Source of the DNA: Paeniglutamicibacter psychrophenolicus
GTDB taxonomy: Bacteria; Actinomycetota; Actinomycetes; Actinomycetales; Micrococcaceae
Length of the DNA: 64,000 nucleotides
Assembly: GCF_030812255.1 (NCBI RefSeq)
Contig: NZ_JAUSSH010000004.1
Span: 186,001-250,000 of the forward strand
Direction of reading: 5' to 3'
Numbering within the stretch: the stretch's first letter is position 1; every line of letters starts with the position of its first letter. The position numbers were made by a program, and so were the translations under genes. The notes beneath the pieces were generated by a model. The model was given only the letters and a program-made list of their open reading frames with translations. It ran no database searches and was not told the origin of the DNA. Positions 1-64,000 of the stretch are shown in pieces.

Positions 1-1
1 G

Positions 2-3000
2 GAACCCGACCCGCTGTCCCCGCCGGTGCGCAAGGACGTCCCGCCGGCCTCCAAGTTCAGCTACATCACGGTGCTGGCCCCGCTGCTGCTGGCAGGGGCC
101 ATGGTCCTGATGCTCGGGGACGCCCGCTTCGCGATGTTCGCCGCACTGAGCCCGGTCATGGCCGTGGGCATGTGGTTCGAGCAGAAGCACCGCCGCACCA
201 GGAACCTCAAGGAAGAGGACGAGCGGTTCACCGCGGCCCTGGACGACTTCGCCGCCGAGATCGCCGAGGCGGCCGCCGCCCAGGCCACGCGCCGCCACGC
301 CGAAATCCCCGACCCCGCCACCACCATGCGCATCGCCGCGGTGCCCACCACCGGGCTGTGGCAGCGCCGCGCCGGATCGGAAGGCTTCCTGGCGCTGAAC
401 GCGGGAATCGGCGACGTGCCCTGGGCCCCGAAGCTCGACGACCGCTCCTCCCCCGTACCCGATCCCCTGGTGCGAGAAGCGCTGGCCGCCAGCCGCATCC
501 CCGCCGCCCCGGTGCGGGTGGACCTCACAGACGCCGGCGTCGTGGGCATCGTCGGGGACCGTACCGGCGCCCTGGCCCTTGCCCGCTCCCTGCTCACCCA
601 AGCCGCCGTGCACGCCGGGCCGGCGGATTTGTCCGTCGCGGTGTTCTGCGACCGCGGGCGCGCCGGGGAATGGGATTGGGCCTCCTGGCTGCCGCACACC
701 CGCCGGCTGGGCACCGGCACCACCGAACGCTGGCTCTCCGATGACCGCAAGCGCAGCGCATCCCTGCTCCGTGCCCTGCGCGAGGGACTCGACGACTCCG
801 CCGGCGGCACCACGCTGCTGGTGCTGGACTCCGAGGTGCTCACCGAGGGCCGCGACGCCCCTGCGCGCGAGTTGCTGGGCCACGGCCGCTCGGTCCCCGG
901 GCTCGGGAGCCGCGGGCCGGGGCAGGGACCGCGGGTGGCGGGCATCGTGATTGCCGCCTCCGAGCGGCAGCTGCCGGCCTCCTGCACCACCGTGATCACG
1001 GTCGGTGCGGACGCCGCTGCCACGGTGCACGACCTCGGCGAGCTCACTTTCGTTTCCGACGTGGTGCTGGCCGGCATCGGCATCGAGGCAGCCGAGCGCT
1101 GCGCCATGGACCTGGCCCGCTTCGACGACCCGGAACTGGTGGTGCCCGGCGCGGCGCTGCCCTCCCTGGTGCGCCTGCCCGAGCTGCCGGGTATGCCTTC
1201 CCCCGACGCGGCCTCGATCCGCGCCGGGTGGGCCAAGGCCAAGGGCTTCTCCGCCCCCATCGGCACCTCCGAGTCCGGTCCGATATCCCTGGATTTGGTC
1301 AAGGATGGGCCGCACGGGCTGGTGGGCGGCACCACGGGTTCGGGCAAGAGCGAGTTCCTGCGCTCGCTGGTCGCCGGGCTCGCCGCCCGCAACGACGCCA
1401 CCCGGCTGAACTTCATCCTCATCGACTTCAAGGGCGGCGCCGCGTTTGCCGCCTGCGAGGCGCTGCCACACACCATCGGCACCATCTCCAACCTCGACGA
1501 GCAGCTGGCCGACCGCGCCCTGCGCTCGCTGGAGGCGGAGATGGCCCGCCGCCAGCGGATCTTCGCCGCCGCCGGGGAGGACATCGACAACCTCGACGCC
1601 TACCTGGCCACCCACCCGGCCGAACCCATGCCGCGGCTGCTGCTGGTCGTCGACGAGTTCGCAATGCTGGCCAAGGACTTCCCCGAGGTGCTCTCCTCGC
1701 TGGTCTCCGTCGCGGCCGTGGGCCGGACCCTGGGCGTGCACATGATCCTGGCGACCCAGCGCCCCGCCGGCGTGGTGAACGACGACATCCTGGCCAACAC
1801 CAACCTCCGGGTGGCGCTGCGGGTGCAGAGCCGGGACGATTCCTCCAACGTCATCGGCGTGCCGGCGGCCGCGGGCATCACCCGTGCGCAGACCGGTCGG
1901 GCCTACATCAAGCTGGGCCAGGACGAGATCACCGCCGTGCAGACCGCGCTGGTCACCGGGCGCGCGTCGCGGGCCGATGCCGCCGAGCTGGTGCTTGAGG
2001 ACATCGGGCACTTCGGGCTTCCGCTTCCTCCCCGGCCCCCGGCCCCGGGCGCCGAATCCGACGCCAGCGACCTGGACGAACTCATCGCGGCGATCACCGC
2101 CGCCCACGAGGCGGCCGGCTTCGGGGTGCCGCGCCCGGTCTGGCCCGTGGCGCTGGGCGAGCGCGTCCAGCTTTCCGGCTTCGCCGCAACGGACCCCGGC
2201 GACGGCCCGGCCCACCGGGCCTCCGGGATCCCGGAAGTGGGCGCGGTGCGCGGACGCTGCATCGAGGTGGCGCTGAAGGACGAGCCGGAGGCCCAGCGCC
2301 AGTCCCCGGCCGGCTGGGACCTGGCCCGCGGCAACCTGCTGTTGCTGGGCATCGCCGGATCGGGCACCAGCACCACGCTGGCATCCCTCGCCCTGGCCGC
2401 CGCGGCCGCCAAGGACCCGAAGGAGCTGGACCTGCTGGTGCTTGACACCGGCTCCCGCGCCCTGGCCCCGCTGGCCGCCCTGCCGCACACCAGCGCCTAC
2501 GTGGGCACCGGCCCCGGCTCCCGGGAACAGCAGGCCCGCTTCCTGCGCCACCTGCGCACCGAGTTGGCGCGCCGCCGTGCGGATCCCGCCGCGCGCCGCG
2601 AGACGCTGGTGCTCATCGACGGGCTGGCCACGCTGCGCGACGAGTTCCAGGACTACGACGGGCAGGGGCTGCTGGACGCGCTGAACCGGGCCTACGCCGA
2701 CGGCCCGGCACTGGGCCTGCACTTCGCCGTGTCCACGACCCGGGCCAAGGCGGTGCCCTCGGCCATCGACGAGGTCACCGTCCAGAAGTGGCTCTACCGG
2801 CTCGCGGACCCCTACGACTATTCGGCGCTGGGCGTGCGCGGGTCCAACATCCCGGCCGCGGTGCCCGGGCGCTGCGTGGATGCCGGGTCGCTGCGGCAGA
2901 TGCACATCGCCACCCCCGCCACCGACCTGGCCACCGCGGTGGCCACCGTGGCCGCGCGCTTCCCGGAGGCCGAACCCAAGCCCGCGGCCATCGGCAGGCT

Positions 3001-3679
3001 GCCCGAGGAGCTCACCGTGGCCGAACTCGGCGTGCCGGCACAGCTGGACGGGGAGCCGTGGCGCTTCCCGGTCGGGCTGCGCGAGGAGGACCTGGCCCCG
3101 GGCGTGCTGGAGGTCTACGAGGGCGAGCATGTGCTCATCTCCGGGCCCGCGCGCTCGGGCAAGTCGACGCTGCTGCTGGCCCTGGCCGAGTCGATCCGCG
3201 CCGCGGCCACCGCAAACGGGCAGCCGGTGGCGCTCTGGGGCGCCTGCGACAGGCGCTCCCCGCTGGCGACCGCGGACCTGGACAAGGTGGCGGTGGGCGC
3301 GGAGGACCTCCCGGCATTGCTGGCCTCGATCCGGCTCGAGCGCGGGCCCGTGGTGCTTTTGGTCGACGATGCCGAGCGCTTCGAGGATTCGGACCAGTCG
3401 CTGGCCAACCTCTTGTCCTCTTCGGCGCAGGTGTGCGTGATCGCCGCGGGCCGTTCCGCCGACCTGCGGGGGCTGTATGCGCACTGGACCAAGACGCTGC
3501 GCAAGTCGCGCTGCGGGGTGCTGTTGGTTCCCGACGTCGACTACGACGGGGAGCTGTTGGGCGTGACCCTGCCGCGCCGCGCGCCGGTGGCGGTGACCCC
3601 GGGCCGCGGCTACCTCTGCGTCGGCGGGGTCCCGGCCTTCATCCAGTCCATGGGCCCGGAGGCGGCACCCGGCGCCTGA
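2..3679 (+). CDS. FtsK/SpoIIIE-type ATPase, EccC-like (5' partial)
   Basis: The reading frame is open from the window edge, so the true start lies upstream; residues here are counted from the GTG at 26. Two hydrophobic segments (about 10-31 and 35-51) are followed by three P-loop ATPase modules. The first has Walker A GGTTGSGKSE near residue 433 and Walker B LLLVVDEFAM near 539. The second has a degenerate Walker A, GIAGSGTST near 774, with Thr in place of Lys. The third has GPARSGKST near 1038 and VVLLVDDAE near 1108. Three tandem FtsK modules behind a membrane anchor is the plan of EccC/YukB motor ATPases of type VII secretion; related actinobacterial proteins carry an N-terminal FHA domain, which would lie outside this window. 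It converges on the kinase gene 28 bp away. Family confident, secretion role inferred. Confidence 0.88.
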   Translation, partial: EPDPLSPPVRKDVPPASKFSYITVLAPLLLAGAMVLMLGDARFAMFAALSPVMAVGMWFEQKHRRTRNLKEEDERFTAALDDFAAEIAEAAAAQATRRHAEIPDPATTMRIAAVPTTGLWQRRAGSEGFLALNAGIGDVPWAPKLDDRSSPVPDPLVREALAASRIPAAPVRVDLTDAGVVGIVGDRTGALALARSLLTQAAVHAGPADLSVAVFCDRGRAGEWDWASWLPHTRRLGTGTTERWLSDDRKRSASLLRALREGLDDSAGGTTLLVLDSEVLTEGRDAPARELLGHGRSVPGLGSRGPGQGPRVAGIVIAASERQLPASCTTVITVGADAAATVHDLGELTFVSDVVLAGIGIEAAERCAMDLARFDDPELVVPGAALPSLVRLPELPGMPSPDAASIRAGWAKAKGFSAPIGTSESGPISLDLVKDGPHGLVGGTTGSGKSEFLRSLVAGLAARNDATRLNFILIDFKGGAAFAACEALPHTIGTISNLDEQLADRALRSLEAEMARRQRIFAAAGEDIDNLDAYLATHPAEPMPRLLLVVDEFAMLAKDFPEVLSSLVSVAAVGRTLGVHMILATQRPAGVVNDDILANTNLRVALRVQSRDDSSNVIGVPAAAGITRAQTGRAYIKLGQDEITAVQTALVTGRASRADAAELVLEDIGHFGLPLPPRPPAPGAESDASDLDELIAAITAAHEAAGFGVPRPVWPVALGERVQLSGFAATDPGDGPAHRASGIPEVGAVRGRCIEVALKDEPEAQRQSPAGWDLARGNLLLLGIAGSGTSTTLASLALAAAAAKDPKELDLLVLDTGSRALAPLAALPHTSAYVGTGPGSREQQARFLRHLRTELARRRADPAARRETLVLIDGLATLRDEFQDYDGQGLLDALNRAYADGPALGLHFAVSTTRAKAVPSAIDEVTVQKWLYRLADPYDYSALGVRGSNIPAAVPGRCVDAGSLRQMHIATPATDLATAVATVAARFPEAEPKPAAIGRLPEELTVAELGVPAQLDGEPWRFPVGLREEDLAPGVLEVYEGEHVLISGPARSGKSTLLLALAESIRAAATANGQPVALWGACDRRSPLATADLDKVAVGAEDLPALLASIRLERGPVVLLVDDAERFEDSDQSLANLLSSSAQVCVIAAGRSADLRGLYAHWTKTLRKSRCGVLLVPDVDYDGELLGVTLPRRAPVAVTPGRGYLCVGGVPAFIQSMGPEAAPGA

Positions 3680-3707
3680 ACCGCGGTACGGCGGCCACGG
3701 CGGGGTG

Positions 3708-5681
3708 CTACTCGCGGGTGGTGATGGAAAACGGGTCGCTGGCCAGGTCGGTGAAGTTGCCGACCCCCGCCCGCAGGATGCAGCTCGGGGAGACCGACAG
3801 CGCCGTGACCACCAGCCCGTCGGCGGAGACCGCCAGGGAACCGGAGCAGCCGTCTGAGAAGCGCACGCCCTCTTCTCCCCCGGCCACCGCGGCGAGCATC
3901 GCCGAGGCCTTGCCCGTGGACGGGGAGGCGTACAGCGGGTTCAGCACGTCCGGCCCGCCGGGCCACACCGGCACCAGGGTGACAGGCAGCGCCGTCTGGC
4001 TCACCGTGCGCGCCGGGGTGGTGACCAGGATGTCGCGCAGGCGCTGCACCGGGTACTCCGAGCCGCCGGCCTCCGGGTCCGACACCGCGGCGGTGGTCGC
4101 CGCGGCCGCGCCCTGCAGCCATTTCCCCAGCGCGTCCTCGCCGGTGAGTTCCACGGGGATCCGCGCGCTGGCCTCCACGCTGCCCTTGGCCGGAACGGCG
4201 ATCCCGGAAAGGCTCCACCCGCAGGCTTCGGAAATGCCCGTCAGGCTCGGCTGGTTGCGGGTGACCTCGATTTTTTCCCAGGTCGCCGGCGGGCATGCTG
4301 CGGAGCCTGCGGCGCCCGGGAGTACCTCGAGGAAGGGTCCGGCCAGCGGCGCCTTCTGCGCCGCGTAGGTGATCGTCAGCCGCACTTCCTTCGCCTGCGC
4401 GTCGTATTGGGCGCTGCGGCTGACCGACAGCCCGCTGGGCAGCGGGGCGTCCTGTTGGCTCGCGGTGGCATCGGGCGCCGGTGCCGCGGCGGGGGCGTCG
4501 GGCCCGGCCAGGGCCACGGCCCCGACGACAATCGCGCTGGCCGCCACGAGCCCGGCGGCGATCAGGGCGATGGCCTTGCCGGTCAGCCACGCCGGCCGCC
4601 GGCCGGAGGATCGCGGGGCGGGCGCCGACTGGGGACGGGGCCGCTGCTCGGGCCGGGGCATCGAGCGCACCACGGTGTGCTGGCCGGCCGGTCCCAGATC
4701 GGGGATCTCTGAGTTGGGGACACCGATCCCGGGACCCGCCTGCGCACCGGGTTCCGGCTGCGCAGCCGCGCCGCGCAGCACCGTCGCCGGACGTTGCAGG
4801 GGCTCGAACGCCTCGGGCCCTGTGGCAACGGGCAGGGCAGACAGGTCGGCGAACCGGGCGGAGAGGCGGCGCAGCAGCGCCGCGGCCTCGGGGGCGCCGG
4901 GCCGTTGGCGCGGATCCTTGTCCAGCAGGGATTCGAGCGCCTCCCACACGGCCTCGGGCACCGCCAGGCGCGGCGGCATGGTGGTCACGTGGCGGTAGGC
5001 GAGGGTGAAGTCGGTGCCGGTGCCGGCGAACGGGGTGCGTCCGGCCAGCAGCTCGTAGAGCATGATCCCGGTGGCGTAGAGGTCCGCGGCGGGCCCCACC
5101 TCGCCGGAGCTGAGCAGTTCGGGGGGCATGTAGGCGGGGGTCCCGACCAGGCCGGTGGTGTGCCTGGCCCTTTCGTGCACGACCGAGGCAATGCCGAAGT
5201 CCGAAACCCGCACGGCGCTGGCGAGTCCCGGTTTCCAGGGCTCGGCCAGCAGCACGTTATCGGGCTTGATGTCCCGGTGCGCAGTGTTTCGGGTGTGCGC
5301 GTACGCGAGCGCGTCGAGCACCTCGGCGCAGAGCACCAGGGCGTCCGCGGCGGGCAGGGTGTGCCGCTCCTCGAGCAGGTCGCGCAGCGACCCGCCGGCC
5401 ACCAGGTCCATGAGGATCGCGAGCCGCTCGCCCTCGACCACGAGATCCCTGACCGCGACGATGTTAGGGTGCCGCAGCCCCAGCAGCACGGAGCGTTCCT
5501 TCACGAAGCGTTCCACCAGGGCGGGGTCGTGCGCGTGTTCCGGGCGCAGCACCTTGGCCGCGAGGTCGACGCCGCCAGAGAGCGCGCCGACCCGCCACAC
5601 CTCGCCCACCGCACCGGAGCCGATGGGCTCGATGAAGCGGTAGGAGGCGCCGAGCGCGTCACCGGGCTGCACGTTTGCCAT
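3708..5681 (-). CDS. Membrane Ser/Thr protein kinase (PknB/Hanks type)
   Basis: Phosphorylates Ser/Thr on protein substrates from the cytoplasmic face of the membrane. The 657-residue protein has the glycine loop GSGAVG at 21-26, the ATP-binding Lys in AAK at 41-43, the catalytic loop HRDIKPDN at 135-142 and DFG at 161-163. A Pro/Arg-rich juxtamembrane region leads to one transmembrane helix (about 370-392), then about 260 extracellular residues with a few Cys that resemble no sensor domain I recognise (no PASTA repeats). I chose the ATG at 5681 because GAGGAG lies about 11 nt upstream; the frame stays open for 22 more codons, but those run through an inverted repeat. The neighbouring EccC-like ATPase suggests an FHA/kinase signalling cluster extending past the window start. 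Confidence 0.9.
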   Translation of the reverse strand: MANVQPGDALGASYRFIEPIGSGAVGEVWRVGALSGGVDLAAKVLRPEHAHDPALVERFVKERSVLLGLRHPNIVAVRDLVVEGERLAILMDLVAGGSLRDLLEERHTLPAADALVLCAEVLDALAYAHTRNTAHRDIKPDNVLLAEPWKPGLASAVRVSDFGIASVVHERARHTTGLVGTPAYMPPELLSSGEVGPAADLYATGIMLYELLAGRTPFAGTGTDFTLAYRHVTTMPPRLAVPEAVWEALESLLDKDPRQRPGAPEAAALLRRLSARFADLSALPVATGPEAFEPLQRPATVLRGAAAQPEPGAQAGPGIGVPNSEIPDLGPAGQHTVVRSMPRPEQRPRPQSAPAPRSSGRRPAWLTGKAIALIAAGLVAASAIVVGAVALAGPDAPAAAPAPDATASQQDAPLPSGLSVSRSAQYDAQAKEVRLTITYAAQKAPLAGPFLEVLPGAAGSAACPPATWEKIEVTRNQPSLTGISEACGWSLSGIAVPAKGSVEASARIPVELTGEDALGKWLQGAAAATTAAVSDPEAGGSEYPVQRLRDILVTTPARTVSQTALPVTLVPVWPGGPDVLNPLYASPSTGKASAMLAAVAGGEEGVRFSDGCSGSLAVSADGLVVTALSVSPSCILRAGVGNFTDLASDPFSITTRE

Positions 5682-5709
5682 TGTTCGTTGTTGCTCCTCG
5701 GTTAAGCAG

Positions 5710-5750
5710 CAATTGTTCGTGCCGGACCACAAGGTCGGAACGAACAATTG
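5710..5750. repeat. Inverted repeat with 18-19 nt arms upstream of the kinase gene
   Basis: The left arm (5710-5728) and right arm (5733-5750) are near-perfect reverse complements around a 4-nt centre, both built on CAATTGTTCG. A further direct copy of ATTGTTCGT sits at 5680-5688 over the kinase start, 32 bp (three helical turns) from the left-arm copy. The repeat is AT-rich and lacks a T-run, so an operator is as likely as a terminator for the DUF3151 transcript. Confidence 0.6.
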
Positions 5751-5778
5751 CCAGCCGGGCCCACGGCCCGTAGGGGGT

Positions 5779-6198
5779 TTACTCGGCTTCGAGCGCCGCG
5801 GCAGCGAGCGGGTCGGAGTCGTTCAGGAAGCGGCCAATGCGCTCGACTTCCTCGGCTTCGCCGATCGCGGCGGCGGCGCGCTGCAGCGCATAGAGCGAAC
5901 GCAGGAAGCCGCGGTTGGGTTCGTGTGCCCAGGGCACCGGACCCTGTCCGCGCCAGCCGGCCTTGCGCAGGGCATCGAGTCCGCGGTGGTAGCCCACCCG
6001 GGCGTAGGCGTAGGACTCGACGACGTGGCCCTCGGCGTGCGCCTCGTTGGCCAACAGGGCCCAGCCGGTCGAGGAGGCCGGGAAGGCGGCGGCGATGTCC
6101 ACCGCTTCGTCTCCGGCCTCCAGCCGCGCGTTGACCTCGGTTTCCTCCGGCAACAGCGTTGCGGGGATGCCCAGCAGGTTTGCTCCAAGATCGGCCAT
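5779..6198 (-). CDS. DUF3151 family protein
   Basis: A 139-residue soluble protein of the actinobacterial DUF3151 family; function unknown. It is mostly alpha-helical with a conserved Gly-Tyr-His-Arg-Gly-Leu-Asp-Ala-Leu-Arg stretch (GYHRGLDALR) and a following Trp-rich GWRGQGPVPW segment. The ATG is 2 bp after the aldolase stop, so the two genes are almost certainly one transcript, and a role tied to aldolase or central carbon metabolism is a reasonable guess from that linkage. No transmembrane segment or signal peptide is visible. Confidence 0.85.
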   Translation of the reverse strand: MADLGANLLGIPATLLPEETEVNARLEAGDEAVDIAAAFPASSTGWALLANEAHAEGHVVESYAYARVGYHRGLDALRKAGWRGQGPVPWAHEPNRGFLRSLYALQRAAAAIGEAEEVERIGRFLNDSDPLAAAALEAE

Positions 6199-6200
6199 GG

Positions 6201-7223
<1,023 letters not shown>

Positions 7224-7345
7224 ACTGACTCCTATGTAGATAAGGAATGTGTGGGGAGTAGACCTCGTTGGCTACCTCCATCCTAGCTACTTGTGTGCTG
7301 GATCGCTCACGGGATGACGCACCGACCCGGAGGGTGACATGCCAA

Positions 7346-7366
7346 GGGCGCCGGTTCACGGCGCCC
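7346..7366 (-). terminator. Hairpin downstream of the first M23 gene
   Basis: A perfect 8-bp GC stem (GGGCGCCG / CGGCGCCC) with a 5-nt loop lies 12 bp past the M23 stop on the minus strand. Only two T residues follow, so it is a weak intrinsic terminator or an RNA-stabilising hairpin. Confidence 0.5.
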
Positions 7367-7378
7367 CTGACATGCGAT

Positions 7379-9328
7379 TCACTTGTCGGCGGCCGCTTCA
7401 CCCCCCGTGTCGGCGGGTGCATCGGCTGCGCTTTCGGCGGCAGGCTTGGCCACGGGCTCCGGGGCCTTGGGCTTGACTGCTTCGGCCTTCGCGGGGGCCG
7501 GAGCCGGTGCGGCGACCTTCTTTACCGGGGCAACCGGTGCCTTGGGTGCCACGGGCTTCGGCTTGGCCACGGGTGCGGCCTTGACGGCTTCGACCGGGGC
7601 CTTCGGCGCGGCGACCGTCTTTGGGGCCGGTGTTGCGACCTTTTTGACCGGAGCCGGTGCTTCGGCCTTCTTGGGTGCCGCTGCTGCGACCTTCTTGACC
7701 GGAGACGGAGCCTCGGCCTTCTTGGGCGCCGGAGCGGAGACCGTCTTGGCCTCGGGTTCCTCGGCAGGCTTCACCGGCGGCTGTTCGACGGCGGGCGCCT
7801 TCTGGACCGCGGGGGCTTCCTGGTCGGATTCCTTCTTCGCCGGTTCGATTTCGGCTGAATCCGTGGTGGTCCCGTCGTCCTTGGGAGTGGACGTCTTCGG
7901 TTCGGATTCCACCTGAGGCGCTGCGTCTTCGGCCTTCGGTGCAGTTGCCCCGTCCGTTGGTCCGGTCGAGGGCCCATCGGCCTCGGTTTCCGGAAGCGGG
8001 ATCTCCAGCGTCGGAACCTCGTTCACCTCGGGCAGCGGGGTGGTCGTTTCCGGTGCCTCGGTGGTCGGGGCGTCCGTTTTCGGGTCCGGGGCCTGGGTCG
8101 TTGGAGACTCGGGTGCCGGCGTGGTCGGAGCCGGCGTGGTCGGAGCCGGCGTGGTCGGAGCCGGCGTGGTCGGAGCCGGCGTGGATTCCGGCTTCGGCTT
8201 CGGCTTCACCTGAGGTGCCGGAGCCTGGGCGGTCGGTGCAGGCTTGGTGTGTGGCTTCGGCTTCACCTGCGGCGCAGGCTTCGGCTTTGCTTCCGGCTTG
8301 TGTGTTGCCGGTGGCTCAGCCTTCGGTGCAGCGACAGGCGCCCGGTGCCTGGTTGGTGCCGGACTTGGGTTGTGCGCGTGAGGTGCCGAGGCCCAACGCG
8401 CCGGGAAGTCCGCCGCGCCGCCCTCGGATGAGCGGGGTGCCCCGGTGTTGCGGATCGGTTCTGCCGCGATGGTGGTGCGGCGCGAATCGATCATGGGATT
8501 GGGCTGGCCCGAGATCGGAGGCAGGAAGTTCCGTGGATCATTCCAGCGCCCATTGATGATGACCTCGAGGTGCACGTGGCAACCCGTGGAGTTCCCCGTG
8601 GTGCCGCTCAACGCGATGAGCTGGCCCTGCTTGACGATGTCGCCCACCTTGGCAATGAGCCGGGAATTGTGGCTGTAGCCGGTGCGCACGGAGGACCCGT
8701 GGTCGATGGTCACGCGCATGCCCGAGTGCCCGGCCCAGGCCGACTGGATCACCACGCCGTCGGCGGATGCATACACCGGCGACCCGCACGGAACGGCATA
8801 GTCCTGGCCGATGTGGATCTGCGTGCCTGCACCGGTCGGGTTGTGTCGCCACCCGTACGGGCTGGTGATGTGCCGTGATGTCACCGGGTGCATGAGTTGG
8901 ATGTTTCCGGGAAGCGCCCCAAGCACTCCCACGTTCTGGCCAACCAGAATGCCGGCGGCATTGGGCTGCGCTGCAGCCCCCAGGCCGGAGCCGGAATGCG
9001 CCTGAAAAGCAGGTAAGGCGCCGGCCGGTTCCCCGTCGCTGCCGAGCCCTGAGGCGGTGCTGGTGATTCCCAGCGTCTGCCACGCGATCGCGTCCACGCC
9101 GCTGAGCAATGAGACCCTGACCGGCTGCACGTAGGCCGCGGCTTCGTAGTTCGGTGCTTGTACGGGTTGCGGCGCGATTTGGTCCGCGGACAGGCCCAAG
9201 CCGGGCGCCCCCGACATCGCCACGGCCGCGGCCACGGCAAGCCCCAAGGCTGAAATTTGTGGGATCTTGTTCGTCGAACGACCGGCTCTGCCCGGCACAG
9301 TACCCCTATTGACCTGATGTTTTTTCAT
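7379..9328 (-). CDS. Secreted M23 metallopeptidase with Pro/Ala/Lys-rich tail
   Basis: Predicted exported peptidoglycan endopeptidase (LytM/lysostaphin family). From the ATG at 9328 it has 649 residues: a basic N-terminus and hydrophobic signal segment (about 25-45), a spacer, then the M23 domain (about 145-265) with zinc ligands H172 and D176 in HIGQD, a YSH motif, and the catalytic HVH at 251-253. Beyond residue 290 the protein is low complexity: PAPTT repeats, then Lys/Ala/Pro blocks (KKAEAP, KPKP) resembling wall-spanning or wall-binding linkers. The ATG was chosen because AGGGGG lies 9 nt upstream; an in-frame TTG three codons earlier abuts that site directly. A paralogue with a different tail lies immediately upstream. 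Confidence 0.9.
   Translation of the reverse strand: MKKHQVNRGTVPGRAGRSTNKIPQISALGLAVAAAVAMSGAPGLGLSADQIAPQPVQAPNYEAAAYVQPVRVSLLSGVDAIAWQTLGITSTASGLGSDGEPAGALPAFQAHSGSGLGAAAQPNAAGILVGQNVGVLGALPGNIQLMHPVTSRHITSPYGWRHNPTGAGTQIHIGQDYAVPCGSPVYASADGVVIQSAWAGHSGMRVTIDHGSSVRTGYSHNSRLIAKVGDIVKQGQLIALSGTTGNSTGCHVHLEVIINGRWNDPRNFLPPISGQPNPMIDSRRTTIAAEPIRNTGAPRSSEGGAADFPARWASAPHAHNPSPAPTRHRAPVAAPKAEPPATHKPEAKPKPAPQVKPKPHTKPAPTAQAPAPQVKPKPKPESTPAPTTPAPTTPAPTTPAPTTPAPESPTTQAPDPKTDAPTTEAPETTTPLPEVNEVPTLEIPLPETEADGPSTGPTDGATAPKAEDAAPQVESEPKTSTPKDDGTTTDSAEIEPAKKESDQEAPAVQKAPAVEQPPVKPAEEPEAKTVSAPAPKKAEAPSPVKKVAAAAPKKAEAPAPVKKVATPAPKTVAAPKAPVEAVKAAPVAKPKPVAPKAPVAPVKKVAAPAPAPAKAEAVKPKAPEPVAKPAAESAADAPADTGGEAAADK
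8115..8174 (-). repeat. Four perfect 15-bp tandem repeats inside the M23 gene
   Basis: The unit gccggcgtggtcgga occurs four times head to tail with a partial fifth copy to 8185. It encodes a PAPTT pentapeptide repeat. A multiple of three, it can change copy number without shifting frame. Confidence 0.92.
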
Positions 9329-9750
9329 CGGTAACAACCCCCTGTTGAGTCACCATGAAGATTTTGCGCAGCCAAATGAGGGAGGTGGTCTGGCCGAGAC
9401 CAGCGAGTTGTCCGTGTCACCCCAAGTAACTGAACACTTAGGCATCACCGTAACGCACGCGTGCCCAGGAATAAAGAGTTCATTCCACAAGATCCCAATT
9501 TGGTTTCACCGTGCCCGGCTTTCCCACACTGGAAGGGATGCGTAAGAGGCGCCGATACGGGCTTGGACGGGCCTATTCTTATTCGCGCGCACTGCCACGA
9601 CGGGCCCATCATTCCCTGCGCAGACCTAAAAGCTACTGCCCTGTTTGGGAACGCCCGTCACTTCATCGATAATTCCGCAGCGGGCCCCGGGGTGCGGACA
9701 CCCGTCTGCCCGCAGAGACCGGCTTCTTCGATGCGGGTGGCGTGGAATGA
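9329..9750. other. Intergenic region between the two M23 paralogues
   Basis: No credible gene lies here; frames open in this stretch are antisense extensions. It should hold the promoter and leader of the downstream M23 gene (minus strand). A small perfect hairpin, TGGTCT GGCCG AGACCA, lies at 9386-9402, about 60 nt before the start codon. I could not identify a known riboswitch by eye. Confidence 0.5.
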
Positions 9751-11142
9751 CTACGAGGGTTGGGCTGCGGTCGGGGACGACGACAGCGTCGCAGCCGTTC
9801 CGTCACCGGTAGTCCCTGCGCCGCTCGAGGATTTCGTACTCGGAGCCCCGAATCCCGAATCGGACAAAGTGCTTGCCGACTCGGTCGGTGCACTGCTCGA
9901 AGACGTCGTCGGCATGGAGGATTGGGACCCTGTGGATGCGCTGGACGGCGAATCGGTCGGTTCGACAGGAGTCGAATCGGTCGGTGTCGAGCTGGTCGGG
10001 GATGAACTGGGCGGAGGCGTTGTTTCTTCGCTGGGCTCCGGCGTCGGGGTCGGCGTCGGGCTCGCGTCGGGAGTTGGCGTGGCCGAGGGTTCCGGGGATG
10101 TGTCGGGCGTCGGGTTGGGAGTGGGGGTCTTGCCCGGTTTGGTGGCTTCGCTTGGCTTGGTCTCCTCACTTGGCTGCGGCGACGCCGTTTCCTTCTCGGG
10201 GGCCTTGGTCGATGGTGCGGGCTTGGTCGGTTCTGGCATCGGTACGTCGATGTCGTGCCCGTTCTCGCTTTCGCTTCGGGGTTCCCCGGGGTTGCGGATG
10301 GGTTCGGCCGCGATGGTGGTCCTGCGCGAATCGACCATCGGGTTGGGTTGGCCGGGAATCAGCGGCAGGAAGTTGCGCGGATCGTTCCAGCGTCCATTGA
10401 TGATGACCTCGAAGTGCACATGGCACCCGGTCGAGTTTCCGGTGGTCCCGCTCAGGGCGATCAGTTGGCCTTGCTTGACCACATCGCCGACCTTGGCCAC
10501 GAGTGTCGAGTTGTGGCTGTATCCGGTGCGCACCGAGGACCCATGGTCGATCGTCACGCGCATGCCCGAGTGTCCCGCCCAGGCCGACTGGATGACGGTT
10601 CCGTCCGCGCTGGCATACACCGGCGACCCGCAGGCAATGGCATAGTCCTGGCCGATGTGGATCTGGGTGCCGGCCCCGGTCGGGTTGTTCCGCCAACCAT
10701 AGGGGCTGGTGATGTGCCGGGAGGAGACCGGGTGGATCAACTGGATCCCCGCGGGAAGCACACCAAGCGGGCCCACGTTTTGACCCACAAGTTGGGCCGA
10801 TGCCCCGGAAAGGCCCGGCAAGGCCTCGGGGTCGGAGGCATCTGCGACTTTGACGCCGGCCGCGGCGCTGGTGATGTTTTCCGATTCCCAGCGGATCGCG
10901 TCGGCCCCGCCGAACAGCCCGACCTCGACCGGCCGGCTAAAAGATGCCTCGTCCACCTGAAGCGGGGCGAAAACCACAGGCACCGCGCCGATCTGGCGAC
11001 CCGCAAGGCTCGGTGTGTTGGAAACCGCAAGTGCCGCAACGACCGCGATCCCCACGGCAGCGGCCTTGGCTGCCTCTGGTTGCCTGCGCACCTTGAATGG
11101 CTTGGGCAGCGGGAGCGGGTGGTTGACGTGATGCTTCTTCAC
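9751..11142 (-). CDS. Secreted M23 metallopeptidase with Pro/Ser/Thr/Glu-rich tail
   Basis: Paralogue of the adjacent M23 gene, 463 residues from a GTG at 11142 (GGAGAG eight nt upstream; the frame is open further up but without a ribosome site). A basic N-terminus and hydrophobic segment (about 25-47) form a signal peptide. The M23 domain (about 135-255) has H162 and D166 in HIGQD, a YSH motif and catalytic HVH at 241-243, and is nearly identical to the neighbour there. The tail instead is rich in Pro, Ser, Thr and Glu (TPTPNP, PTPTPEPSE) and ends in a Ser/Thr-rich stretch. Predicted to cut peptidoglycan cross-bridges; the tails probably set location. Likely a tandem duplication with tail replacement. 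Confidence 0.9.
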   Translation of the reverse strand: MKKHHVNHPLPLPKPFKVRRQPEAAKAAAVGIAVVAALAVSNTPSLAGRQIGAVPVVFAPLQVDEASFSRPVEVGLFGGADAIRWESENITSAAAGVKVADASDPEALPGLSGASAQLVGQNVGPLGVLPAGIQLIHPVSSRHITSPYGWRNNPTGAGTQIHIGQDYAIACGSPVYASADGTVIQSAWAGHSGMRVTIDHGSSVRTGYSHNSTLVAKVGDVVKQGQLIALSGTTGNSTGCHVHFEVIINGRWNDPRNFLPLIPGQPNPMVDSRRTTIAAEPIRNPGEPRSESENGHDIDVPMPEPTKPAPSTKAPEKETASPQPSEETKPSEATKPGKTPTPNPTPDTSPEPSATPTPDASPTPTPTPEPSEETTPPPSSSPTSSTPTDSTPVEPTDSPSSASTGSQSSMPTTSSSSAPTESASTLSDSGFGAPSTKSSSGAGTTGDGTAATLSSSPTAAQPS

Positions 11143-11345
11143 CAGCGGATCTCTCCGTTCCCCGTGTTGAAACCATGCCTGCCGCCGACGCGCGTACTCG
11201 ACGTCGTTCCCGCGTTGGGAACCGTGACTGCACATGCCCACCGCACGGGGGCCGAGCGCCCAATACTCACGTTAACGGAACAGCGGCGGGGAAAGAAGGG
11301 ATATCCGCCATACGTTTGGCTTTCAGGCCAACCGGCTACCTTCGG

Positions 11346-12020
11346 CTAGACAGTCTGGTTGAAGACGTGACGCCTGATCCACGCATGCATGGCGATGCCG
11401 GCAGCCGATGCCGCGTTGATTGAACGGGTGGAGCCGAACTGCTCGATCGACAGTGTCGCTTCGGCACTCTGGTGGACTTCCTCGCTCAGGCCCGGGCCTT
11501 CCTGGCCAAAGACCAGCACGCAATTGCGCGGCAGTTCATAGGTTTCCAGCTTTTGGGAATCCGGGAAGATGTCGATCCCGATGATCGCCAGTCCCTCCTC
11601 CTTGGCCCAATCGACGAAGTCCTCGACGGTGGGGTGGTGGCGCACGTGCTGGTAGCGGTCGGTGACCATCGCCCCGCGCTTGTTCCAGCGGCGGCGTCCG
11701 ATGATGTGCACTTCCTTGGCCAGGAAGGCGTTGGCGGTGCGCACGACCGTGCCGATGTTCATGTCGTGCTGCCAGTTCTCGATGGCGATGTGGAAGTCGT
11801 GGCGACGTTCGTCCAGGTCCGCGACGATCGCCTCCATGGACCAGTAGCGGTACTTGTCTGCCACGTTGCGCCGGTCCCCGGTTTCCAGCAACTCGGCATC
11901 GAAGTGGTCACCGGAAGGCAGCTCGCCCTCCCACGGGCCAACACCCACCTCGGGGCGCTCCTCGTGGACCGGATCGTACTCGGTGGGCTCTGGTGCGGGG
12001 GTTTCAACGGCGGAAGTCAC
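11346..12020 (-). CDS. TrmH/SpoU-family RNA methyltransferase
   Basis: SAM-dependent 2'-O-ribose methyltransferase of the SPOUT class acting on tRNA or rRNA; the substrate cannot be told from sequence. The three SpoU motifs are present: NIGTVVRTANAF (motif 1, catalytic Arg), VLVFGQEGPGLSEE (motif 2) and SIEQFGSTRSINAASAAGIA (motif 3, knot). About 50 charged residues precede the domain. The start is a GTG at 12020 with TACCCT exactly 6 nt upstream and no Shine-Dalgarno sequence, so the transcript is probably leaderless. It is monocistronic here. Confidence 0.92.
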   Translation of the reverse strand: MTSAVETPAPEPTEYDPVHEERPEVGVGPWEGELPSGDHFDAELLETGDRRNVADKYRYWSMEAIVADLDERRHDFHIAIENWQHDMNIGTVVRTANAFLAKEVHIIGRRRWNKRGAMVTDRYQHVRHHPTVEDFVDWAKEEGLAIIGIDIFPDSQKLETYELPRNCVLVFGQEGPGLSEEVHQSAEATLSIEQFGSTRSINAASAAGIAMHAWIRRHVFNQTV

Positions 12021-12026
12021 GTCTTA

Positions 12027-12032
12027 AGGGTA
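12027..12032 (-). promoter_or_regulatory. -10 box for a leaderless TrmH transcript
   Basis: TACCCT (minus strand) ends 6 nt before the GTG start, the spacing that puts the transcription start at the start codon. The same layout recurs at nine other genes in this window. Confidence 0.55.
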
Positions 12033-12175
12033 GTCGCCAATCCCCTGCCGCCGGATTCCGGGTGCTGCGCGGCACACCCGGAGCGCCGCTCCCGCACCCG
12101 GCCGGTTGATGGCAAACTGGCCTAAGGCACTTTTGACCCGCCGGGAATCCCCGGCCCGGCATGCAAGGAGGATCC

Positions 12176-13183
12176 ATGCCCATCATTGACAATGCGATTT
12201 ACGTTTCGGGCAAGCGCGTGATCCATCCGCCGGATCTCAGCTCCACATTCGAATCCATGAAGGAGTGCGGCGGCATGGCCTGGCTCGGGCTCTACCGTCC
12301 CGATATGGCCGAAATGCAGGAGGTCGCCGCGGAGCTCGGCCTGCACGAGCTGGCGGTGGAAGACACCCTCTCCGGCCACCAGCGCCCCAAGCTGGAGCAC
12401 TACGGCGACCACCTCTTCGTGGTCTTGCGCCCGGCCCGTTACATCGACGAGTCCGAAAAGGTCGAGTTCGGGGAATTGCACGTCTATGTCGGGGTCGACT
12501 TCGTGGTCACCGTCCGCCATGCCGAATCGCCCAAGCTGGCCCAGGTGCGCCAGCGGCTCGAGGACGAGCCGGGGCTGCTGGGCATCGGCCCGGCAGCGGT
12601 CCTCTACGCGGTCCTTGACCAGGTCGTTGACGAATACGAGCCGGTGTTTGCCGGACTGAGCAACGACATCGATGAGATCGAGGACCAGCTGTTCTCCGGG
12701 ACCTCCCACGTCTCGCGGCGGATCTACGAACTGTCCCGGGAAGTCATCGAATTCCAGCGCGCCCTGGCACCGCTGGACGACGTGCTGGCCCGCTTGCGCA
12801 GGGACTTCAGGCTCAGCGACATCTCCGAGGAAGACGCACTGGAACTTGACCGCAAGCTCATCGACGTCCAGGACCACGCGATCCGGCTCACCGAGCGCAT
12901 CACCTCCTTCCGGGCCCTGCTGACCAACGCCCTGTCACTGTCCTCGACCCTGGCCTCGCAGCGGGCCACCGAGGCCGGCCTGGCCCAGAACGAACAGATG
13001 AAGAAGATTTCCTCATGGGCGGCGATCATTTTCGCCCCGAGCCTGGTCACCGGAATCTACGGCATGAACTTCAAGCACATGCCGGAACTGGAATTCAGCT
13101 TTGGCTATCCGGCGGCGATCGGGCTGATGCTGGCACTGGCCGTGAGCCTCTTTGCCATTTTCAAGAAGAACAATTGGTTATAG
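12176..13183 (+). CDS. CorA-like magnesium/divalent cation transporter
   Basis: Predicted inner-membrane channel for Mg2+ or a related divalent cation. The 335-residue protein has the long charged cytoplasmic domain of the family, with heptad-like helices from about 150 to 280, then two C-terminal transmembrane helices. The signature GMN at 296-298 follows the first helix and the protein ends in a basic KKNNWL tail. The ATG at 12176 was chosen because AAGGAGG lies 4 nt upstream; an earlier in-frame ATG at 12161 precedes that site. It stands alone between TrmH (divergent) and the HAD gene, which has its own ribosome site. Confidence 0.93.
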   Translation: MPIIDNAIYVSGKRVIHPPDLSSTFESMKECGGMAWLGLYRPDMAEMQEVAAELGLHELAVEDTLSGHQRPKLEHYGDHLFVVLRPARYIDESEKVEFGELHVYVGVDFVVTVRHAESPKLAQVRQRLEDEPGLLGIGPAAVLYAVLDQVVDEYEPVFAGLSNDIDEIEDQLFSGTSHVSRRIYELSREVIEFQRALAPLDDVLARLRRDFRLSDISEEDALELDRKLIDVQDHAIRLTERITSFRALLTNALSLSSTLASQRATEAGLAQNEQMKKISSWAAIIFAPSLVTGIYGMNFKHMPELEFSFGYPAAIGLMLALAVSLFAIFKKNNWL

Positions 13184-13263
13184 CCTCCGCAATCCCCGCC
13201 CACGGCCGCGGAACCTGAAAGACTGGTTCACAGCAGGTTGTCTCTTGAAAGGAACACCCACTC

Positions 13264-14112
13264 GTGCCAACGCATGAACCACGCAACGTCCACGACATTG
13301 AATGCTGGCTCACGGACATGGACGGGGTGCTGGTCCACGAGAACCAGGCCATCGACGGCGCCGCGGACATGATCGAGCATTGGGTCTCCACCGGCAAGCG
13401 CTTCCTGGTGCTGACCAACAACTCCATCTACACCCCGCGCGACCTGCGCGCCCGGCTGCTGTCCTCCGGGCTCGATGTCCCCGAGGCGAACATCTGGACC
13501 TCGGCCATGGCCACCGCGGAGTTCCTGCGCCGCCAGCGTCCGGGCGGACGCGCCTTCGTGATCGGCGAGGCCGGGCTGACCACCGCGCTGCACGAGGCCG
13601 GGTTCATCCTCACCGACCAGGAGCCCGAGTACGTGGTGCTGGGCGAAACCCGCACCTACTCCTTCGAGGCCATCACCAAGGCCATCCGGCTGATTGCCGC
13701 GGGAGCCCGCTTCATCACCACCAACCCGGATGCCACCGGCCCCTCCCCGGAAGGGTTGCTTCCGGCCACCGGATCGGTGGCTGCACTGATCACCCAGGCC
13801 ACCGGGCGCGACCCCTACGTGGTGGGCAAGCCGAACCCGATGATGTTCCGCTCGGCCCTCAACCGGATCGACGCGCATTCGGAGACCACCGCAATGATCG
13901 GGGACCGCATGGACACCGACATCATTGCCGGGATGGAGGCCGGGCTGCTGACCATCCTGGTGCACACCGGGATCACCAAGCCCGGCGATGTGGCGTCCTT
14001 CCCGTTCCGCCCGGACCTGGAGCACGATTCGGTGGCAGACATCCTGTCCGAGCTGCGCGAGGGGCGCGCCGCCCACCACGCGGGTCCGGCCTCAGGACCG
14101 CACGAACACTAG
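13264..14112 (+). CDS. HAD-IIA family phosphatase (NagD-like)
   Basis: Predicted cytoplasmic phosphatase of the HAD superfamily, subclass IIA, acting on phosphorylated sugars or nucleotides; substrate unknown. Motif I is DMDGV (nucleophile Asp and acid/base Asp near residues 18-20), motif II LTNNS, and motif IV GDRMDTD. Length (282 residues) fits NagD/PNPase relatives. Start is GTG with AAAGGA about 10 nt upstream. It is followed by a strong bidirectional hairpin at 14132-14161. Confidence 0.9.
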   Translation: MPTHEPRNVHDIECWLTDMDGVLVHENQAIDGAADMIEHWVSTGKRFLVLTNNSIYTPRDLRARLLSSGLDVPEANIWTSAMATAEFLRRQRPGGRAFVIGEAGLTTALHEAGFILTDQEPEYVVLGETRTYSFEAITKAIRLIAAGARFITTNPDATGPSPEGLLPATGSVAALITQATGRDPYVVGKPNPMMFRSALNRIDAHSETTAMIGDRMDTDIIAGMEAGLLTILVHTGITKPGDVASFPFRPDLEHDSVADILSELREGRAAHHAGPASGPHEH

Positions 14113-14131
14113 GCCGCTCCTGGATCCCAAG

Positions 14132-14161
14132 GCGGCAGTGCCCCGCAACGGGCACTGCCGC
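14132..14161. terminator. Bidirectional hairpin between converging genes
   Basis: A perfect 12-bp stem (GCGGCAGTGCCC and its complement) with a 6-nt loop sits between the HAD gene stop and the amidohydrolase stop, which converge on it. Confidence 0.75.
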
Positions 14162-14192
14162 TGTCCGTCAAGAAGTCAAGGATCAGGTCCTT

Positions 14193-15398
14193 CTAGAGCA
14201 TTTCCAGCTGGTCTGCCACGACCCGGCCGTCATGGATGACGGTGCGGTCGGTCCCGCGGTCCATGACGGCGCTGGTCACGGTCTCTCCCGCAAGCAACAC
14301 GATGTCCGCACGGTCCCCGACCGCCAGTCCCGGACGGTCACTGGTCGAGCGCAACCGGGCCAGGCCCCGGTCCATGATGCCCGCGCCGCCCCAGGTGGCA
14401 ATGGCCGCCGCGTGTTCGATCAATTCGTCCTGCCGCAACCCGTGGGTGAAGGCAAGCTGCCAGGTGCGCGAGAGCAGGTCGCAGTCCCCGTACGGGCTCC
14501 AGTAGTCGCGTTGTCCGTCCTCGCCGAGCCCCACCCGGATGCCGGCCTCGGTCATGGCCGCGAGGTTGAATTGCTTGCCCGAAGTCGCCGGTGCAACCGT
14601 GGCCCAGGAGATGTCCAGGGCACTCATGGCTTCCATGACCCCTGCGGTGGCCGCCTCCGAGACGTTGCCCAGCTCGTACGCGTGCGAGAGCGTCACGCGT
14701 CCCTCCATGCCCAGGGCGCGGGTGCGTTCCATGATGAGTTCGGTGCTGAAATGCGCCAGGTGTCCGGGCTCGTGCAGGTGGATGTCGACGTCCACCTGGT
14801 ATTTCTCTGCCAGACCGAACACGATGTCCAGGTGCCGCACCGGGTCCCGGTCCAGCTGGCACGGGTCGATGCCGCCCATGACCGTGGCGCCGAGTTTCAG
14901 GGATTCCTCCAGGTAGGCCACCGTTCCGGGTTCGCGCAGCAGCCCGGCCTGCGGGAACGCCATGATCTGCACGTCGGCGCTGGCGGCGAATTTTTCCTTG
15001 GCGGCCAGCACCGCCTCGAACTTCTCGAGCTTGCAGTCGACATCGATCTGCGCGTAGCTGCGCACCCGGGTGGTGCCGTGCGAAATCATGCGTTGCAGGG
15101 TTTCGGCGACCCGCTCCGGCAGCGGGGCCTCGGCCTTGCGCCAGTTGTTGCGGTCGTTGAGCATCATGCCCCAGACCCCCGGTGCCCCGGTGTGTTCGCG
15201 GAAGGGCAGCCCGATTCGCGTGGAGTCCAGATGCACATGGACGTCGGAGAACGCGGGAAGTGCCAGCCGCCCACGGCCCTCGATGCCACCGGCTACCGGG
15301 AGGCGTGGGTTGTGCGGGGAAACGGAGCCGATCAGTCCGTCGGTGACTTCAAGGTCCACCGCTTCGTTTCCCCATGGCCTCACGTTGCTGATGAGCAC
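14193..15398 (-). CDS. Cytosine-deaminase-like amidohydrolase
   Basis: Metal-dependent amidohydrolase that probably deaminates or hydrolyses a pyrimidine or related heterocycle. The 401-residue protein has the metal-site pattern of E. coli CodA: H54 and H56 in DVHVHLD, H207 with E210 in HLHE, H239 in LSHAYELG, and D294 in LGEDGQRD followed by YWSPYGDCDLL, close to the CodA Gly-Pro-Tyr-Gly-Asn-Gly-Asp region. The GTG at 15398 is preceded by AAGGGG nine nt upstream; the frame runs further back but only as the shadow of the MFS gene. Specificity (cytosine, isoguanine, isocytosine, creatinine) is open. Confidence 0.85.
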   Translation of the reverse strand: MLISNVRPWGNEAVDLEVTDGLIGSVSPHNPRLPVAGGIEGRGRLALPAFSDVHVHLDSTRIGLPFREHTGAPGVWGMMLNDRNNWRKAEAPLPERVAETLQRMISHGTTRVRSYAQIDVDCKLEKFEAVLAAKEKFAASADVQIMAFPQAGLLREPGTVAYLEESLKLGATVMGGIDPCQLDRDPVRHLDIVFGLAEKYQVDVDIHLHEPGHLAHFSTELIMERTRALGMEGRVTLSHAYELGNVSEAATAGVMEAMSALDISWATVAPATSGKQFNLAAMTEAGIRVGLGEDGQRDYWSPYGDCDLLSRTWQLAFTHGLRQDELIEHAAAIATWGGAGIMDRGLARLRSTSDRPGLAVGDRADIVLLAGETVTSAVMDRGTDRTVIHDGRVVADQLEML

Positions 15399-15478
15399 TG
15401 TGCATTTCCCCTTTGCTGGTTGCCTGCCGCGTTCCTTCGGCCTCACGGTTCCCAACTCTTCCACGCGGGAATCGCCGG

Positions 15479-16783
15479 TCAAGGCATTTGGGGTGGCTTT
15501 GCCTGGTCTTCTTCCCCGTGGCTGCCGGCGGTTGCGATGTGGGTCATCGATTTCCAGACCAGCAACAGGATGATGAACGAGCCGAAGAATCCGAACCAGA
15601 ACGGCGCCCGGTAGCTGAAGACCTGGCCCAGCACGCCGCCGAGCAGGGAACCGGCGGCGATGCCGCCGATGCTGCCGAGCATGTACACCGAGTTGATCCG
15701 GCCACGCAATCGATCGGGCACCGCCCGCTGGCGCACCGTGGAGGAGACCGAGCCCCAGACCAGGGCGTGGATGCCGAAGAGGAACAGGATGGCCATCGCC
15801 AGCCATGCCTGGTGGGTGAGCACCAGGGCCAGGTGCGTGGCGGTTTCCAGGACCAGTCCGGTGCGCAGCAAGGTGGCGTAGCTGAAGCTGCGTTCCAGCC
15901 ACGGGAAGAGCAGGGAGCCAATGATGCCGCCCACGGCGCTGGCGCTCATCAACAGGCCGTAGCCGATTTCCCCGAGCGCCAGCTGGTCCGTCGCATAGAG
16001 CACCAGCATCGCGAATGTGGCCCCGAAGGTGACGTTGAAGCAGGTGATCAGGATCGCCAGGGTGCGCACGGCAAAATGCCTGCGCATCCAGCCGAGTCCT
16101 TCCCGGACCTCCAGCAGCATCGAGGTGCCCGGTGCCCTGGAGCTTCCTGGTGCCGGCAGCGGGACGGCCACCTTGGAATAGAGCACCACGGCCAGGGCCA
16201 GCAGCGCGGCAAATCCCGCGTATGGAAGCGAGTGGGATATCGCGAAGAGCATGGCTCCCAGCGGTGGTCCGGCCAGTTGATTGGTCACGGTGATGGTGCC
16301 AAAGAGCCGCGAGTTGGCCAGCCCCAGCTGCGCGCTGGGCACCAGTGTGGGGATCAGCGAGGTGGAGGCGTTGTCCGCAAAGGCCTCCGCGGTGCCCAGG
16401 AGGAACAGGCATCCGTAGAGCACCGGCAGGCCCAGCGCTCCGGAGAAGATGATGGCGGCCAAGGAGATGATCACCAGCATCCGCAGGAGGTTGACCAGGA
16501 TCATGAGCTTGCGCCGGTCCACCCGGTCCACCACCGCACCCGCGAGCAGCCCGAAGAGCACCCACGGGATCTGCTGGGCGAAGGGTGCCAGGGCCACGGC
16601 CAACGGGTCGCGGGTGATGGTGGTGACCAGCAGGGGTCCCGCGGCCAACAGCATGCCGTCGCCGAGGTTGCTGGTCGCCGCACCGGCCCACAGCCAGCGG
16701 AAGGGAACCGGCAGCGACGAAGATGGTTGCTTGGTGGTCACGGACCCCAGCGTACGGGCTGCCCCGGCTCCAGGCGTTGGCAT
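15479..16783 (-). CDS. MFS transporter, possible metal or drug exporter
   Basis: A 12-helix major facilitator protein of the MFS_3 group (EntS- and NreB-like exporters). The conserved loop 2-3 motif appears as GLLAGAVVDRVDRRKLM. The C-terminus carries a few His residues (MTHIATAGSHGEE). It lies 28 bp downstream of the ArsR gene on the same strand, so the pair is probably one transcript in which the regulator controls the exporter. Because the ArsR tail resembles nickel sensors, nickel/cobalt efflux is a candidate role; drug export is the alternative. Start uncertain: ATG at 16783 lacks a clear ribosome site and a GTG at 16741 is the other option. Confidence 0.82.
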   Translation of the reverse strand: MPTPGAGAARTLGSVTTKQPSSSLPVPFRWLWAGAATSNLGDGMLLAAGPLLVTTITRDPLAVALAPFAQQIPWVLFGLLAGAVVDRVDRRKLMILVNLLRMLVIISLAAIIFSGALGLPVLYGCLFLLGTAEAFADNASTSLIPTLVPSAQLGLANSRLFGTITVTNQLAGPPLGAMLFAISHSLPYAGFAALLALAVVLYSKVAVPLPAPGSSRAPGTSMLLEVREGLGWMRRHFAVRTLAILITCFNVTFGATFAMLVLYATDQLALGEIGYGLLMSASAVGGIIGSLLFPWLERSFSYATLLRTGLVLETATHLALVLTHQAWLAMAILFLFGIHALVWGSVSSTVRQRAVPDRLRGRINSVYMLGSIGGIAAGSLLGGVLGQVFSYRAPFWFGFFGSFIILLLVWKSMTHIATAGSHGEEDQAKPPQMP

Positions 16784-16811
16784 GTCGGAATGCCCGTTGG
16801 GAGATTCCCAG

Positions 16812-17165
16812 TCAGTGCTGCGGGTGCTCGGGGTGCAACTCCGAATGCGGCGCCTGCATCTGGTGCAGCAGCCGGTGGACATCGGGGTGGGTCAGGGTCC
16901 AGCGGCGGTAGCGGCCGTCGGCGCGCACGCTCACCACGCCCGCCTTGTGCAAGGTGGCCAGTGCCTGGGTGACGGTGTTGGCGCCAAGTGCCGTGGCGGA
17001 GGCCAGCTGGCTGACCGAGGAATCCGGGGCGGCATGCATGGCGATGAGGATCTTCATCCGCGTGGCGTCCGCAACCAGGGCAAAGACGTCGATCCAGTCA
17101 GGCATGTTTGGCGCCGAGGCGGCCACCGCGTCCGCCCCGATCTTGCTGTGTTCCGTTTCCGGCAT
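16812..17165 (-). CDS. ArsR/SmtB-family regulator with His-rich C-terminus
   Basis: Dimeric winged-helix repressor, 117 residues from the ATG at 17165 (GGAGAGG 5 nt upstream). The core has DATRMKILIAM, the recognition helix region TALGANTVTQALATLHKAG and the wing RADGRYRRW. There is no CxC motif for arsenic or lead sensing. Instead the last helix and tail carry H93, D95, H97, H101, H107, H111, H114 and H117. In mycobacterial NmtR the nickel/cobalt ligands include D91, H93, H104 and H107, so D95/H97 and H107/H111 match with an offset near four. Nickel or cobalt sensing is therefore plausible but unproven. Divergent from the ABC importer across a palindrome; the exporter gene follows. Confidence 0.85.
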   Translation of the reverse strand: MPETEHSKIGADAVAASAPNMPDWIDVFALVADATRMKILIAMHAAPDSSVSQLASATALGANTVTQALATLHKAGVVSVRADGRYRRWTLTHPDVHRLLHQMQAPHSELHPEHPQH

Positions 17166-17233
17166 GCGGTCCTCTCCTTCCCTTCGTTGCGGGCTGGTGC
17201 CCAAGCTCACCGGACTCATTCCCCGAACCCTTT

Positions 17234-17253
17234 ATCTGTCTGTCCAGACAGAT
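17234..17253. promoter_or_regulatory. 20-bp perfect palindrome, candidate ArsR operator
   Basis: ATCTGTCTG TC CAGACAGAT is a perfect inverted repeat with 9-bp arms in the 157-bp divergent region between the ArsR gene and the importer gene. It lies 69 bp from the regulator start and 70 bp from the importer start, so one bound dimer could act on both promoters. Confidence 0.72.
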
Positions 17254-17322
17254 GTACAGTAGGGGCGTTGCCGCATCCTGTTTGCCCGCCGGTGACCTGG
17301 ATGAAAGGCCTAAACCCCGAAC

Positions 17323-18951
17323 GTGCGCAATCCACAACGCCTGACGACGCTGGCCATTCTTGCCTCCATTCTATTGGTCGGCACCGGTTGCGCGCCCGCA
17401 GCGCCCGGGTCCGGCAGGGAAGGGCCCGCCCAGCCCTCGCTGGCCCTGCTCACCGCGGCCCTTCCCGAGACGCTTAACCCGCTGGCCGGATTCGACAACA
17501 ATGGCACGGGCAAGATCAACGAATCCCTCTACACCCTCACCGGCTCCCCCGACCACTTGCCGCAAATCACGCCCCTGCTGGCAGCGGACGAACCAACCGT
17601 ATCCGCCGATGCGCGCACGTGGACGGTACCGCTGCGCCAGGATGCCCGGTTCAGCGACGGAACCACCTTTGATGCCGCGGATGTCGTGGCAAGCTACAAG
17701 GCCATCATGGATCCGGCGAGCGCCTCGCCGGTCCTCGGCACGCTCTCAAACGTCGTGGACGTCAAGGCCCTGGACCCACACACCGTCGAATTCACGCTGC
17801 GCGAATCCCAGGTCTCCTTCAAGACGGCCATGCTCATCGGCATTGCCCCGTCCGAAACCATCGAGCCCGGACAACGGGTCGAGGAATCGACCTTGAACCG
17901 CAAACCGGTGGGCACCGGACCCTACCTGGTGGATTCGATCGGCCCCTCGCGCCTGGTCCTGGTGGCCAACCCAGAATACCGCGACGGCGAGGTCGCGCTC
18001 AAGCGCGTCACCTACGAAGCGGCCCCCGATGACAACGCCCGGGCCCAGCGCATGCTGGCCGGAGAATTCGACGGCACCGTGCTGCCCCCGCGCCTGGCGG
18101 CAACCTTCGCGGCCAACCCCGCCTTCGAGCAGGTGACGGCCACCTCCGCGGATTGGCGCGGACTCTCCCTGCCGGCGGACAACCCGCTGACGTCCGACCC
18201 GAAGGTGCGCCTGGCCCTGAACCTTGGGGTGGACCGCCAGGGACTGGTCGACGGGGTCCTGGCCGGCACCGGGCGCCCGGCCCACACCTTTGTGCCGGCC
18301 GAGTACGGGGATGCCTTCGACCCCGCGGCCGTCTTTGCCCACGACCCGGCCCGCGCCGCCCAGCTGTTGGACGAGGCCGGCTGGGTTCTCGGAGACGACT
18401 CCATGCGCTCCAAGGACGGGGCCCCTGCCGCGTTCACGCTGATGTACAACCCCGGGGACCAGCTGCGCCGGGACTTGTCCCTGGCGTTCTCCGCCCAGAT
18501 GAAACAGCTGGGCATCGACGTGCCGGTCGAGGCGGCGACCTTCGAGATGGCCGAGCCGCGGGTGGGCACCGATGCCATCATGCTCGGTGGCGGCGACACC
18601 CCCTACGACGTGGACACCCAGCTGTACAAGATGCTGCACTCCTCCTACCCGGCCACCGGCGCCTACTACGACAACCCGAGCAGGTTCGCCGACCCGGCCA
18701 TGGACCGGGCCCTGGAAACCGGACGCACCACCCTGGACGAGGCCAAGCGGGCCGCGGCGTACCGCGAGGTGGCGCGCCTCTACGTCACCGAGCCCTCGAT
18801 GGTCCTGCTCGCTTTCATCGACCACACCTACATCCAGCGCACCTCCGTCTCCGAGGCCTGGACCGGCACCGGGACGCTGCTCGAACCCCACGACCACGGC
18901 ACCGCGTGGGGCCCGTGGGTCAAGATCGGCCAATGGGTCCCGAAGCAATGA
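17323..18951 (+). CDS. ABC importer substrate-binding lipoprotein (nickel/peptide type)
   Basis: Extracytoplasmic binding protein of the SBP_bac_5 family (DppA, OppA, NikA). The GTG start gives 542 residues with a lipoprotein signal ending in the lipobox LVGTGC, so it should be anchored to the outer face of the membrane. Family landmarks include the N-terminal LPETLNPLAGFDN region and DGTTFDAADVVASYKAIMDP. It is the first gene of a four-gene unit with all junctions overlapping. The ligand cannot be read from sequence. Oligopeptides are the default; nickel or a nickel-metallophore is suggested by the ArsR tail and the urease operon nearby. Confidence 0.88.
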   Translation: MRNPQRLTTLAILASILLVGTGCAPAAPGSGREGPAQPSLALLTAALPETLNPLAGFDNNGTGKINESLYTLTGSPDHLPQITPLLAADEPTVSADARTWTVPLRQDARFSDGTTFDAADVVASYKAIMDPASASPVLGTLSNVVDVKALDPHTVEFTLRESQVSFKTAMLIGIAPSETIEPGQRVEESTLNRKPVGTGPYLVDSIGPSRLVLVANPEYRDGEVALKRVTYEAAPDDNARAQRMLAGEFDGTVLPPRLAATFAANPAFEQVTATSADWRGLSLPADNPLTSDPKVRLALNLGVDRQGLVDGVLAGTGRPAHTFVPAEYGDAFDPAAVFAHDPARAAQLLDEAGWVLGDDSMRSKDGAPAAFTLMYNPGDQLRRDLSLAFSAQMKQLGIDVPVEAATFEMAEPRVGTDAIMLGGGDTPYDVDTQLYKMLHSSYPATGAYYDNPSRFADPAMDRALETGRTTLDEAKRAAAYREVARLYVTEPSMVLLAFIDHTYIQRTSVSEAWTGTGTLLEPHDHGTAWGPWVKIGQWVPKQ

Positions 18952-19961
18952 GCACGCACGTCCCGCCGGCGGGCACGCAACGGCGCCGTTCGAGTGCCGG
19001 CGAGGCCTTCTCCCTGCTCGGACGCCGGGCCCTGGTGGGGATCCCGGCCACGGCGGCGATCACCGCTGCGGTCTTCTGGCTCGCATCCCTGGCCCCCTTC
19101 AATCCCCTGGCCCTGTACATGGGCACGCAATATGAACACGCGACCCCGGGCCAGCGCGAAAAGCTGGCTGCCGAGCTGGGGCTCAACGACGCCTGGTACG
19201 CGATCTGGGGGCGCTGGGTCTCCGGCGCCCTGCGCGGGGACTGTGGAACCTCCCGGCTCTTTGGCCAGCCGATGGCCGACGTGGTTTCCGAACGCCTCCC
19301 CTACACCGCGTTGCTGGTGGGGCTCGGGCTCGTGGTTGCCATTGCGCTCTCGGTGCTGCTGGCGGTGGGTGCGGCCCGGCGCCCGGGCTCCCTTGTTGAC
19401 GCCGTGGCCCTGGGCCTGGTGCACATTGCCCAGGCGATCCCGCCCTTCGTCCTGGGCCTGGTGGCCATCGCCGTCTTTGCGATCGGCCTGGGCCTGCCGG
19501 CCGGTGGCGCCGCGTCGGGCGGGGCCGACCCCACGCCCGCGGGCCTCGCCCTGCACCTGGTCCTGCCCGTGGGCGTGCTGGCGGTGACCCTGCTGCCGTG
19601 GCTGGTGCTGAACCTGCGGGCCTCGGTGCTCGAGGCGCTGGAATCCGACGCGGTGCTGGCCGCGCGTGGCCGCGGGCTGGGCGAGTTCACGGTGCTGCGC
19701 ACCCATGTGCTTCCGGTGGCGTTGCTGCCGTTCATGACGGTGGTGGGTTCCAGGCTCGGCGAGCTGGTCACCGGGGCGCTGCTCATCGAGGCGGTGTTCT
19801 CCTGGCCCGGCCTGGCTTCGGCCACGGTGTCCTCGGCGACCGCCGGCGACTTCCCGTTGCTGGCCGCGGTGACCGCGCTGACCTGCGCGGCGGTCTTTGC
19901 CGGCTCCGCGTTGGCCGATGCCTGCTACCTGCTGCTTGATCCGCGGGTGGGCGATGTCTAG
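18948..19961 (+). CDS. ABC importer permease (DppB/NikB type)
   Basis: Membrane subunit of the peptide/nickel importer, 337 residues. A cytoplasmic Arg-rich start is followed by the first helix and a long periplasmic loop typical of DppB/NikB, then five more helices. The EAA loop that docks the ATPase reads VLAARGRGLGEFTVLRTHVL. The ATG overlaps the preceding stop (ATGA), so translation is coupled to the binding protein. Confidence 0.9.
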   Translation: MSTHVPPAGTQRRRSSAGEAFSLLGRRALVGIPATAAITAAVFWLASLAPFNPLALYMGTQYEHATPGQREKLAAELGLNDAWYAIWGRWVSGALRGDCGTSRLFGQPMADVVSERLPYTALLVGLGLVVAIALSVLLAVGAARRPGSLVDAVALGLVHIAQAIPPFVLGLVAIAVFAIGLGLPAGGAASGGADPTPAGLALHLVLPVGVLAVTLLPWLVLNLRASVLEALESDAVLAARGRGLGEFTVLRTHVLPVALLPFMTVVGSRLGELVTGALLIEAVFSWPGLASATVSSATAGDFPLLAAVTALTCAAVFAGSALADACYLLLDPRVGDV

Positions 19962-21600
19962 GCCCCGCCCGCTGCCCCTGGTGCTGCTGGGGCTTGCCCT
20001 CGCCTACGCCGTGCTGGTTCCGTGGCTGCAACCCCTGGATCCGCGCGCGGTGGACCTGTCCGCGGTGCTGCAAGCCCCTTCCGGGGAGCATTTCTTCGGC
20101 ACCGACCAGTTGGGCCGGGACGTGTGGATCCGGTCGGCCCAGGGCCTGCGCATGTCCCTGCTGCTGGCGCTGGGTGCCTCGGTGTTCTCCACGGTGCTCG
20201 GTGTGGGCGTGGGGCTGCTGGCCGCCTGGCGCGGGGGGATCGTCGACCGCATTGCCATGCGCCTGGTGGACACCACCAACGCCCTGCCGCACCTGTTGCT
20301 GGCGGTGGTCATCGTGGCCCTGTGGCGCGGGCAGTGGTGGGCGATCGTGCTGTCCATTGCCTTGACCCACTGGACGCAGGTGGCACGGATCGTGCGCTCG
20401 CGGTTGCTGGCCGAGCGCACGGCCGACTACGTGCAGCTGGCCCGGGCTTCCGGAGCCCCGGCGGCAGCGATCTGGTGCACCCACCTGGTTCCGGCTGTTG
20501 CGCCGCAGGCCGCCATCGCGCTGGTGCTGCAGCTGCCCCATGCCATCTGGCATGAAAGCTCGCTCTCCTTCCTGGGGGTCGGCTTGCCTCCCGAATCGGC
20601 ATCGCTGGGCCTGCTGCTGGAGGATGCCCGCGGCGGGCTGCTGGCCGGGGCCTGGTGGCTGCTGGTGTTCCCCGCCGGGCTGCTGGTACTGGTCAGCTGG
20701 TGCACCGCTTCGATCATCGACACCGCGGGGATGTCCAGGCGCCGCCGCCGACTGTCCCGGTTCCCCGGTCAAGTTCCCGGCACCGGCACGGCAGCATCCG
20801 CGGCCGCTGCAGCCACCCGCTCCGCCGCGGACCATGCCCCCGGCAGTCCGGCGATCCTGGTTTCCGGCCTGGACCTCCGGCTCCCCTCGACCACCGACCC
20901 GCGGGCAAGCACGTTGGTGCTCAAGGGAATCGACTACCGGGCCGAGGCCGGGCGCATCAATGTCATCCTGGGGGCCTCGGGGGCGGGCAAGTCCCTGCTG
21001 CTGCGGACCCTGGTGGGGCTGCTGCCCGCCGGTGCCCGTTTCACGGGAAACATCGCGCTCAACGGGCAGGCACTGGATGCGGCCGGGCTGGCCGCCGCGC
21101 GGGGCACCGACACGGTCCTGGTGCCGGGATCCTCCGGCACCGCGCTGAACCCCGTGCGCAGGGTTGCCGCGCAGATGCGGCAGACCCTCCGGGTCTCCGG
21201 GCGGCCCTGCTCCCGGGCCGAGGTCTTGGCGGCGCTCGGGGCCGCCGCCGTCGACGGCGCGCTGGCCGGGCGCCACCCCCACGAACTTTCCGGCGGGCAG
21301 GCCCAGCGCGTGGCCCTTGCGCTGGGCGTTGCCGTGGGCTCACGGATCCTGCTGGTGGACGAGCCCACCAGCGCATTGGATGTCGATACGGTTGGCCTCA
21401 TCGAAACGCTTCTGCGGGGCCGGGCAGCGGCGGGCACCACCGTCGTCATGGTCACCCACGACCTCGAGCTGGCCCGCCGCATCGCCGACCATGTGGCGGT
21501 CCTCCGGGACGGGCGGATCGTCGAATCCGGCACCGCCGCCGAGGTGCTGGCGAACCCGGCGCTTCCGGAGACCGGCGTGCTGCTGGGGGCGCCGGCATGA
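19954..21600 (+). CDS. Fused ABC permease and ATP-binding protein
   Basis: A single 548-residue chain joins a DppC/NikC-type permease to a DppD/NikD-type ATPase. Residues 1 to about 265 are the permease, with the family motif HFFGTDQLGRDVWIR-like region near 50 and EAA loop YVQLARASGAPAAAIW. An Arg-rich then Ala/Thr-rich linker (about 260-310) leads to the ATPase: Walker A GASGAGKS, signature LSGGQAQR, Walker B ILLVDEPTSALD and the switch His in VMVTHDLE. The frame is continuous with no stop or slip site. It overlaps the upstream permease by 8 bp and the next ATPase gene by 4. Such fusions occur in some actinobacteria; usual systems use two genes. Confidence 0.9.
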   Translation: MSRPRPLPLVLLGLALAYAVLVPWLQPLDPRAVDLSAVLQAPSGEHFFGTDQLGRDVWIRSAQGLRMSLLLALGASVFSTVLGVGVGLLAAWRGGIVDRIAMRLVDTTNALPHLLLAVVIVALWRGQWWAIVLSIALTHWTQVARIVRSRLLAERTADYVQLARASGAPAAAIWCTHLVPAVAPQAAIALVLQLPHAIWHESSLSFLGVGLPPESASLGLLLEDARGGLLAGAWWLLVFPAGLLVLVSWCTASIIDTAGMSRRRRRLSRFPGQVPGTGTAASAAAAATRSAADHAPGSPAILVSGLDLRLPSTTDPRASTLVLKGIDYRAEAGRINVILGASGAGKSLLLRTLVGLLPAGARFTGNIALNGQALDAAGLAAARGTDTVLVPGSSGTALNPVRRVAAQMRQTLRVSGRPCSRAEVLAALGAAAVDGALAGRHPHELSGGQAQRVALALGVAVGSRILLVDEPTSALDVDTVGLIETLLRGRAAAGTTVVMVTHDLELARRIADHVAVLRDGRIVESGTAAEVLANPALPETGVLLGAPA

Positions 21601-22301
21601 GCCTGGAACTGAGGGATGTCTCCTACACGCACCCCGGGACCGACCCGGCTGCGGGGAGGCTGCTTGACGGTCTAGACCTGTCCGTGGGCGCGGGGGAAGT
21701 CACGGGGCTCTGCGCCCCGTCGGGTGCCGGCAAATCGACGCTGCTGCGCATTGCCGCCTTGATGGTGCCCGCGGATGCGGGGACCGTGCGCATCAACGGG
21801 CAGGAATTCTCCCGCGGCACCCCGGTGCCGCGGGAGGTGCGCCGATCCGTGGGAGTGGTGCTGCAGTCACCGCGCGCAGCGGCCGATCCGCGGATGCGCC
21901 TGGATGCCCTGGTCTGCGCCCCGCTGGCCTTTCGCGAAGGTGCATGGCGTCCGCGGCCGCGGCGCCACTCCGGACGCCTGGCCGAATTGGCCGAACTGGC
22001 GCAGCTGGATCCGGAGCTCCTACACCGCTACCCGCACCAGGTCTCGGACGGGCAGCTCCAGCGGGCCATGGTGGCCCGTGCCCTGGCGCTGGACCCGGAC
22101 GTGCTGATCTGCGACGAACCCACGGCCCAGCTCGATTCCGAAAACACCGCTGCCGTCCTGGGGATGCTGGCGAACCGTGCCGCAGCGGGGGCCGCTGTCC
22201 TCATCGCCTCGCACGATACCGCCGCGCTGTCGGGGGTCGCCGACAGGATGCTGGACCTGGCGGGGATCAACCGGGCAGGAGATCGTGCCGGGCACGCCTA
22301 A
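21597..22301 (+). CDS. ABC importer ATP-binding protein (DppF/NikE type)
   Basis: Second ATPase of the importer, 234 residues, shorter than typical DppF because it lacks the C-terminal oligopeptide-ABC extension. Walker A is CAPSGAGKST, Walker B VLICDEPTAQLD and the switch His lies in LIASHDTAA. The signature motif reads VSDGQLQR instead of LSGGQ, a departure in the residue that contacts the partner's ATP. Start overlaps the preceding stop (ATGA). Last gene of the four-gene unit; it converges on the HTH-membrane protein 45 bp away. Confidence 0.88.
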   Translation: MSLELRDVSYTHPGTDPAAGRLLDGLDLSVGAGEVTGLCAPSGAGKSTLLRIAALMVPADAGTVRINGQEFSRGTPVPREVRRSVGVVLQSPRAAADPRMRLDALVCAPLAFREGAWRPRPRRHSGRLAELAELAQLDPELLHRYPHQVSDGQLQRAMVARALALDPDVLICDEPTAQLDSENTAAVLGMLANRAAAGAAVLIASHDTAALSGVADRMLDLAGINRAGDRAGHA

Positions 22302-22346
22302 AACCCGCATGCCGCCAGGTGGACAGGTCCCGGACGGGGAGACGGC

Positions 22347-23447
22347 TCACGGCGAATCGGGGACCTGTTTCGAGAAGCCCCGCCGGGGCCCGGACCCCGA
22401 CCCTTGGACCGACAGGTTGGCGGGCCCTGGACGGGAACCGTTCCCGGCACCGCGGACGGGGTTGCCGACCGCTTTCAAGTGGAGCATCACGTCGGCGCTC
22501 AGGGTGTCGTAGAACGGAACCTCGATCCATCGCCGCACGGCACCCAGCGCGCCAAGGACAATGAAGCCGGTCAGTAGTTTGTCGGCCAACGAATGAACCA
22601 CATTCGATCCCAGGACGGCCACGGACAGGGGATTGCCCATCGCCGCGAGGTTCCGGGTCGTGTTCTCCGAGGCGTGGCCGGTTCCGCCGTTGAACAGCAG
22701 GACCAGCAACGTGGTTGCGACCACCGAACAGCTGAGGGCGACCAGGACATTGAGCAACAGGTATCTGGGGAAGGTTTGGCACAGCCGGAGGCTGCGTGCC
22801 CCGTACCCCCACACCAGGGCGCCGACGACGTTGACCAGCGCGAAGGCAATCGATGAAGAGTCGGTGATGCCCAGGCCAATGGCGTTCGTTGACAACCCCA
22901 CGGCCACGCCCGCCCAGGGGCCAAGCGCGATTGCGGCTATCGCCGTGCCCACCATGTCGAAGTAGAGCGGCAGCCCCAACCTGGCCACGAGGGTGAACCC
23001 CAAGACGTTCAAAACGATACATGCCAAAATCAGCATGAGTTTTCGGCCATTGGCCGGAGCCGCCGTTTCGGCCACCTCGGGCAGCGGGTCCGACGGGGCC
23101 GGTTCGGGCATGACGGCCGGCGCCGGCAGCGGATTCCTTCTGGCCAGAAGGCACCGCTCCTCCCATTGTGCGGCCTCGATTTCGGAGGCCCCAAGGACGC
23201 GGGAAATTTCGCCGACGAGATGGGGGTTGACCCGCGTGCGTCCGGTCCGGAAGGCGTCGTAGACGGTGGTGCGGGCCGGTCGGGCACTGCCGGCGTCCAC
23301 GCCGTTGCGTTCCCGGTGGGCGGCAATGCGCCGAACGATCTCGGCGTAGGCTACGTCGCCGGCGGCGAAGCGCAATCGCTGCAGGTCCTGCGCAATTTCG
23401 TCATACGAGCCCGCAGGGGCTTCCACTGCACGGGGCTGGTCGGTCAT
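22347..23447 (-). CDS. HTH domain fused to an ECF S-component-like membrane domain
   Basis: A 366-residue protein with two parts. Residues about 15-100 form a helix-turn-helix of the XRE-like type found at the N-terminus of actinobacterial signalling proteins, with TTVYDAFRTGRTRVNPHLV as recognition region. After a Pro/Ala linker come about six hydrophobic helices (150-320) beginning LPLYFDMVGTAIAAIALGPW, resembling the substrate-binding S subunits of energy-coupling-factor vitamin and metal transporters. No ECF ATPase or T subunit is nearby. The architecture suggests a membrane-tethered one-component regulator, or a transporter subunit with DNA-binding autoregulation. Start ATG at 23447 follows GAGG by 5 nt. 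Ligand unknown; neighbours are a possible nickel importer and urease. Confidence 0.75.
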   Translation of the reverse strand: MTDQPRAVEAPAGSYDEIAQDLQRLRFAAGDVAYAEIVRRIAAHRERNGVDAGSARPARTTVYDAFRTGRTRVNPHLVGEISRVLGASEIEAAQWEERCLLARRNPLPAPAVMPEPAPSDPLPEVAETAAPANGRKLMLILACIVLNVLGFTLVARLGLPLYFDMVGTAIAAIALGPWAGVAVGLSTNAIGLGITDSSSIAFALVNVVGALVWGYGARSLRLCQTFPRYLLLNVLVALSCSVVATTLLVLLFNGGTGHASENTTRNLAAMGNPLSVAVLGSNVVHSLADKLLTGFIVLGALGAVRRWIEVPFYDTLSADVMLHLKAVGNPVRGAGNGSRPGPANLSVQGSGSGPRRGFSKQVPDSP

Positions 23448-23969
23448 TCGGTCCTCTTTGGCAACGGTCGCGCGATTCCCGCGCAATGCATTACCTGCAA
23501 TCTTAGGCATCCGGCCGCCCCGCTAGGAACGTTGTGACGATCCGTTCGGAAAATTCGGCCTTGTTCGGGGTTGTTCGAGAATCGGCAGTTTGGGCATTTT
23601 CGCTTGCCGCGTCAGCTATCTTGGGAGTTGGGTGGCGGCCAGCGATCGAAAACCAGGCGTCTCGATCTTGGGTTCTGGCCACCGAGAGCCTCGGCCCGCG
23701 ACACCATGGGATGTCCAGGCCCTGGGTATATTACTCAATTGGAATTTGATACCAGGGCGCTGCCTGGCATCCGGAAGCGGGAACCACGGCGGTCTCAGGA
23801 CGATCGCCCGTGTACTCGGCACGACCAAACTTGGGGGCGTGCCGGGTACAGGGGCCGGTCGGCAAGCCCGAACCTTGCGCGCGGCGGGAGAACACGAAGC
23901 TGGCTCCCTGCGCAAGCTCCCCTCGGTCCGGGTGCCGCGCCGCCGGCATTGGCGTGTGGGGCGCACGCC
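23448..23969. other. Intergenic region between ureD and the HTH-membrane gene
   Basis: Both flanking genes are on the minus strand. No credible gene is visible. The stretch contains an AT-rich patch near 23727-23755 that includes TATATT and could hold a promoter, and four phased TTCG repeats at 23545-23578. The 522 bp is long for this genome and could hide a leader or a small RNA, but nothing known is recognised. Confidence 0.45.
23545..23578. repeat. Four TTCGG/TTCGA repeats phased at one helical turn
   Basis: TTCGG begins at 23545, 23554 and 23564, and TTCGA at 23574, so spacing is 9-10-10 bp. The array lies about 100 bp upstream of the HTH-membrane gene start, where an autoregulatory operator would be expected. 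Confidence 0.5.
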
Positions 23970-24866
23970 CTAGTACTTTCGCAGGTTCAGCGGCTTTTGG
24001 CCCCTCAGGTGGAGGCGAAGCTCGTCGACCACGGCCATCAGGACCGCGTTGATGGCCTCGGTGGAGTTCGACAGTGCCCGCACCGCGACGCCCGGGCCCG
24101 GCACCTGGCTGATGCCCAGGTGCACCGGCGTGCGCTGTGCTTCCCCGATGCGGTAAGCCAGCTCGCGGATGCGTTCGACATCCGACGCCCCGATCTTCGC
24201 ATCGATGGCCAGCAGCATGCCCACGTGCGTGAAGTCCTGCAGGAAAAGCAGTGAGTCCAGCGAGTCCTCCCCCGGCCGCACCAGCAGGTTGTCCAGCACC
24301 GCGAGCTTGCCTCCCACGCTGACCTCGGTGCGCAGGCGCACCTCGTCGTAGCGGAAGGGCTTCCCGTCCGGGCTCCACCCTGGGGTGAGCACCTCGCAGA
24401 ACAGCAGGCTGGAGTCCTGGTGCATGTCCACCCGCGTGTACTGCCGGTAGCTGGCTCCGCGGTAGGCAATGAGCTGGTCGGGCACGTATTCGAGCACCGC
24501 GCCCGGCCCCAGGCGCACCACCATGTCCTGGCGGGCAAAGGTCCCCGGGGTCTTGTAGACCTTGGTCGCCGACTGGGTGGTCAGCAGCAGCGAGGTGTCC
24601 TCGTCCACCGAGACCTCGATGCCGTAGTTGTCCCCGCCCAGGTACCCGCCCCCGGGGTTCACGATGGTGTAGCAGACCTGGGCGGTGTCATCGAGGTAGT
24701 GCGGGCGCAGGATCCGCAGCGCGCCCTGGTGGTACTGCCGCGTGGCAATGGCCTTGCCGGCGCGCGTGCCCACCTGCAGGCGCAGCTCGCCGACAATCTT
24801 GGTTCCTTCAAAGGGCGAGGGGCCCAGCTCCCGGATCGCCGGCTGTTCGGCCATTTTCGGTGCCAT
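23970..24866 (-). CDS. ureD: Urease accessory protein UreD
   Basis: Scaffold protein that binds apo-urease and forms the UreDFG complex delivering nickel to the active site. The 298-residue protein shows the family patterns GELRLQVGTRAGKAIATRQYHQGALRILR-like opening region, GGGYLGGDNYGIEVSVDE, TTQSATKVYKTPG and CEVLTPGW. Start ATG at 24866 lies 5 nt after the ureG stop with AGGG just upstream; a second ATG four codons later lacks a ribosome site. Last gene of the urease operon. Confidence 0.94.
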   Translation of the reverse strand: MAPKMAEQPAIRELGPSPFEGTKIVGELRLQVGTRAGKAIATRQYHQGALRILRPHYLDDTAQVCYTIVNPGGGYLGGDNYGIEVSVDEDTSLLLTTQSATKVYKTPGTFARQDMVVRLGPGAVLEYVPDQLIAYRGASYRQYTRVDMHQDSSLLFCEVLTPGWSPDGKPFRYDEVRLRTEVSVGGKLAVLDNLLVRPGEDSLDSLLFLQDFTHVGMLLAIDAKIGASDVERIRELAYRIGEAQRTPVHLGISQVPGPGVAVRALSNSTEAINAVLMAVVDELRLHLRGQKPLNLRKY

Positions 24867-24871
24867 TGGCC

Positions 24872-25483
24872 CTAGCCCAGATCCAGCATCAGCACCTCGT
24901 GCTTGAGCCAGTCGATGACGGTGTCCAGTCCCTCGTCGGTCTTGAGGTTGGTGAAGCAGAACGGCTTCTCCCCGCGGAACTCCTTGGAATCGCGCTCCAT
25001 CACCGACAGGTCGGCACCCACATACGGGGCCAGGTCGGTCTTGTTGATGATGAACAAATCCGACTTGATCATGCCCTGGCCGGCCTTGCGCGGGATCTTC
25101 TCGCCCTGGGCCACGTCGATGATGTAGATGGAGAAGTCCACCAGCTCCGGGGAGAACGTCGCCGAGAGGTTGTCTCCCCCGGATTCGACGAAAATGACCT
25201 GCAGGTCCGGGTGCTTGGCCTTCAGCTCCTCGATGGCCGCCGAGTTCATGGAGGTGTCCTCGCGGATCGCGGTGTGCGGGCAGCCGCCGGTCTCGATGCC
25301 GATAATCCGGTCCAGCGGCAGCACGCCGTTGGCGGCCAGGATCTTGGCGTCCTCGATGGTGTAGATGTCGTTGGTGATCGCGGCCATCGACACCTCGTCG
25401 TTCAGCCGCCGGGTGATCCGCTCGATCAGCTGGGTCTTGCCCGCTCCCACGGGTCCGCCGATGCCAATGCAAATCGGTTCCAT
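24872..25483 (-). CDS. ureG: Urease accessory GTPase UreG
   Basis: SIMIBI-class GTPase that carries nickel and couples GTP hydrolysis to urease metallation. 203 residues with P-loop GGPVGAGKT near the N-terminus, the nickel-binding CPH motif in [28 protein letters not shown], and the guanine-specificity NKTDL. Two adjacent ATGs exist; the second (25483) has better spacing (6 nt) from GGAAG and is preferred to 25486. The ureF stop lies 46 bp upstream and ureD follows by 5 bp. Confidence 0.96.
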
Positions 25484-25532
25484 CATGCACTTCCTTACTT
25501 TCGTGGGTTTCGCGCGCCGCGTGTCCGTCCGG

Positions 25533-26234
25533 TCAGGACATGAACATGCGGGCGCGCAAGTGTTCGTGGCGCATCTGCGCTATTTCCAGGCCCGGCGCCG
25601 CCGCGCCCAGGTCTTCCTCGTCCAGGGTGAAGATCGTTTCCACGGCCGCCAGCACCGGGGCATGCATGGCCCGCAGCACCCGCTGCCCGGCGTTCTGCCC
25701 GATCGGGATGCCGCGGATCGCGTTCTGCGTCAGCGAGGTGATGGTGGAGAACAGGTAGGCGGCCACGGTGTCCGCGCACGGGGCGCCGGCACCTTTCGCG
25801 CCCAGGGCGAAGGCGATGCCCGGATGCCCGGAGCACGCCCCGGACTCCACCTGCAGGCGGTACGCTTCCAGTTCGGGCGTGGGGAAGACGCTGGTGGCCA
25901 CATGCAGCATGCGCGCACCCATCTTCACCCCGGCCTCGCGGATCTGCCGCGGCACCGCCGCGGCGGTCACCAGCGCATCGAGGCGCGCCAGCTTTTCTCC
26001 CCCGGCGGCCTCGTGGGCCAGGCGCACGGTGAGCCCGTCGGTGTAGGCCAGCGACTGGGACAGGAACTTCTCCAGCCACAGCGTGAAGCTGGCCTCGTCG
26101 TGCACCGCCCGGGTGGACAGGTAGCTTTCCAGGCCCAGCGAGTGGCTGAATGCGCCGGTGGGCAGCGCCGAGTCGGTCAGTTGCAGCAGCGTGAGCAGGT
26201 GCCCCGCCGCCTGCCTAGTGGGTGTGTTCGGCAT
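25533..26234 (-). CDS. ureF: Urease accessory protein UreF
   Basis: Helical accessory protein that joins UreD and UreG in the urease activation complex and acts as the GTPase regulator. 233 residues with the family start [21 protein letters not shown], a [11 protein letters not shown] segment, and the conserved [14 protein letters not shown] near the C-terminus. Its ATG lies 20 nt inside the end of ureE, so translation is probably coupled. Confidence 0.95.
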
Positions 26235-26688
26235 GGCGGAACGGCACCGGCATCACGCGTTCCCGGCGCTGGTACGGCGTGTGGTGGTGCTTGAGGAAGT
26301 CCTCCACGGTGTGGTCGTACTGCACCACCATCACCGCCGCCCCGTAGTCGGAATCCGCGTCGAAGAACTGGGCCTGCAGGTGCCGGTTGCCCAGCGCGTG
26401 CGCGACCTGCCCCATCTCGAAGACGGATCCCGGGGCAATGACCAACACATCGGTGGGCAGCACCGAGATCGTGATGATCTCCTGCTCGTTGCGGAACAGG
26501 ATGTCCCCGTCGGCAAGGTCGGGTCCCGGGGCCAGGCGGATGCCCAGCTCCCGCCCGTGGTCGGTGGTGACGCGCTGGATGCGCTTGACCAGTGCCGAGG
26601 AGGGCAGCACGACTTTTTCCTCGTGCAGCTTCGCCAGCTCGGCCGCGGGAACATCTTTCTTGTTCCCCGATAGCTGCTCGATGATCAT
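26215..26688 (-). CDS. ureE: Urease nickel metallochaperone UreE
   Basis: Dimeric nickel chaperone that supplies UreG. From the ATG at 26688 (AAGGAG 4 nt upstream) it has 157 residues: an N-terminal peptide-binding domain and a C-terminal metal-binding domain with YDHTVEDFLKHHHTPYQRRERVMPVPF and a short His-containing end, HAEHTH, rather than the long poly-His tail of Klebsiella. Overlaps ureF by 20 nt; ureC stops 28 bp upstream. Confidence 0.94.
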   Translation of the reverse strand: MIIEQLSGNKKDVPAAELAKLHEEKVVLPSSALVKRIQRVTTDHGRELGIRLAPGPDLADGDILFRNEQEIITISVLPTDVLVIAPGSVFEMGQVAHALGNRHLQAQFFDADSDYGAAVMVVQYDHTVEDFLKHHHTPYQRRERVMPVPFRHAEHTH

Positions 26689-26716
26689 GAAACTCCTTGT
26701 GGTTCTCGCCGTCGGT

Positions 26717-28429
26717 TTAGAAGAGGAAGTAGCGCTGGGCCATGGGCAGCACGCTGGAGGGCTCACAGGTGGCCAGCACGCCGTCGACGGTGACCTGGTA
26801 GGTTTGCGGGTCGACCTGGATGTCCGGGGTTTCCCCGTTGAATTTCATGGCTGCCTTGGTCAGCGAGCGGATCCCCGACACCGGGCGGATGACCTTGCGC
26901 AGCCGCAGGCGTTCGGGAACGCCCTCCTCGATGGCTGCCTGGGACAGGAAGGTGATCGAGGATTGGTGCACCGCTGTGCCCAGCGCACCGAAGTTCTCGC
27001 GCAGCGTGCGCGGCTGCGGGGTGGGGATCGAGCCGTTCGCGTCGCCCATCAGCGACTGCACGATCAGCCCGCCCTTGATCACCATCTCCGGTTTCACGCC
27101 GAAGAAGGCCGGATCCCAGAGCACCAGGTCGGCGAATTTGCCTTCCTCGATGCTGCCGACGGAATCGGCGATGCCGTGGGCGATCGCCGGGTTGATGGTG
27201 TACTTCGCCACGAAGCGCTTGATCCGGAAGTTGTCCCCGACCTCCGGGTCGCCCTCCAGCTTGCCGCGCTGGCGCTTCATGGCGTCGGCGACCTGCCAGG
27301 TGCGCAGCACCGTCTCCCCGACGCGTCCCATGGCCTGGGAGTCGGAGGAGGTCATGGAGAACACGCCCATGTCGTGCAGCACGTCCTCGGCCGCGATGGT
27401 CTCGGCGCGGATGCGCGAGTCGGCAAAGGCCACGTCCTCGGGGATGTCGGCGTTGAGGTGGTGTGCCACCATGAGCATGTCGAGGTGCTCGTCCACCGTG
27501 TTGTTCGTGTACGGCAGGGTGGGGTTGGTGGAGGCCGGCAGCACGTTGGGCAGGCCCGCCATGCGGATGATGTCAGGTGCGTGCCCGCCGCCGGCGCCCT
27601 CGGTGTGGAAGGTGTGGATGACGCGGCCGTCGATGGCCTCGATGGTGTCCTCGACGAAGCCGCATTCGTTCAGCGTGTCGGCGTGGATGGCGATCTGCAC
27701 GTCGAATTCGTCGGCGATCTTCAGGGAGTTGTCGATCGAGGAATGGGTTGCTCCCCAGTCCTCGTGGATCTTCAGGCCGATGGCTCCGGCCCTGATCTGC
27801 TCGGCCAGCGGTGCTCGCGCGCTGGCGTGGCCCTTGCCCAGGAAGCCGATGTTCATCGGCAGGTTTTCCACGGCCTGCAGCATCCGGGCGATGTGCCAGG
27901 GGCCGGGGGTCACAGTGGTCGCCTTGGAGGCGTCGGAGGGCCCGGCGCCGCCGCCGATCATGGTGGTGACGCCGGAGGCCAGCGCCACGGGGATCTGTTG
28001 TGGGCTCACGAAGTGCACGTGGGTGTCGATGGCCCCGGCGGTGAGGATCTTGTGTTCACCGGCAATGATGTCGGTGGCTGCACCGATGGTGATGTTGACC
28101 CCGTTGGTGATGTCCGGGTTGCCGGCCTTGCCGATCTTGAAGATGTGCCCGTCGCGCAGGGCCACGTCGGCCTTGTAGATGCCGGTGTAGTCCAGCACCA
28201 CCACGTTGGTGATGACGGTGTCCGGGATGTCCTGGTCGCGGGTCATCTGGCCGTTTTGGCCCATGCCATCGCGAATGACCTTGCCGCCGCCGAAGACGAC
28301 CTCGTCGCCGTAGTTGGTGTAGTCGTGCTCGATCTCGGCCAGCAGCTCGGTGTCTGCCAGGCGAATGGCGTCCCCGGTGGTAGGCCCGTACATTTCCGCA
28401 TAGTGCTTGCGGCTCATCTCGAAGCTCAT
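26717..28429 (-). CDS. ureC: Urease subunit alpha
   Basis: Catalytic subunit that hydrolyses urea to ammonia and carbamate at a di-nickel centre. 570 residues, normal length. Metal and active-site elements are THVHF (two His), GLKIHEDWG with the carbamylated bridging Lys, the His of [24 protein letters not shown], and the flap MVAHHLN. The ATG overlaps the ureB stop (ATGA). Confidence 0.98.
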
Positions 28430-29001
28430 GCCTGGTCCTCCTCCTTCGTCTCGTCCTTCGAAGCCGACTCGGCTTCCGCCTTTTCGCTTTCCTCGGTTGC
28501 GCGGCGCACCTCGTCGGGGTGTGGCGGCAGGGATTCGTCGACCTCGTCGACGCCGAAGTCGGTGTGGAAGCCCACCGATTCGCGGCCCAGGTTCGGCAGG
28601 TCGATGTCGTAGTCGGAAACAATTTCCGCTTCGGTCACCGGGTTGATGCCGGCGGAACCGCCAATGGCCTCGGTTTCGACCGCGGGGATGGTTTCGCCCA
28701 GCGGCCCGTTCACCCGGTCCTGGAATCCGTAGACGTGGCGGCGGCCGGAGAATTCGACCAGGTGGACGGTCTTGGCGTCCCCGGGCTCGAAACGCACCGC
28801 GGTGCCGGCGGGAATGTCCAGGCGGAAGCCTCGGGCGGCGACGCGGTCCAGGTCCAGCTGCGGGTTGACCTCGGCGAAGTGGTAGTGCGATCCGACCTGG
28901 ATGGGGCGGTCCCCGTGGTTGACCAGGTTCAGGATTCGGGTTTCGAGCTCCGAATTGCAGAGCACGGGCTCGTCACGCAGGATGTATTCTCCCGGTTTCA
29001 T
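28426..29001 (-). CDS. ureB: Urease subunit beta with acidic C-terminal extension
   Basis: Structural beta subunit of urease. Residues 1 to about 105 are the ordinary UreB fold ([45 protein letters not shown]). A further 86 residues follow, whereas typical bacterial UreB ends near 100-130. The extra segment is acidic and disordered-looking, ending in Glu/Lys/Ala/Asp-rich sequence ([20 protein letters not shown]). The frame is clean and overlaps ureC by 4 bp, so this is a real extension, not a frameshift. Its role is unknown. Confidence 0.95.
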
Positions 29002-29020
29002 GATCTTCTCTCCCTTATGC

Positions 29021-29323
29021 CTAGCGAATCGGATTGTGGACGGTGACCAGCTTGGTTCCGTCGGGGAAGGTCGCTTCGACCTGCACGTCGGGAATCATGT
29101 CGGCGACCCCCTCCATGACCTGCTCACGGGTCAGGATGGTGGTTCCGTAGCTCATCAGATCGGCCACCGTGCGCCCGTCCCGGGCACCTTCAATGAGTTC
29201 GTAGGTAATGATGGCGACGGACTCGGGGTGGTTGAGCAGCAGTCCGCGGGCCTGGCGGCGGCGCGCCAAATCGGCGGCAACAACCACCATGAGTTTTTCG
29301 TGCTCACGCGGGGTCAAATGCAT
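29021..29323 (-). CDS. ureA: Urease subunit gamma
   Basis: Smallest structural subunit of urease, 100 residues, full length. Diagnostic stretches are [40 protein letters not shown] and [23 protein letters not shown] lies 6 nt before the ATG. First gene of the operon ureABCEFGD; a candidate promoter lies at 29351-29377. Confidence 0.97.
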
Positions 29324-29550
29324 CTAGGGCTCCAGTTCTCAACAGCGGTAATCATAAACGCCACCCGTTATCTTCAACCGGCGGGTAGATGCGCCGGGAG
29401 GTCCGTGGATATCGCTAGAATAGCAGAAGAAAACCGGCAATCAGCCGCCGATTCGGGCGGCGCGCCAGCACCGTGGCCCACCCGTGGTTCACCCTTCGTG
29501 GGCGGCGGCCCCGCCCGGGCGTCCAACCCGGTGCTGACCTGGGCTTAAGA
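29324..29550. other. Upstream region of the urease operon
   Basis: Gene-free stretch between ureA and the pyrE hairpin. It contains the candidate ureA promoter at 29351-29377. I see no palindrome resembling a known nitrogen regulator or nickel repressor site. Confidence 0.45.
29351..29377 (-). promoter_or_regulatory. Candidate promoter of the urease operon
   Basis: On the minus strand TTGAAG (29377-29372) and TATGAT (29356-29351) are separated by 15 bp, about 28 bp before the ureA ATG. The -10 is good; the spacer is short. Confidence 0.4.
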
Positions 29551-29597
29551 CACGCGTCCCGCGATTTCCACCCTTGGTGAAACCCGCGGGACGCGTG
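29551..29597. terminator. Hairpin downstream of pyrE
   Basis: A perfect 13-bp outer stem (CACGCGTCCCGCG and complement, 29551-29563 and 29585-29597) encloses an inner, imperfect stem around TTTCCACC/GGTGAAA. It lies 26 bp past the pyrE stop and separates it from the urease operon. Confidence 0.75.
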
Positions 29598-29623
29598 GCT
29601 TTGGCCTGGCGGCCCGGACGGTC

Positions 29624-30181
29624 TTAGAGCCCCAGCTCGTCCTTGCCGAAGGCGAAGAGGTACGGCACCCCGGCCTCGGCCTCGATGCGCTCCTTGGAAC
29701 CGGTGTCGCGGTCAACGATCACTGCCACGGCAACGACGTTGCCGCCGGCCTTGCGGACGCCCTCGACGGCGGCCAGTGCGGAGCCGCCGGTGGTCGAGGT
29801 GTCTTCCAGGACGACGACGTTGCGGCCCTCGACCGAGGGTCCCTCGACCTGGCGGCCCATGCCGTAGGACTTCTGTGCCTTGCGCACCACGAACGCGTCG
29901 ATCGCACGTCCGTTGTGTCCGGCGGCGTGCATCAGTGCGGTGCCCACCGGATCGGCGCCCATGGTCAGGCCTCCGGCGTTGGTGAAGTCGATGCCTGCAG
30001 CATCGAGCATGTCGAGCATGACCTGGCCGACCAGCGGCGCGGCCTCGTGGTGCAGGGTGATGCGGCGAAGATCGATGTAGTAGTCGGCCTCCTTGCCGGA
30101 GGAAAGGATGACCTTGCCGTGGACCACGGCGAGTTCCTTGATGAGTTCGAGCAGGCGTGCGCGGGCAGCAGTGTTGGTCAT
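29624..30181 (-). CDS. pyrE: Orotate phosphoribosyltransferase
   Basis: Converts orotate and PRPP to orotidine 5'-monophosphate in de novo pyrimidine synthesis. 185 residues; the PRPP-binding motif is VVLEDTSTTGGSAL and the flexible loop region is VRKAQKSYGMGRQVEG. The ATG has TAGAAT 7 nt upstream and no ribosome site, so the message may be leaderless. Monocistronic, ended by the hairpin at 29551-29597. Confidence 0.95.
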   Translation of the reverse strand: MTNTAARARLLELIKELAVVHGKVILSSGKEADYYIDLRRITLHHEAAPLVGQVMLDMLDAAGIDFTNAGGLTMGADPVGTALMHAAGHNGRAIDAFVVRKAQKSYGMGRQVEGPSVEGRNVVVLEDTSTTGGSALAAVEGVRKAGGNVVAVAVIVDRDTGSKERIEAEAGVPYLFAFGKDELGL

Positions 30182-30321
30182 GGACCCAATTCTAGTTTGG
30201 AGTTCGTCCCTCCGGCGTTCGCCATGCCCGTATGCCCCCCTGACCCGTGATGTCCACGCCGCGGCCCGTCCGGACCGGCGGTGCCGCGGTCCTGCTACAG
30301 ACAGGCAGGTGGTCCCGGGGT

Positions 30322-30327
30322 TAGGGT
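30322..30327 (+). promoter_or_regulatory. -10 box for a leaderless winged-helix transcript
   Basis: TAGGGT lies exactly 6 nt before the ATG at 30334, with no Shine-Dalgarno sequence. Confidence 0.55.
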
Positions 30328-30333
30328 GGGGAC

Positions 30334-30786
30334 ATGACCGATTCTCGCCCTTTGGGTTACTGGCTTAAATTGGTTGACTCGCTCATTTCCGAGCAGTTCG
30401 CCAACTCCCTCGAAGAGCACGGCGTCACGCGCCGGCAATGGCAATTACTCAATGTCCTCTCGCTGGGACCGGCCACCGGCGGGGAGCTCACCGCTGCCCT
30501 CGCCCCGTTCTTCGGCGAGGCACAGGCCGAGGACGAGCCGACCAGCCCGTCCGAGCATCTGGCCGAGCTGGTTGAGTCGGGCTGGATCGCCGAGGAAGGG
30601 CACACCTTCACGCTCACCGAGCGCGGAGCGGTGTCGCTGGACCGGCTGACCGAGATCGTCGACGAGATGCGTGAAGAGTCCAGCTCGGGAATCAGCACCG
30701 AGGAATACGCCACGACCGTCGACTCCCTGAAGAAGATGGCAGTGAACCTCGGCTGGGACCCGGACAAGCCTCCCGCCGACGTCTAG
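30334..30786 (+). CDS. Winged-helix (MarR-like) transcriptional regulator
   Basis: A 150-residue protein with the MarR-type fold: an N-terminal helix for dimerisation (LGYWLKLVDSLISEQF), then TRRQWQLLNVLSLGPATGGELTAAL and a wing-like VESGWIAEEGHTFTLTERG. The usual second half of the recognition helix is replaced by an acidic insert (GEAQAEDEPTSPSEHL). Candidate -10 TAGGGT at 30322 points to a leaderless message. It stands 47 bp before nadE, which has its own -10; target unknown. Confidence 0.78.
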   Translation: MTDSRPLGYWLKLVDSLISEQFANSLEEHGVTRRQWQLLNVLSLGPATGGELTAALAPFFGEAQAEDEPTSPSEHLAELVESGWIAEEGHTFTLTERGAVSLDRLTEIVDEMREESSSGISTEEYATTVDSLKKMAVNLGWDPDKPPADV

Positions 30787-30821
30787 GGAAACGCTCCCGC
30801 GGCCTCGTCCCGGGGACGGGA

Positions 30822-30827
30822 TAGGCT
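30822..30827 (+). promoter_or_regulatory. -10 box for a leaderless nadE transcript
   Basis: TAGGCT lies exactly 6 nt before the nadE ATG at 30834; no ribosome site is present. Confidence 0.55.
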
Positions 30828-30833
30828 TGGGGC

Positions 30834-31658
30834 ATGCGCGAACTACAGGCCGTCATCATCAAGGAAATGGGTGTCAAGCCCCGGATCGATCCCGCCGCGG
30901 AGGTCCGTGCACGCATTGATTTCCTTAAGGAATACCTCGTTGCCACGCACACCAGCGGGTTTGTGCTGGGCATTTCCGGAGGGCTGGACTCCACCCTGGC
31001 CGGGCGCCTGGCCCAGCTCGCCGCCGAGGAATTGCGCGCGGCGGGAACCGATGCCAGGTTCGTGGCTGTGCGACTTCCCTACGGCACCCAGCTCGACGAG
31101 GACGATGCCCAGGCAGCCCTGGACTTCGTGGCCGCCGACGTGGAGCGGACCTTCAACGTCAAGGCCGGAGTCGATGGCCTCGAGTCCGCCTTCCACAAGG
31201 CCGTGGGCACCCCCGTCTCCGATTTCAACAAGGGCAACATCAAGGCGCGCATGCGCATGATCGCCCAGTACACCCTCGCCGGCGAGGACAACCTGCTGGT
31301 CATCGGCACCGACCACGGTGCCGAATCGGTCACCGGGTTCTTCACCAAGTTCGGGGATGGCGGAGCGGACCTTCTGCCGCTGTTCGGACTGAACAAGCGG
31401 CAGAACCGCGAGTTGCTGCGGCACCTGGGCTCGCCCAGGCAATTGTGGGAAAAGGTGCCCACGGCCGACCTGCTCGACGGGCAGCCGCTGCGCACCGACG
31501 AGGACGAGCTGGGCATCACCTACGATCACATCGACGACTACCTGGAGGGTCGCGAGATCCCCCAGAAAGCGGCGAAGAACATCGAGTCGAAGTTCCTGCG
31601 TTCGCGCCACAAGCGCACCACCCCTGTCACCATCTTCGACACGTGGTGGAAGAGCTAG
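30834..31658 (+). CDS. nadE: NH3-dependent NAD+ synthetase
   Basis: Catalyses the ATP-dependent amidation of deamido-NAD to NAD+, the last step of NAD synthesis. The 274-residue length is that of the ammonia-dependent form; there is no N-terminal glutaminase (nitrilase) domain. The PP-loop is SGGLDST at 48-54, and the binding segments [12 protein letters not shown] and [24 protein letters not shown] are intact. Ammonia supply could come in part from the nearby urease, though nothing in the sequence links them. Confidence 0.97.
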
Positions 31659-31690
31659 GCCGTCCCTTGACCTCGCAAAGGATTGAGCCA

Positions 31691-32395
31691 GTGGAAAATA
31701 CCGTGAACGACCCGGCATCGAGCCCCGACCCCGCCGACGCCCAAACTCCGACAGAAGAATTTCCGGAGCCAAGCGGGGAACTGGTCCAGCCCATCATCCT
31801 GCTGGTGGACCGCGAGGAACCCTGCCCCGAGGACGAGGGCATTGCCGTTGCGGCGCTGGCCTCCGTCAGCGCGCTGCTGGCCAACCCGCGACATCCGTAT
31901 TGGCGGCCCTGGGCGCAGGGCGCCTTTGCCAAGAGCGTCCGCCGGGCGGACGCCAAGATGTTTGCCAAGGTTGCCGGTGAGTTCCCTGGCCATGTCATGG
32001 CCGAGGTCGGGTCCGCACGGGCCATGGGGTTTGCCCCGATGCAGGCCGACTCGCTGCCCAAGCGCCTGGCCAAGCTCCAGGTCTCGGGAACCACGCTGCC
32101 GCCGGGCGCGCCCATGGATTCCACGACGGTGCGCATTGCGCTGAACGATTCGCTGGGGATGAGCACCGGGAAGGCCGCCGCCCAGGCGGCCCACGCCCTG
32201 TTCGCCTGGGTCCTGGAGGGAAACCCGGATGAGCTGGACGCCTGGCGGGCCTCCGGCTGCCCGTTGTCGATCCAGCGGCTGGATGCCAAGGCATTCCGGA
32301 ACAACGCCCGCGCGGCCGGCGGTCCGGTGATCCATGATGCCGGACGGACCGAGATCACCCCGGGGTCGGCAACCGCCTTCGTCAGTGTGGGTTGA
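31691..32395 (+). CDS. Peptidyl-tRNA hydrolase, PTH2-type domain
   Basis: 234 residues from a GTG at 31691 (AAAGGA 8 nt upstream). The C-terminal part, about residues 135-234, has the PTH2 opening motif IALNDSLGMSTGKAAAQAAHA, which releases peptides or N-blocked amino acids from tRNA. The preceding ~110 residues contain a second stretch (FAKSVRRADAKMFAKVAGEF to LPKRLAKLQVSG) that may be a degenerate copy of the same fold. Archaeal and eukaryotic Pth2 proteins are only about 115 residues, so this is a long form known from actinobacteria. Its stop overlaps the converging acyl-CoA dehydrogenase gene by 14 bp. Confidence 0.8.
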   Translation: MENTVNDPASSPDPADAQTPTEEFPEPSGELVQPIILLVDREEPCPEDEGIAVAALASVSALLANPRHPYWRPWAQGAFAKSVRRADAKMFAKVAGEFPGHVMAEVGSARAMGFAPMQADSLPKRLAKLQVSGTTLPPGAPMDSTTVRIALNDSLGMSTGKAAAQAAHALFAWVLEGNPDELDAWRASGCPLSIQRLDAKAFRNNARAAGGPVIHDAGRTEITPGSATAFVSVG

Positions 32396-33611
32396 CGAAC
32401 GCCGAGTGCCCGGTGACGGCCCGGCCAACGATCAATGAATTGATCTCGTAGGTTCCTTCATAGGTGTAGAGGATCTCCACGTCCCCGAAGAGCTTGGCCA
32501 TCTCGTAGTCGCTGGTGACGCCGTTGCCTCCCAGCAGGGCGCGGCCCTTGGCTGCCGACTCGCGGGCCAGGCGGGTGGTGGTCGACTTTGCCATGGCGGC
32601 CTGGACCATTTCGAGTTGCCCGGTTCCCTGGATCCGGGCCACGTCCGCCATGAGGGAAAGGCTGGCCATGGCGTTGCCCAGGATTTCCGCCAGCGGCAGC
32701 TGCACCAGCTGGAACCCCGCAATGGGCGATCCGAACTGCGTGCGCGCCAGCGCATAGTCGCGCGCGATGTCGAAGATCCCCAGTTGCACGCCGGCCGCCT
32801 GCCAGCCGACCCAGGCCCGCGAATGCTTCAGCAGTTCGTTGGCGGCAGCGAAGTTCTTGCCCCCCGGAAGCCGGTTGCCTTCGGGCACCCGCACCGAGTC
32901 CAGCGTGATGTCGGCGTTCTGCATGATCCGCAGGCCGATCTTGTTGCTGATCTTGGTGGTGCTGAACCCGGGGCGGTCCGATTCGACGATGAAGGCCTTG
33001 ATCTCGTTGTCCGTGGTGTCCCTGGCCCAGACCAGGGAAAAGTCCGCCATGGAGGCCGCACCGATCCAGCGTTTGGCGCCGCTGATGACCCATTCATCGC
33101 CCTCGCGGGTGGCGGTGGTGGACAGTCCCCCGGCGATGTCCGAACCGTGGTCTGGCTCGGTCAGGGCGAAGGCGCCCAGCGCGGTGAAACGGGCCAGCGC
33201 CGGCAGCCATGTCTTTTTTTGCTCCGGAGACCCCAATGCCTGGATCATGCCGACGATCAATTCGTTGTGGATGCCGATCAGGGCCGAAAGTGAAACATCC
33301 GCGCGGGCGGCTTCGACGTACACGAGTCCCTTGAACAGTGCACTGCAGTCTTCCAGTTCGATTCCCCCGAGGCCGTATTCGGCCATCTCGCGCAGCAGGT
33401 GGTGCGGGAATTCCTCGCGGTTCCAGTAGTCGAGGGACTCGGGTCGAACCCGTTGCTGCAGGAAGGCACGGATGCCCTGCAAGCGGGTTCGTTCGCCCGG
33501 TTCCAGCAGCTGCCAAATGTGCATCAGGTCCACCTCGGGAAATGGCAGCTCCTTGGCACACGGCTCGTGGCCGGTTTCGGTGAGTGATGTGCTGGTCTCG
33601 CTCAGTGGCAT
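32382..33611 (-). CDS. Acyl-CoA dehydrogenase (glutaryl-CoA dehydrogenase-like)
   Basis: FAD enzyme that oxidises an acyl-CoA to the enoyl-CoA. 409 residues from the ATG at 33611 (AAGGAG 11 nt upstream). Landmarks are ALTEPDHGSDI, the FAD/substrate loop WVISGAKRWIGAA, FGSPIAGFQLVQ, and LLGGNGVTSDYEMAKLFGD followed by YTYEGTYEIN, where the Glu of YEGT is the usual catalytic base. It is divergent from an acyl-CoA synthetase with a MarR gene behind it, which suggests breakdown of a carboxylic acid. Substrate could be glutaryl-, isobutyryl- or another short branched acyl-CoA. Confidence 0.9.
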   Translation of the reverse strand: MPLSETSTSLTETGHEPCAKELPFPEVDLMHIWQLLEPGERTRLQGIRAFLQQRVRPESLDYWNREEFPHHLLREMAEYGLGGIELEDCSALFKGLVYVEAARADVSLSALIGIHNELIVGMIQALGSPEQKKTWLPALARFTALGAFALTEPDHGSDIAGGLSTTATREGDEWVISGAKRWIGAASMADFSLVWARDTTDNEIKAFIVESDRPGFSTTKISNKIGLRIMQNADITLDSVRVPEGNRLPGGKNFAAANELLKHSRAWVGWQAAGVQLGIFDIARDYALARTQFGSPIAGFQLVQLPLAEILGNAMASLSLMADVARIQGTGQLEMVQAAMAKSTTTRLARESAAKGRALLGGNGVTSDYEMAKLFGDVEILYTYEGTYEINSLIVGRAVTGHSAFVNPH

Positions 33612-33717
33612 GAGAGGGGTTACTCCTTGTCCGGTGCAATGGTTGGCTCGATGTTTGCAAGCCCTTCCAAACCCTTGGATATCAAAGTATATTTGCAAGT
33701 GATCCGAATCACTAGGT

Positions 33718-33728
33718 CTTCCTACTAA
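33718..33728. promoter_or_regulatory. CTTCCTACTAA motif, copy 1
   Basis: An 11-bp sequence in the divergent region of the acyl-CoA dehydrogenase and synthetase genes, followed by TTG. The identical 11-mer occurs at 45725 before mmsA. Candidate shared operator. Confidence 0.45.
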
Positions 33729-33753
33729 TTGGGGGCCGGACGAAAGGACGCCA

Positions 33754-35469
33754 ATGACCGTAACCGAAGAATTCCGTGCGGCCCGCGATCGGCTCCTGGA
33801 GCTGCGCACCGACTACGCCGGCGCCTTGGCGGAGTTCCGCTGGCCGGAGTTCACCGAGTTCAACTTCGGTCTCGACTGGTTCGATGCGGTCGCCAAGGAT
33901 CCCGCCCGAGCCGGGACCAATGCCCTGGTCATTGTCGAGAAGGACGGCTCCTCGACCCGCCGCACCTGGGCCGAGCTCTCGGCCCGCTCCGGCCAGGTCG
34001 CCAACTGGATGCGCACGATCGGGATGAAGCGCGGCGAAAAGATGATCGTCATGCTGGGGAACCGCGTGGAACTCTGGGAAATCATGCTCGCCGGCATCAA
34101 GCTCGGCATGGTCATGATCCCCACGACCACGCAAATGACCCCCGCGGACCTGCAGGATCGGGTCGATCGCGGCGAGGCACGCTGGGCACTGGCCGGAACC
34201 GGGGACACCCAAAAATTCGACAAGCTCACCGGCGACTTCACGGTCATCCACGTCGACGGCAACGCACCGACCGGCGCCCTCGACTACACCGACAGCGCCG
34301 GACACCCGACCGAATTCGTTCCCGAGGTTCCCACCAAGGCCGACGAAACCCTGCTGCTGTATTTCACCTCCGGCACCACCTCCAAGGCCAAGCTGGTCGA
34401 GCACACCCACACCTCCTACCCGGTCGGGCACCTGAGCACGATGTTCTGGATCGGGCTGGAGCCAGGGGACGTGCACCTGAATGTTGCATCCCCGGGCTGG
34501 GCCAAGCACGCGTGGAGCAACTTCTTCGCCCCCTGGATCGCCGAGGCGACCGTCTTCCTGTACAACTACGACCGCTTCGACGCCAAGGCGCTCATGGCCC
34601 AAATGGATGCCGAGTCCGTCACGAGCTTCTGTGCCCCGCCCACCGTGTGGCGCCTGCTGATCCAGGCGGACCTCACGGCATTGAAGCACCCGCCGGCCAA
34701 GCTCGTCTCGGCCGGGGAGCCGCTGAACGCGGAAGTCATCGACCAGGTCAACCGCGCCTGGGGGCAAACGATCCGCGACGGTTTCGGGCAAACCGAAACC
34801 ACCGTGCAGATCGCCAACCCGCCGGGGCTTCCCATCAAGATCGGCGCCATGGGCCGCCCCATGCCCGGCTACGACGTGGTGCTCATCGACCCGGCCACCG
34901 GCGAGCCCGGATCCGGGGGGGAGATCTGCCTGCGGCTGGAGCCGCGCCCGTTGGGGCTGATGAAGTCGTACTACGCCGATGCGGAAAAGACCGCGGACGC
35001 CTTCCGCGGCGGCGTCTACCACACCGGGGACATGGCCGAGATGGACGAACAGGGCGTCATCACCTATGTGGGGCGCGGGGATGACGTATTCAAGTCCAGC
35101 GACTACAGGCTCAGCCCCTTTGAGCTGGAGTCGGTGCTGATCCAGCATCCCGCGGTGGCCGAGGCAGCAGTGGTCCCGTCCCCCGATGCGCTGCGGCTCT
35201 CCGTCCCCAAGGCCTTCGTTGTCACCGCCGAGGGGTATGCGCCCTCGGCGGAATTGGCGGCAAGCATCCTGCGCCATTGCCGGGAAAACCTGGCACCCTA
35301 CAAGCGGATCCGCCGCCTGGAATTCGCCGATCTTCCCAAGACCATCTCCGGGAAGATCCGCCGGGTCGAGCTGCGGCGCAACGAAGTGGCACGCCACGAA
35401 GGCACCGGCCGGTTGGAGGCCCAGGGCATCGAGTACCGCGACGACGACTTCCCGTCCCTGAAATCCTGA
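33754..35469 (+). CDS. Acyl-CoA synthetase (AMP-forming)
   Basis: Activates a carboxylic acid to its CoA thioester with ATP, via an acyl-adenylate. 571 residues with the P-loop-like motif TSGTTSKAK at 205-213, the adenylate-binding DGFGQTETT, the hinge VYHTGDMAEMDEQG, and the catalytic Lys in LPKTISGKIRR near the end. AAAGGA lies 5 nt before the ATG. Sequence style is that of medium-chain/benzoate-type ligases. It is divergent from an acyl-CoA dehydrogenase and followed 52 bp later by a MarR gene, so the three probably form one catabolic unit. Confidence 0.93.
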   Translation: MTVTEEFRAARDRLLELRTDYAGALAEFRWPEFTEFNFGLDWFDAVAKDPARAGTNALVIVEKDGSSTRRTWAELSARSGQVANWMRTIGMKRGEKMIVMLGNRVELWEIMLAGIKLGMVMIPTTTQMTPADLQDRVDRGEARWALAGTGDTQKFDKLTGDFTVIHVDGNAPTGALDYTDSAGHPTEFVPEVPTKADETLLLYFTSGTTSKAKLVEHTHTSYPVGHLSTMFWIGLEPGDVHLNVASPGWAKHAWSNFFAPWIAEATVFLYNYDRFDAKALMAQMDAESVTSFCAPPTVWRLLIQADLTALKHPPAKLVSAGEPLNAEVIDQVNRAWGQTIRDGFGQTETTVQIANPPGLPIKIGAMGRPMPGYDVVLIDPATGEPGSGGEICLRLEPRPLGLMKSYYADAEKTADAFRGGVYHTGDMAEMDEQGVITYVGRGDDVFKSSDYRLSPFELESVLIQHPAVAEAAVVPSPDALRLSVPKAFVVTAEGYAPSAELAASILRHCRENLAPYKRIRRLEFADLPKTISGKIRRVELRRNEVARHEGTGRLEAQGIEYRDDDFPSLKS

Positions 35470-35521
35470 TCCCCACGTGGGCTTGGATAAGCTGGGGCAC
35501 GAGTTCTATCCGGAGGGAAAA

Positions 35522-36046
35522 TTGAGCCAGCCACTATCGCGCGACCCGATCCTGGAAGCGCAACGCAATTGGGAACGCCACGGGTGGCAGGACGTCGCCG
35601 AGCCCATGGCGGCGATCACCGCCCTGATGCGGACGCAACAGATCCTTTTGCAGCGCGCCGAAACGGTGCTCAAGCCCTTCGGCCTCACCTTCGCCCGCTA
35701 CGAGATGCTGGCCCTGCTCAGCTTTACGCGCGACGGCGCGCTGGCCATGAACAGGGCCAGCGCCCTGCTCCAGGTCCATGCCACCTCCGTGACCAACGCC
35801 GTGGACCGCCTGGAGCACGCCGGGCTGGTGGCCCGCACCAAGCACCCCACCGACAAGCGCACCACGCTCATTGCCCTGTCCCCGCAGGGCCGCGAACTGG
35901 CCGCTGCCGCCACGACGGAACTGAACGCCAAGGTCTTCGCGGACTCGGGTTTTTCGGACCGGGACATCTCCACCTTGATCAGGATCTTCTCCAAGTTCCG
36001 CCGGGATGCCGGGGACTTTGCGTCGGAGGAACCCGGCCACCCCTAG
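35522..36046 (+). CDS. MarR-family transcriptional regulator
   Basis: 174-residue dimeric winged-helix regulator. The recognition region is ASALLQVHATSVTNAVDRLEHAGLV and the wing RTKHPTDKRTTLIALSPQGRE. The TTG at 35522 was chosen for GGAGGG 4 nt upstream, although the frame is open 15 codons earlier. A likely -10 (TAAGCT at 35489) would give a short leader. Downstream of the acyl-CoA synthetase, it probably represses that locus and is released by an acyl-CoA or aromatic acid. Operators may include the CTTCCTACTAA sites or the palindrome at 36150-36167. Confidence 0.88.
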   Translation: MSQPLSRDPILEAQRNWERHGWQDVAEPMAAITALMRTQQILLQRAETVLKPFGLTFARYEMLALLSFTRDGALAMNRASALLQVHATSVTNAVDRLEHAGLVARTKHPTDKRTTLIALSPQGRELAAAATTELNAKVFADSGFSDRDISTLIRIFSKFRRDAGDFASEEPGHP

Positions 36047-36149
36047 TGCAACGGCCGCGGCCCGGGCCTTCCAGCCGCCGCGGAAACCTGGCGCGACGCA
36101 CCGAGAAACGTCACATTCACACAAATTGGTGATCGCACTCACATACTTT

Positions 36150-36167
36150 ACGTAGGACATCCTACGT
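36150..36167. promoter_or_regulatory. 18-bp perfect palindrome upstream of the sialidase gene
   Basis: ACGTAGGA CA TCCTACGT is a perfect inverted repeat with 8-bp arms. An outer pair, ACATAC (36141-36146) and GTATGT (36169-36174), brackets it almost symmetrically. It lies 57 bp before the sialidase ATG in an AT-richer patch, as expected of an operator or activator site. Confidence 0.68.
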
Positions 36168-36224
36168 CGTATGTCCTGCTCGAATCAGCCCCCAATGATT
36201 CTGTGTGAAAGGAATCCGCACACC

Positions 36225-39113
36225 ATGACATATTCCCCCCGCCGTCCCAGCGCACTGCGGAAGGCCGCCTGGCTCGGCTCGCTGGCCGCGCTGAGCATGA
36301 TCCTCCCAGCCGCCACGGCCGGTGCCGCGTTCGGCGCCACCGTCATCCCCGGTGCCGACCCCACCGGCGCCCCCGGCAGCTTCAGCGAACAGAACCTCGC
36401 CGCCGACCGGACCGAGAACAACTGGTTCTACCGCATCCCCGCCCTGGCCCACCTGGGCGACGGGGTCGTGCTCGCTTCCTGGGACGCACGTCCGGGAAGC
36501 GCGGCAGACGCGCCGAACCCCAACACCATCGTCCAGCGCCGATCCACGGACAATGGCGCCACCTGGGGCCCGCTGACCACCATCGCCGCGGGCCACATCG
36601 CCGATGACGGCGGACCGAAGTACGGCTACTCCGATCCCAGCTACGTTCTCGATGCCGAAGCCGGGAAGGTCTTTGCCTTCTTCGTCCACTCCAAGGACCA
36701 GGGCTTCCACGGCAGCGCCTTCGGCAATGACGACGCCGACCGACAGGTCATCGGCGCCGCGGTCGTCGAATCCGCCGACGCCGGCCTGACCTGGAGCGAA
36801 CCGAGATTGATCACCGATGTGGTCAAGCCTGGCGCGGACCGGACCCCGGAGGCCGGGGACGTGCGCAGCATGTTCGCCACTTCCGGCGAGGGCATCCAGC
36901 TCACCCGCGGCGAATACAAGGGCCGCCTGGTCCAGCAGTACGCGGGCGATGTGCAGCAGGCCGACGGCTCCCGAAGCATCCAGGCCTACTCCGTGTATTC
37001 GGACGACCATGGTGCCACCTGGCAGCGCGGCGAATTCGTTGGTACCTCCATGGACGAGAACAAGGTCGTGGAACTCTCCGACGGACGGGTCATGCTCAAC
37101 TCCCGCGACTCGTCCAACGGCGGCTACCGCAAGGCCGCAATCTCCACCAACGGCGGTGAAAGCTATTCGGAGGCCAAGCGGGATACGAACCTGCCGGATC
37201 CCACCAACAACGCCCACATCACCCAGCTGCACCCGGGTGCCGCCGCGGGCAGCAGGGACGCCCGAAAGCTGCTGTACACCGGCGCCAACTCGCAGACCGG
37301 ACGGGAAAACGTCTCGGCCCGCGTCTCCTGCGATGACGGCGCCAGCTGGCCGGGCCTGCGCACCATCCGCCACGGCTTCTCCGCCTACTCCTCGTCCACG
37401 GCCCTGGCCGACGGCAGGTTCGGCGTGCTCTACGAAGGCAACTACACCGATTCGATGCCGTTTGCGTCCTTCGACGAGGAATGGCTCAACTACGTCTGTG
37501 CGCCGCAGGCTGCCGAGGATTTCAGCGCCGATGCCGGTGCCACCCACACATTGCCGGTGACCATCACCAACCAGGAAGACACCGCGCTGAGCGGCTCGCT
37601 CCAGCTGGCCGCCAGCAACCTCTTCGACTCCAACACAGTCGAGGTCGCCGACCTGCCGGCAGGAGAATCGCGCACCGTCGAACTCGAGGTCAAGGTTCCC
37701 GCCACGGCGAACGGCAAGTACCTGCTGCAAACCGCCTTCACCGCCGCCGACGGCACCGAGGCCCAGGGCAACGTCCGCGCCACGATCGCCGGCAAGGAAG
37801 TCACCGGCATTGAAATCGATGGCTTCCGCGCCGACTCCGACCGCGACCTCGCCGCCAACCCGTACGCCGCCGGCGATGCGGTGCCATACTCCTTCAAGGT
37901 CACCAGCGCCTCGAACATCGGCCAGTGGGTGGTGCCCACCGAGGGCAACTTCACCCCGTTCGCGGCCAAGCCCGTGGGCGAAACCAGCCCTGCCGGCAAC
38001 TGCCGCTACGGCAGCCTGGCCGCCGGAGCCTCCTACACCTGCACCACCCCGCGCCACATGGTGAGTGCCGCGGAGCTCGCCGACGGCTTCTTCACCCCGC
38101 TCACCAAGTGGACCACCGGGCGCATCGGCGCCAACTACGACGTGGTCGACAGCTATGAGATCACGGGCGACGAGGTCGACCTGCTGGCACGCGCACCCAA
38201 GCTCGAGGCCGCGGCGGGGGCGGCCGAGCTGCAGGACCGCGACGCCAACGGCCACGCCTCGGTGGGCGACACCGTCACCCACGTCATCACGCTGAAAAAC
38301 ACCGGCAACGTCAGGCTCACCGCCCTGGCCGGCGAGGATTCCGTGGCCGGCGAGCTCGCCGCGGGCGCGAGCGTCCAGGCCACGGCAACGCACACGGTCA
38401 CCGCCGAGGACCTGGCCGCCGGCAAGCTGGCCGAACGCACCCTGGCGTTCACCGCCGCCAACGGTGCCACGGCACTGGAAGCCGCCGCGACCCTGGGCGG
38501 GATCGAACTGGTCCAGGCACCCGGTGGGAACGCGACCAGCGCACCGGCCAAGGCCACTCTCTCCCATGACAACGGCCGCACCAGCGGCTTGGCCGACGGC
38601 GACTACCGGGTCACCATGGAACTGCCGTGGGGCACCAACGCCACCAGCTTCACGCTGTACGAGAACGACGTGGCGATCTCCACACAACAGCTCACTGCCA
38701 ACACCCCCGAGTCCCAGCAGGCAGTCGTCGCGGTGACAGGAAAGCCCAACGGCACCTACCGCTACCGCGGGGAACTGGCCAACGCGGCGGGAACCACCAC
38801 GACCGCCACGCTGGTCGTGAAGGTGCGCGACGCCAGCCCCGCCGCCCCGGCCATCAGCCTGGAAGGCGAGAAGTTCGCGGGTTCCTACACCGTGCACACC
38901 AACCTGTGGCAGGGCACCAACGCCACCGGGTACACGCTGTATGAGAATGGCATCGCCGTCGACAGGCAGGATCTGGCCGCCGCCACCCCCGCGGCCCAGA
39001 AGGCCTCAACCTCGTTCACCGACAAGGCACCGGGCACCTACCGATACGTCGCGGAGCTGGCCAATGCGGCAGGCTCCACCCGGTCCAAGACCCTCGTGGT
39101 CAACGTCAAGTAA
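36225..39113 (+). CDS. Secreted multidomain exo-alpha-sialidase
   Basis: Extracellular glycoside hydrolase (GH33-like) releasing terminal sialic acids. From the ATG at 36225 (AAAGGA 11 nt upstream) it has 962 residues. A signal peptide (about 1-36) precedes the beta-propeller (about 45-430) with the arginine motif YRIPAL and Asp boxes STDNGATW, SADAGLTW, SDDHGATW and SCDDGASW plus a degenerate STNGGESY. Next are Ig-like modules, one resembling NEW3 (about 440-520) and one with DxDANGHASVGDTVTH-type repeats. Two ~80-residue C-terminal modules (GTNATxxTLYEN ... PGTYRYxxELANAAG) are tandem copies, probably carbohydrate binding. No sortase motif or membrane anchor is seen. No sialic-acid transport or nan genes are nearby. 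Confidence 0.93.
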   Translation: MTYSPRRPSALRKAAWLGSLAALSMILPAATAGAAFGATVIPGADPTGAPGSFSEQNLAADRTENNWFYRIPALAHLGDGVVLASWDARPGSAADAPNPNTIVQRRSTDNGATWGPLTTIAAGHIADDGGPKYGYSDPSYVLDAEAGKVFAFFVHSKDQGFHGSAFGNDDADRQVIGAAVVESADAGLTWSEPRLITDVVKPGADRTPEAGDVRSMFATSGEGIQLTRGEYKGRLVQQYAGDVQQADGSRSIQAYSVYSDDHGATWQRGEFVGTSMDENKVVELSDGRVMLNSRDSSNGGYRKAAISTNGGESYSEAKRDTNLPDPTNNAHITQLHPGAAAGSRDARKLLYTGANSQTGRENVSARVSCDDGASWPGLRTIRHGFSAYSSSTALADGRFGVLYEGNYTDSMPFASFDEEWLNYVCAPQAAEDFSADAGATHTLPVTITNQEDTALSGSLQLAASNLFDSNTVEVADLPAGESRTVELEVKVPATANGKYLLQTAFTAADGTEAQGNVRATIAGKEVTGIEIDGFRADSDRDLAANPYAAGDAVPYSFKVTSASNIGQWVVPTEGNFTPFAAKPVGETSPAGNCRYGSLAAGASYTCTTPRHMVSAAELADGFFTPLTKWTTGRIGANYDVVDSYEITGDEVDLLARAPKLEAAAGAAELQDRDANGHASVGDTVTHVITLKNTGNVRLTALAGEDSVAGELAAGASVQATATHTVTAEDLAAGKLAERTLAFTAANGATALEAAATLGGIELVQAPGGNATSAPAKATLSHDNGRTSGLADGDYRVTMELPWGTNATSFTLYENDVAISTQQLTANTPESQQAVVAVTGKPNGTYRYRGELANAAGTTTTATLVVKVRDASPAAPAISLEGEKFAGSYTVHTNLWQGTNATGYTLYENGIAVDRQDLAAATPAAQKASTSFTDKAPGTYRYVAELANAAGSTRSKTLVVNVK

Positions 39114-39136
39114 CCCCGAGCAGCAACGATCAACAG

Positions 39137-39176
39137 CCCGGTGCCCCGCAGTCGAATTCCGACGGGGGGCACCGGG
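39137..39176. terminator. Bidirectional terminator after the sialidase gene
   Basis: An 11-bp perfect stem (CCCGGTGCCCC / GGGGCACCGGG) with an 18-nt loop lies between the converging sialidase and ABC ATPase genes. Confidence 0.72.
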
Positions 39177-39198
39177 TTGTCGGCATTGGAGGCGGTTT

Positions 39199-39927
39199 TT
39201 AGGCGGGCACCAGCTCGGAGGCGCCCAGCACACCGTCGCGCATGGTGGCCACCGAATCGGTGAGCGAGATGAATTCGGTGTCGTGCGTGACCATGACCGT
39301 CGCAACCGAGAATTCGCGGGTCACCTCGGCCAGCAGCCGCACGATCGATTCGCTGCGTGCATGGTCCAGCGCCGCGGTGGGCTCGTCGACCAGCAGCACC
39401 TTCGGGGAGCCCATGAGGGCACGGGCAATGTTCACGCGCTGGCGCTGTCCACCGGAGAGCTGGTGCGGGCGCTTCGTGGCGCTGTCTTCCAGCCCCACGA
39501 CCTGAAGCAGTTCCAGGGCGCGGGCCTTGGCGGGCTTCAAGGGCTTGCCGCGCAGGTGGTCGGAGATCATCAGCTGCTCGAGGGCGGTCATCGAGGCCAG
39601 CAGGTTGGGCTGCTGGAAGATGATGCCCACCTTCTCGCGGCGCAGCGTGGTCATTTCCTTGTCGTTCAGGTCGCTGGCGGTGGTGCCGTCGATGATGACC
39701 AGCCCGCTGGTGGGACGGATCAGGGTTGCGGCGACGGCCAGCAGCGAGGACTTGCCGGAGCCCGAGGGGCCGATCAGCGAGAGCATCTGCCCGGCGCCCA
39801 CGCCCAGGTTCACCGAGTCCAGTGCCTTGATGGTGCCCTGGCCATCCGGGTATTCAAGGGTCAGGTCGATCAGTTGCAGGGGCATGTTGGTGGTTGCGGC
39901 AGGCTGGGTTGGTTCCGGGGTGGTCAT
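39199..39927 (-). CDS. ABC transporter ATP-binding protein (MacB/LolD type)
   Basis: ATPase partner of the FtsX-like permease encoded 62 bp upstream. 242 residues with Walker A GPSGSGKSS, Q-loop FQQPNLL, signature LSGGQRQR, Walker B VLLVDEPTAALD and switch His in VMVTHDTE. AAAGGA lies 5 nt before the ATG. Type VII ABC systems of this kind move peptides, lipids or antibiotics out of the membrane or act as mechanotransmitters; substrate unknown. Confidence 0.9.
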   Translation of the reverse strand: MTTPEPTQPAATTNMPLQLIDLTLEYPDGQGTIKALDSVNLGVGAGQMLSLIGPSGSGKSSLLAVAATLIRPTSGLVIIDGTTASDLNDKEMTTLRREKVGIIFQQPNLLASMTALEQLMISDHLRGKPLKPAKARALELLQVVGLEDSATKRPHQLSGGQRQRVNIARALMGSPKVLLVDEPTAALDHARSESIVRLLAEVTREFSVATVMVTHDTEFISLTDSVATMRDGVLGASELVPA

Positions 39928-39989
39928 GGGATTCCTTTGCGCGGGAGATTCAGGGGAAAAGTTGGTGGGCGGGGCGGGCGCGCGTGGTG

Positions 39990-41105
39990 CTAGTTGCCGC
40001 CGAGGGCAATGAGCGCGTCGACCTTGGTGACGCGGGAGACGGCGAGCGCGGCCCCGGCCAGGCCGAGCAGCACGACCCCGGCGATGGGCAGCAGCGTGGT
40101 CGCGGGGGTCAGCAGGAAGGGTGCGGCCTTGGCGGCGAAGGTGCCGCCGAGGATGCCGATGCCGCCGCCGATTCCGGCTCCGAGCAGCAGCACGATGCTG
40201 GCCTGGGTGATGGCGTCCTTCAGCACGTAGCCTCCCGATCCACCCAGGGCCTTGAGCACCGCGATGTCGCGGGTGCGCTGCACGGTCCAGACCGTGAGGA
40301 AGGCCAGGATCACCAGGGCCGAGATGCCGTAGAGGAAGCCCTGCATCATCAGCAGCGAGCCGTTCTCGCTCTTGTAGGAGCCCAGCGCCGCGTAGGAGCC
40401 GGTGCGGGTGGTGCTGACGGTGGCCGCTGCGGCATTTGCGCCATCCGTGTCCACGGTGGCGTCGTCCTGGTTGGTGACGGCGATGACGGTTCCGACCTGC
40501 GTGCCCTGGCCCAGGTGCGCGAGCTTGGCCCACGAATCCAGGTCCGTGTAGAGGACCGAGGTGTGCGAATACCAGTTGTCGGCGGCGATCCCGCCGACCA
40601 CCAGGTCAACCCCGGCCATGGAGATGGTGTCGCCGATGCCCAGGGAGAGGTCCTTGGCGACCGAGTCGCCGATGACGACCTTCCCGGCTTCGAGGGGCAG
40701 AGGCGCCAGCCCGCTGCCGTCCGGGATGCCGAAGACCGCGACGTTGGTGGTGCCGCTGCTGGTCTCGGAGCCGGCCGCGGATCCGGTCAGGCGGGTCTGG
40801 GTGATGCCGAGCGCTTGCGCCGAGGCGACGCCGGGGCGGTTGCCCCAGGCGCGCACCTGGTCGGCAGTGACCTGGCTTTCGGTGAAGGATGCCTTGGGGT
40901 CGTTGCCGCTGGCGGCACCGAAGGCGATGGTGTCGACGGGCCGGGTTTCGCTGCCGAGGTTTTTCAGCGCGGAGGTGGACTGGTTGCCCAGCCCCGCGGT
41001 GAGCCCGGAGAGCATGACCAGCAGCAGCGTGATGAGGGCAACCACCGACCCCATGAGGGCGAAGCGGCCCTTGGCGAAGCGGATGTCGCGGATTGCAAGA
41101 AACAC
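39990..41105 (-). CDS. FtsX/MacB-like ABC permease
   Basis: 371 residues with one N-terminal transmembrane helix (about 15-38), an extracellular domain of about 210 residues, and three C-terminal helices (about 255-365), the plan of FtsX/MacB_PCD permeases. The cytoplasmic loop VQRTRDIAVLKALGGSGGYVLKD is the family's coupling segment. Together with the ATPase it forms a two-gene exporter or mechanotransmission unit. No membrane-fusion partner is adjacent. Confidence 0.88.
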   Translation of the reverse strand: MFLAIRDIRFAKGRFALMGSVVALITLLLVMLSGLTAGLGNQSTSALKNLGSETRPVDTIAFGAASGNDPKASFTESQVTADQVRAWGNRPGVASAQALGITQTRLTGSAAGSETSSGTTNVAVFGIPDGSGLAPLPLEAGKVVIGDSVAKDLSLGIGDTISMAGVDLVVGGIAADNWYSHTSVLYTDLDSWAKLAHLGQGTQVGTVIAVTNQDDATVDTDGANAAAATVSTTRTGSYAALGSYKSENGSLLMMQGFLYGISALVILAFLTVWTVQRTRDIAVLKALGGSGGYVLKDAITQASIVLLLGAGIGGGIGILGGTFAAKAAPFLLTPATTLLPIAGVVLLGLAGAALAVSRVTKVDALIALGGN

Positions 41106-41243
41106 GGGTGGGGTTCGCTTTCAGTGGATGGAGCGGGGACCTTGCCGGCGGCAACTTCCCCCTTCTTATCTCCCATCCTCTGTTTTCCCGCACCCGTGCA
41201 CATCGACCATACGGTTGATTGGTGCCGCTCGGTTGGCGCGGTC

Positions 41244-42059
41244 CTATTCGGGCATTTCCCCGCGCACCCACGCGATGTAGCGATGCAGCGTGCCTTCGAC
41301 GGTGGCGTGGGCGTCGGATTCCAAGACCCCGAAGGCGCTGTACAGCCGCTCGAATTCCAGCGGCATCACGGTGTCCAGGATCCGCTCGATGGTGCCAGCC
41401 GGCAGCGGGATGTTGTTCACGTAGCTGCGCATGGCGTTGGCCGATTTCCGGTCCCCGCCCACGGCGATGGTGTCCCCGGTGACCAGCACCCCGGCGCCGG
41501 TCTGGCCGGCCGGCCAGTGCACGACCGAACTGCCGGCAAAGTGGCCGCCGCATTGGTGCATCACCAGCCCCGGCAGCAGCTCGATGCTTCCCTCCCAGAG
41601 CCTGATGGCCGGGTCGGGCCTCCGGATCCATTGCTCGTCGGCCTTGGCCACGTAGACCGGGGCATGGCCGAAGCGGTGGCTGTACTGGATCGAGGAACCG
41701 GTCAGGTGCGGGTGGCTCGAGGCGATGGCCGCCACCCCGCCGAGTTCCTCGATGCGCGCCGCTCCGGCCGCGTCGATGAAGCCGGGCGGTTCAAAGAGCA
41801 GGTTCCCGCCGGGCGTGGACACCAGCAGCCCGCGCTGCCCGATGCCCAGGCGCGGCGTGGCGGTGACGGCGTGGAGCCCGGGTTCCAGTTCGGTGACCAC
41901 GAGCCGGTGGCCGGCGGCCTCGAGCTCGTCGCGGGTGGTCCAGGCCTGGCCGGTTGCCGGGACCCACTGGCGTTCGTCCTCGCAGATCGCGCAGCGTTCG
42001 GGCGGGAGGGCGGCGTCCGGGTGCTCGATGGCGCAGGTCGCACAGGTGAAGATGGTCAT
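41244..42059 (-). CDS. MBL-fold protein with N-terminal zinc-ribbon-like Cys pairs
   Basis: 271 residues. The N-terminus has two CxxC pairs (CATC and CAIC, about 20 residues apart), a likely small zinc ribbon. The rest resembles a metallo-beta-lactamase fold: the first motif reads HPHLTG rather than HxHxDH, then CGGHFAGSS and GDT supply later ligand positions. With two canonical ligands missing, activity is uncertain. It is 59 bp downstream of mmsB on the same strand and may be part of that transcript. Confidence 0.78.
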   Translation of the reverse strand: MTIFTCATCAIEHPDAALPPERCAICEDERQWVPATGQAWTTRDELEAAGHRLVVTELEPGLHAVTATPRLGIGQRGLLVSTPGGNLLFEPPGFIDAAGAARIEELGGVAAIASSHPHLTGSSIQYSHRFGHAPVYVAKADEQWIRRPDPAIRLWEGSIELLPGLVMHQCGGHFAGSSVVHWPAGQTGAGVLVTGDTIAVGGDRKSANAMRSYVNNIPLPAGTIERILDTVMPLEFERLYSAFGVLESDAHATVEGTLHRYIAWVRGEMPE

Positions 42060-42118
42060 CGCGGATCCCTTCCGTGTCGGATGCGGGCCGTGGGGCTCCC
42101 GCCGGCGAACGTGCCCGG

Positions 42119-43045
42119 CTAGCCCTGCGAACCGTCCCTGATGTCGGTGATGATGCCGGAGAAGTCGCGTCCGGCCCCGCCCTCGTCGGCGAACCTGCGG
42201 TAGATCCGCGCGGCCAGCGGGCCCAGTTGCGCGGCAACCCCCGCATGCTCGAGCGCGTTCAGCGCCAGGCCCAGGTCCTTGGCCATCAACGCCCCGGCAA
42301 ACCCGGGAACATAGTCGCGGTTCGCCGGCGAGGCCGGCACCGGGCCGGGGACCGGGCAGTTGGTGGTGACCGACCAGCATTGGCCCGAGGCCGTGGAGAT
42401 CACGTCGAAGAGCGCCTGGTGGGTCAGCCCGAGCTTTTCGCCCAGCACGAAGGCCTCGGCCGCGCCGATCATGGAGATGCCCAGCAGCATGTTGTTGCAG
42501 ATCTTCGCGGCCTGGCCGGCCCCGTGCCCGCCGCAATGCACCAGTTTCTTGCCCATAACCTGCAGCAGCGGGGTGATCTGTTCCAGGTCGGGGGCCTCGG
42601 CACCGATCATGAAGGTCAGCGTCCCGGCCTCGGCTCCGACCACTCCGCCGGAGACCGGCGCGTCGGCGGAGCGGTGCCCGGCGGCCAGCGCGATTTCCGC
42701 TGCCTCGCGGGCCTGGGCCACGTCGATGGTGGAGCAGTCCAGGAACAGGGTGTCGGGCCCGGCGACCTCGAGCAGGCCGGGCTCCCCGACGCCGCGGTAG
42801 GCGTCGAGCAGGATGTCGCCGGAGGGGAACATCGTCAACACGATGGCCGCACCGGTGGCGGCCTCCGAGGCGCTGGCGGCACAGGGCACCCCGGCTGCGG
42901 TGGCCGCGTCAACGGCCGCGGGGACCACGTCGAAGCCCGCGACGTCGAATCCGGCCTTGATGAGGTTCACCGCCATGGGTTCGCCCATGTGCCCGAGTCC
43001 CAGGAATGCTATCTTGCCCGCGGAGGCGGGTGTCTTCTCGCTCAT
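42119..43045 (-). CDS. mmsB: 3-hydroxyisobutyrate dehydrogenase
   Basis: Oxidises 3-hydroxyisobutyrate to methylmalonate semialdehyde with NAD(P)+ in valine degradation. 308 residues: Rossmann motif FLGLGHMGEPMAVNLIKAG, substrate loop DAPVSGGVVGAEAGTL, catalytic Lys region GAGQAAKICNNMLLG, and C-terminal KDLGLALNA. The ATG overlaps the preceding hydrolase gene's stop (ATGA), and GAGGA lies upstream. Confidence 0.93.
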   Translation of the reverse strand: MSEKTPASAGKIAFLGLGHMGEPMAVNLIKAGFDVAGFDVVPAAVDAATAAGVPCAASASEAATGAAIVLTMFPSGDILLDAYRGVGEPGLLEVAGPDTLFLDCSTIDVAQAREAAEIALAAGHRSADAPVSGGVVGAEAGTLTFMIGAEAPDLEQITPLLQVMGKKLVHCGGHGAGQAAKICNNMLLGISMIGAAEAFVLGEKLGLTHQALFDVISTASGQCWSVTTNCPVPGPVPASPANRDYVPGFAGALMAKDLGLALNALEHAGVAAQLGPLAARIYRRFADEGGAGRDFSGIITDIRDGSQG

Positions 43046-44130
43046 GTTCTTCCTCCGGTCGTCGTCGTGTCGCTCGGCACGCGTGGGTTCAGTTTGAGTT
43101 CGCGTTCCCCCAGGGAGGCAAAGCTGGCTTCCACCAGCTCGCGGTCCACCTCGGCCAGGGTGGCCGGGTTCCACGCCGGGGCGTAGTCCTTGTCGATGAC
43201 CTGGGCGCGGATGCCCTCGGGGAAATCACGGGAGGCCAGGGCGCGCAGCCCCACCCGATACTCCTGTTCCAGGGCCTCTTCGAGGGTTGCCAGCTCCCTG
43301 GCCCGGCGCAGCGAGGCCAGGGTCAGCTTTAACGCCGTCGGCGATTTCTTCGCCAGCGTCGCCACCGACATCCGGGCTTCCTCGTTGCCCGCGTCGGCCA
43401 GGACCGCCAGTGCGGCAACAATGTCCTCGACCTCGTCGTGCCCGTAGGCGGCATCGAGCCAGGGGCGCCAGGATTCCAGCTGGGAGGCGGGGGCCGGCAG
43501 GATGAAGCCGGGCAGGAGGTCAGCGACAGGGGTCTGCTCCAGGGCACTGAAGAGTTCCTCCGCACGGTTGAAGTCGATCAGGTGATCGGCCAGTCCCAGG
43601 TAGAGCACCTCGGCGGCGCCCAGGTGCTCCCCGGTCAGGGCCGCGTGGGTGCCACTCTGCCCCGGGGCGCGGGAGAGCAGGTAGGTGCCCCCGACATCCG
43701 GGACGAACCCGATGGTGGTTTCCGGCATGCCGCTGCGCGTCCGGGTGGTGACCAGCCGGTGGCTCCCGTGGGCGGAGATGCCCACGCCGCCGCCCAGGAC
43801 CAGCCCGTCCATGTAGGCGATGTAGGGCTTGGGATAGGCGTTGATGAGGGAATTGAGCCGGTATTCGGTGGCCCAGAAGCCCGCGGTCTGTGTGCCGCCG
43901 GAGGCGATGTCGCGGTGGATCGCCACAATGTCGCCTCCGGCACACAGCCCGCGCTCCCCGGCCCCGCGCACCAGCACCTGGTCCACCGCCGGGTCCTGCG
44001 CCCAATCGGTGAGGGTCTCGAGCATGGCCTCGGCCATCAAGGCCGTCAGGGCATTGACCGCCCGCGGCCGGTTCAACGTGATCACGCCCAGGGTGCCGCG
44101 CACCTCAAGGAGGACTTCGGGTTCGGCCAT
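43042..44130 (-). CDS. 3-hydroxyisobutyryl-CoA hydrolase (enoyl-CoA hydratase family)
   Basis: Crotonase-fold thioesterase that probably frees 3-hydroxyisobutyrate from its CoA ester in valine breakdown. 362 residues, longer than a plain enoyl-CoA hydratase (about 260) and matching HIBCH. The oxyanion-hole segments are GAGERGLCAGGDI and MDGLVLGGGVGIS; MPETTIGFVPDVGGTY carries the catalytic Glu and Asp. It sits between mmsA (4-bp gap) and mmsB (4-bp overlap), which supports the assignment. Confidence 0.9.
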   Translation of the reverse strand: MAEPEVLLEVRGTLGVITLNRPRAVNALTALMAEAMLETLTDWAQDPAVDQVLVRGAGERGLCAGGDIVAIHRDIASGGTQTAGFWATEYRLNSLINAYPKPYIAYMDGLVLGGGVGISAHGSHRLVTTRTRSGMPETTIGFVPDVGGTYLLSRAPGQSGTHAALTGEHLGAAEVLYLGLADHLIDFNRAEELFSALEQTPVADLLPGFILPAPASQLESWRPWLDAAYGHDEVEDIVAALAVLADAGNEEARMSVATLAKKSPTALKLTLASLRRARELATLEEALEQEYRVGLRALASRDFPEGIRAQVIDKDYAPAWNPATLAEVDRELVEASFASLGERELKLNPRVPSDTTTTGGRT

Positions 44131-44134
44131 GGGA

Positions 44135-45634
44135 CTAGCTGCCCTCCGGCATCACGAAGCTGGCACCCTGGCGGATGCCCGAGGGCCAGCGGGTGGTGAC
44201 GGTCTTGGTCTTGGTGCAGAAGCGGAAGCCGTCGGCCCCGTGCTCGCTCAGGTCCCCGAACCCGGAGGCCTTCCAGCCGCCGAAGGTGTAGTAGGCGATC
44301 GGCACCGGGATCGGCACATTGACCCCGACCATGCCGACCTGCACGCGCGAGGAGAAGTTCCGCGCGGTGTCCCCGTCCCGGGTGAAGATGGACACGCCGT
44401 TGCCGTATTGGTGCTCGCTGGGCAGGCGCAGCGCTTCCTCGTAGTCCTTGGCGCGCACCACGCAGAGCACCGGCCCGAAGATCTCCTCCCGGTAGATCCG
44501 CATGTCCTCGGTGACGTTGTCAAAGAGCGTGGGACCGACCCAGAAGCCGTCCTCGTGCCCGGCCACGTTCAGCCCGCGGCCGTCGATCAGCAGCGAGGCA
44601 CCTTCGTCCACGCCGACCTGGATGTAGTCTTCGATGCGTTCCTTGGCGCTTTGGGCCACGACCGGGCCGAAGTCGGCGCCCTCGTCCATGCCGTCGCCGA
44701 CCTTCAGCTTCCCGATGCGCTCCTTCAGCTTGGAGACCAGGGCATCGGCCGTGGCCTCGCCGACCGGGATGGCCACGGAGATGGCCATGCAGCGTTCGCC
44801 GGCGGACCCGAAGCCCGCGCCCATGAGGGCGTCGGCAACCATTTCCAGGTCCGCGTCCGGCATGATCACCAGGTGGTTCTTGGCCCCGCCGAAGCACTGG
44901 GCGCGCTTGCCGTGCGCGGCGGCGGTGGCATAGATGCTCTGGGCGATCGGGGTGGAGCCGGTGAACCCGATGGCCTTCACGCGCGGGTCCTCGAGCAGCG
45001 TGTCCACCGCCTCCTTGTCGCCGTTGACGACGTTGAACACCCCGTCGGGCAGGCCGGCCTCGGTAAAGAGCTCGGCCAGGCGCAGCGGCACGGAGGGGTC
45101 GCGCTCGGAGGGCTTGAGGATGTAGGAGTTGCCCGAGGCCAGGGCCGGGCCGGCCTTCCACAGCGGGATCATGGCCGGGAAGTTGAACGGGGTGATTCCG
45201 GCGATCACGCCCAGGGGCTGGCGCATCGAGTGCACGTCGATGCCGGCTCCGGCGCTGTCGGAGAATTCGCCCTTGAGCAGGGACGGGGCCGCGGCGCAGA
45301 ACTCGATGACCTCGAGCCCGCGCTGGATGTCACCCTTGGAGTCGGGGAAGGTCTTGCCGTGCTCGCTGGTCAGCAGCGCTGCCAGCTCGTCCATGTTCGC
45401 GTAGACGAGCTCGACGAACTTGTTCAGGATGCGGGCCCGGCGCTGCGGGTTCACCTGTCCCCATTCGACCTGGGCCGCCTCGGCCACGGCGATCGCGGCG
45501 CGGACCTCGTCGGCCGAGGCCAGCGGAAGCTTCGATTGCACGGCCCCGGTGGAGGGGTTGTACACGTCGGAGAAACGCCCGGAGGTTCCGGCGACGTGGG
45601 CGCCGCCCACGTAGTGGGTCAGTTCACGAGTCAT
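44135..45634 (-). CDS. mmsA: Methylmalonate-semialdehyde dehydrogenase (CoA-acylating)
   Basis: Converts methylmalonate semialdehyde to propionyl-CoA, CO2 and NADH, the last committed step of valine (and thymine) catabolism. 499 residues, aldehyde dehydrogenase fold with GFTGSTPIAQSIY for cofactor binding and catalytic Cys in GSAGERCMAIS. First gene of the minus-strand unit mmsA-HIBCH-mmsB. AAGGAG lies about 10 nt before the ATG. The upstream region carries a shared 11-bp motif at 45725. Confidence 0.95.
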   Translation of the reverse strand: MTRELTHYVGGAHVAGTSGRFSDVYNPSTGAVQSKLPLASADEVRAAIAVAEAAQVEWGQVNPQRRARILNKFVELVYANMDELAALLTSEHGKTFPDSKGDIQRGLEVIEFCAAAPSLLKGEFSDSAGAGIDVHSMRQPLGVIAGITPFNFPAMIPLWKAGPALASGNSYILKPSERDPSVPLRLAELFTEAGLPDGVFNVVNGDKEAVDTLLEDPRVKAIGFTGSTPIAQSIYATAAAHGKRAQCFGGAKNHLVIMPDADLEMVADALMGAGFGSAGERCMAISVAIPVGEATADALVSKLKERIGKLKVGDGMDEGADFGPVVAQSAKERIEDYIQVGVDEGASLLIDGRGLNVAGHEDGFWVGPTLFDNVTEDMRIYREEIFGPVLCVVRAKDYEEALRLPSEHQYGNGVSIFTRDGDTARNFSSRVQVGMVGVNVPIPVPIAYYTFGGWKASGFGDLSEHGADGFRFCTKTKTVTTRWPSGIRQGASFVMPEGS

Positions 45635-45724
45635 GTGATTGATGCTCCTTCGGCAAGAATTTGCGAAAAACGCGGCAACGCCCTGTGATGCGCACCACGC
45701 CCTGTACCCAAAAATATACTCGGA

Positions 45725-45735
45725 CTTCCTACTAA
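45725..45735. promoter_or_regulatory. CTTCCTACTAA motif, copy 2
   Basis: Identical to the 11-mer at 33718, again followed by TTG one base further on. It lies about 90 bp before the mmsA ATG next to an AT-rich TATATT patch that could be the -10. Confidence 0.45.
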
Positions 45736-45801
45736 ATTGCTAGGGTTGGGTCGTCCCGCCGATTGCCGGTTCCCAAACCTGACCGCGTGCACCGAAGTTG
45801 A

Positions 45802-45807
45802 TAGGTT
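45802..45807 (+). promoter_or_regulatory. -10 box for a leaderless xth transcript
   Basis: TAGGTT lies exactly 6 nt before the GTG at 45814, and a CTGACC-like -35 lies 17 bp further upstream. The GGGAGG next to the start is too close to serve as a ribosome site. Confidence 0.62.
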
Positions 45808-45813
45808 GGGAGG

Positions 45814-46617
45814 GTGAAGATTGCTACTTGGAATGTGAACTCCCTCCGTGCCCGTGCCGACCGCGTCGAGGACTGGCTGCGCCGCAGCGACGTCGACGTC
45901 CTGGCCATCCAGGAAACCAAGTGCAAGGACGAGAACTTCCCCTGGGAACTGTTCGAGAACAACGACTACGAGGTGGCCCATTTCGGCTTCAGCCAGTGGA
46001 ACGGCGTGGCCATCGCCTCCCGCGTGGGCCTCGACGACGTCGAGCGCACCTTCGTGGACCAGCCGGCCTTCGGCAAGGGGGGCAAGGACCCCGTGCAGGA
46101 GGCCCGCGCCATCGGCGCCACCTGCGGCGGGGTGCGCATCTGGAGCCTGTACGTGCCCAACGGCCGCGCCCTGGACGACGAGCACATGCCCTACAAGCTC
46201 TCCTGGCTCGACACGTTGAACAGGCAGGCGGCGGGCTGGCTCGGGCAGAACCCCGAGGCGCAGGTCGCCTTGATGGGTGATTTCAACATCGCCCCGCGCG
46301 ACGAGGACGTCTGGGACATCGACTTCTTCCACGAGAACAACCTCACCCATGTCTCGGCCCCGGAACGTGCCGTCTTCGAGGCGTTCCTGGAGACCGGGTT
46401 CGTCGACGTGGTCCGCCCGCACACCGACACCCCCAAGACCTACACCTACTGGGACTACACGCAGCTGCGCTTCCCGAAGAACGAGGGTATGCGCATCGAC
46501 TTCACCCTGGCCTCCCCCGCACTGGCCGCACGCGTCGTCGACGCACAGATCGACCGCGAGGAGCGCAAGGGCAAGGGCGCCTCGGACCACGTCCCGGTGA
46601 TCGTGGAGCTGGACTAG
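45814..46617 (+). CDS. xth: Exodeoxyribonuclease III / AP endonuclease
   Basis: Mg2+-dependent DNA repair enzyme cutting at abasic sites and trimming 3' ends. 267 residues of the EEP fold with KIATWNVNS at the start, metal-binding E34 in QETK, MGDFNIAP in the middle and the catalytic Asp/His of SDHVPV at the end. Start is GTG; a -10 box 6 nt upstream indicates a leaderless message. A gene of unknown function starts 3 bp after the stop. Confidence 0.95.
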   Translation: MKIATWNVNSLRARADRVEDWLRRSDVDVLAIQETKCKDENFPWELFENNDYEVAHFGFSQWNGVAIASRVGLDDVERTFVDQPAFGKGGKDPVQEARAIGATCGGVRIWSLYVPNGRALDDEHMPYKLSWLDTLNRQAAGWLGQNPEAQVALMGDFNIAPRDEDVWDIDFFHENNLTHVSAPERAVFEAFLETGFVDVVRPHTDTPKTYTYWDYTQLRFPKNEGMRIDFTLASPALAARVVDAQIDREERKGKGASDHVPVIVELD

Positions 46618-46620
46618 GCC

Positions 46621-47472
46621 ATGGCGCAGGCAAGCGGTTCAAGTCGGCGGGCCCTCCCGCCGACTTCCTACCTGCGCGTCTTCGAGCCCCTGCGCGCCTT
46701 TTCGGATGCCGACCAGCTGGTGGCCGTGGCCACCGGCCGGGTGAACCGCGAGGCACTGGAGGATGCCAGCGCGGCGGCGGCGCTGGCGCGGCTGACCCGC
46801 CCGGCCTCCGACCCGTTCCCGCACCACCACACCGAGGTGTTCCGCAGGCTTGTCACCACCTCCTGGGACGGTGCCGTCAACACCCTGTACTGCCCGGACC
46901 AGCTGGCCACGCGCACCATCCTGGCCTCGGAACAGCTCGACGGCTCCATGCGCCCGCAGCTGCTGGAACTGCTGGTGCCCAGCGTCGCCCGGGCGGCCAA
47001 TGCCGCGCGCGTGGACCGGCAGCGCTTCACCGACGACCTGGCCCACCTGCACACCCGCACCGCGACCTGGGGCATCCCCTTCGGCTGGTTGATCCTGGTG
47101 CACGAGGACGACGAGGTGGATGTCATCGAGGACGGGGAGGAATTGCTCTCCAGCCGGATCTACACCCCGCTGCACCAGGCCCTGGACCGCGTTCGCTATG
47201 CCGCGGCCACCCTGGCGATCCACGCACCGGAGATGGACCTGCTCGACGAACTCGCGGCCCTGAGCGAATGGCTGCAGCTCTTTGACAAGGAATCGGTGGT
47301 CGAACTCGACTACGGGCGCATCGCCACCCTGGTGTGGCCGGATGATTCCCCGCACGACCTGCGCCTGGGCATCGAGTCGCTGGCCGAATCCGACATGACC
47401 GGGGCCGCCGCCTCCTACCGCAGGCTCTCCAACCGCTGGCTGGCGGTCCGCCAGCTCGCCCGGGCCAACTAG
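46621..47472 (+). CDS. Conserved actinobacterial protein of unknown function
   Basis: I do not recognise this 283-residue family. It has no signal peptide or clear transmembrane helix, a His-rich FPHHHTEVFRRL segment, and an acidic C-terminal half with LVHEDDEVDVIEDGEE. It begins 3 bp after xth, so it is co-transcribed and may share a regulatory or repair context, but no catalytic motif is visible. Confidence 0.75.
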   Translation: MAQASGSSRRALPPTSYLRVFEPLRAFSDADQLVAVATGRVNREALEDASAAAALARLTRPASDPFPHHHTEVFRRLVTTSWDGAVNTLYCPDQLATRTILASEQLDGSMRPQLLELLVPSVARAANAARVDRQRFTDDLAHLHTRTATWGIPFGWLILVHEDDEVDVIEDGEELLSSRIYTPLHQALDRVRYAAATLAIHAPEMDLLDELAALSEWLQLFDKESVVELDYGRIATLVWPDDSPHDLRLGIESLAESDMTGAAASYRRLSNRWLAVRQLARAN

Positions 47473-47606
47473 CCGGGCCCTCAACGGCTCGCCCCTGCCA
47501 CGCGTGCATCATGGCGATCACCGAAGGACCCCGGGTCACCGCGAAGCGTCCCCTTGCCCCCGAGCGGGTGCCGGAGCGTGAGGGCCCGGTCCCGCTATCC
47601 GGTTGA

Positions 47607-47612
47607 TAGTCT
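47607..47612 (+). promoter_or_regulatory. -10 box for a leaderless YdcF transcript
   Basis: TAGTCT lies exactly 6 nt before the GTG at 47619. Confidence 0.5.
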
Positions 47613-47618
47613 CAAGTG

Positions 47619-48620
47619 GTGACCTTGCTCCCGGCCCTTCTGCTCTTTGCCCTGTACTTCTATCTGCGCCGCCGGGATCGCCGCATGCTGCGCAACGGCG
47701 TGGTCCTGGTGGCCGCCTGCTACCTGCTGCTGCTCGAGGCGGGCAACCTGGTTTCACGCTGGGTTCCCGGTGCGTCCTATGTCTTCCTGGCCTTGCTGGC
47801 CGTGGCCCCGTTGGCAGTGCTGGCGCTGGCCGCCGCCCTGATCCACAACGGCGTGGTGATGTTCCGCTCCGAGGGCAGGCGATTGGGCAACATGGTCTCC
47901 CTGCTGCTGGGCCTGCTGCTGATTGCCCTGCCGATCCTGGCGGTGGCCCTGGTCCTCACGCTCAACCCCCTGGCTATCGGGCTGGCGGCGCTGCTCTTTT
48001 TCCTGTGCAGCTACTTCGGCGTGGTGTTCGTCGTGTTCCTGGGGTACGCCATCGCCTACGGGCGCATGCCGTTCCGCGAAACGCCGCAGGGAATCGTGGT
48101 GCTGGGCTCCCGGCTGATCGACGGCAAGGTTCCCCCGCTGCTGCGCAGCCGCCTGGACAGGGCCCTGCAGATCTACCGCGACACCTCGCCGAGGCCGCTG
48201 CTGATTCCCTCCGGCGGGCAGGGACACGACGAGCCGCGCTCCGAGGGAGTTGCCATGGGCGAGTACCTGGTGGCCGCCGGGGCGGCTCCGGGGGATGTCA
48301 TGGTGGAGGGCAAGGCCGTGAACACCGAGGAAAACCTGTTGCTCTCCTCCGAGCTGTTTGCGGAGTCGGGCCGCAGCGGCCCGCTGTTGGCGGTGACCAA
48401 CAACTACCACGTGCTGCGCGCGGCCCTGCTGGCCCGCAGGCTGCGGATCGACGCCGAGGTGGTGGGTGCCCCCACCGCCAGGTACTACCTGCCCAGCGCC
48501 TTCCTGCGCGAATACGTCGCGGTGCTGGTGGAGCACAAGTGGCTGCACGCGCTGCTGTGCCTGCCCTTCATGGGGTTCACCGCCGTGCTGGTCATGGCGG
48601 TCATCGCCAACCAGCGCTGA
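47619..48620 (+). CDS. YdcF/DUF218 family membrane protein
   Basis: 333 residues. The N-terminal half has four to five transmembrane helices; the C-terminal half is the DUF218 domain with GIVVLGSRLIDGKVPPLL, PSGGQGHDEPRSEGVAMGEYL and VTNNYHVLRAALLARR, then a last helix. Family members (SanA, ElyC, YdcF) act in cell-envelope maintenance or vancomycin sensitivity, with an unknown reaction that may involve lipid carriers. The second of two tandem GTGs is chosen because it fits a leaderless start. Confidence 0.88.
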   Translation: MTLLPALLLFALYFYLRRRDRRMLRNGVVLVAACYLLLLEAGNLVSRWVPGASYVFLALLAVAPLAVLALAAALIHNGVVMFRSEGRRLGNMVSLLLGLLLIALPILAVALVLTLNPLAIGLAALLFFLCSYFGVVFVVFLGYAIAYGRMPFRETPQGIVVLGSRLIDGKVPPLLRSRLDRALQIYRDTSPRPLLIPSGGQGHDEPRSEGVAMGEYLVAAGAAPGDVMVEGKAVNTEENLLLSSELFAESGRSGPLLAVTNNYHVLRAALLARRLRIDAEVVGAPTARYYLPSAFLREYVAVLVEHKWLHALLCLPFMGFTAVLVMAVIANQR

Positions 48621-48629
48621 CACCACCGG

Positions 48630-49244
48630 TCACAAGACGCGTTCGGACCGCGCAAAGCGGGAGCGCGTGCCCACCACCAGGTAGATGAGCACGGGCCCGC
48701 CAACGCCCAGGGCGGCCTGGGCGAGCCGCGCCGCGGTGGCGACATCCCTGCCCAGCGCCCCCGGGGCGGTTCCCTTGCGGGGCTGGACCTTGATGCGCAG
48801 CCCGGCCTCGGGACCCAACTCCCACACACTGACGTTGATCGAGACCACGTCGCCGCGCCGGCCCAGGAAGTGGCGCAGCGCCTGTTCCACGGTGCTCTGG
48901 GAGATTTCCACCCGGCCGGGCATGGACTCATCGGGAATGTACGTGGACAGGTAGTCGCCGCCCCGGCCCCTGCCCTGGACGGCAATCCACCACAGCATCA
49001 GCAGGATGGCACAAATCAGCAAGGCGGCCACCACGATCCACAGCCAGGAGTCCTTTTGGCCCGGCAAGGTGGTCTCGGCCAGCATCGCGTCGAACCACGC
49101 GCCGAGGCCCGAGGCCACGTTCCGCCATCCGCGGGCGTAGCCCTCGGAGATCGCGACCAGCAGCGTGTTCAGGCCGCCGGCCAGCAGCAGCAGGCCCAAC
49201 AAGGACAGGACCATCCTGTTGAGAAGTCTCGGGGTCCGGTTCAT
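48630..49244 (-). CDS. Asp23-operon membrane protein (AmaP-like)
   Basis: 204 residues with two transmembrane helices (about 10-32 and 67-88) followed by a cytoplasmic alpha/beta domain. The layout resembles AmaP, the membrane anchor of Asp23 in Firmicutes, which would recruit the operon's Asp23 protein to the envelope. The ATG overlaps the upstream gene's stop (ATGA). Last gene of a five-gene coupled chain. Confidence 0.75.
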   Translation of the reverse strand: MNRTPRLLNRMVLSLLGLLLLAGGLNTLLVAISEGYARGWRNVASGLGAWFDAMLAETTLPGQKDSWLWIVVAALLICAILLMLWWIAVQGRGRGGDYLSTYIPDESMPGRVEISQSTVEQALRHFLGRRGDVVSINVSVWELGPEAGLRIKVQPRKGTAPGALGRDVATAARLAQAALGVGGPVLIYLVVGTRSRFARSERVL

Positions 49245-49816
49245 TGCCCGACCACCCCGCGTTCGGCAACCCGCAGGTAGACCCGCGGAGCCGGTTCCAC
49301 CAGGTTCAGCCGCAGCTCGTCCTCCAGGCCGGCAACGACCGCAGCCGGGTTGACCGGGGTGCCCGATGTCGGGCTGAGCTGCACCTCGACGCGTTCGCCG
49401 TTCACCGTGACCAGCACCTGCCCCGGGCCGACGCCGGCTTCCGCCCGTGCCCGGCGGGCCAGCGAGGCGGCCAACACCTGGTCGTCGACAATGAGGATTG
49501 CATCCTCACAGGCCAGGGCGTGCCGTGCGCGCCTACCGCGGCGCAGCCCGTGCACCAGAAGCAGCAGGCCAAACAGGGCCGAGGCCAGTCCGATGGCCGC
49601 CAGCCCGGCAGGCGGCAGGCTCCCAGGAAGGGTGGAAATCCAGAGCCACCAGGTTTCCGGGGTGGCCACCAGGGGCTCCTGCCCCAGGGCCTTGAGTGCC
49701 GCTTCAAAGAGGGCATAAAGGCACACCAGGATGACCAACGCGGCCGCGGCGATCGCTGCGGGAGAGCGCCCGCTGGTCAACTCGCGCTCACGGATGCCCC
49801 CTGGCTGCTCCTGCAT
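49241..49816 (-). CDS. DUF6286-like membrane protein of the Asp23 operon
   Basis: 191 residues: two hydrophobic segments (about 18-42 and 68-88), then a soluble domain of about 90 residues (DQVLAASLARRARAEAGVGPGQVLVTVNGERVEV). This type accompanies Asp23 genes in actinobacteria; its role is unknown. Start overlaps the preceding stop by one base (TGATG), end overlaps the next gene (ATGA). Confidence 0.72.
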   Translation of the reverse strand: MQEQPGGIRERELTSGRSPAAIAAAALVILVCLYALFEAALKALGQEPLVATPETWWLWISTLPGSLPPAGLAAIGLASALFGLLLLVHGLRRGRRARHALACEDAILIVDDQVLAASLARRARAEAGVGPGQVLVTVNGERVEVQLSPTSGTPVNPAAVVAGLEDELRLNLVEPAPRVYLRVAERGVVGQ

Positions 49817-50178
49817 CAGTGTCTCCCCTGGGTCTGGTCCACGATGCCGGTGACGCGCACATCCACTCGGCTGACCAGGGAACCGGTAAGTGCGGTGAAT
49901 TGCTCGCCAATGCCCGCGCGCTTCTCGCGCACCCGTTCAAGCACCGTGCCGCGGGCCATGCCGCCGGCATCCGTGAGCGGCACCGGCAACTGGATGAACA
50001 AGGCCAGGTAGCCGGCGTCGTCACGCAGGAACGCCCTCACCAGGGACGGCTCGACACCAAAGGCATCGGCCGCCACCGCACGCGCCGTGCCGGCCAGCGC
50101 CTGGGCGCTGACCCGGGTGTAGCCCGCGCGCGGGGGAACCCCCGGATCGCGCAGCGTGGCAGGGGGCTGCTGGCTCAT
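49816..50178 (-). CDS. Small soluble protein of the Asp23 operon
   Basis: 120 residues without membrane segments. The pattern SAQALAGTARAVAADAFGV followed by a beta-rich end (RVDVRVTGIVDQTQG) resembles a diverged Asp23/Gls24 unit, but I cannot assign it firmly. ATG overlaps the upstream stop (ATGA); no ribosome site is seen, consistent with translational coupling. Confidence 0.7.
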   Translation of the reverse strand: MSQQPPATLRDPGVPPRAGYTRVSAQALAGTARAVAADAFGVEPSLVRAFLRDDAGYLALFIQLPVPLTDAGGMARGTVLERVREKRAGIGEQFTALTGSLVSRVDVRVTGIVDQTQGRH

Positions 50179-50366
50179 GACGAGGATCGTCGACCGGTCA
50201 GCGCGTCCCGGATCGCACGCATGTCGACCCGTCCGCCGGCGACCCGGGCAACCAAGGCGCCGATCGCCATGAACAGAGCCATGAGCAGGAACCCGCCCAG
50301 GCCGTGGGCCAGCGCCGCCCAGGCCAGGATGGCTCCCAGGAGCGCACCAATCAGTGTGGGTTTCAT
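50175..50366 (-). CDS. Small membrane protein (DUF2273-like)
   Basis: 63 residues, almost entirely two hydrophobic helices (about 5-22 and 25-43) and a basic tail. Small two-helix proteins of this kind sit next to Asp23 genes in many Gram-positives. Coupled on both sides by ATGA overlaps, which supports it as a true gene despite its size. Confidence 0.75.
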   Translation of the reverse strand: MKPTLIGALLGAILAWAALAHGLGGFLLMALFMAIGALVARVAGGRVDMRAIRDALTGRRSSS

Positions 50367-50800
50367 GCCTGTTCCTCCACCGTCGCATCGCGACGTTTCT
50401 CGGATCCCGCAACGGAGACGGGAATGTGGACATCGCCGATTTCGATATTAACCTCAATGACCTCGAAGTCGGTTAGGTCCTGGACGGCATTGAATACCGC
50501 TTCACGCACCGCGGCGGCCAGGTCGTGCAGGCGGATCCCGTAGTTCGCCGTGAGCACCAGGTCGATGGCAACTTGCCGGGTCCCCACTTGGACGCTGACC
50601 CCGTGGGCCGGCTCCTGGGGCGATCCCACCGCACCGCGCAGGGCGCCCAAGGCCCGCGAGGTGCCCAATCCCAGGGAATGCACCCCCGGAATTGCGCGGG
50701 CCGCGGCGGCTGCAACCTTTGCCACGGCAAGGTCGGTGATCCTGGTGGTTCCGCTGGCTTCCGTTTCGGGCAGGTTGTGCACCGTCAGTTCATGATCCAC
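50363..50800 (-). CDS. Asp23/Gls24 family envelope stress protein
   Basis: 145 residues from a GTG at 50800 (GAGAGG nine nt upstream). The fold is recognisable from TTRITDLAVAKVAAAAARAIPGV, VQVGTRQVAIDLVLTANYGIRLHDLAAAVREAV and EVIEVNIEIGDVHI. Asp23 proteins bind membrane anchors and respond to cell-wall or alkaline stress. First gene of the five-gene chain. Confidence 0.9.
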   Translation of the reverse strand: MDHELTVHNLPETEASGTTRITDLAVAKVAAAAARAIPGVHSLGLGTSRALGALRGAVGSPQEPAHGVSVQVGTRQVAIDLVLTANYGIRLHDLAAAVREAVFNAVQDLTDFEVIEVNIEIGDVHIPVSVAGSEKRRDATVEEQA

Positions 50801-50979
50801 GATTCCGGTCCTCTCTGCGCTCGCCACACGGCACTCGGCGTACGTCCCCAGCCTACAACTGAACGTGACGCATATCGCAAGAATTGTCAGGTGGGCGGGG
50901 ACTCCGCCGCCCTTGGGGCCGGATGCGGGGCCCTTCCCGCCGGAAGCCGCCGTCGCTGGCCGCGATTCTTGTTAAAGCA

Positions 50980-51007
50980 AAAACCCCCTTGTTTCCAAGA
51001 GGGTTTT
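50980..51007 (-). terminator. Rho-independent terminator of the tRNA cluster
   Basis: A 12-bp stem with one mismatch (CCCCCTTG / CAAGAGGG core) and a 4-nt loop lies just past tRNA-Phe; on the minus strand it is followed by a T-rich run. Confidence 0.85.
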
Positions 51008-51010
51008 AGA

Positions 51011-51086
51011 TGGTGGCTCCGACCGGCGTCGATCCGGTGACCTTTCGATTTTCAGTCGAACGCTCTACCAACTGAGCTACAGAGCC
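51011..51086 (-). tRNA. tRNA-Phe (GAA)
   Basis: 76 nt with the cloverleaf intact, anticodon loop CTGAAAA reading GAA, T-loop GGATCGACGCC-type arm, and an encoded CCA end. Last tRNA of the minus-strand cluster Glu-Asp-Phe. Confidence 0.95.
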
Positions 51087-51142
51087 TGGCATCATCAGGC
51101 AAGATGATCACCGAGATCCTCCGGCGAACCAGAAAACCAAAG

Positions 51143-51216
51143 CGACCCTGACGGGACTTGAACCCGCGACCTCCGCCGTGACAGGGCGGCGCGCTAACCA
51201 ACTGCGCTACAGGGCC
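51143..51216 (-). tRNA. tRNA-Asp (GTC)
   Basis: 74 nt with anticodon loop CTGTCAC (GTC), acceptor stem GGCCCTG/CAGGGTC and discriminator G. The CCA end is not encoded. Confidence 0.95.
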
Positions 51217-51296
51217 TTACTCGCGAAGTCTCCCTCGCTCACAAGACAAGAACTCTACCAGAGCTTTTCGCTCGTGCAAAATCCGCATTTCATGCG

Positions 51297-51369
51297 TACC
51301 CCCAACGGGATTCGAACCCGTGCCGCTGCCGTGAAAGGGCAGTGTCCTAGGCCGCTAGACGATGGGGGC
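51297..51369 (-). tRNA. tRNA-Glu (TTC)
   Basis: 73 nt with anticodon loop CTTTCAC (TTC), acceptor stem GCCCCCA/TGGGGGT and discriminator A. The CCA end is not encoded. First tRNA of the cluster. Confidence 0.95.
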
Positions 51370-51539
51370 CAGGAACCTCTGCCGTGGATTTCTCCGCAGC
51401 AGTGGACTCAAACAACTATAGAGGTAAATTTCCCACCGCGCAAAACGAACCGTTCGAGAGCCCAAAATGCGACCCCCGTCACCCTGATTTCCACGTCCCA
51501 CCTCACCAAACCGCTTGCCCCGCCGGGAGTTGCTCTCGG

Positions 51540-51545
51540 TAGAGT
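51540..51545 (+). promoter_or_regulatory. -10 box before the zincin-like gene
   Basis: TAGAGT ends 7 nt before the ATG at 51553. Confidence 0.45.
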
Positions 51546-51552
51546 GCAAGGC

Positions 51553-51924
51553 ATGGGGTACGAAATGACCGACGATGAATTTGAGCTTGTGGCCGAGCGC
51601 GCCCTGGATGAAATCCCGGAGGCCCTGCTTTCGATGATGGAAAACGTCGCCATCTTCATCGAGGACGCCTACAAGCCATTGCCGGGCGAGGACCCGGGCA
51701 CCAAACTACTTGGCCTCTACGAGGGGACGGCACTGACCGAGCGCGACTCGGGATGGGGCGCCGGGGCGATGCCGGACCGCATCACGATCTTCAAAGATGC
51801 AATCCTGGAAATATGCACCTCGGAAAAGCAGGTGGTCGAAGAGGTTGGCATCACGATCGTTCACGAAATCGCCCACCACTTCGGCATCGACGACGATCGG
51901 CTGCACGAGCTCGGGTGGGGCTGA
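51553..51924 (+). CDS. Zincin-like metallopeptidase family protein
   Basis: 123 residues of the minimal zincin family found across actinobacteria. The zinc-binding HEIAHHFG (HExxH) lies near residue 108, preceded by TIFKDAILEICTSEKQVVEEVGITIV. Whether it cleaves peptides is not established for the family. The ATG at 51553 fits a leaderless start; a later ATG at 51565 is possible. A hairpin begins at the stop codon. Confidence 0.88.
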   Translation: MGYEMTDDEFELVAERALDEIPEALLSMMENVAIFIEDAYKPLPGEDPGTKLLGLYEGTALTERDSGWGAGAMPDRITIFKDAILEICTSEKQVVEEVGITIVHEIAHHFGIDDDRLHELGWG

Positions 51925-51940
51925 CGGGCGGTTTCGCCCG
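51925..51940 (+). terminator. Short hairpin after the zincin-like gene
   Basis: CGGGCG GTTT CGCCCG followed by AAAATTT, directly after the stop codon. Confidence 0.55.
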
Positions 51941-52278
51941 AAAATTTCCTGCGGCTTTCCCCGACAGTGGCCCCTTGGCGCATCGCCCCCGGCCAGCCCG
52001 GCGTTTCGACAATCCGAAATGTAACGAAACGGTCTCGGAAATCGCCCAAAATCACCGTTTCTCGCGAAACGGGGCTCGACAAACCCCGAAAGCTCCCGCA
52101 TTATCGTTATGCATTCGTTGCATAAGCCACCCCCGCACACTCCCACCTTCATCTTGGGGATGCAGTACAGCCCGTGACCATTTTCGCTAATTGACCCCGG
52201 CAGGCCCATCCTGCTTCGGGTTGCCCGGCCACGAATCAACCACCTGGTTGGACTGCAAGGCAGTTAGGAACCCCCTTC
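51941..52278 (+). promoter_or_regulatory. Long structured leader of the first NlpC/P60 gene
   Basis: About 340 bp without a gene. It holds a hairpin CCGTTTC TCGC GAAACGG (52055-52072), an inverted repeat TTATGCA TTCGT TGCATAA (52107-52125) and, next to the start, mutually exclusive pairings: GGTTG at 52219, CAACC at 52237 and GGTTG at 52246. GGGTT at 52218 could also pair with AACCC at 52269, covering the ribosome site. Cell-wall hydrolase genes in actinobacteria are often controlled by the c-di-AMP (ydaO) riboswitch, but I cannot match that consensus by eye. Confidence 0.45.
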
Positions 52279-53391
52279 ATGTCCATCCTCAAAAGCGTGG
52301 TCGTCGTGACCAGCGCAGCACTCATTGCCTCCGGCGCGTTGACCGCCAGCAGTGCACCGGCACCAACTGCCGGCCGCACCGCACAGCACCACGCTGCGTC
52401 CCCCGAACAGCTCAATCCGGGCCCGCTGGCCGCCATCACCAAGTCCATGGCAGCCGCCCAGCTCTCCCCCGCGAAGACCACAGAGGCCCTTGAGAAGCAG
52501 CTGGCCACCGTCCGCGCGGCCCTCCAAGACGCCGAGGCGGCAACACTTGAGGCCACGGAGAACGCCGTGGCCGCGGAAGAGGCCGCCACGCAAGACCGGA
52601 CCACGGCAGCTTCCCTAGCCGGAACCTCCCTGGCAGCCCTGGGCCGGAGCCAGGCCCAGGTCCAACAGCTGGAGTCCGCAAGGCTCGCCCACACCGCCCA
52701 GGGGCTCTTCGACCAGGCCGAGCTGCGACTCAATGCCAAGCATGAGGATCTGGTCGAGGCGTCCGCGGCGCTGCGCAAGACCTCGGTTGCCCGAGAAAGT
52801 GCGCGGCTTGCCAGGCAGTCCGAATCCCGCGAGGAGGCCGAACTCATCGCCGCGCTGGAGGACTCCGAATCCAACGTCGCCGAACCGGTGAATGATCCGG
52901 CGCTGGATCCCGAGACGCTCGAAAGCACCCAGGTGGCCATCGGCGCGCTCGGCACCGCCTCCGTGGCCACCGCCGCCATCCAGGTTCCCACCAAAAAACT
53001 GACGCGGACGGCCCGAATCAAGAAGTCCGTCAAGTGGGCCAAGAAAATCGCCAAGAACAACAAGTACAAGTACCGCTATGGTGCCACCGGCCCGCGGTAC
53101 TTCGATTGCTCCGGCTACGTGGGCAAGGCATTTGCGAAGGGCGGGAAGAAGCTCAAGCGCACCTCCAGCGCCCAGTACAAGGCGGCGCCCAAGAAGGTGA
53201 AGCTGTCGAAGCTGAAGAAGGGTGACCTGGTGTTCTGGTCGTCCAACCGCGGCCGGTCCTTCTACCATGTGGCCATGTACGTCGGAAACGGCAAGATCGC
53301 CCATGCCCGCAACCCCAAGGCCGGTATTTCCGTAACCAGGTTGAATTATGCGGGCATGCGCAATATCTACAAGTACGCAGGCCGCTACTGA
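52279..53391 (+). CDS. Secreted NlpC/P60 endopeptidase with coiled coil
   Basis: Predicted D,L-endopeptidase that cuts peptidoglycan stem peptides outside the cell. 370 residues: signal peptide (about 1-26), a long Ala/Glu-rich coiled coil (about 60-200), a basic linker (KKSVKWAKKIAKNNKYKYRYG), then NlpC/P60 with catalytic Cys in FDCSGYV, His in FYHVAMYVG and the polar third residue in IAHARNP. The coiled coil followed by NlpC/P60 is the RipA/CwlO-like plan. AGGA lies about 9 nt before the ATG. A paralogue follows downstream. Confidence 0.92.
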   Translation: MSILKSVVVVTSAALIASGALTASSAPAPTAGRTAQHHAASPEQLNPGPLAAITKSMAAAQLSPAKTTEALEKQLATVRAALQDAEAATLEATENAVAAEEAATQDRTTAASLAGTSLAALGRSQAQVQQLESARLAHTAQGLFDQAELRLNAKHEDLVEASAALRKTSVARESARLARQSESREEAELIAALEDSESNVAEPVNDPALDPETLESTQVAIGALGTASVATAAIQVPTKKLTRTARIKKSVKWAKKIAKNNKYKYRYGATGPRYFDCSGYVGKAFAKGGKKLKRTSSAQYKAAPKKVKLSKLKKGDLVFWSSNRGRSFYHVAMYVGNGKIAHARNPKAGISVTRLNYAGMRNIYKYAGRY

Positions 53392-53420
53392 TCGGAACCG
53401 CTTGGCGGCGCACGGCGACA

Positions 53421-53459
53421 CCCCGCACTGACCTTGGACAACACGGCTTCGGTGCGGGG
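53421..53459 (+). terminator. Hairpin after the first NlpC/P60 gene
   Basis: CCCCGCAC and GTGCGGGG form an 8-bp stem with a 23-nt loop 29 bp past the stop; no long T-run follows. Confidence 0.5.
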
Positions 53460-53503
53460 CGTTGTCTCGGAATAGCCTGCATATTAAGATCGAATTAAGG
53501 AAT

Positions 53504-53521
53504 AATTACACCGTTGTAATT
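53504..53521. promoter_or_regulatory. AT-rich palindrome before the second NlpC/P60 gene
   Basis: AATTACA CCGT TGTAATT is a perfect inverted repeat within an unusually AT-rich patch (about 53478-53540). It lies about 150 bp before the start codon, so it is a candidate regulator site. Confidence 0.5.
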
Positions 53522-53672
53522 GAAGTTATTGATGTGGCTGCTGTTGCCAGTGTGAATAGGTATCCCATAGGGTGCTATAGGAAGCAGCGATCAGGCCGCA
53601 CCGTTCAGGCCGTATTTCTCGCATTGGTTGCGAGACTTGCAAACCGATCGCCGCGGTAAGGATCAACACGGC

Positions 53673-55325
53673 ATGGCAATCAGGGAAACATTGGGCGTCG
53701 CCGCCTGCTCAATTGCATTGGCAGCCACGTGCTTTACGGGCGGGCTCCCCGCCGCAGCGGCAACGCTGGGCGCACCAAGCAGCATCGCGGCGCAACCCAA
53801 CACCGTGGGCACCGCACTGCCTACCCAAGCCCAGCTGGAAGCAGCCAAGTCAGATCCCGAGGCCCTCAGCGCCCTGGTCGATCAACTTGAATCCGAAATC
53901 GAATCCGGCCGCCAGCGCATCATCACCGCCGAGGCCGCCGCCTTGGACGCCCAGGACATCCTGCTGGACGCGGACCAGCTCCTGGCCGAACGCACCCAAG
54001 CGGCCGACGAAGCCAAGACCGAGGCAGAGAAGGCCACCGAGTTCCTGCTTTCGAGCAAGAAGGATGTCGGGGCCCTGGCCTCGGACCTGTACCGCAACGG
54101 CGGCGTCAACCCCGGCGTGGTGACCCTGTTGGAGGACAGCAAGGACAACGACGTCCTGTACAAGGCCTCCACCATGGACGCCCTGAGCGCCAACCGCACC
54201 ATGACCGTGAGCAATGCCGAGGACGCGGCAGCACTGTGGACGGCGTGGCAGGACTATGCAGCGGCGGCCGCGGAAGCCGCCGACGAGGCCACCTCCGCCC
54301 AGCGCACCGCGGCCGCCAAGGCCACGACCACCCTTTCCAGCTACCAGGACTCCATCGCGCCACAGGAACAGCTCCGTGAGCAGCTCATTGGGCAGCTGGC
54401 CTTCCTGCACGAGGTCGACGCGGCCAAGGAAGCCGAGCGCATTGCCGCCAAGGAAGCGGCAGCCGAAGCCAAGAAGCTCCAGGAGCTGATCGACAACGCG
54501 CCGCAGGCCAAGCCGCTGGAGACCCAGCAAAGCAAGGCGCCTGAGATCAAGCCGCTTGCCGCCCCGCCGAAGGTTCCCACCGAGCGTCCGCAGGGCCAAA
54601 CCCTGGTCCCCAAGGCCTCGGTGCCCAAGGCCCCCCAGCTGACCGTCGCGGTTCCGCCCAGGGCCCCCGAGTCGGCCCCTGCCCCGAAGCCCGAGACGAC
54701 GCAGGCACCGAAGCCGACGCCCAAGCCCGAGTCCCCCAAGGAAACGGCCAAGCCCAAGCCCGAGGCGACGCAGGCACCTAAGCCGGCTCCCAAGCCCAAG
54801 GAGACGGCCAAGCCCGAGGCACCCAGGGAAACGGCCAAGCCGAAGCCCAAGCCAAGCGCTACGCCGAAGCCACCGACGATCGCTCCGCAGGCCCCGAAGG
54901 AATCGGTCAAGCCCAAGCCCGAACCCGAGACTTCGGCGCCGCAATCGTCGCGCAACTACAACGCCGCCTTCGCCTGGGGCCGCATGATCGCCAACGACGA
55001 TTCCAAGCAATACAGGTACGGCGCCAACGGCCCGGACTTCTACGACTGCTCGTCATTCGCGCAGGCGGCCTATTCCAAGTCGGGCATCAGCCTGCCCCGG
55101 AGCTCCTCGCAGCAATACGCCGCGGCCCCGACCAAGGTCCCGATCAGCCAGCTGCGCCGAGGTGACCTTGTGTTCTCCTCGTCCAACGGCGGCAATTCGT
55201 TCTACCACGTCGCCATCTACCTGGGCGGTGGACAGGTCCTGCATGCACGCAACCCCAACAGCGGCATCTCCGTGACCCCGTTGAGCTGGGTCAACAACCT
55301 GCATCCCTACGCGGGACGCTACTAG
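53673..55325 (+). CDS. Secreted NlpC/P60 endopeptidase with Pro/Lys linker
   Basis: 550-residue peptidoglycan hydrolase. Signal peptide (about 1-33), coiled coil (about 65-285), a low-complexity linker of Pro, Lys, Ala and Glu (about 290-435; repeats such as KPKPEATQAPKP) and a C-terminal NlpC/P60 domain with catalytic Cys in YDCSSFAQ, His in FYHVAIYLG and HARNPN. The catalytic domain is close to that of the preceding gene, so this is a paralogue with an added wall-spanning linker, echoing the M23 pair. ATG at 53673 with AAGG about 11 nt upstream. A 21-bp perfect hairpin ends the transcript. Confidence 0.92.
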   Translation: MAIRETLGVAACSIALAATCFTGGLPAAAATLGAPSSIAAQPNTVGTALPTQAQLEAAKSDPEALSALVDQLESEIESGRQRIITAEAAALDAQDILLDADQLLAERTQAADEAKTEAEKATEFLLSSKKDVGALASDLYRNGGVNPGVVTLLEDSKDNDVLYKASTMDALSANRTMTVSNAEDAAALWTAWQDYAAAAAEAADEATSAQRTAAAKATTTLSSYQDSIAPQEQLREQLIGQLAFLHEVDAAKEAERIAAKEAAAEAKKLQELIDNAPQAKPLETQQSKAPEIKPLAAPPKVPTERPQGQTLVPKASVPKAPQLTVAVPPRAPESAPAPKPETTQAPKPTPKPESPKETAKPKPEATQAPKPAPKPKETAKPEAPRETAKPKPKPSATPKPPTIAPQAPKESVKPKPEPETSAPQSSRNYNAAFAWGRMIANDDSKQYRYGANGPDFYDCSSFAQAAYSKSGISLPRSSSQQYAAAPTKVPISQLRRGDLVFSSSNGGNSFYHVAIYLGGGQVLHARNPNSGISVTPLSWVNNLHPYAGRY

Positions 55326-55347
55326 GCACGAAGCCAGCCAGCCCACC

Positions 55348-55392
55348 ATGAGTGAGGGCGCTGCAACCGTTGGTTGCAGCGCCCTCACTCAT
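55348..55392. terminator. Very strong bidirectional terminator (21-bp perfect stem)
   Basis: Arms 55348-55368 and 55372-55392 are perfect reverse complements with a GTT loop, between the converging NlpC/P60 and UspA genes. The stem is built on GTGAGGGCGCTGCAACC. Confidence 0.88.
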
Positions 55393-55407
55393 TGGACGGG
55401 GATCGGC

Positions 55408-56379
55408 CTACAGGCCGTTGGCCCTGTCCTCGAACTCCTGGCGGGAAGCCAGCCGCGGGTCGTCCCCGTCGGGAACCACCATCACGGGGCCCTTGGAGTG
55501 GTGCAGCACACCCTGGCTGGTCGAGCCCAGGAGCATCCCCGCAAAGCCTCCACGGCCGCGTGAGCCGGTCACCAGCAGCCTGGCGGTCTGGGATTCACGG
55601 ATCAGGATTTCCACCGGGGCGCCGTCGATCACGTCGGTCTCGATTTCCAGGCCCGGGAACAGGCTCTGCAGCCAGGCCTTGCCGATGCCCATCTGGTGGC
55701 GCACGTCGGCGGTGACGGCTTCCTGGTCGACGGTTGCCGGCATCCAGGCCAGGGCGCCGCTGATCGGGGCCAGTGCACAGACCACGCGCAGCGTCAGTCC
55801 GCGGGTGGCGGCCAGCTCGGCGGCAACGAGCACGGCCAGGCGCGCCCGGTCCGATCCGTCCACGCCGACGACGATGCGGTCCTGGACCTGGACGTCGCCT
55901 TCCTCTCGTTTGGCAACGCACAGCGGCACCACGACGGTCGGGCACTTGGCGTGGGCCGGAAGTGCACTGGAAACCGATCCGAGCAGCCTTCCGACGAATC
56001 CGCCGCGGCCCCGGGTGCCGACCACGATCAGCTCGGCCTGCCGGCTCAGGTCCAGCAGCACCCCGGCCGGGTCGCCGGACTCGATGTAGGTACGCACCGT
56101 GATGTCCGTGTCGGTGATCGTGGCACGCGCCTGGCGGACGACTTCCTCGGCGCCGTTGCGGATCAGTTGGTCGTCCAGCGTGGCATAGCCTGCATCCATG
56201 GACGAGGCGGCGAAGACAGGGATCGTGTAGGCCGTCACGATGTTCAGGATGCTTCCGCGCCGCTTGGCTTCCTGTGCGGCCCACTTCAGGGCGCAAAGGC
56301 CCTGGTCCGAACCGTCGACACCGACAACGATTCCCTCGATGACCTCGGCGTCACCCTCGGGCCTGTTGTTTTCGCTCAT
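55408..56379 (-). CDS. Tandem-domain universal stress protein (UspA)
   Basis: 323 residues with two USP domains. Each begins with a VVGVDGSD nucleotide-site stretch and ends with the ATP-binding pattern GxxGxxxG(S): GTRGRGGFVGRLLGS (first) and GSRGRGGFAGMLLGS (second). Two-domain, ATP-binding Usps are typical of actinobacteria and act in dormancy, hypoxia or other stress. Start ATG at 56379, GGAG 8 nt upstream; three earlier codons are in frame. Confidence 0.93.
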   Translation of the reverse strand: MSENNRPEGDAEVIEGIVVGVDGSDQGLCALKWAAQEAKRRGSILNIVTAYTIPVFAASSMDAGYATLDDQLIRNGAEEVVRQARATITDTDITVRTYIESGDPAGVLLDLSRQAELIVVGTRGRGGFVGRLLGSVSSALPAHAKCPTVVVPLCVAKREEGDVQVQDRIVVGVDGSDRARLAVLVAAELAATRGLTLRVVCALAPISGALAWMPATVDQEAVTADVRHQMGIGKAWLQSLFPGLEIETDVIDGAPVEILIRESQTARLLVTGSRGRGGFAGMLLGSTSQGVLHHSKGPVMVVPDGDDPRLASRQEFEDRANGL

Positions 56380-56536
56380 CGTCTTCACTCCTACGCGTCA
56401 CGGTCTGGGTCCTCGCGGGCTTCCCCGTACGAGGTCCCGTGCTTCCATTGTTCACCACAGTGTGACGTGGGTCTATCTGTTGCCGAGCGTGGCGCATTTC
56501 TCCCTTGTTTTTTCGCCTAGCGGCGTAAAACCGAAC

Positions 56537-56542
56537 TATACT
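56537..56542 (+). promoter_or_regulatory. -10 box for a leaderless NCS2 permease transcript
   Basis: TATACT lies exactly 6 nt before the ATG at 56549; no ribosome site is present. Confidence 0.6.
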
Positions 56543-56548
56543 TCCCCC

Positions 56549-58015
56549 ATGCCCTCACAGGAAAACTCCCTCCTCGAAAAGACGAAAGTTTCGCGTCTGG
56601 ACCGTTACTTCAAGGTCTCCGAACGCGGATCCAACTACTCCAGAGAAATCCGTGGCGGCTTTGCCACCTTCTTTGCCATGAGCTACATCGTGGTGCTGAA
56701 CCCGCTGATCCTTGCCGGTGCGGATTCCAACGGCGACTCCCTGGGTTCGGCCCGGGTCGCCGCCGCCACCGCACTGGTTGCCGGCATCATGACTATCCTG
56801 ATGGGTGCCTGGGCCCGGCACCCCTTCGCCATGGCCACCGGGCTGGGCGTCAATGCCTTCATCGCCGTGACCGTGGCAACCAACCCCGGGCTCACCTGGC
56901 CCGACGTCATGGGCCTTGTCATCGTTTCGGGCCTGACCATGCTGGTGCTGGTGCTCACCGGCTTCCGCACCGCGGTGTTCAACGCCGTGCCCGCGAGCCT
57001 CAAGTCCGCCATCGTGGTCGGCATCGGCATGTTCATTGCGCTGATCGGGCTGGTCAACGCCGGCTTCGTGCGCCGCATCCCGGATGCCGCCGGAACCACC
57101 GTCCCGGTCGGCCTGGGCTTCGAGGGCACGCTGGTCGGCTGGCCCATCCTGGTGTTCATCGTCGGCCTGCTGCTGACCATCGCCCTGGTCGTGCGCAAGA
57201 CCAAGGGCGCCATCCTCATCGGCATCATCGTCTCCGCCGTCCTGGCAAACGTCCTCGAGGCCGTGTTCAAGATCGGCCCGTCCTTCGACGGCACCACCGC
57301 CAACCCGCAGGGCTGGTCGCTGGTGGCCCCCTCGATGCCGAACTGGGCGCTGCCGGACCTCTCGCTGATCGGGCAGGCCAACATCTTCGGCGCCTTCCAG
57401 AACCTCGGCGTGACCGCAGCCCTGCTGCTGGCCTTCGTGATCCTGCTGTCCATCTTCTTCGACGCCATGGGCACCATGGTGGGCCTGGCCAATGAGGCCG
57501 GCTCCGTGGACAAGGACGGGAACATCCCTGACGTGGACAAGGTGCTGCTGGTCGACGCCATGGGTGCCGTGGTGGGCGGCGGCGCTTCGGCTTCCTCCAG
57601 CCAGATCTACGTGGAGTCCGGTGCCGGCATCGGCGAGGGCGCCCGCACCGGCCTGGCTTCCATCGTCACCGGAGTGCTGTTCCTGGCCGCGATGTTCCTG
57701 ACCCCGCTGATCCACCTGGTCCCGTTCGAGGCCGTAGCCCCGGCCCTGGTGGTCGTTGGCTTCATGATGATCTCGCACGTCTCGAAGATCGACTGGAACG
57801 ACATGGGTGTGGCCATCCCCGCGTTCCTGACCTTCGTGCTGATGCCCTTCACCTACTCGATCGCCAACGGCATCGGGGCCGGCTTCGTGTCCTTCGTGTT
57901 CATCCGGGCCATCCAGGGTCGCGCCCGCGAGGTGCACCCGCTGATGTGGGCAGTTGCCGCCGCCTTCGTGCTGTTCTTCGGCATCGGCGTCATCGAGCAG
58001 GCAATGGGCGCCTAG
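56549..58015 (+). CDS. NCS2 family purine permease (AzgA/PbuG type)
   Basis: Proton-coupled importer for guanine, hypoxanthine or adenine. 488 residues with 12-14 helices. Family landmarks are EIRGGFATFFAMSYIVVLNPLIL near the start, MATGLGVNAFIAVTV, FDAMGTMVGLANEAG (substrate-site region) and GAVVGGGASASSSQIYVESGAGIGEGARTGL. Start is leaderless-type with TATACT 6 nt upstream. A strong terminator follows. It is divergent from the UspA gene. Confidence 0.93.
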   Translation: MPSQENSLLEKTKVSRLDRYFKVSERGSNYSREIRGGFATFFAMSYIVVLNPLILAGADSNGDSLGSARVAAATALVAGIMTILMGAWARHPFAMATGLGVNAFIAVTVATNPGLTWPDVMGLVIVSGLTMLVLVLTGFRTAVFNAVPASLKSAIVVGIGMFIALIGLVNAGFVRRIPDAAGTTVPVGLGFEGTLVGWPILVFIVGLLLTIALVVRKTKGAILIGIIVSAVLANVLEAVFKIGPSFDGTTANPQGWSLVAPSMPNWALPDLSLIGQANIFGAFQNLGVTAALLLAFVILLSIFFDAMGTMVGLANEAGSVDKDGNIPDVDKVLLVDAMGAVVGGGASASSSQIYVESGAGIGEGARTGLASIVTGVLFLAAMFLTPLIHLVPFEAVAPALVVVGFMMISHVSKIDWNDMGVAIPAFLTFVLMPFTYSIANGIGAGFVSFVFIRAIQGRAREVHPLMWAVAAAFVLFFGIGVIEQAMGA

Positions 58016-58043
58016 CCCGCGGCATTGGACACCGCCTGCACGG

Positions 58044-58083
58044 AAGCGGGCCGCGGGGAGGAAATCCTCCCCGCGGCCCGCTT
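58044..58083. terminator. Strong terminator after the purine permease gene
   Basis: Two perfect 19-nt arms (58044-58062, 58065-58083) with a 2-nt centre, followed by CTTTT on the plus strand. It lies between converging genes and may work both ways. Confidence 0.92.
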
Positions 58084-58111
58084 CTTTTGTCTCCCCGGCG
58101 CGTTCGTGCGG

Positions 58112-59251
58112 CTACCTGGCCTCGAGCTTCCACAGCGAGGTGACCTCGGCCGAGCGTTCGGCGTGGAACGGGTCGGACGCGTCGGCGGCGCGGCCGTGCG
58201 ACGGTACGGTGTCATCGCGCCCGCGCACCACCAGCCCGGCCTCCTCGATCCACCCCAGCAATTGTTCGCGGGTGCGCAACCCCAGGCGCTCGGCCAGATC
58301 GGAAATGACCAGCCAGCCCTGCCCGCCCTCGGAAAGGTGCGCCGGCAGGCCCCTGAGGAACGCACGCAGCATGGCCGATTTCGGGTCGTAGACCGCGTAG
58401 TCCAGCAGCGTCTGCGGGGTCCCGGGCAGCCACGGCGGGTTGCACACCACCACGTCCGCTTTGCCCTGCGGGTACATGTCCTGCACGATGGCGGTGGCGC
58501 TGCCGGACAGGCCCAGAGCCTCGAGGTTCGCGTTGGCGCAGGCCACGGCCCGGGCCTGCGAGTCGGTGCCGGTGACCTGCCCGACGCCGCGTTGGGCCAG
58601 GATCGCTGCCAGCACCCCGGTGCCGGTGCCGATGTCGAAGGCCAGCGCGGTGCCCGGAAGTTCCGCGCGTGCCACCAGGTCCAGGTATTCCCCGCGCACC
58701 GGGGCGAAGGTGCCGTAGTGCGGGTGGATCCTCGCGCCCAGGGCCGGAACGTGCAGCCCGGTGGCCCGCCACTGCTGGGCGCCGATGGCCCCGAGCAGTT
58801 CCTGCAGGGACACCACGGTGGGTTCGTCGACCGGGCCGAAGGCGTTGAGCCAGGCCCCGGAGACGTCGGGGGCGCGGCGCAGCGGGACCACGGGTCCCGG
58901 ATCCACCGGGACCAGCAGCATTGCCAGCACCCGCGCGCGCTGGGTGCGCGCCTGGCGGTACTTGTAGAAGCGCTCGGCGGTGGTGGGTTCCGCGGCGTTG
59001 CGCTTGGGCTTGGCCCGCGTTCCGTCGGGGATGCGCCGGGCGATCGCCCCGAGCAGCTGGCGGGCGTTGTGGTAGTCCCCGGTGAAGAGCAGGCCGGTGC
59101 CCGCCGCGGCCAGCCGGTAGGCCTCGTCGGCGCCGAGTGCGTCGTCGACGACCTGGATGCTGCGGGGCGCGGCCGCGTCGTTGGCCGAGGACCAGCGGGC
59201 GCTGCGTTCCTCACCCTCACGCGTGAAGGAAATCGTTGCCGGGGTATTCAT
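58112..59251 (-). CDS. Class I SAM-dependent methyltransferase (PrmC/RlmG-like)
   Basis: 379 residues. An N-terminal region of about 190 residues precedes the methyltransferase domain, which has the SAM-binding FDIGTGTGVLAAILAQ and the NPPW motif typical of N-methylation of Gln, adenine or guanine in rRNA or proteins. The two-part build resembles RlmG/RsmC rRNA guanine methyltransferases and actinobacterial DUF7059-type enzymes. Substrate unknown. AGGAG lies about 12 nt before the ATG. Confidence 0.87.
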   Translation of the reverse strand: MNTPATISFTREGEERSARWSSANDAAAPRSIQVVDDALGADEAYRLAAAGTGLLFTGDYHNARQLLGAIARRIPDGTRAKPKRNAAEPTTAERFYKYRQARTQRARVLAMLLVPVDPGPVVPLRRAPDVSGAWLNAFGPVDEPTVVSLQELLGAIGAQQWRATGLHVPALGARIHPHYGTFAPVRGEYLDLVARAELPGTALAFDIGTGTGVLAAILAQRGVGQVTGTDSQARAVACANANLEALGLSGSATAIVQDMYPQGKADVVVCNPPWLPGTPQTLLDYAVYDPKSAMLRAFLRGLPAHLSEGGQGWLVISDLAERLGLRTREQLLGWIEEAGLVVRGRDDTVPSHGRAADASDPFHAERSAEVTSLWKLEAR

Positions 59252-59384
59252 CGCGGTGCGTGGCTCCTGCTCAAGATGGGTGGGTCGTGCGGCGAAACCG
59301 GTTCCGCTGCGGTTCGGTCGCGGAACCCAAGCCTATAGCGGGCGGCGCGCGGCCACCGGCCGGCGAGACCAGGGGCGGGCCGGT

Positions 59385-60272
59385 CTAGACCGCGGTGGAG
59401 TGGCGCGCGAAGTTGCGCACCGTGGCATCGTCCCAGTGCTGGGCCGGGACCCCGCCGCCGAGCAGTTCGCGGATGAAGCCGGCACCTGCGGGGATCGGCG
59501 CGTTCGATCCGGCGATGATGACGTTTCCGTGGCGACGGCCCTTGAGCATGGTCGGGTCCGCGACGATGGCCACGTGCTTGAAGACCGCACAGATGGTGGC
59601 GGCTTCCCGCCTGGCGTTTTCCAGTGCCGGGGTGTCCCCGCAATTGACGATGTACAGCCCGTTGGCGTCCAGCACGCGGGCCGCGTGCGCGGTGAACGCC
59701 AGGGTGGTCAGGTCCCTGGGCGTCTGGTCCCCGGCGAAGACGTCGCGGATGAGCAGGTCGCGGGTGGCGTCGGTGAGCGTGGCCAGCACTTCCCCGGCCT
59801 CCCCCACGCGGATCCGCAGCAGCGGTGCGCGCGGCAGGTCGAACCAGGCACGCACCAGGGCGGCAAGCTTGCCGTCCAGTTCGACGACGACCTGGCGGGC
59901 GTTGGGGTAGGTGTCCGAGGCCCAGCGCGCCATCGAGCAGGCTCCGCCGCCCAGGTGCAGGACCCGCAGCTTGTGCCCCGCCGCCTCGATCTGCGAGGGG
60001 ACGAAGCGCGAACGGATCAGGGCCGCGATCCAGCGCATGTATTCGAAGTCTAGGTGACCGGGGTCGGCCAGGTCCACGTGTGAGGAGGGGACGTCGTTGA
60101 TGCGCAGCAGCCAGCCGGTGGGCGAGTACGGGTCCCGTTCCAGTTCCGCGGTGCCGGTGTCGATGTGGTAGATGCCCTCGAGCGGGCCGTCGGTCGGTGC
60201 GGCCAGGGTGGTGGGCGCCACCGGCGCGTTGTTCCGGGCTCCCTTGTTCCTGCCCTTAGCCACGGTCGGCAC
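59385..60272 (-). CDS. Spermidine-synthase-like methyltransferase-fold protein
   Basis: 295 residues with the spermidine/spermine synthase fold: VLHLGGGACSMARW as nucleotide-binding loop, VVVELDGKLAALVRAWFDLP, and RDLLIRDVFAGDQTPRDLTT where the usual Asp-containing gate would be. Other spermidine-synthesis genes are absent, so a role in polyamines is uncertain; many actinobacterial members are of unknown substrate. GTG at 60272 overlaps the GNAT stop by 17 bp, and an internal GTG at 60263 is an alternative. Confidence 0.78.
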   Translation of the reverse strand: MPTVAKGRNKGARNNAPVAPTTLAAPTDGPLEGIYHIDTGTAELERDPYSPTGWLLRINDVPSSHVDLADPGHLDFEYMRWIAALIRSRFVPSQIEAAGHKLRVLHLGGGACSMARWASDTYPNARQVVVELDGKLAALVRAWFDLPRAPLLRIRVGEAGEVLATLTDATRDLLIRDVFAGDQTPRDLTTLAFTAHAARVLDANGLYIVNCGDTPALENARREAATICAVFKHVAIVADPTMLKGRRHGNVIIAGSNAPIPAGAGFIRELLGGGVPAQHWDDATVRNFARHSTAV

Positions 60273-60777
60273 CGCGGCGGACCATGCGCAGCTCGTTCAG
60301 TCCGGCCCAGTCGTCGACCAATGCCTCGACGCGGCCGTCGGCCACGAAGCCGTGCTTCTCGTAGAACCCGCGGGCACGCTGGTTGTGCTCAAGCACCCAG
60401 AGCACCGCGTCGCGGTTCCCCAGCGCGGCGGCCATCAGGCGCTCGCCCAGTCCGGTGCCGTGTTGCGAGGCCAGGACGTAGAGGACCTGCAGTTCGATGG
60501 CGATCCCGGTGTCCGAGTCGTCGTCCGCCGCGGGGCCGCCGCCGGCGATGCCAACGATGTCACCTGATGTGCTGGCGGCGATCCACAGCTCGGCGCCCTG
60601 GGCCAGGCCGCGGGTCCACCAGTCGGCCTGTTGCTCCAGGGAGGCGCGGGCGTTGGCGAAGAAGGAGGCGGGGCGCTGGCTGCCATAGGCTTCTTCCCAG
60701 GACGCGAGCTTCATTTCGAGGGCTGCGGGAATGTCTTCGGGCACGGCAAGTCGGATGGTGCAGGGATCGGTAGTCAC
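60256..60777 (-). CDS. GNAT family N-acetyltransferase
   Basis: 173 residues with IRLAVPEDIPAALEMKLASWEEAY opening and the acetyl-CoA-binding motif VLASQHGTGLGERLM (Q/RxxGxG/A), then VLEHNQRARGFYEKHGFVADG. Substrate unknown. Start is GTG; TAAGCT lies 7 nt upstream, suggesting a leaderless message. The spermidine-synthase-like gene follows with an overlap. Confidence 0.9.
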   Translation of the reverse strand: MTTDPCTIRLAVPEDIPAALEMKLASWEEAYGSQRPASFFANARASLEQQADWWTRGLAQGAELWIAASTSGDIVGIAGGGPAADDDSDTGIAIELQVLYVLASQHGTGLGERLMAAALGNRDAVLWVLEHNQRARGFYEKHGFVADGRVEALVDDWAGLNELRMVRRGADRG

Positions 60778-60869
60778 AGGGGCAAGCTTATGCGCTTGGC
60801 GGCCGCCGCGACGAAAGGAGCGGGCACCCCGAATCAGCCCCGCCCCGGGGCGGTTGTCTGCCGGGCTTC

Positions 60870-61559
60870 CTAGCGGATGACGGCCAGGGCAAAGCCGTCC
60901 CAGCCCTTGGCCCCGACGGTCTGCAGTGCCGTGGCGTCGAGCCGCGGGTTGGAGCCGAGCACATCGATCCCCTGCCGCACGCCGTTGACCATCCGCCCGG
61001 CCTCGGAGAGCGGATCCCCGGGCCGCAGCACCGCGCCCTCGCGCACCACATTGTCCACCACGATGACGCTTCCGGTGCGGCCCAGCGTGATGGCCAGGTC
61101 GATGTAGTGCCCGTTGTTTTCCTTGTCCGCATCGATGAAGATCAAGTCAAAGGGTTCACCGCCCTCGGCCAGCAGGGCATCGAGGGTGTCCAGGGCCGCG
61201 CCGATGCGGATGTCCACCCGGTCCTCGACCCCGCACGCGGCAAGGTTGTCCGCGGCCACCCGGGCGTGCAACGGCTCGTACTCGCAGGTGGTCACGTGCC
61301 CGCCGGGGCCGACCCCGCGGGCCAGCCAGGTCGTAGAATACCCGCCCAGGGTGCCGATTTCCAGCACCCGCTTGGCACCGGCGATCTGGGCCAGCAGCAT
61401 CAGGAACTTGCCCTGTACCGCGCTGACCTCGATGTGCGGGAGCCCGGCGGCGTGGGCGCGTTCCCGCGCCTTCGCCATTTCCGGTTCCGGGGCGAGCAAT
61501 TTTTCCACCAGGTACTTGTCGACGTCGGCCGGGCCGGGCAGGGCTGCTGAGGTTTCCAT
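60870..61559 (-). CDS. O-methyltransferase, family 3
   Basis: 229 residues related to catechol and caffeoyl-CoA O-methyltransferases. SAM motif VLEIGTLGGYSTTWLA, metal/substrate Asp in FDLIFIDADKENNGHY, and VIVVDNVVREGAV are all present. The ATG at 61559 has AGGAG 8 nt upstream. The thiamine-binding protein gene ends 5 bp before it, so the two are one transcript. Substrate unknown. Confidence 0.92.
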   Translation of the reverse strand: METSAALPGPADVDKYLVEKLLAPEPEMAKARERAHAAGLPHIEVSAVQGKFLMLLAQIAGAKRVLEIGTLGGYSTTWLARGVGPGGHVTTCEYEPLHARVAADNLAACGVEDRVDIRIGAALDTLDALLAEGGEPFDLIFIDADKENNGHYIDLAITLGRTGSVIVVDNVVREGAVLRPGDPLSEAGRMVNGVRQGIDVLGSNPRLDATALQTVGAKGWDGFALAVIR

Positions 61560-61564
61560 GTTTG

Positions 61565-61870
61565 CTACTCCTGTGAGTTGATGGCCTTTTCCAGTCGCTC
61601 GATCTTTCCGGTCAACTCGCCGGTGTAGCCGGGGCGGATGTCTGCCTTGAGCACCAGGGACACCCGGGAACCGTAGGCGGCAACGGCTTCGGTGGCCCGC
61701 TTGACGACGTCCATTACCTCGTCCCATTCGCCTTCGAGTTCCGTGAACATCGAGGAGGTGGAGTTGGGCAGGCCGGAGTCCCGGACGACCTTGACGGCGG
61801 CGGCCACGGCTTCGTGGACCGACCCGTCGGTGTTGTCGGTGCTGGGGGCGACAGAGAAGGCAACAATCAT
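61565..61870 (-). CDS. Thiamine-binding protein, MTH1187/YkoF family
   Basis: 101-residue ferredoxin-like protein of the UPF0045/MTH1187 family, with IVAFSVAPS at the start, TSSMFTELEGEWDEVMDVV and RVSLVLKADIRPG. Members bind thiamine or related pyrimidines and form tetramers. Located directly upstream of the O-methyltransferase gene. Confidence 0.9.
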   Translation of the reverse strand: MIVAFSVAPSTDNTDGSVHEAVAAAVKVVRDSGLPNSTSSMFTELEGEWDEVMDVVKRATEAVAAYGSRVSLVLKADIRPGYTGELTGKIERLEKAINSQE

Positions 61871-62019
61871 GCTTCCACTGTGCCACCGCGGCACCGACAT
61901 GTCACTTGCCGGCGCCGGAAACACGACATACAAGAAGATCCGTTGGTGTTTTCCTTGCCAAGGGCCAAGTGCTCTGCAAGGCTCAAGCCCAACCGGCAAA
62001 TACTTGGGAGACGGTAAAC

Positions 62020-62454
62020 GTGGGGGCATGGGTGCGGATCGGCACGGCCGCGATGCTGCTCTGCGCGCTGGGCGGCTGCGCCGCCGGGCCCCTCGCCTCG
62101 TCGCGGGCGTCCCCGACCGAGGCACTGCAAGACCTGATGGATCTGGTTCCCGGCGAGGCCCACGTGCTGATGGGCATGGGGTCCGCCGACCGGGCGAAGG
62201 TCAAGGCAACCGCCGCGCTGGGGCGCTACGAGGGAACCCGGCTGACCTTGATGGCCGTGTGCGCCGGGTCCGGGACGCTGCACCTGGAACTGGAAGACAA
62301 CAACGTGTTGGCGGTTCCATGCGACCGGAAGGTCGCAACGGCGGACGTCTTCGTCACCGGCACGGCCCGTCCGGGCTTCGTGTCAATCGCCCTGGAGCCG
62401 GGCAACACCTATTCGACGCTGGTTTTTGCCAGCGTCCGGGGGCAAGATTCCTAG
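62020..62454 (+). CDS. Small putative lipoprotein
   Basis: 144 residues from a GTG at 62020 (GGGAG 9 nt upstream). A signal segment ends in the lipobox LGGC, so it should be lipid-anchored on the outer membrane face. The mature part (about 120 residues) is beta-rich with LTLMAVCAGSGTLHLELEDNNVLAVPCD and two Cys in position for a disulphide. I do not recognise the domain. Its stop overlaps that of the converging azlD by 4 bp (CTAG). Confidence 0.78.
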   Translation: MGAWVRIGTAAMLLCALGGCAAGPLASSRASPTEALQDLMDLVPGEAHVLMGMGSADRAKVKATAALGRYEGTRLTLMAVCAGSGTLHLELEDNNVLAVPCDRKVATADVFVTGTARPGFVSIALEPGNTYSTLVFASVRGQDS

Positions 62455-62765
62455 CCCCAGCCCAGATAGCGAGCCAGTGCCGCGGCCCCGGCACCGACGA
62501 TGACCACCACGAGGAACGGGGCGCGCAGCAGCAGCGCGACGCCGGCGACAACCAGGGCCGCCACCCGCGCGTCGAAGGCCACCGCGGTTCCGCTGGCCAC
62601 CGTGTTGACGATGGTCAGCGATGCCAGCAGGCCAATGGTCAAGGTTCCCGCGGCACGGGTCATCTTCTCGTTTTCAAGGATCTTTTCCGGGACCAGGTAG
62701 CCCAGGAGCTTGATGCCGTAGGCTGCCGCGCAGCCGGCAAGGATCCACCACCACATTTCGCTCAT
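62451..62765 (-). CDS. AzlD-type branched-chain amino acid exporter subunit
   Basis: 104 residues, four hydrophobic helices, small subunit of a branched-chain amino acid exporter (BrnE/AzlD). Motifs are WWWILAGCAAAYGIKLLGYLVP and DARVAALVVAGVALLLRAPFLVVV. ATG overlaps the azlC stop (ATGA), as is usual for the pair. Confidence 0.9.
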   Translation of the reverse strand: MSEMWWWILAGCAAAYGIKLLGYLVPEKILENEKMTRAAGTLTIGLLASLTIVNTVASGTAVAFDARVAALVVAGVALLLRAPFLVVVIVGAGAAALARYLGWG

Positions 62766-63484
62766 TCGGCGTCCCTCCGGGTTGGGTGCGGCTCGACATC
62801 CGGTTCCAGCCCCTCCGTTGCCGGTCCCCGTCCGAAGTAGCCCCAGACTCCCGCGACGAGGGCCGCCACCAGGATCGGCACACCCGGCGGGACCAGCGGG
62901 ATCGCCAGGACGGTGGCCAATGCGCACACCGTGGCGATGGCAACCGGTTCGGCCGATTTCAGGCGGGGCCACAGCAGCCCCAGGAACGCCGCCACCGCGG
63001 CACCGTCAAGGCCCCAGGCCTTGGGGTCTCCCAGCGCGTCGCCAAGCAGGGCCCCGGCGACGGTAAAGATATTCCACAAGACGTATACGCCGATTCCCGC
63101 GACCCAGAAACCGCGTTTCTGTTCGGCCGGGTCGCTCTGCCCGGCGGCGGTGGCCGTGGATTCGTCGATGGTCACCTGCGCGGCCAGCAGCTTTTTCAGT
63201 CCGTTCGGTCTGAGCATGGCCTTGATCTGCATGCCGTAGACGGCATTCCTTACGCCCAGGAGCGTGGCCGCGCCAAAGGCCGCCCCCGGGGAACCCCCGC
63301 CGGCGATCACCCCGATGAAGGCGAATTGCGAGCCCCCGGTGAACATCAACAGGCTCAGCGCCATTACCTGCCAGAGGTTCAACCCTGCGGCAACGCCCAG
63401 CGCGCCGTAGGAAATCGCATAAAGGCCCGTGGCAACCGCAATGGATGAACCGATCTTGGTTGCTGGAGTCATGAGGGATGGCAC
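62762..63484 (-). CDS. AzlC-type branched-chain amino acid exporter subunit
   Basis: Large subunit of the LIV-E/BrnF exporter that expels valine, leucine, isoleucine or methionine. 240 residues with GLYAISYGALGVAAGL, SLLMFTGGSQFAFIGV and LLGVRNAVYGMQIKAML. GTG at 63484 was chosen because TAAGCT lies 7 nt upstream and no ribosome site precedes the earlier starts. Export of branched amino acids would complement the valine-degrading genes at 42-45 kb. Confidence 0.88.
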   Translation of the reverse strand: MPSLMTPATKIGSSIAVATGLYAISYGALGVAAGLNLWQVMALSLLMFTGGSQFAFIGVIAGGGSPGAAFGAATLLGVRNAVYGMQIKAMLRPNGLKKLLAAQVTIDESTATAAGQSDPAEQKRGFWVAGIGVYVLWNIFTVAGALLGDALGDPKAWGLDGAAVAAFLGLLWPRLKSAEPVAIATVCALATVLAIPLVPPGVPILVAALVAGVWGYFGRGPATEGLEPDVEPHPTRRDAE

Positions 63485-63552
63485 GGCATCAAGCTTAGCC
63501 ATCGCCGATGCCGCCGCGTGCATCGTGGTCTGCGGTTGCCTGTGGCCCGGGC

Positions 63553-64000
63553 TTAGGCGTGGGTGGCCTCGTAGCGCACCTTCAGTGCGCCGCGTTTGAT
63601 CTTGGCCTCCAGGATCCGGGCACCCTTCAAGGCACCCAGGTCGCTGACGTGGGTGCCGCCGCACGGTTCGGCGTTGACCCCGGCGATCGCCACGGTGCGG
63701 ATCCCGTGGGCGTCAATGCTGCTGGTGACCGGCGCCCGGGTGTCGATCAGTTCCTGCATCCGCGCCTGGAGCTGCGCGATAACCGCGGCACGGGTGTCCG
63801 GGTCGCCGAGGTCCTCGGCGACAGACTCGGGGTGGAAGTCCAGGCGGGCCTGGCCGGGGAAGTGGCTGTGCCCGCTGTGCCGCCAGCCCCGCTCCTCGCC
63901 CAGGAATCCAACCAAGTGGCCGGCGGTGTGCAGGGCGGCATGCAGCAAGCGGGTGCCGGGATCCACGGCGGCGTGCACCGTGGTCCCGAGCCCGGGCAGT
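63553..64000 (-). CDS. Alanyl-tRNA editing protein AlaX (5' partial)
   Basis: The frame runs off the right edge of the window. The visible 149 residues have the AlaX/AlaRS editing-domain zinc ligands: HAALHTAGH (HxxxH) and CGGTHV. Such proteins hydrolyse Ser- or Gly-mischarged tRNA-Ala. The missing N-terminus would show whether it is AlaX-M or -L. Confidence 0.88.
   Translation of the reverse strand, partial: LPGLGTTVHAAVDPGTRLLHAALHTAGHLVGFLGEERGWRHSGHSHFPGQARLDFHPESVAEDLGDPDTRAAVIAQLQARMQELIDTRAPVTSSIDAHGIRTVAIAGVNAEPCGGTHVSDLGALKGARILEAKIKRGALKVRYEATHA

Follow-up and report, generated by a model that had tools for sequence, protein, structure and literature searches.

The window (the whole 64-kb stretch of DNA that was analysed, from Paeniglutamicibacter psychrophenolicus) carries on its minus strand a gene whose product joins an N-terminal helix-turn-helix (HTH) domain to a C-terminal domain related to the S components of ECF importers. 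The gene, its domains and an adjoining array of direct repeats are positioned as follows.

22347–23447, minus strand: HTH-S fusion gene, 366 amino acids; an open frame, kept as a fusion, with low dN/dS in both domains
23133–23414, minus strand: HTH domain (approximately residues 12–105), of XRE/Cro type with a longer loop preceding the recognition helix
23046–23132, minus strand: linker (approximately residues 106–134), proline/alanine-rich and variable among relatives
22512–23045, minus strand: S-component domain (approximately residues 135–312), identified through NF045596, FolT structures and hhalign comparison with standalone S proteins
23541–23580, minus strand: candidate operator of four direct-repeat units (TCTCGAACAA, CCCCGAACAA, GGCCGAATTT and TCCGAACGGA) at steps of 10, 10 and 9 bp, conserved in 12 of 12 loci of family f1

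The tail beyond residue 312 is short and variable. The start codon is probably the one at 23447 rather than an in-frame ATG at 23510, since the latter is absent in some relatives. Comparison of the gene with four relatives from its genus gave dN/dS ratios of 0.11–0.20 for the HTH domain, 0.11–0.27 for the S domain, 0.37–1.05 for the linker and 0.48–0.74 for the tail; purifying selection acts on both the HTH and the S domain.

Within the genus, a urease operon precedes the gene and an ABC importer operon, convergent with it, follows. The importer operon (17323–22301, plus strand) is binding-protein-dependent, is kept beside urease in the genus and, as read from sequence, could serve for nickel or peptides. 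This urease/importer neighbourhood is common to the window's own genus only. The fusions of family f33, genus g159 and genome G265 have unrelated neighbours, most of which vary from one genome to the next, with one neighbourhood shared by three f33 loci (L035, L107 and L108); gene calls in this comparison came from a codon-usage script (which gave no call for the fusion at L120 and L121) and neighbour names were read by eye. The HTH-S gene behaves as a solitary unit.

Domain homology and descent of the fusion

The original prediction held that a single chain combines an XRE-like HTH with a genuine relative of S components, and this architecture was borne out by profile, structure-model and homology matches. 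A Pfam search of the window's protein returned no HTH match for its N-terminal part, and the same kind of search matched HTH_31 in 10 of 21 family members. An AlphaFold2 model of the window's protein, built from six close sequences, was confident over approximately residues 11–104 (with 10-residue block confidences of 73–89), and the modelled domain aligned with the Cro/C1-type chains C.Esp1396I, HipB, SinR and ClgR at Z-scores of approximately 6–7, where a value below 8 could by itself reflect a common arrangement. The model, together with the HTH_31 matches in relatives, indicates that the N-terminal region is an HTH fold of the Cro/C1 kind, as had been predicted.

The proposed kinship of the C-terminal domain with S components was likewise upheld. 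Residues 140–301 match NF045596, the NCBIfam model for the CD3073-family ECF S component, with an E-value of 3.9e-21 and 75.5 bits; because this score lies below the curated cut-off of 180, the fused domain is judged not to be a CD3073 equivalog. All 21 fusion family members match the same model (E ≤0.1). The NCBIfam folate-family model also matches the domain, more weakly, and Pfam ECF_trnsprt does so under its cut-off (E 0.0023). A profile built from the 21 fusions finds the FolT structures 5d0y (E 6e-4) and 5d3m (E 6e-3), and profile-profile comparison by hhalign with 12 standalone S proteins gave a probability of 99.85% (E 1.3e-30). The membrane half of the AlphaFold2 model is of low confidence (<50), and its best PDB matches, which are weak alone, are to the S component RibU (3p5n and 5kc0; Foldseek E 0.6–0.8). 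These matches place the domain among S-component homologs, on the CD3073/FolT side.

The search for further HTH-S fusions that had been suggested yielded 44 distinct fused sequences, collected together with 24 rows of standalone S proteins and 16 rows of HTH-only proteins (two of the latter, L067 and L083, being fragments of fusions). Named relatives of the fusion comprise two Arthrobacter sp. strains, two Paeniglutamicibacter species and one Micrococcaceae MAG. Among 296 genomes sampled evenly across the class there were 22 matches, which sorted by hand into eight with both halves (the window's own genome, six from family f33 and one from f4), ten with the HTH only and four with the S domain only. 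The fusion query matched 44 of 245 genomes in f33 and 66 of 197 in the window's own family, most of the latter through the S half alone; among the matches listed in that own-family search, fusions were found in 9 of 12 genomes of the same genus, and three genomes of genus g159 carry fusions at 54–56% identity. The fusion is kept in the window's genus, in g159, in family f33 and in one genome of a third family. Across a sample of 396 genomes of the phylum, with at most six candidates scored per genome and misses therefore likely, the full fusion was recovered at E 1e-20 in the window's own genome only, and three other genomes showed the S part alone.

Carriage by phages or plasmids was considered and set aside: nowhere did a match cover most of the protein, matches being to the S domain only, and viral contigs gave none. 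A standalone S fragment from the window's own genome, with its reading frame assumed, gave no tblastn match to plasmids.

In a tree of 69 S domains, all fused domains fall on one side of a branch with 100/100 support and form a single clade apart from the standalone S proteins; two long branches (L012 and L068) make the inner order of the tree unsure. One sequence within the fused clade, L083, was labelled as standalone but comes from a fusion, its HTH being encoded just upstream in another frame. This locus (L083/L122; genome G597, genus g143), with HTH and S domain in different frames, represents a frameshifted fusion or two overlapping genes.

ECF modules and the S-type pocket

The predicted lack of a nearby ECF module held: no EcfT is encoded on the window's contig (C4), and the four EcfT genes of the genome lie on C3, C5, C7 and C12. 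No T and A genes of an ECF module are encoded with the window's fusion, although the protein might dock on a distant module. As one rival reading, the fusion could still be an importer subunit that borrows the T component and ATPase of another ECF system, with its HTH regulating its own expression. Such a role would draw on the presence of at least one EcfT gene elsewhere in all 42 fusion genomes examined, on a complete related ECF importer on C7 of the window's own genome, and on the fact that some S components are said by Partipilo and Slotboom to transport alone as well. Against it, no ECF gene adjoins the window's fusion; the EcfT gene nearest to a fusion lies at 5–6 kb in two genomes (G386 and G473); in the other 40 of the 42 it is on a different contig or more than 30 kb away.

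Each of the 11 f1 genomes examined carries one standalone S protein along with the fusion. All 30 f33 fusion genomes examined lack a standalone CD3073-like S protein besides their fusions, of which three genomes carry two; this speaks for the receptor reading. The importer on C7 of the window's genome (L042), read from sequence, comprises S, T and a double ATPase and lies next to genes for an aldo-keto reductase and a nucleoside hydrolase; its S protein has two additional N-terminal hydrophobic stretches in place of the fusion's HTH.

Standalone relatives adjoin T and A genes at L042, at L043 and L045 (genus g2) and at L044 and L046 (family f23), as read from sequence; annotated records of Enterococcus raffinosus and Salmonella show the same. 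A nucleoside hydrolase gene lies beside the standalone S gene in Enterococcus and Lacticaseibacillus (annotated) and at L042, L043 and L045 (read from sequence), and in Haladaptatus a nucleoside 2-deoxyribosyltransferase gene is found two genes away; the Salmonella S-component operon has no gene of the nucleoside hydrolase type. Because nucleoside-processing genes adjoin the standalone relatives, our best guess is that the ancestral ligand of this S family was a nucleoside or nucleobase. Searches of the open-licence literature found no paper on CD3073 and nothing decisive on nucleoside ECF transporters.

Comparison of the 44 fusions with the 24 standalone rows identified residues common to both (N147, D164, G167, T168, G176, F202, D289 and K290). 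Retention of the core S residues among them (D164, G167, T168, D289 and K290) again favours a continued importer role. Set against this are M165, W178 and W213, which are invariant in all 44 fusions, are rare or absent in the standalone rows and so separate every fusion from the importer-linked S proteins; N282 is present in 43 of 44 fusions. The conservation is pocket-like. Given the shared residues and those typical of the fusions (M165, W178, W213 and N282), our reading is that the fusions have retained the S-type pocket and adapted it to a single class of ligands, one that departs in its details from what the standalone relatives would bind.

Receptors of the S fold carry large residues where S components have the EcfT-docking AXXXA motif (Partipilo and Slotboom, PMC11109136). 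Alignment to FolT placed the two helix-1 positions at 141 and 145, which in the window's protein are Leu141 and Val145, large residues that count against docking as an importer subunit. Both positions are large in 13 of 44 fusions versus none of 24 standalone proteins, and the motif itself does not separate the two groups, since five of the 44 fusions carry it and so does one of the 24 standalone proteins. Since the standalone proteins themselves carry proline at 141 in 22 of 24 cases, we take the comparison as a lean towards a receptor role and not as a proof. Weighing these points, we regard continued service as an importer subunit as improbable.

The repeat array and its link to the HTH

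Inspection of the DNA upstream of 23447, where a target site had been proposed, revealed the candidate operator at 23541–23580. Tandem direct repeats with the consensus TCCGAACAAN and a period of 10 bp lie beside fusion genes. The word CCGAACAA is common to the upstream regions of 12 of 12 f1 fusions (the maximum among shuffles being 5 of 12), has related words in f33, and forms part of head-to-tail YYCGRACRNN copies at a step of 10, or sometimes 11, bp. A motif-free lag test of 6-mer repeats in the upstream regions of f33 peaked at lags of 10 and 11, with 38 and 27 per 10,000, where shuffles gave 7–10 and other lags at most 17. At a score threshold of 28.5, 29 of 44 loci have an array no more than 330 bp upstream, and shuffled sequence gave none; in the remaining loci the array lies within 80 bp past the stop codon (6 of 44) or inside the gene (1 of 44), or there is none within 1.4 kb (8 of 44). 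The motif weights were fixed after viewing f1 and part of f33, and therefore the lag test and a held-out set count most. Among seven held-out fusions, three pass at 0 of 200 shuffles, one passes at 0.03 with the variant unit CCTGGACAA, and three show nothing; L190 (no match), L198 (membrane part only) and L199 (a repeat of L071) were left out. When 190 gene upstream regions from 14 f33 loci were scored, 25 reached the threshold, mostly those of fusions or of genes sharing their intergenic region, the rest coming from two other intergenic regions (L104 and L110).

Two other kinds of element were sought near the gene. An inverted-repeat operator was rejected, exact 5-base dyads upstream of the gene being not above shuffles in f33; a GCGCG dyad is present in 5 of 12 f1 upstream regions, above shuffles. 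A scan of 22200–24000 for sigma-70 promoters and terminators gave nothing beyond chance. The second fusion of G306 (L191) has an upstream array of three CCTGGACAA units at a 10-bp step, which perhaps reflects a shifted DNA specificity.

The spacing between the array and a putative promoter element was measured in 19 tails, with eight of the genus type and L079 left out and with some loci close relatives of one another. The sequence TAnnnT, the common core of −10 elements in actinobacteria, begins precisely 25 bp past the second unit in 7 of the 19, and none of 2000 shuffles placed seven at one distance. Further distances after the second unit were 14, 16–17, 27, 30, 34–37 and 46 bp, and most distances in these tails, which come from genomes other than those of the window's genus type, lie approximately one helical turn apart. 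Such spacing suggests a helical phasing of the array to TAnnnT of the sort that a class I or class II activator would need. In the window's own genus there is no clear TAnnnT at a phased distance, and the activator reading is therefore left weaker for the window's gene.

Fusions without an upstream array often have one within 80 bp past the stop codon, with no TAnnnT nearby. The arrays after the stop are those of L061, L069, L070, L009, L062 and L011; at L008 the array is inside the gene, at L195 there are arrays on both sides, and at L208 a downstream array lies between convergent genes. Such variation in place and orientation (upstream in either orientation, up to 80 bp past the stop, and once between convergent genes) is what one might expect if the array were the point at which the protein anchors its own gene region to the membrane, with transcription control secondary or absent, and the profile of 21 fusions does weakly match the HTH region of KorB (E 0.04). 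Most arrays, however, lie upstream, largely share one orientation and are phased to TAnnnT, features of which an anchor would have no need, and we regard anchoring as very improbable.

The same type of HTH also heads large soluble proteins whose C-terminal parts are unrelated to the S domain and belong to what we take to be STAND or NB-ARC/TPR-like families. The HTHs of these HTH-only rows are 31–55% identical to that of the fusion. An array is found upstream of 5 of 14 such genes, each beyond every shuffle (two being weak, with scores near 27, and some of the genes being related), and of 2 of 4 further HTH-only genes, again each beyond every shuffle. Because the C-terminal halves of these STAND-type proteins are unrelated to the S domain, the array follows the HTH, which is the natural common cause of the array across different partners. 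The lack of an array at 9 of the first 14 HTH-only genes and at 2 of the 4 further ones counts against the regulator proposed below.

These observations bear also on the idea that another regulator of the cell binds the array, and that the HTH, though there, fails to recognise the repeats. The eight fusions without an array within 1.4 kb would fit that idea, as would genomes such as G409 that carry further arrays away from the fusion. It sits poorly with an array that accompanies this type of HTH even where the C-terminal partners are unrelated, and with the genomic distribution of the array: the strict pattern (CGAACANNNNCGAACA) has one zero-mismatch match in the window's own genome, at the HTH-S gene, and in 36 f33 genomes 8 of 19 strict matches lie beside the fusion gene. 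We therefore consider binding by another regulator unlikely.

Within the 64-kb window, the array pattern at up to two mismatches gave four matches, against a shuffle mean of 9.8, and the sole exact one lies upstream of the HTH-S gene. That the urease and importer operons nearby are targets, as had been proposed, was not supported: the window holds no exact array elsewhere and the neighbourhood is not kept beyond the genus. A looser pattern has two matches in the window's own genome, the second inside a gene, and gave 70 matches in 24 genomes against 5 for a reversed control. The fusion's own gene is the sole target found repeatedly for the array.

Additional near-consensus arrays in intergenic DNA of G409 (L154–L158), G447 (L168) and G458 (L161) form a possible regulon; by gene names read from sequence, examples are those next to a MutT-mshB pair in two of the genomes, G409 and G447, and one in G458 that separates disA from radA. 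G409, with eight looser-pattern matches (two overlapping at the fusion and the others intergenic), may have a regulon. For f33 as a whole, the extra arrays in G409, G447, G458 and others are too few for such a claim.

Proposed function and comparison with known systems

The architecture, homology, selection, single clade, array, TAnnnT spacing in other genomes and link between array and HTH were computed. The explanation that best accounts for them, to which we assign a probability of roughly two in three, is that the HTH-S protein is a membrane-bound one-component regulator of S-component descent, with a direct-repeat array as its candidate operator and its own promoter probably activated. 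From the same data we infer ligand binding, DNA binding, the sign of regulation and the membrane topology, as follows. The S domain, descended from an ECF-importer family whose standalone members probably serve for nucleosides or related compounds, would sit in the membrane and bind a small molecule from outside; lacking an ECF module of its own, the fusion would not import. Through the linker, ligand binding would alter where the cytoplasmic N-terminal HTH sits or how it assembles. The HTH would bind the head-to-tail TCCGAACAAN repeats adjoining its own gene, one per helical turn, and the protein would probably activate its own promoter. The loci without an array within 1.4 kb (8 of 44) and the three of seven held-out fusions without one count against this explanation, as do the arrays that lie past the stop codon (6 of 44, with one downstream array between convergent genes) or inside the gene (1 of 44), the lack of a clear phased TAnnnT in the window's genus, the late choice of motif weights and the EcfT gene found elsewhere in all 42 fusion genomes examined. 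The original notion of a one-component regulator is thus sustained as regards the single chain, the lack of an ECF module nearby, the conserved fusion and a candidate operator; ligand sensing through the S pocket is kept as a proposal, and the urease and importer operons are not supported as targets.

A more specific version, which we put forward tentatively and at well below even odds, is that an importer S component was turned in one step into a DNA-binding receptor, which would read an extracellular micronutrient, pass the start of the toppling motion to the HTH, assemble along the 10-bp repeats and activate its own gene from the membrane. The micronutrient might be nucleoside-like, or new, given the fusion's own invariant residues; the array's freedom to stand before or after the gene would be explained by the locus being captured at the membrane, the site of the protein's synthesis.

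If the proposed regulator is correct, an outside chemical signal would probably be turned directly into control of a gene. The candidate operator makes it testable whether an S-type pocket drives signalling without an ECF module, and in the window's genus the fusion and a complete ECF importer co-occur in one genome. The HTH-S protein also offers a scaffold for micronutrient biosensors.

The window's protein has DNA-binding and membrane domains in one chain, the arrangement that defines transmembrane transcription regulators. BcrR, for example, has an XRE-type HTH and four helices. Transmembrane transcription regulators of this kind are a known class, and BcrR-type proteins resemble the fusion in combining a DNA-binding domain with membrane helices in a one-component system (PMC10269533). 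Searches of the open-licence literature found no such regulator with an S-component domain and no HTH-S fusion, and the tandem direct-repeat array beside the HTH-S gene is new here. The STAND-type actinobacterial regulators share the HTH module and, in several cases, the upstream array; their C-terminal part, judged by eye from its sequence, is large and soluble, unlike the fusion's membrane S domain.

The CD3073-family ECF S components (NF045596) have a homologous membrane domain and share invariant residues with the fusion. They differ in being standalone, beside T and A genes and without an HTH, and at residues 165, 178, 213 and 282.

A further parallel is with 5TMR (LytS-YhcK type) receptor kinases such as BtsS and YpdA, which use an S-fold membrane domain as receptor; S components and 5TMR receptor kinases are described as sharing a fold (Partipilo and Slotboom, PMC11109136). 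The 5TMR Pfam model matches 16 of 21 fusions (best E 4.9e-7) and the window's protein at E 0.18. The 5TMR receptors have an extra helix, H0, and C-terminal signalling domains and need a response regulator (PMC11109136), whereas the fusion has an N-terminal DNA-binding HTH and an S domain close in sequence to importer S components; the window's protein has neither an N-terminal H0 nor a C-terminal kinase or other signalling domain. Partners named for 5TMR domains in that paper are kinase, PAS, GGDEF, EAL, chemotaxis, phosphatase and NRAMP domains, and its main text makes no mention of helix-turn-helix, HTH, one-component, transcription or DNA-binding (PMC11109136). The fold link between S-type receptors and importers dates from 2024, and the receptors' outputs there are kinases and other domains (PMC11109136); in the fusion family, if our reading is correct, the kinship of receptor and importer would show in the sequence itself and DNA would be the receptor's direct target.
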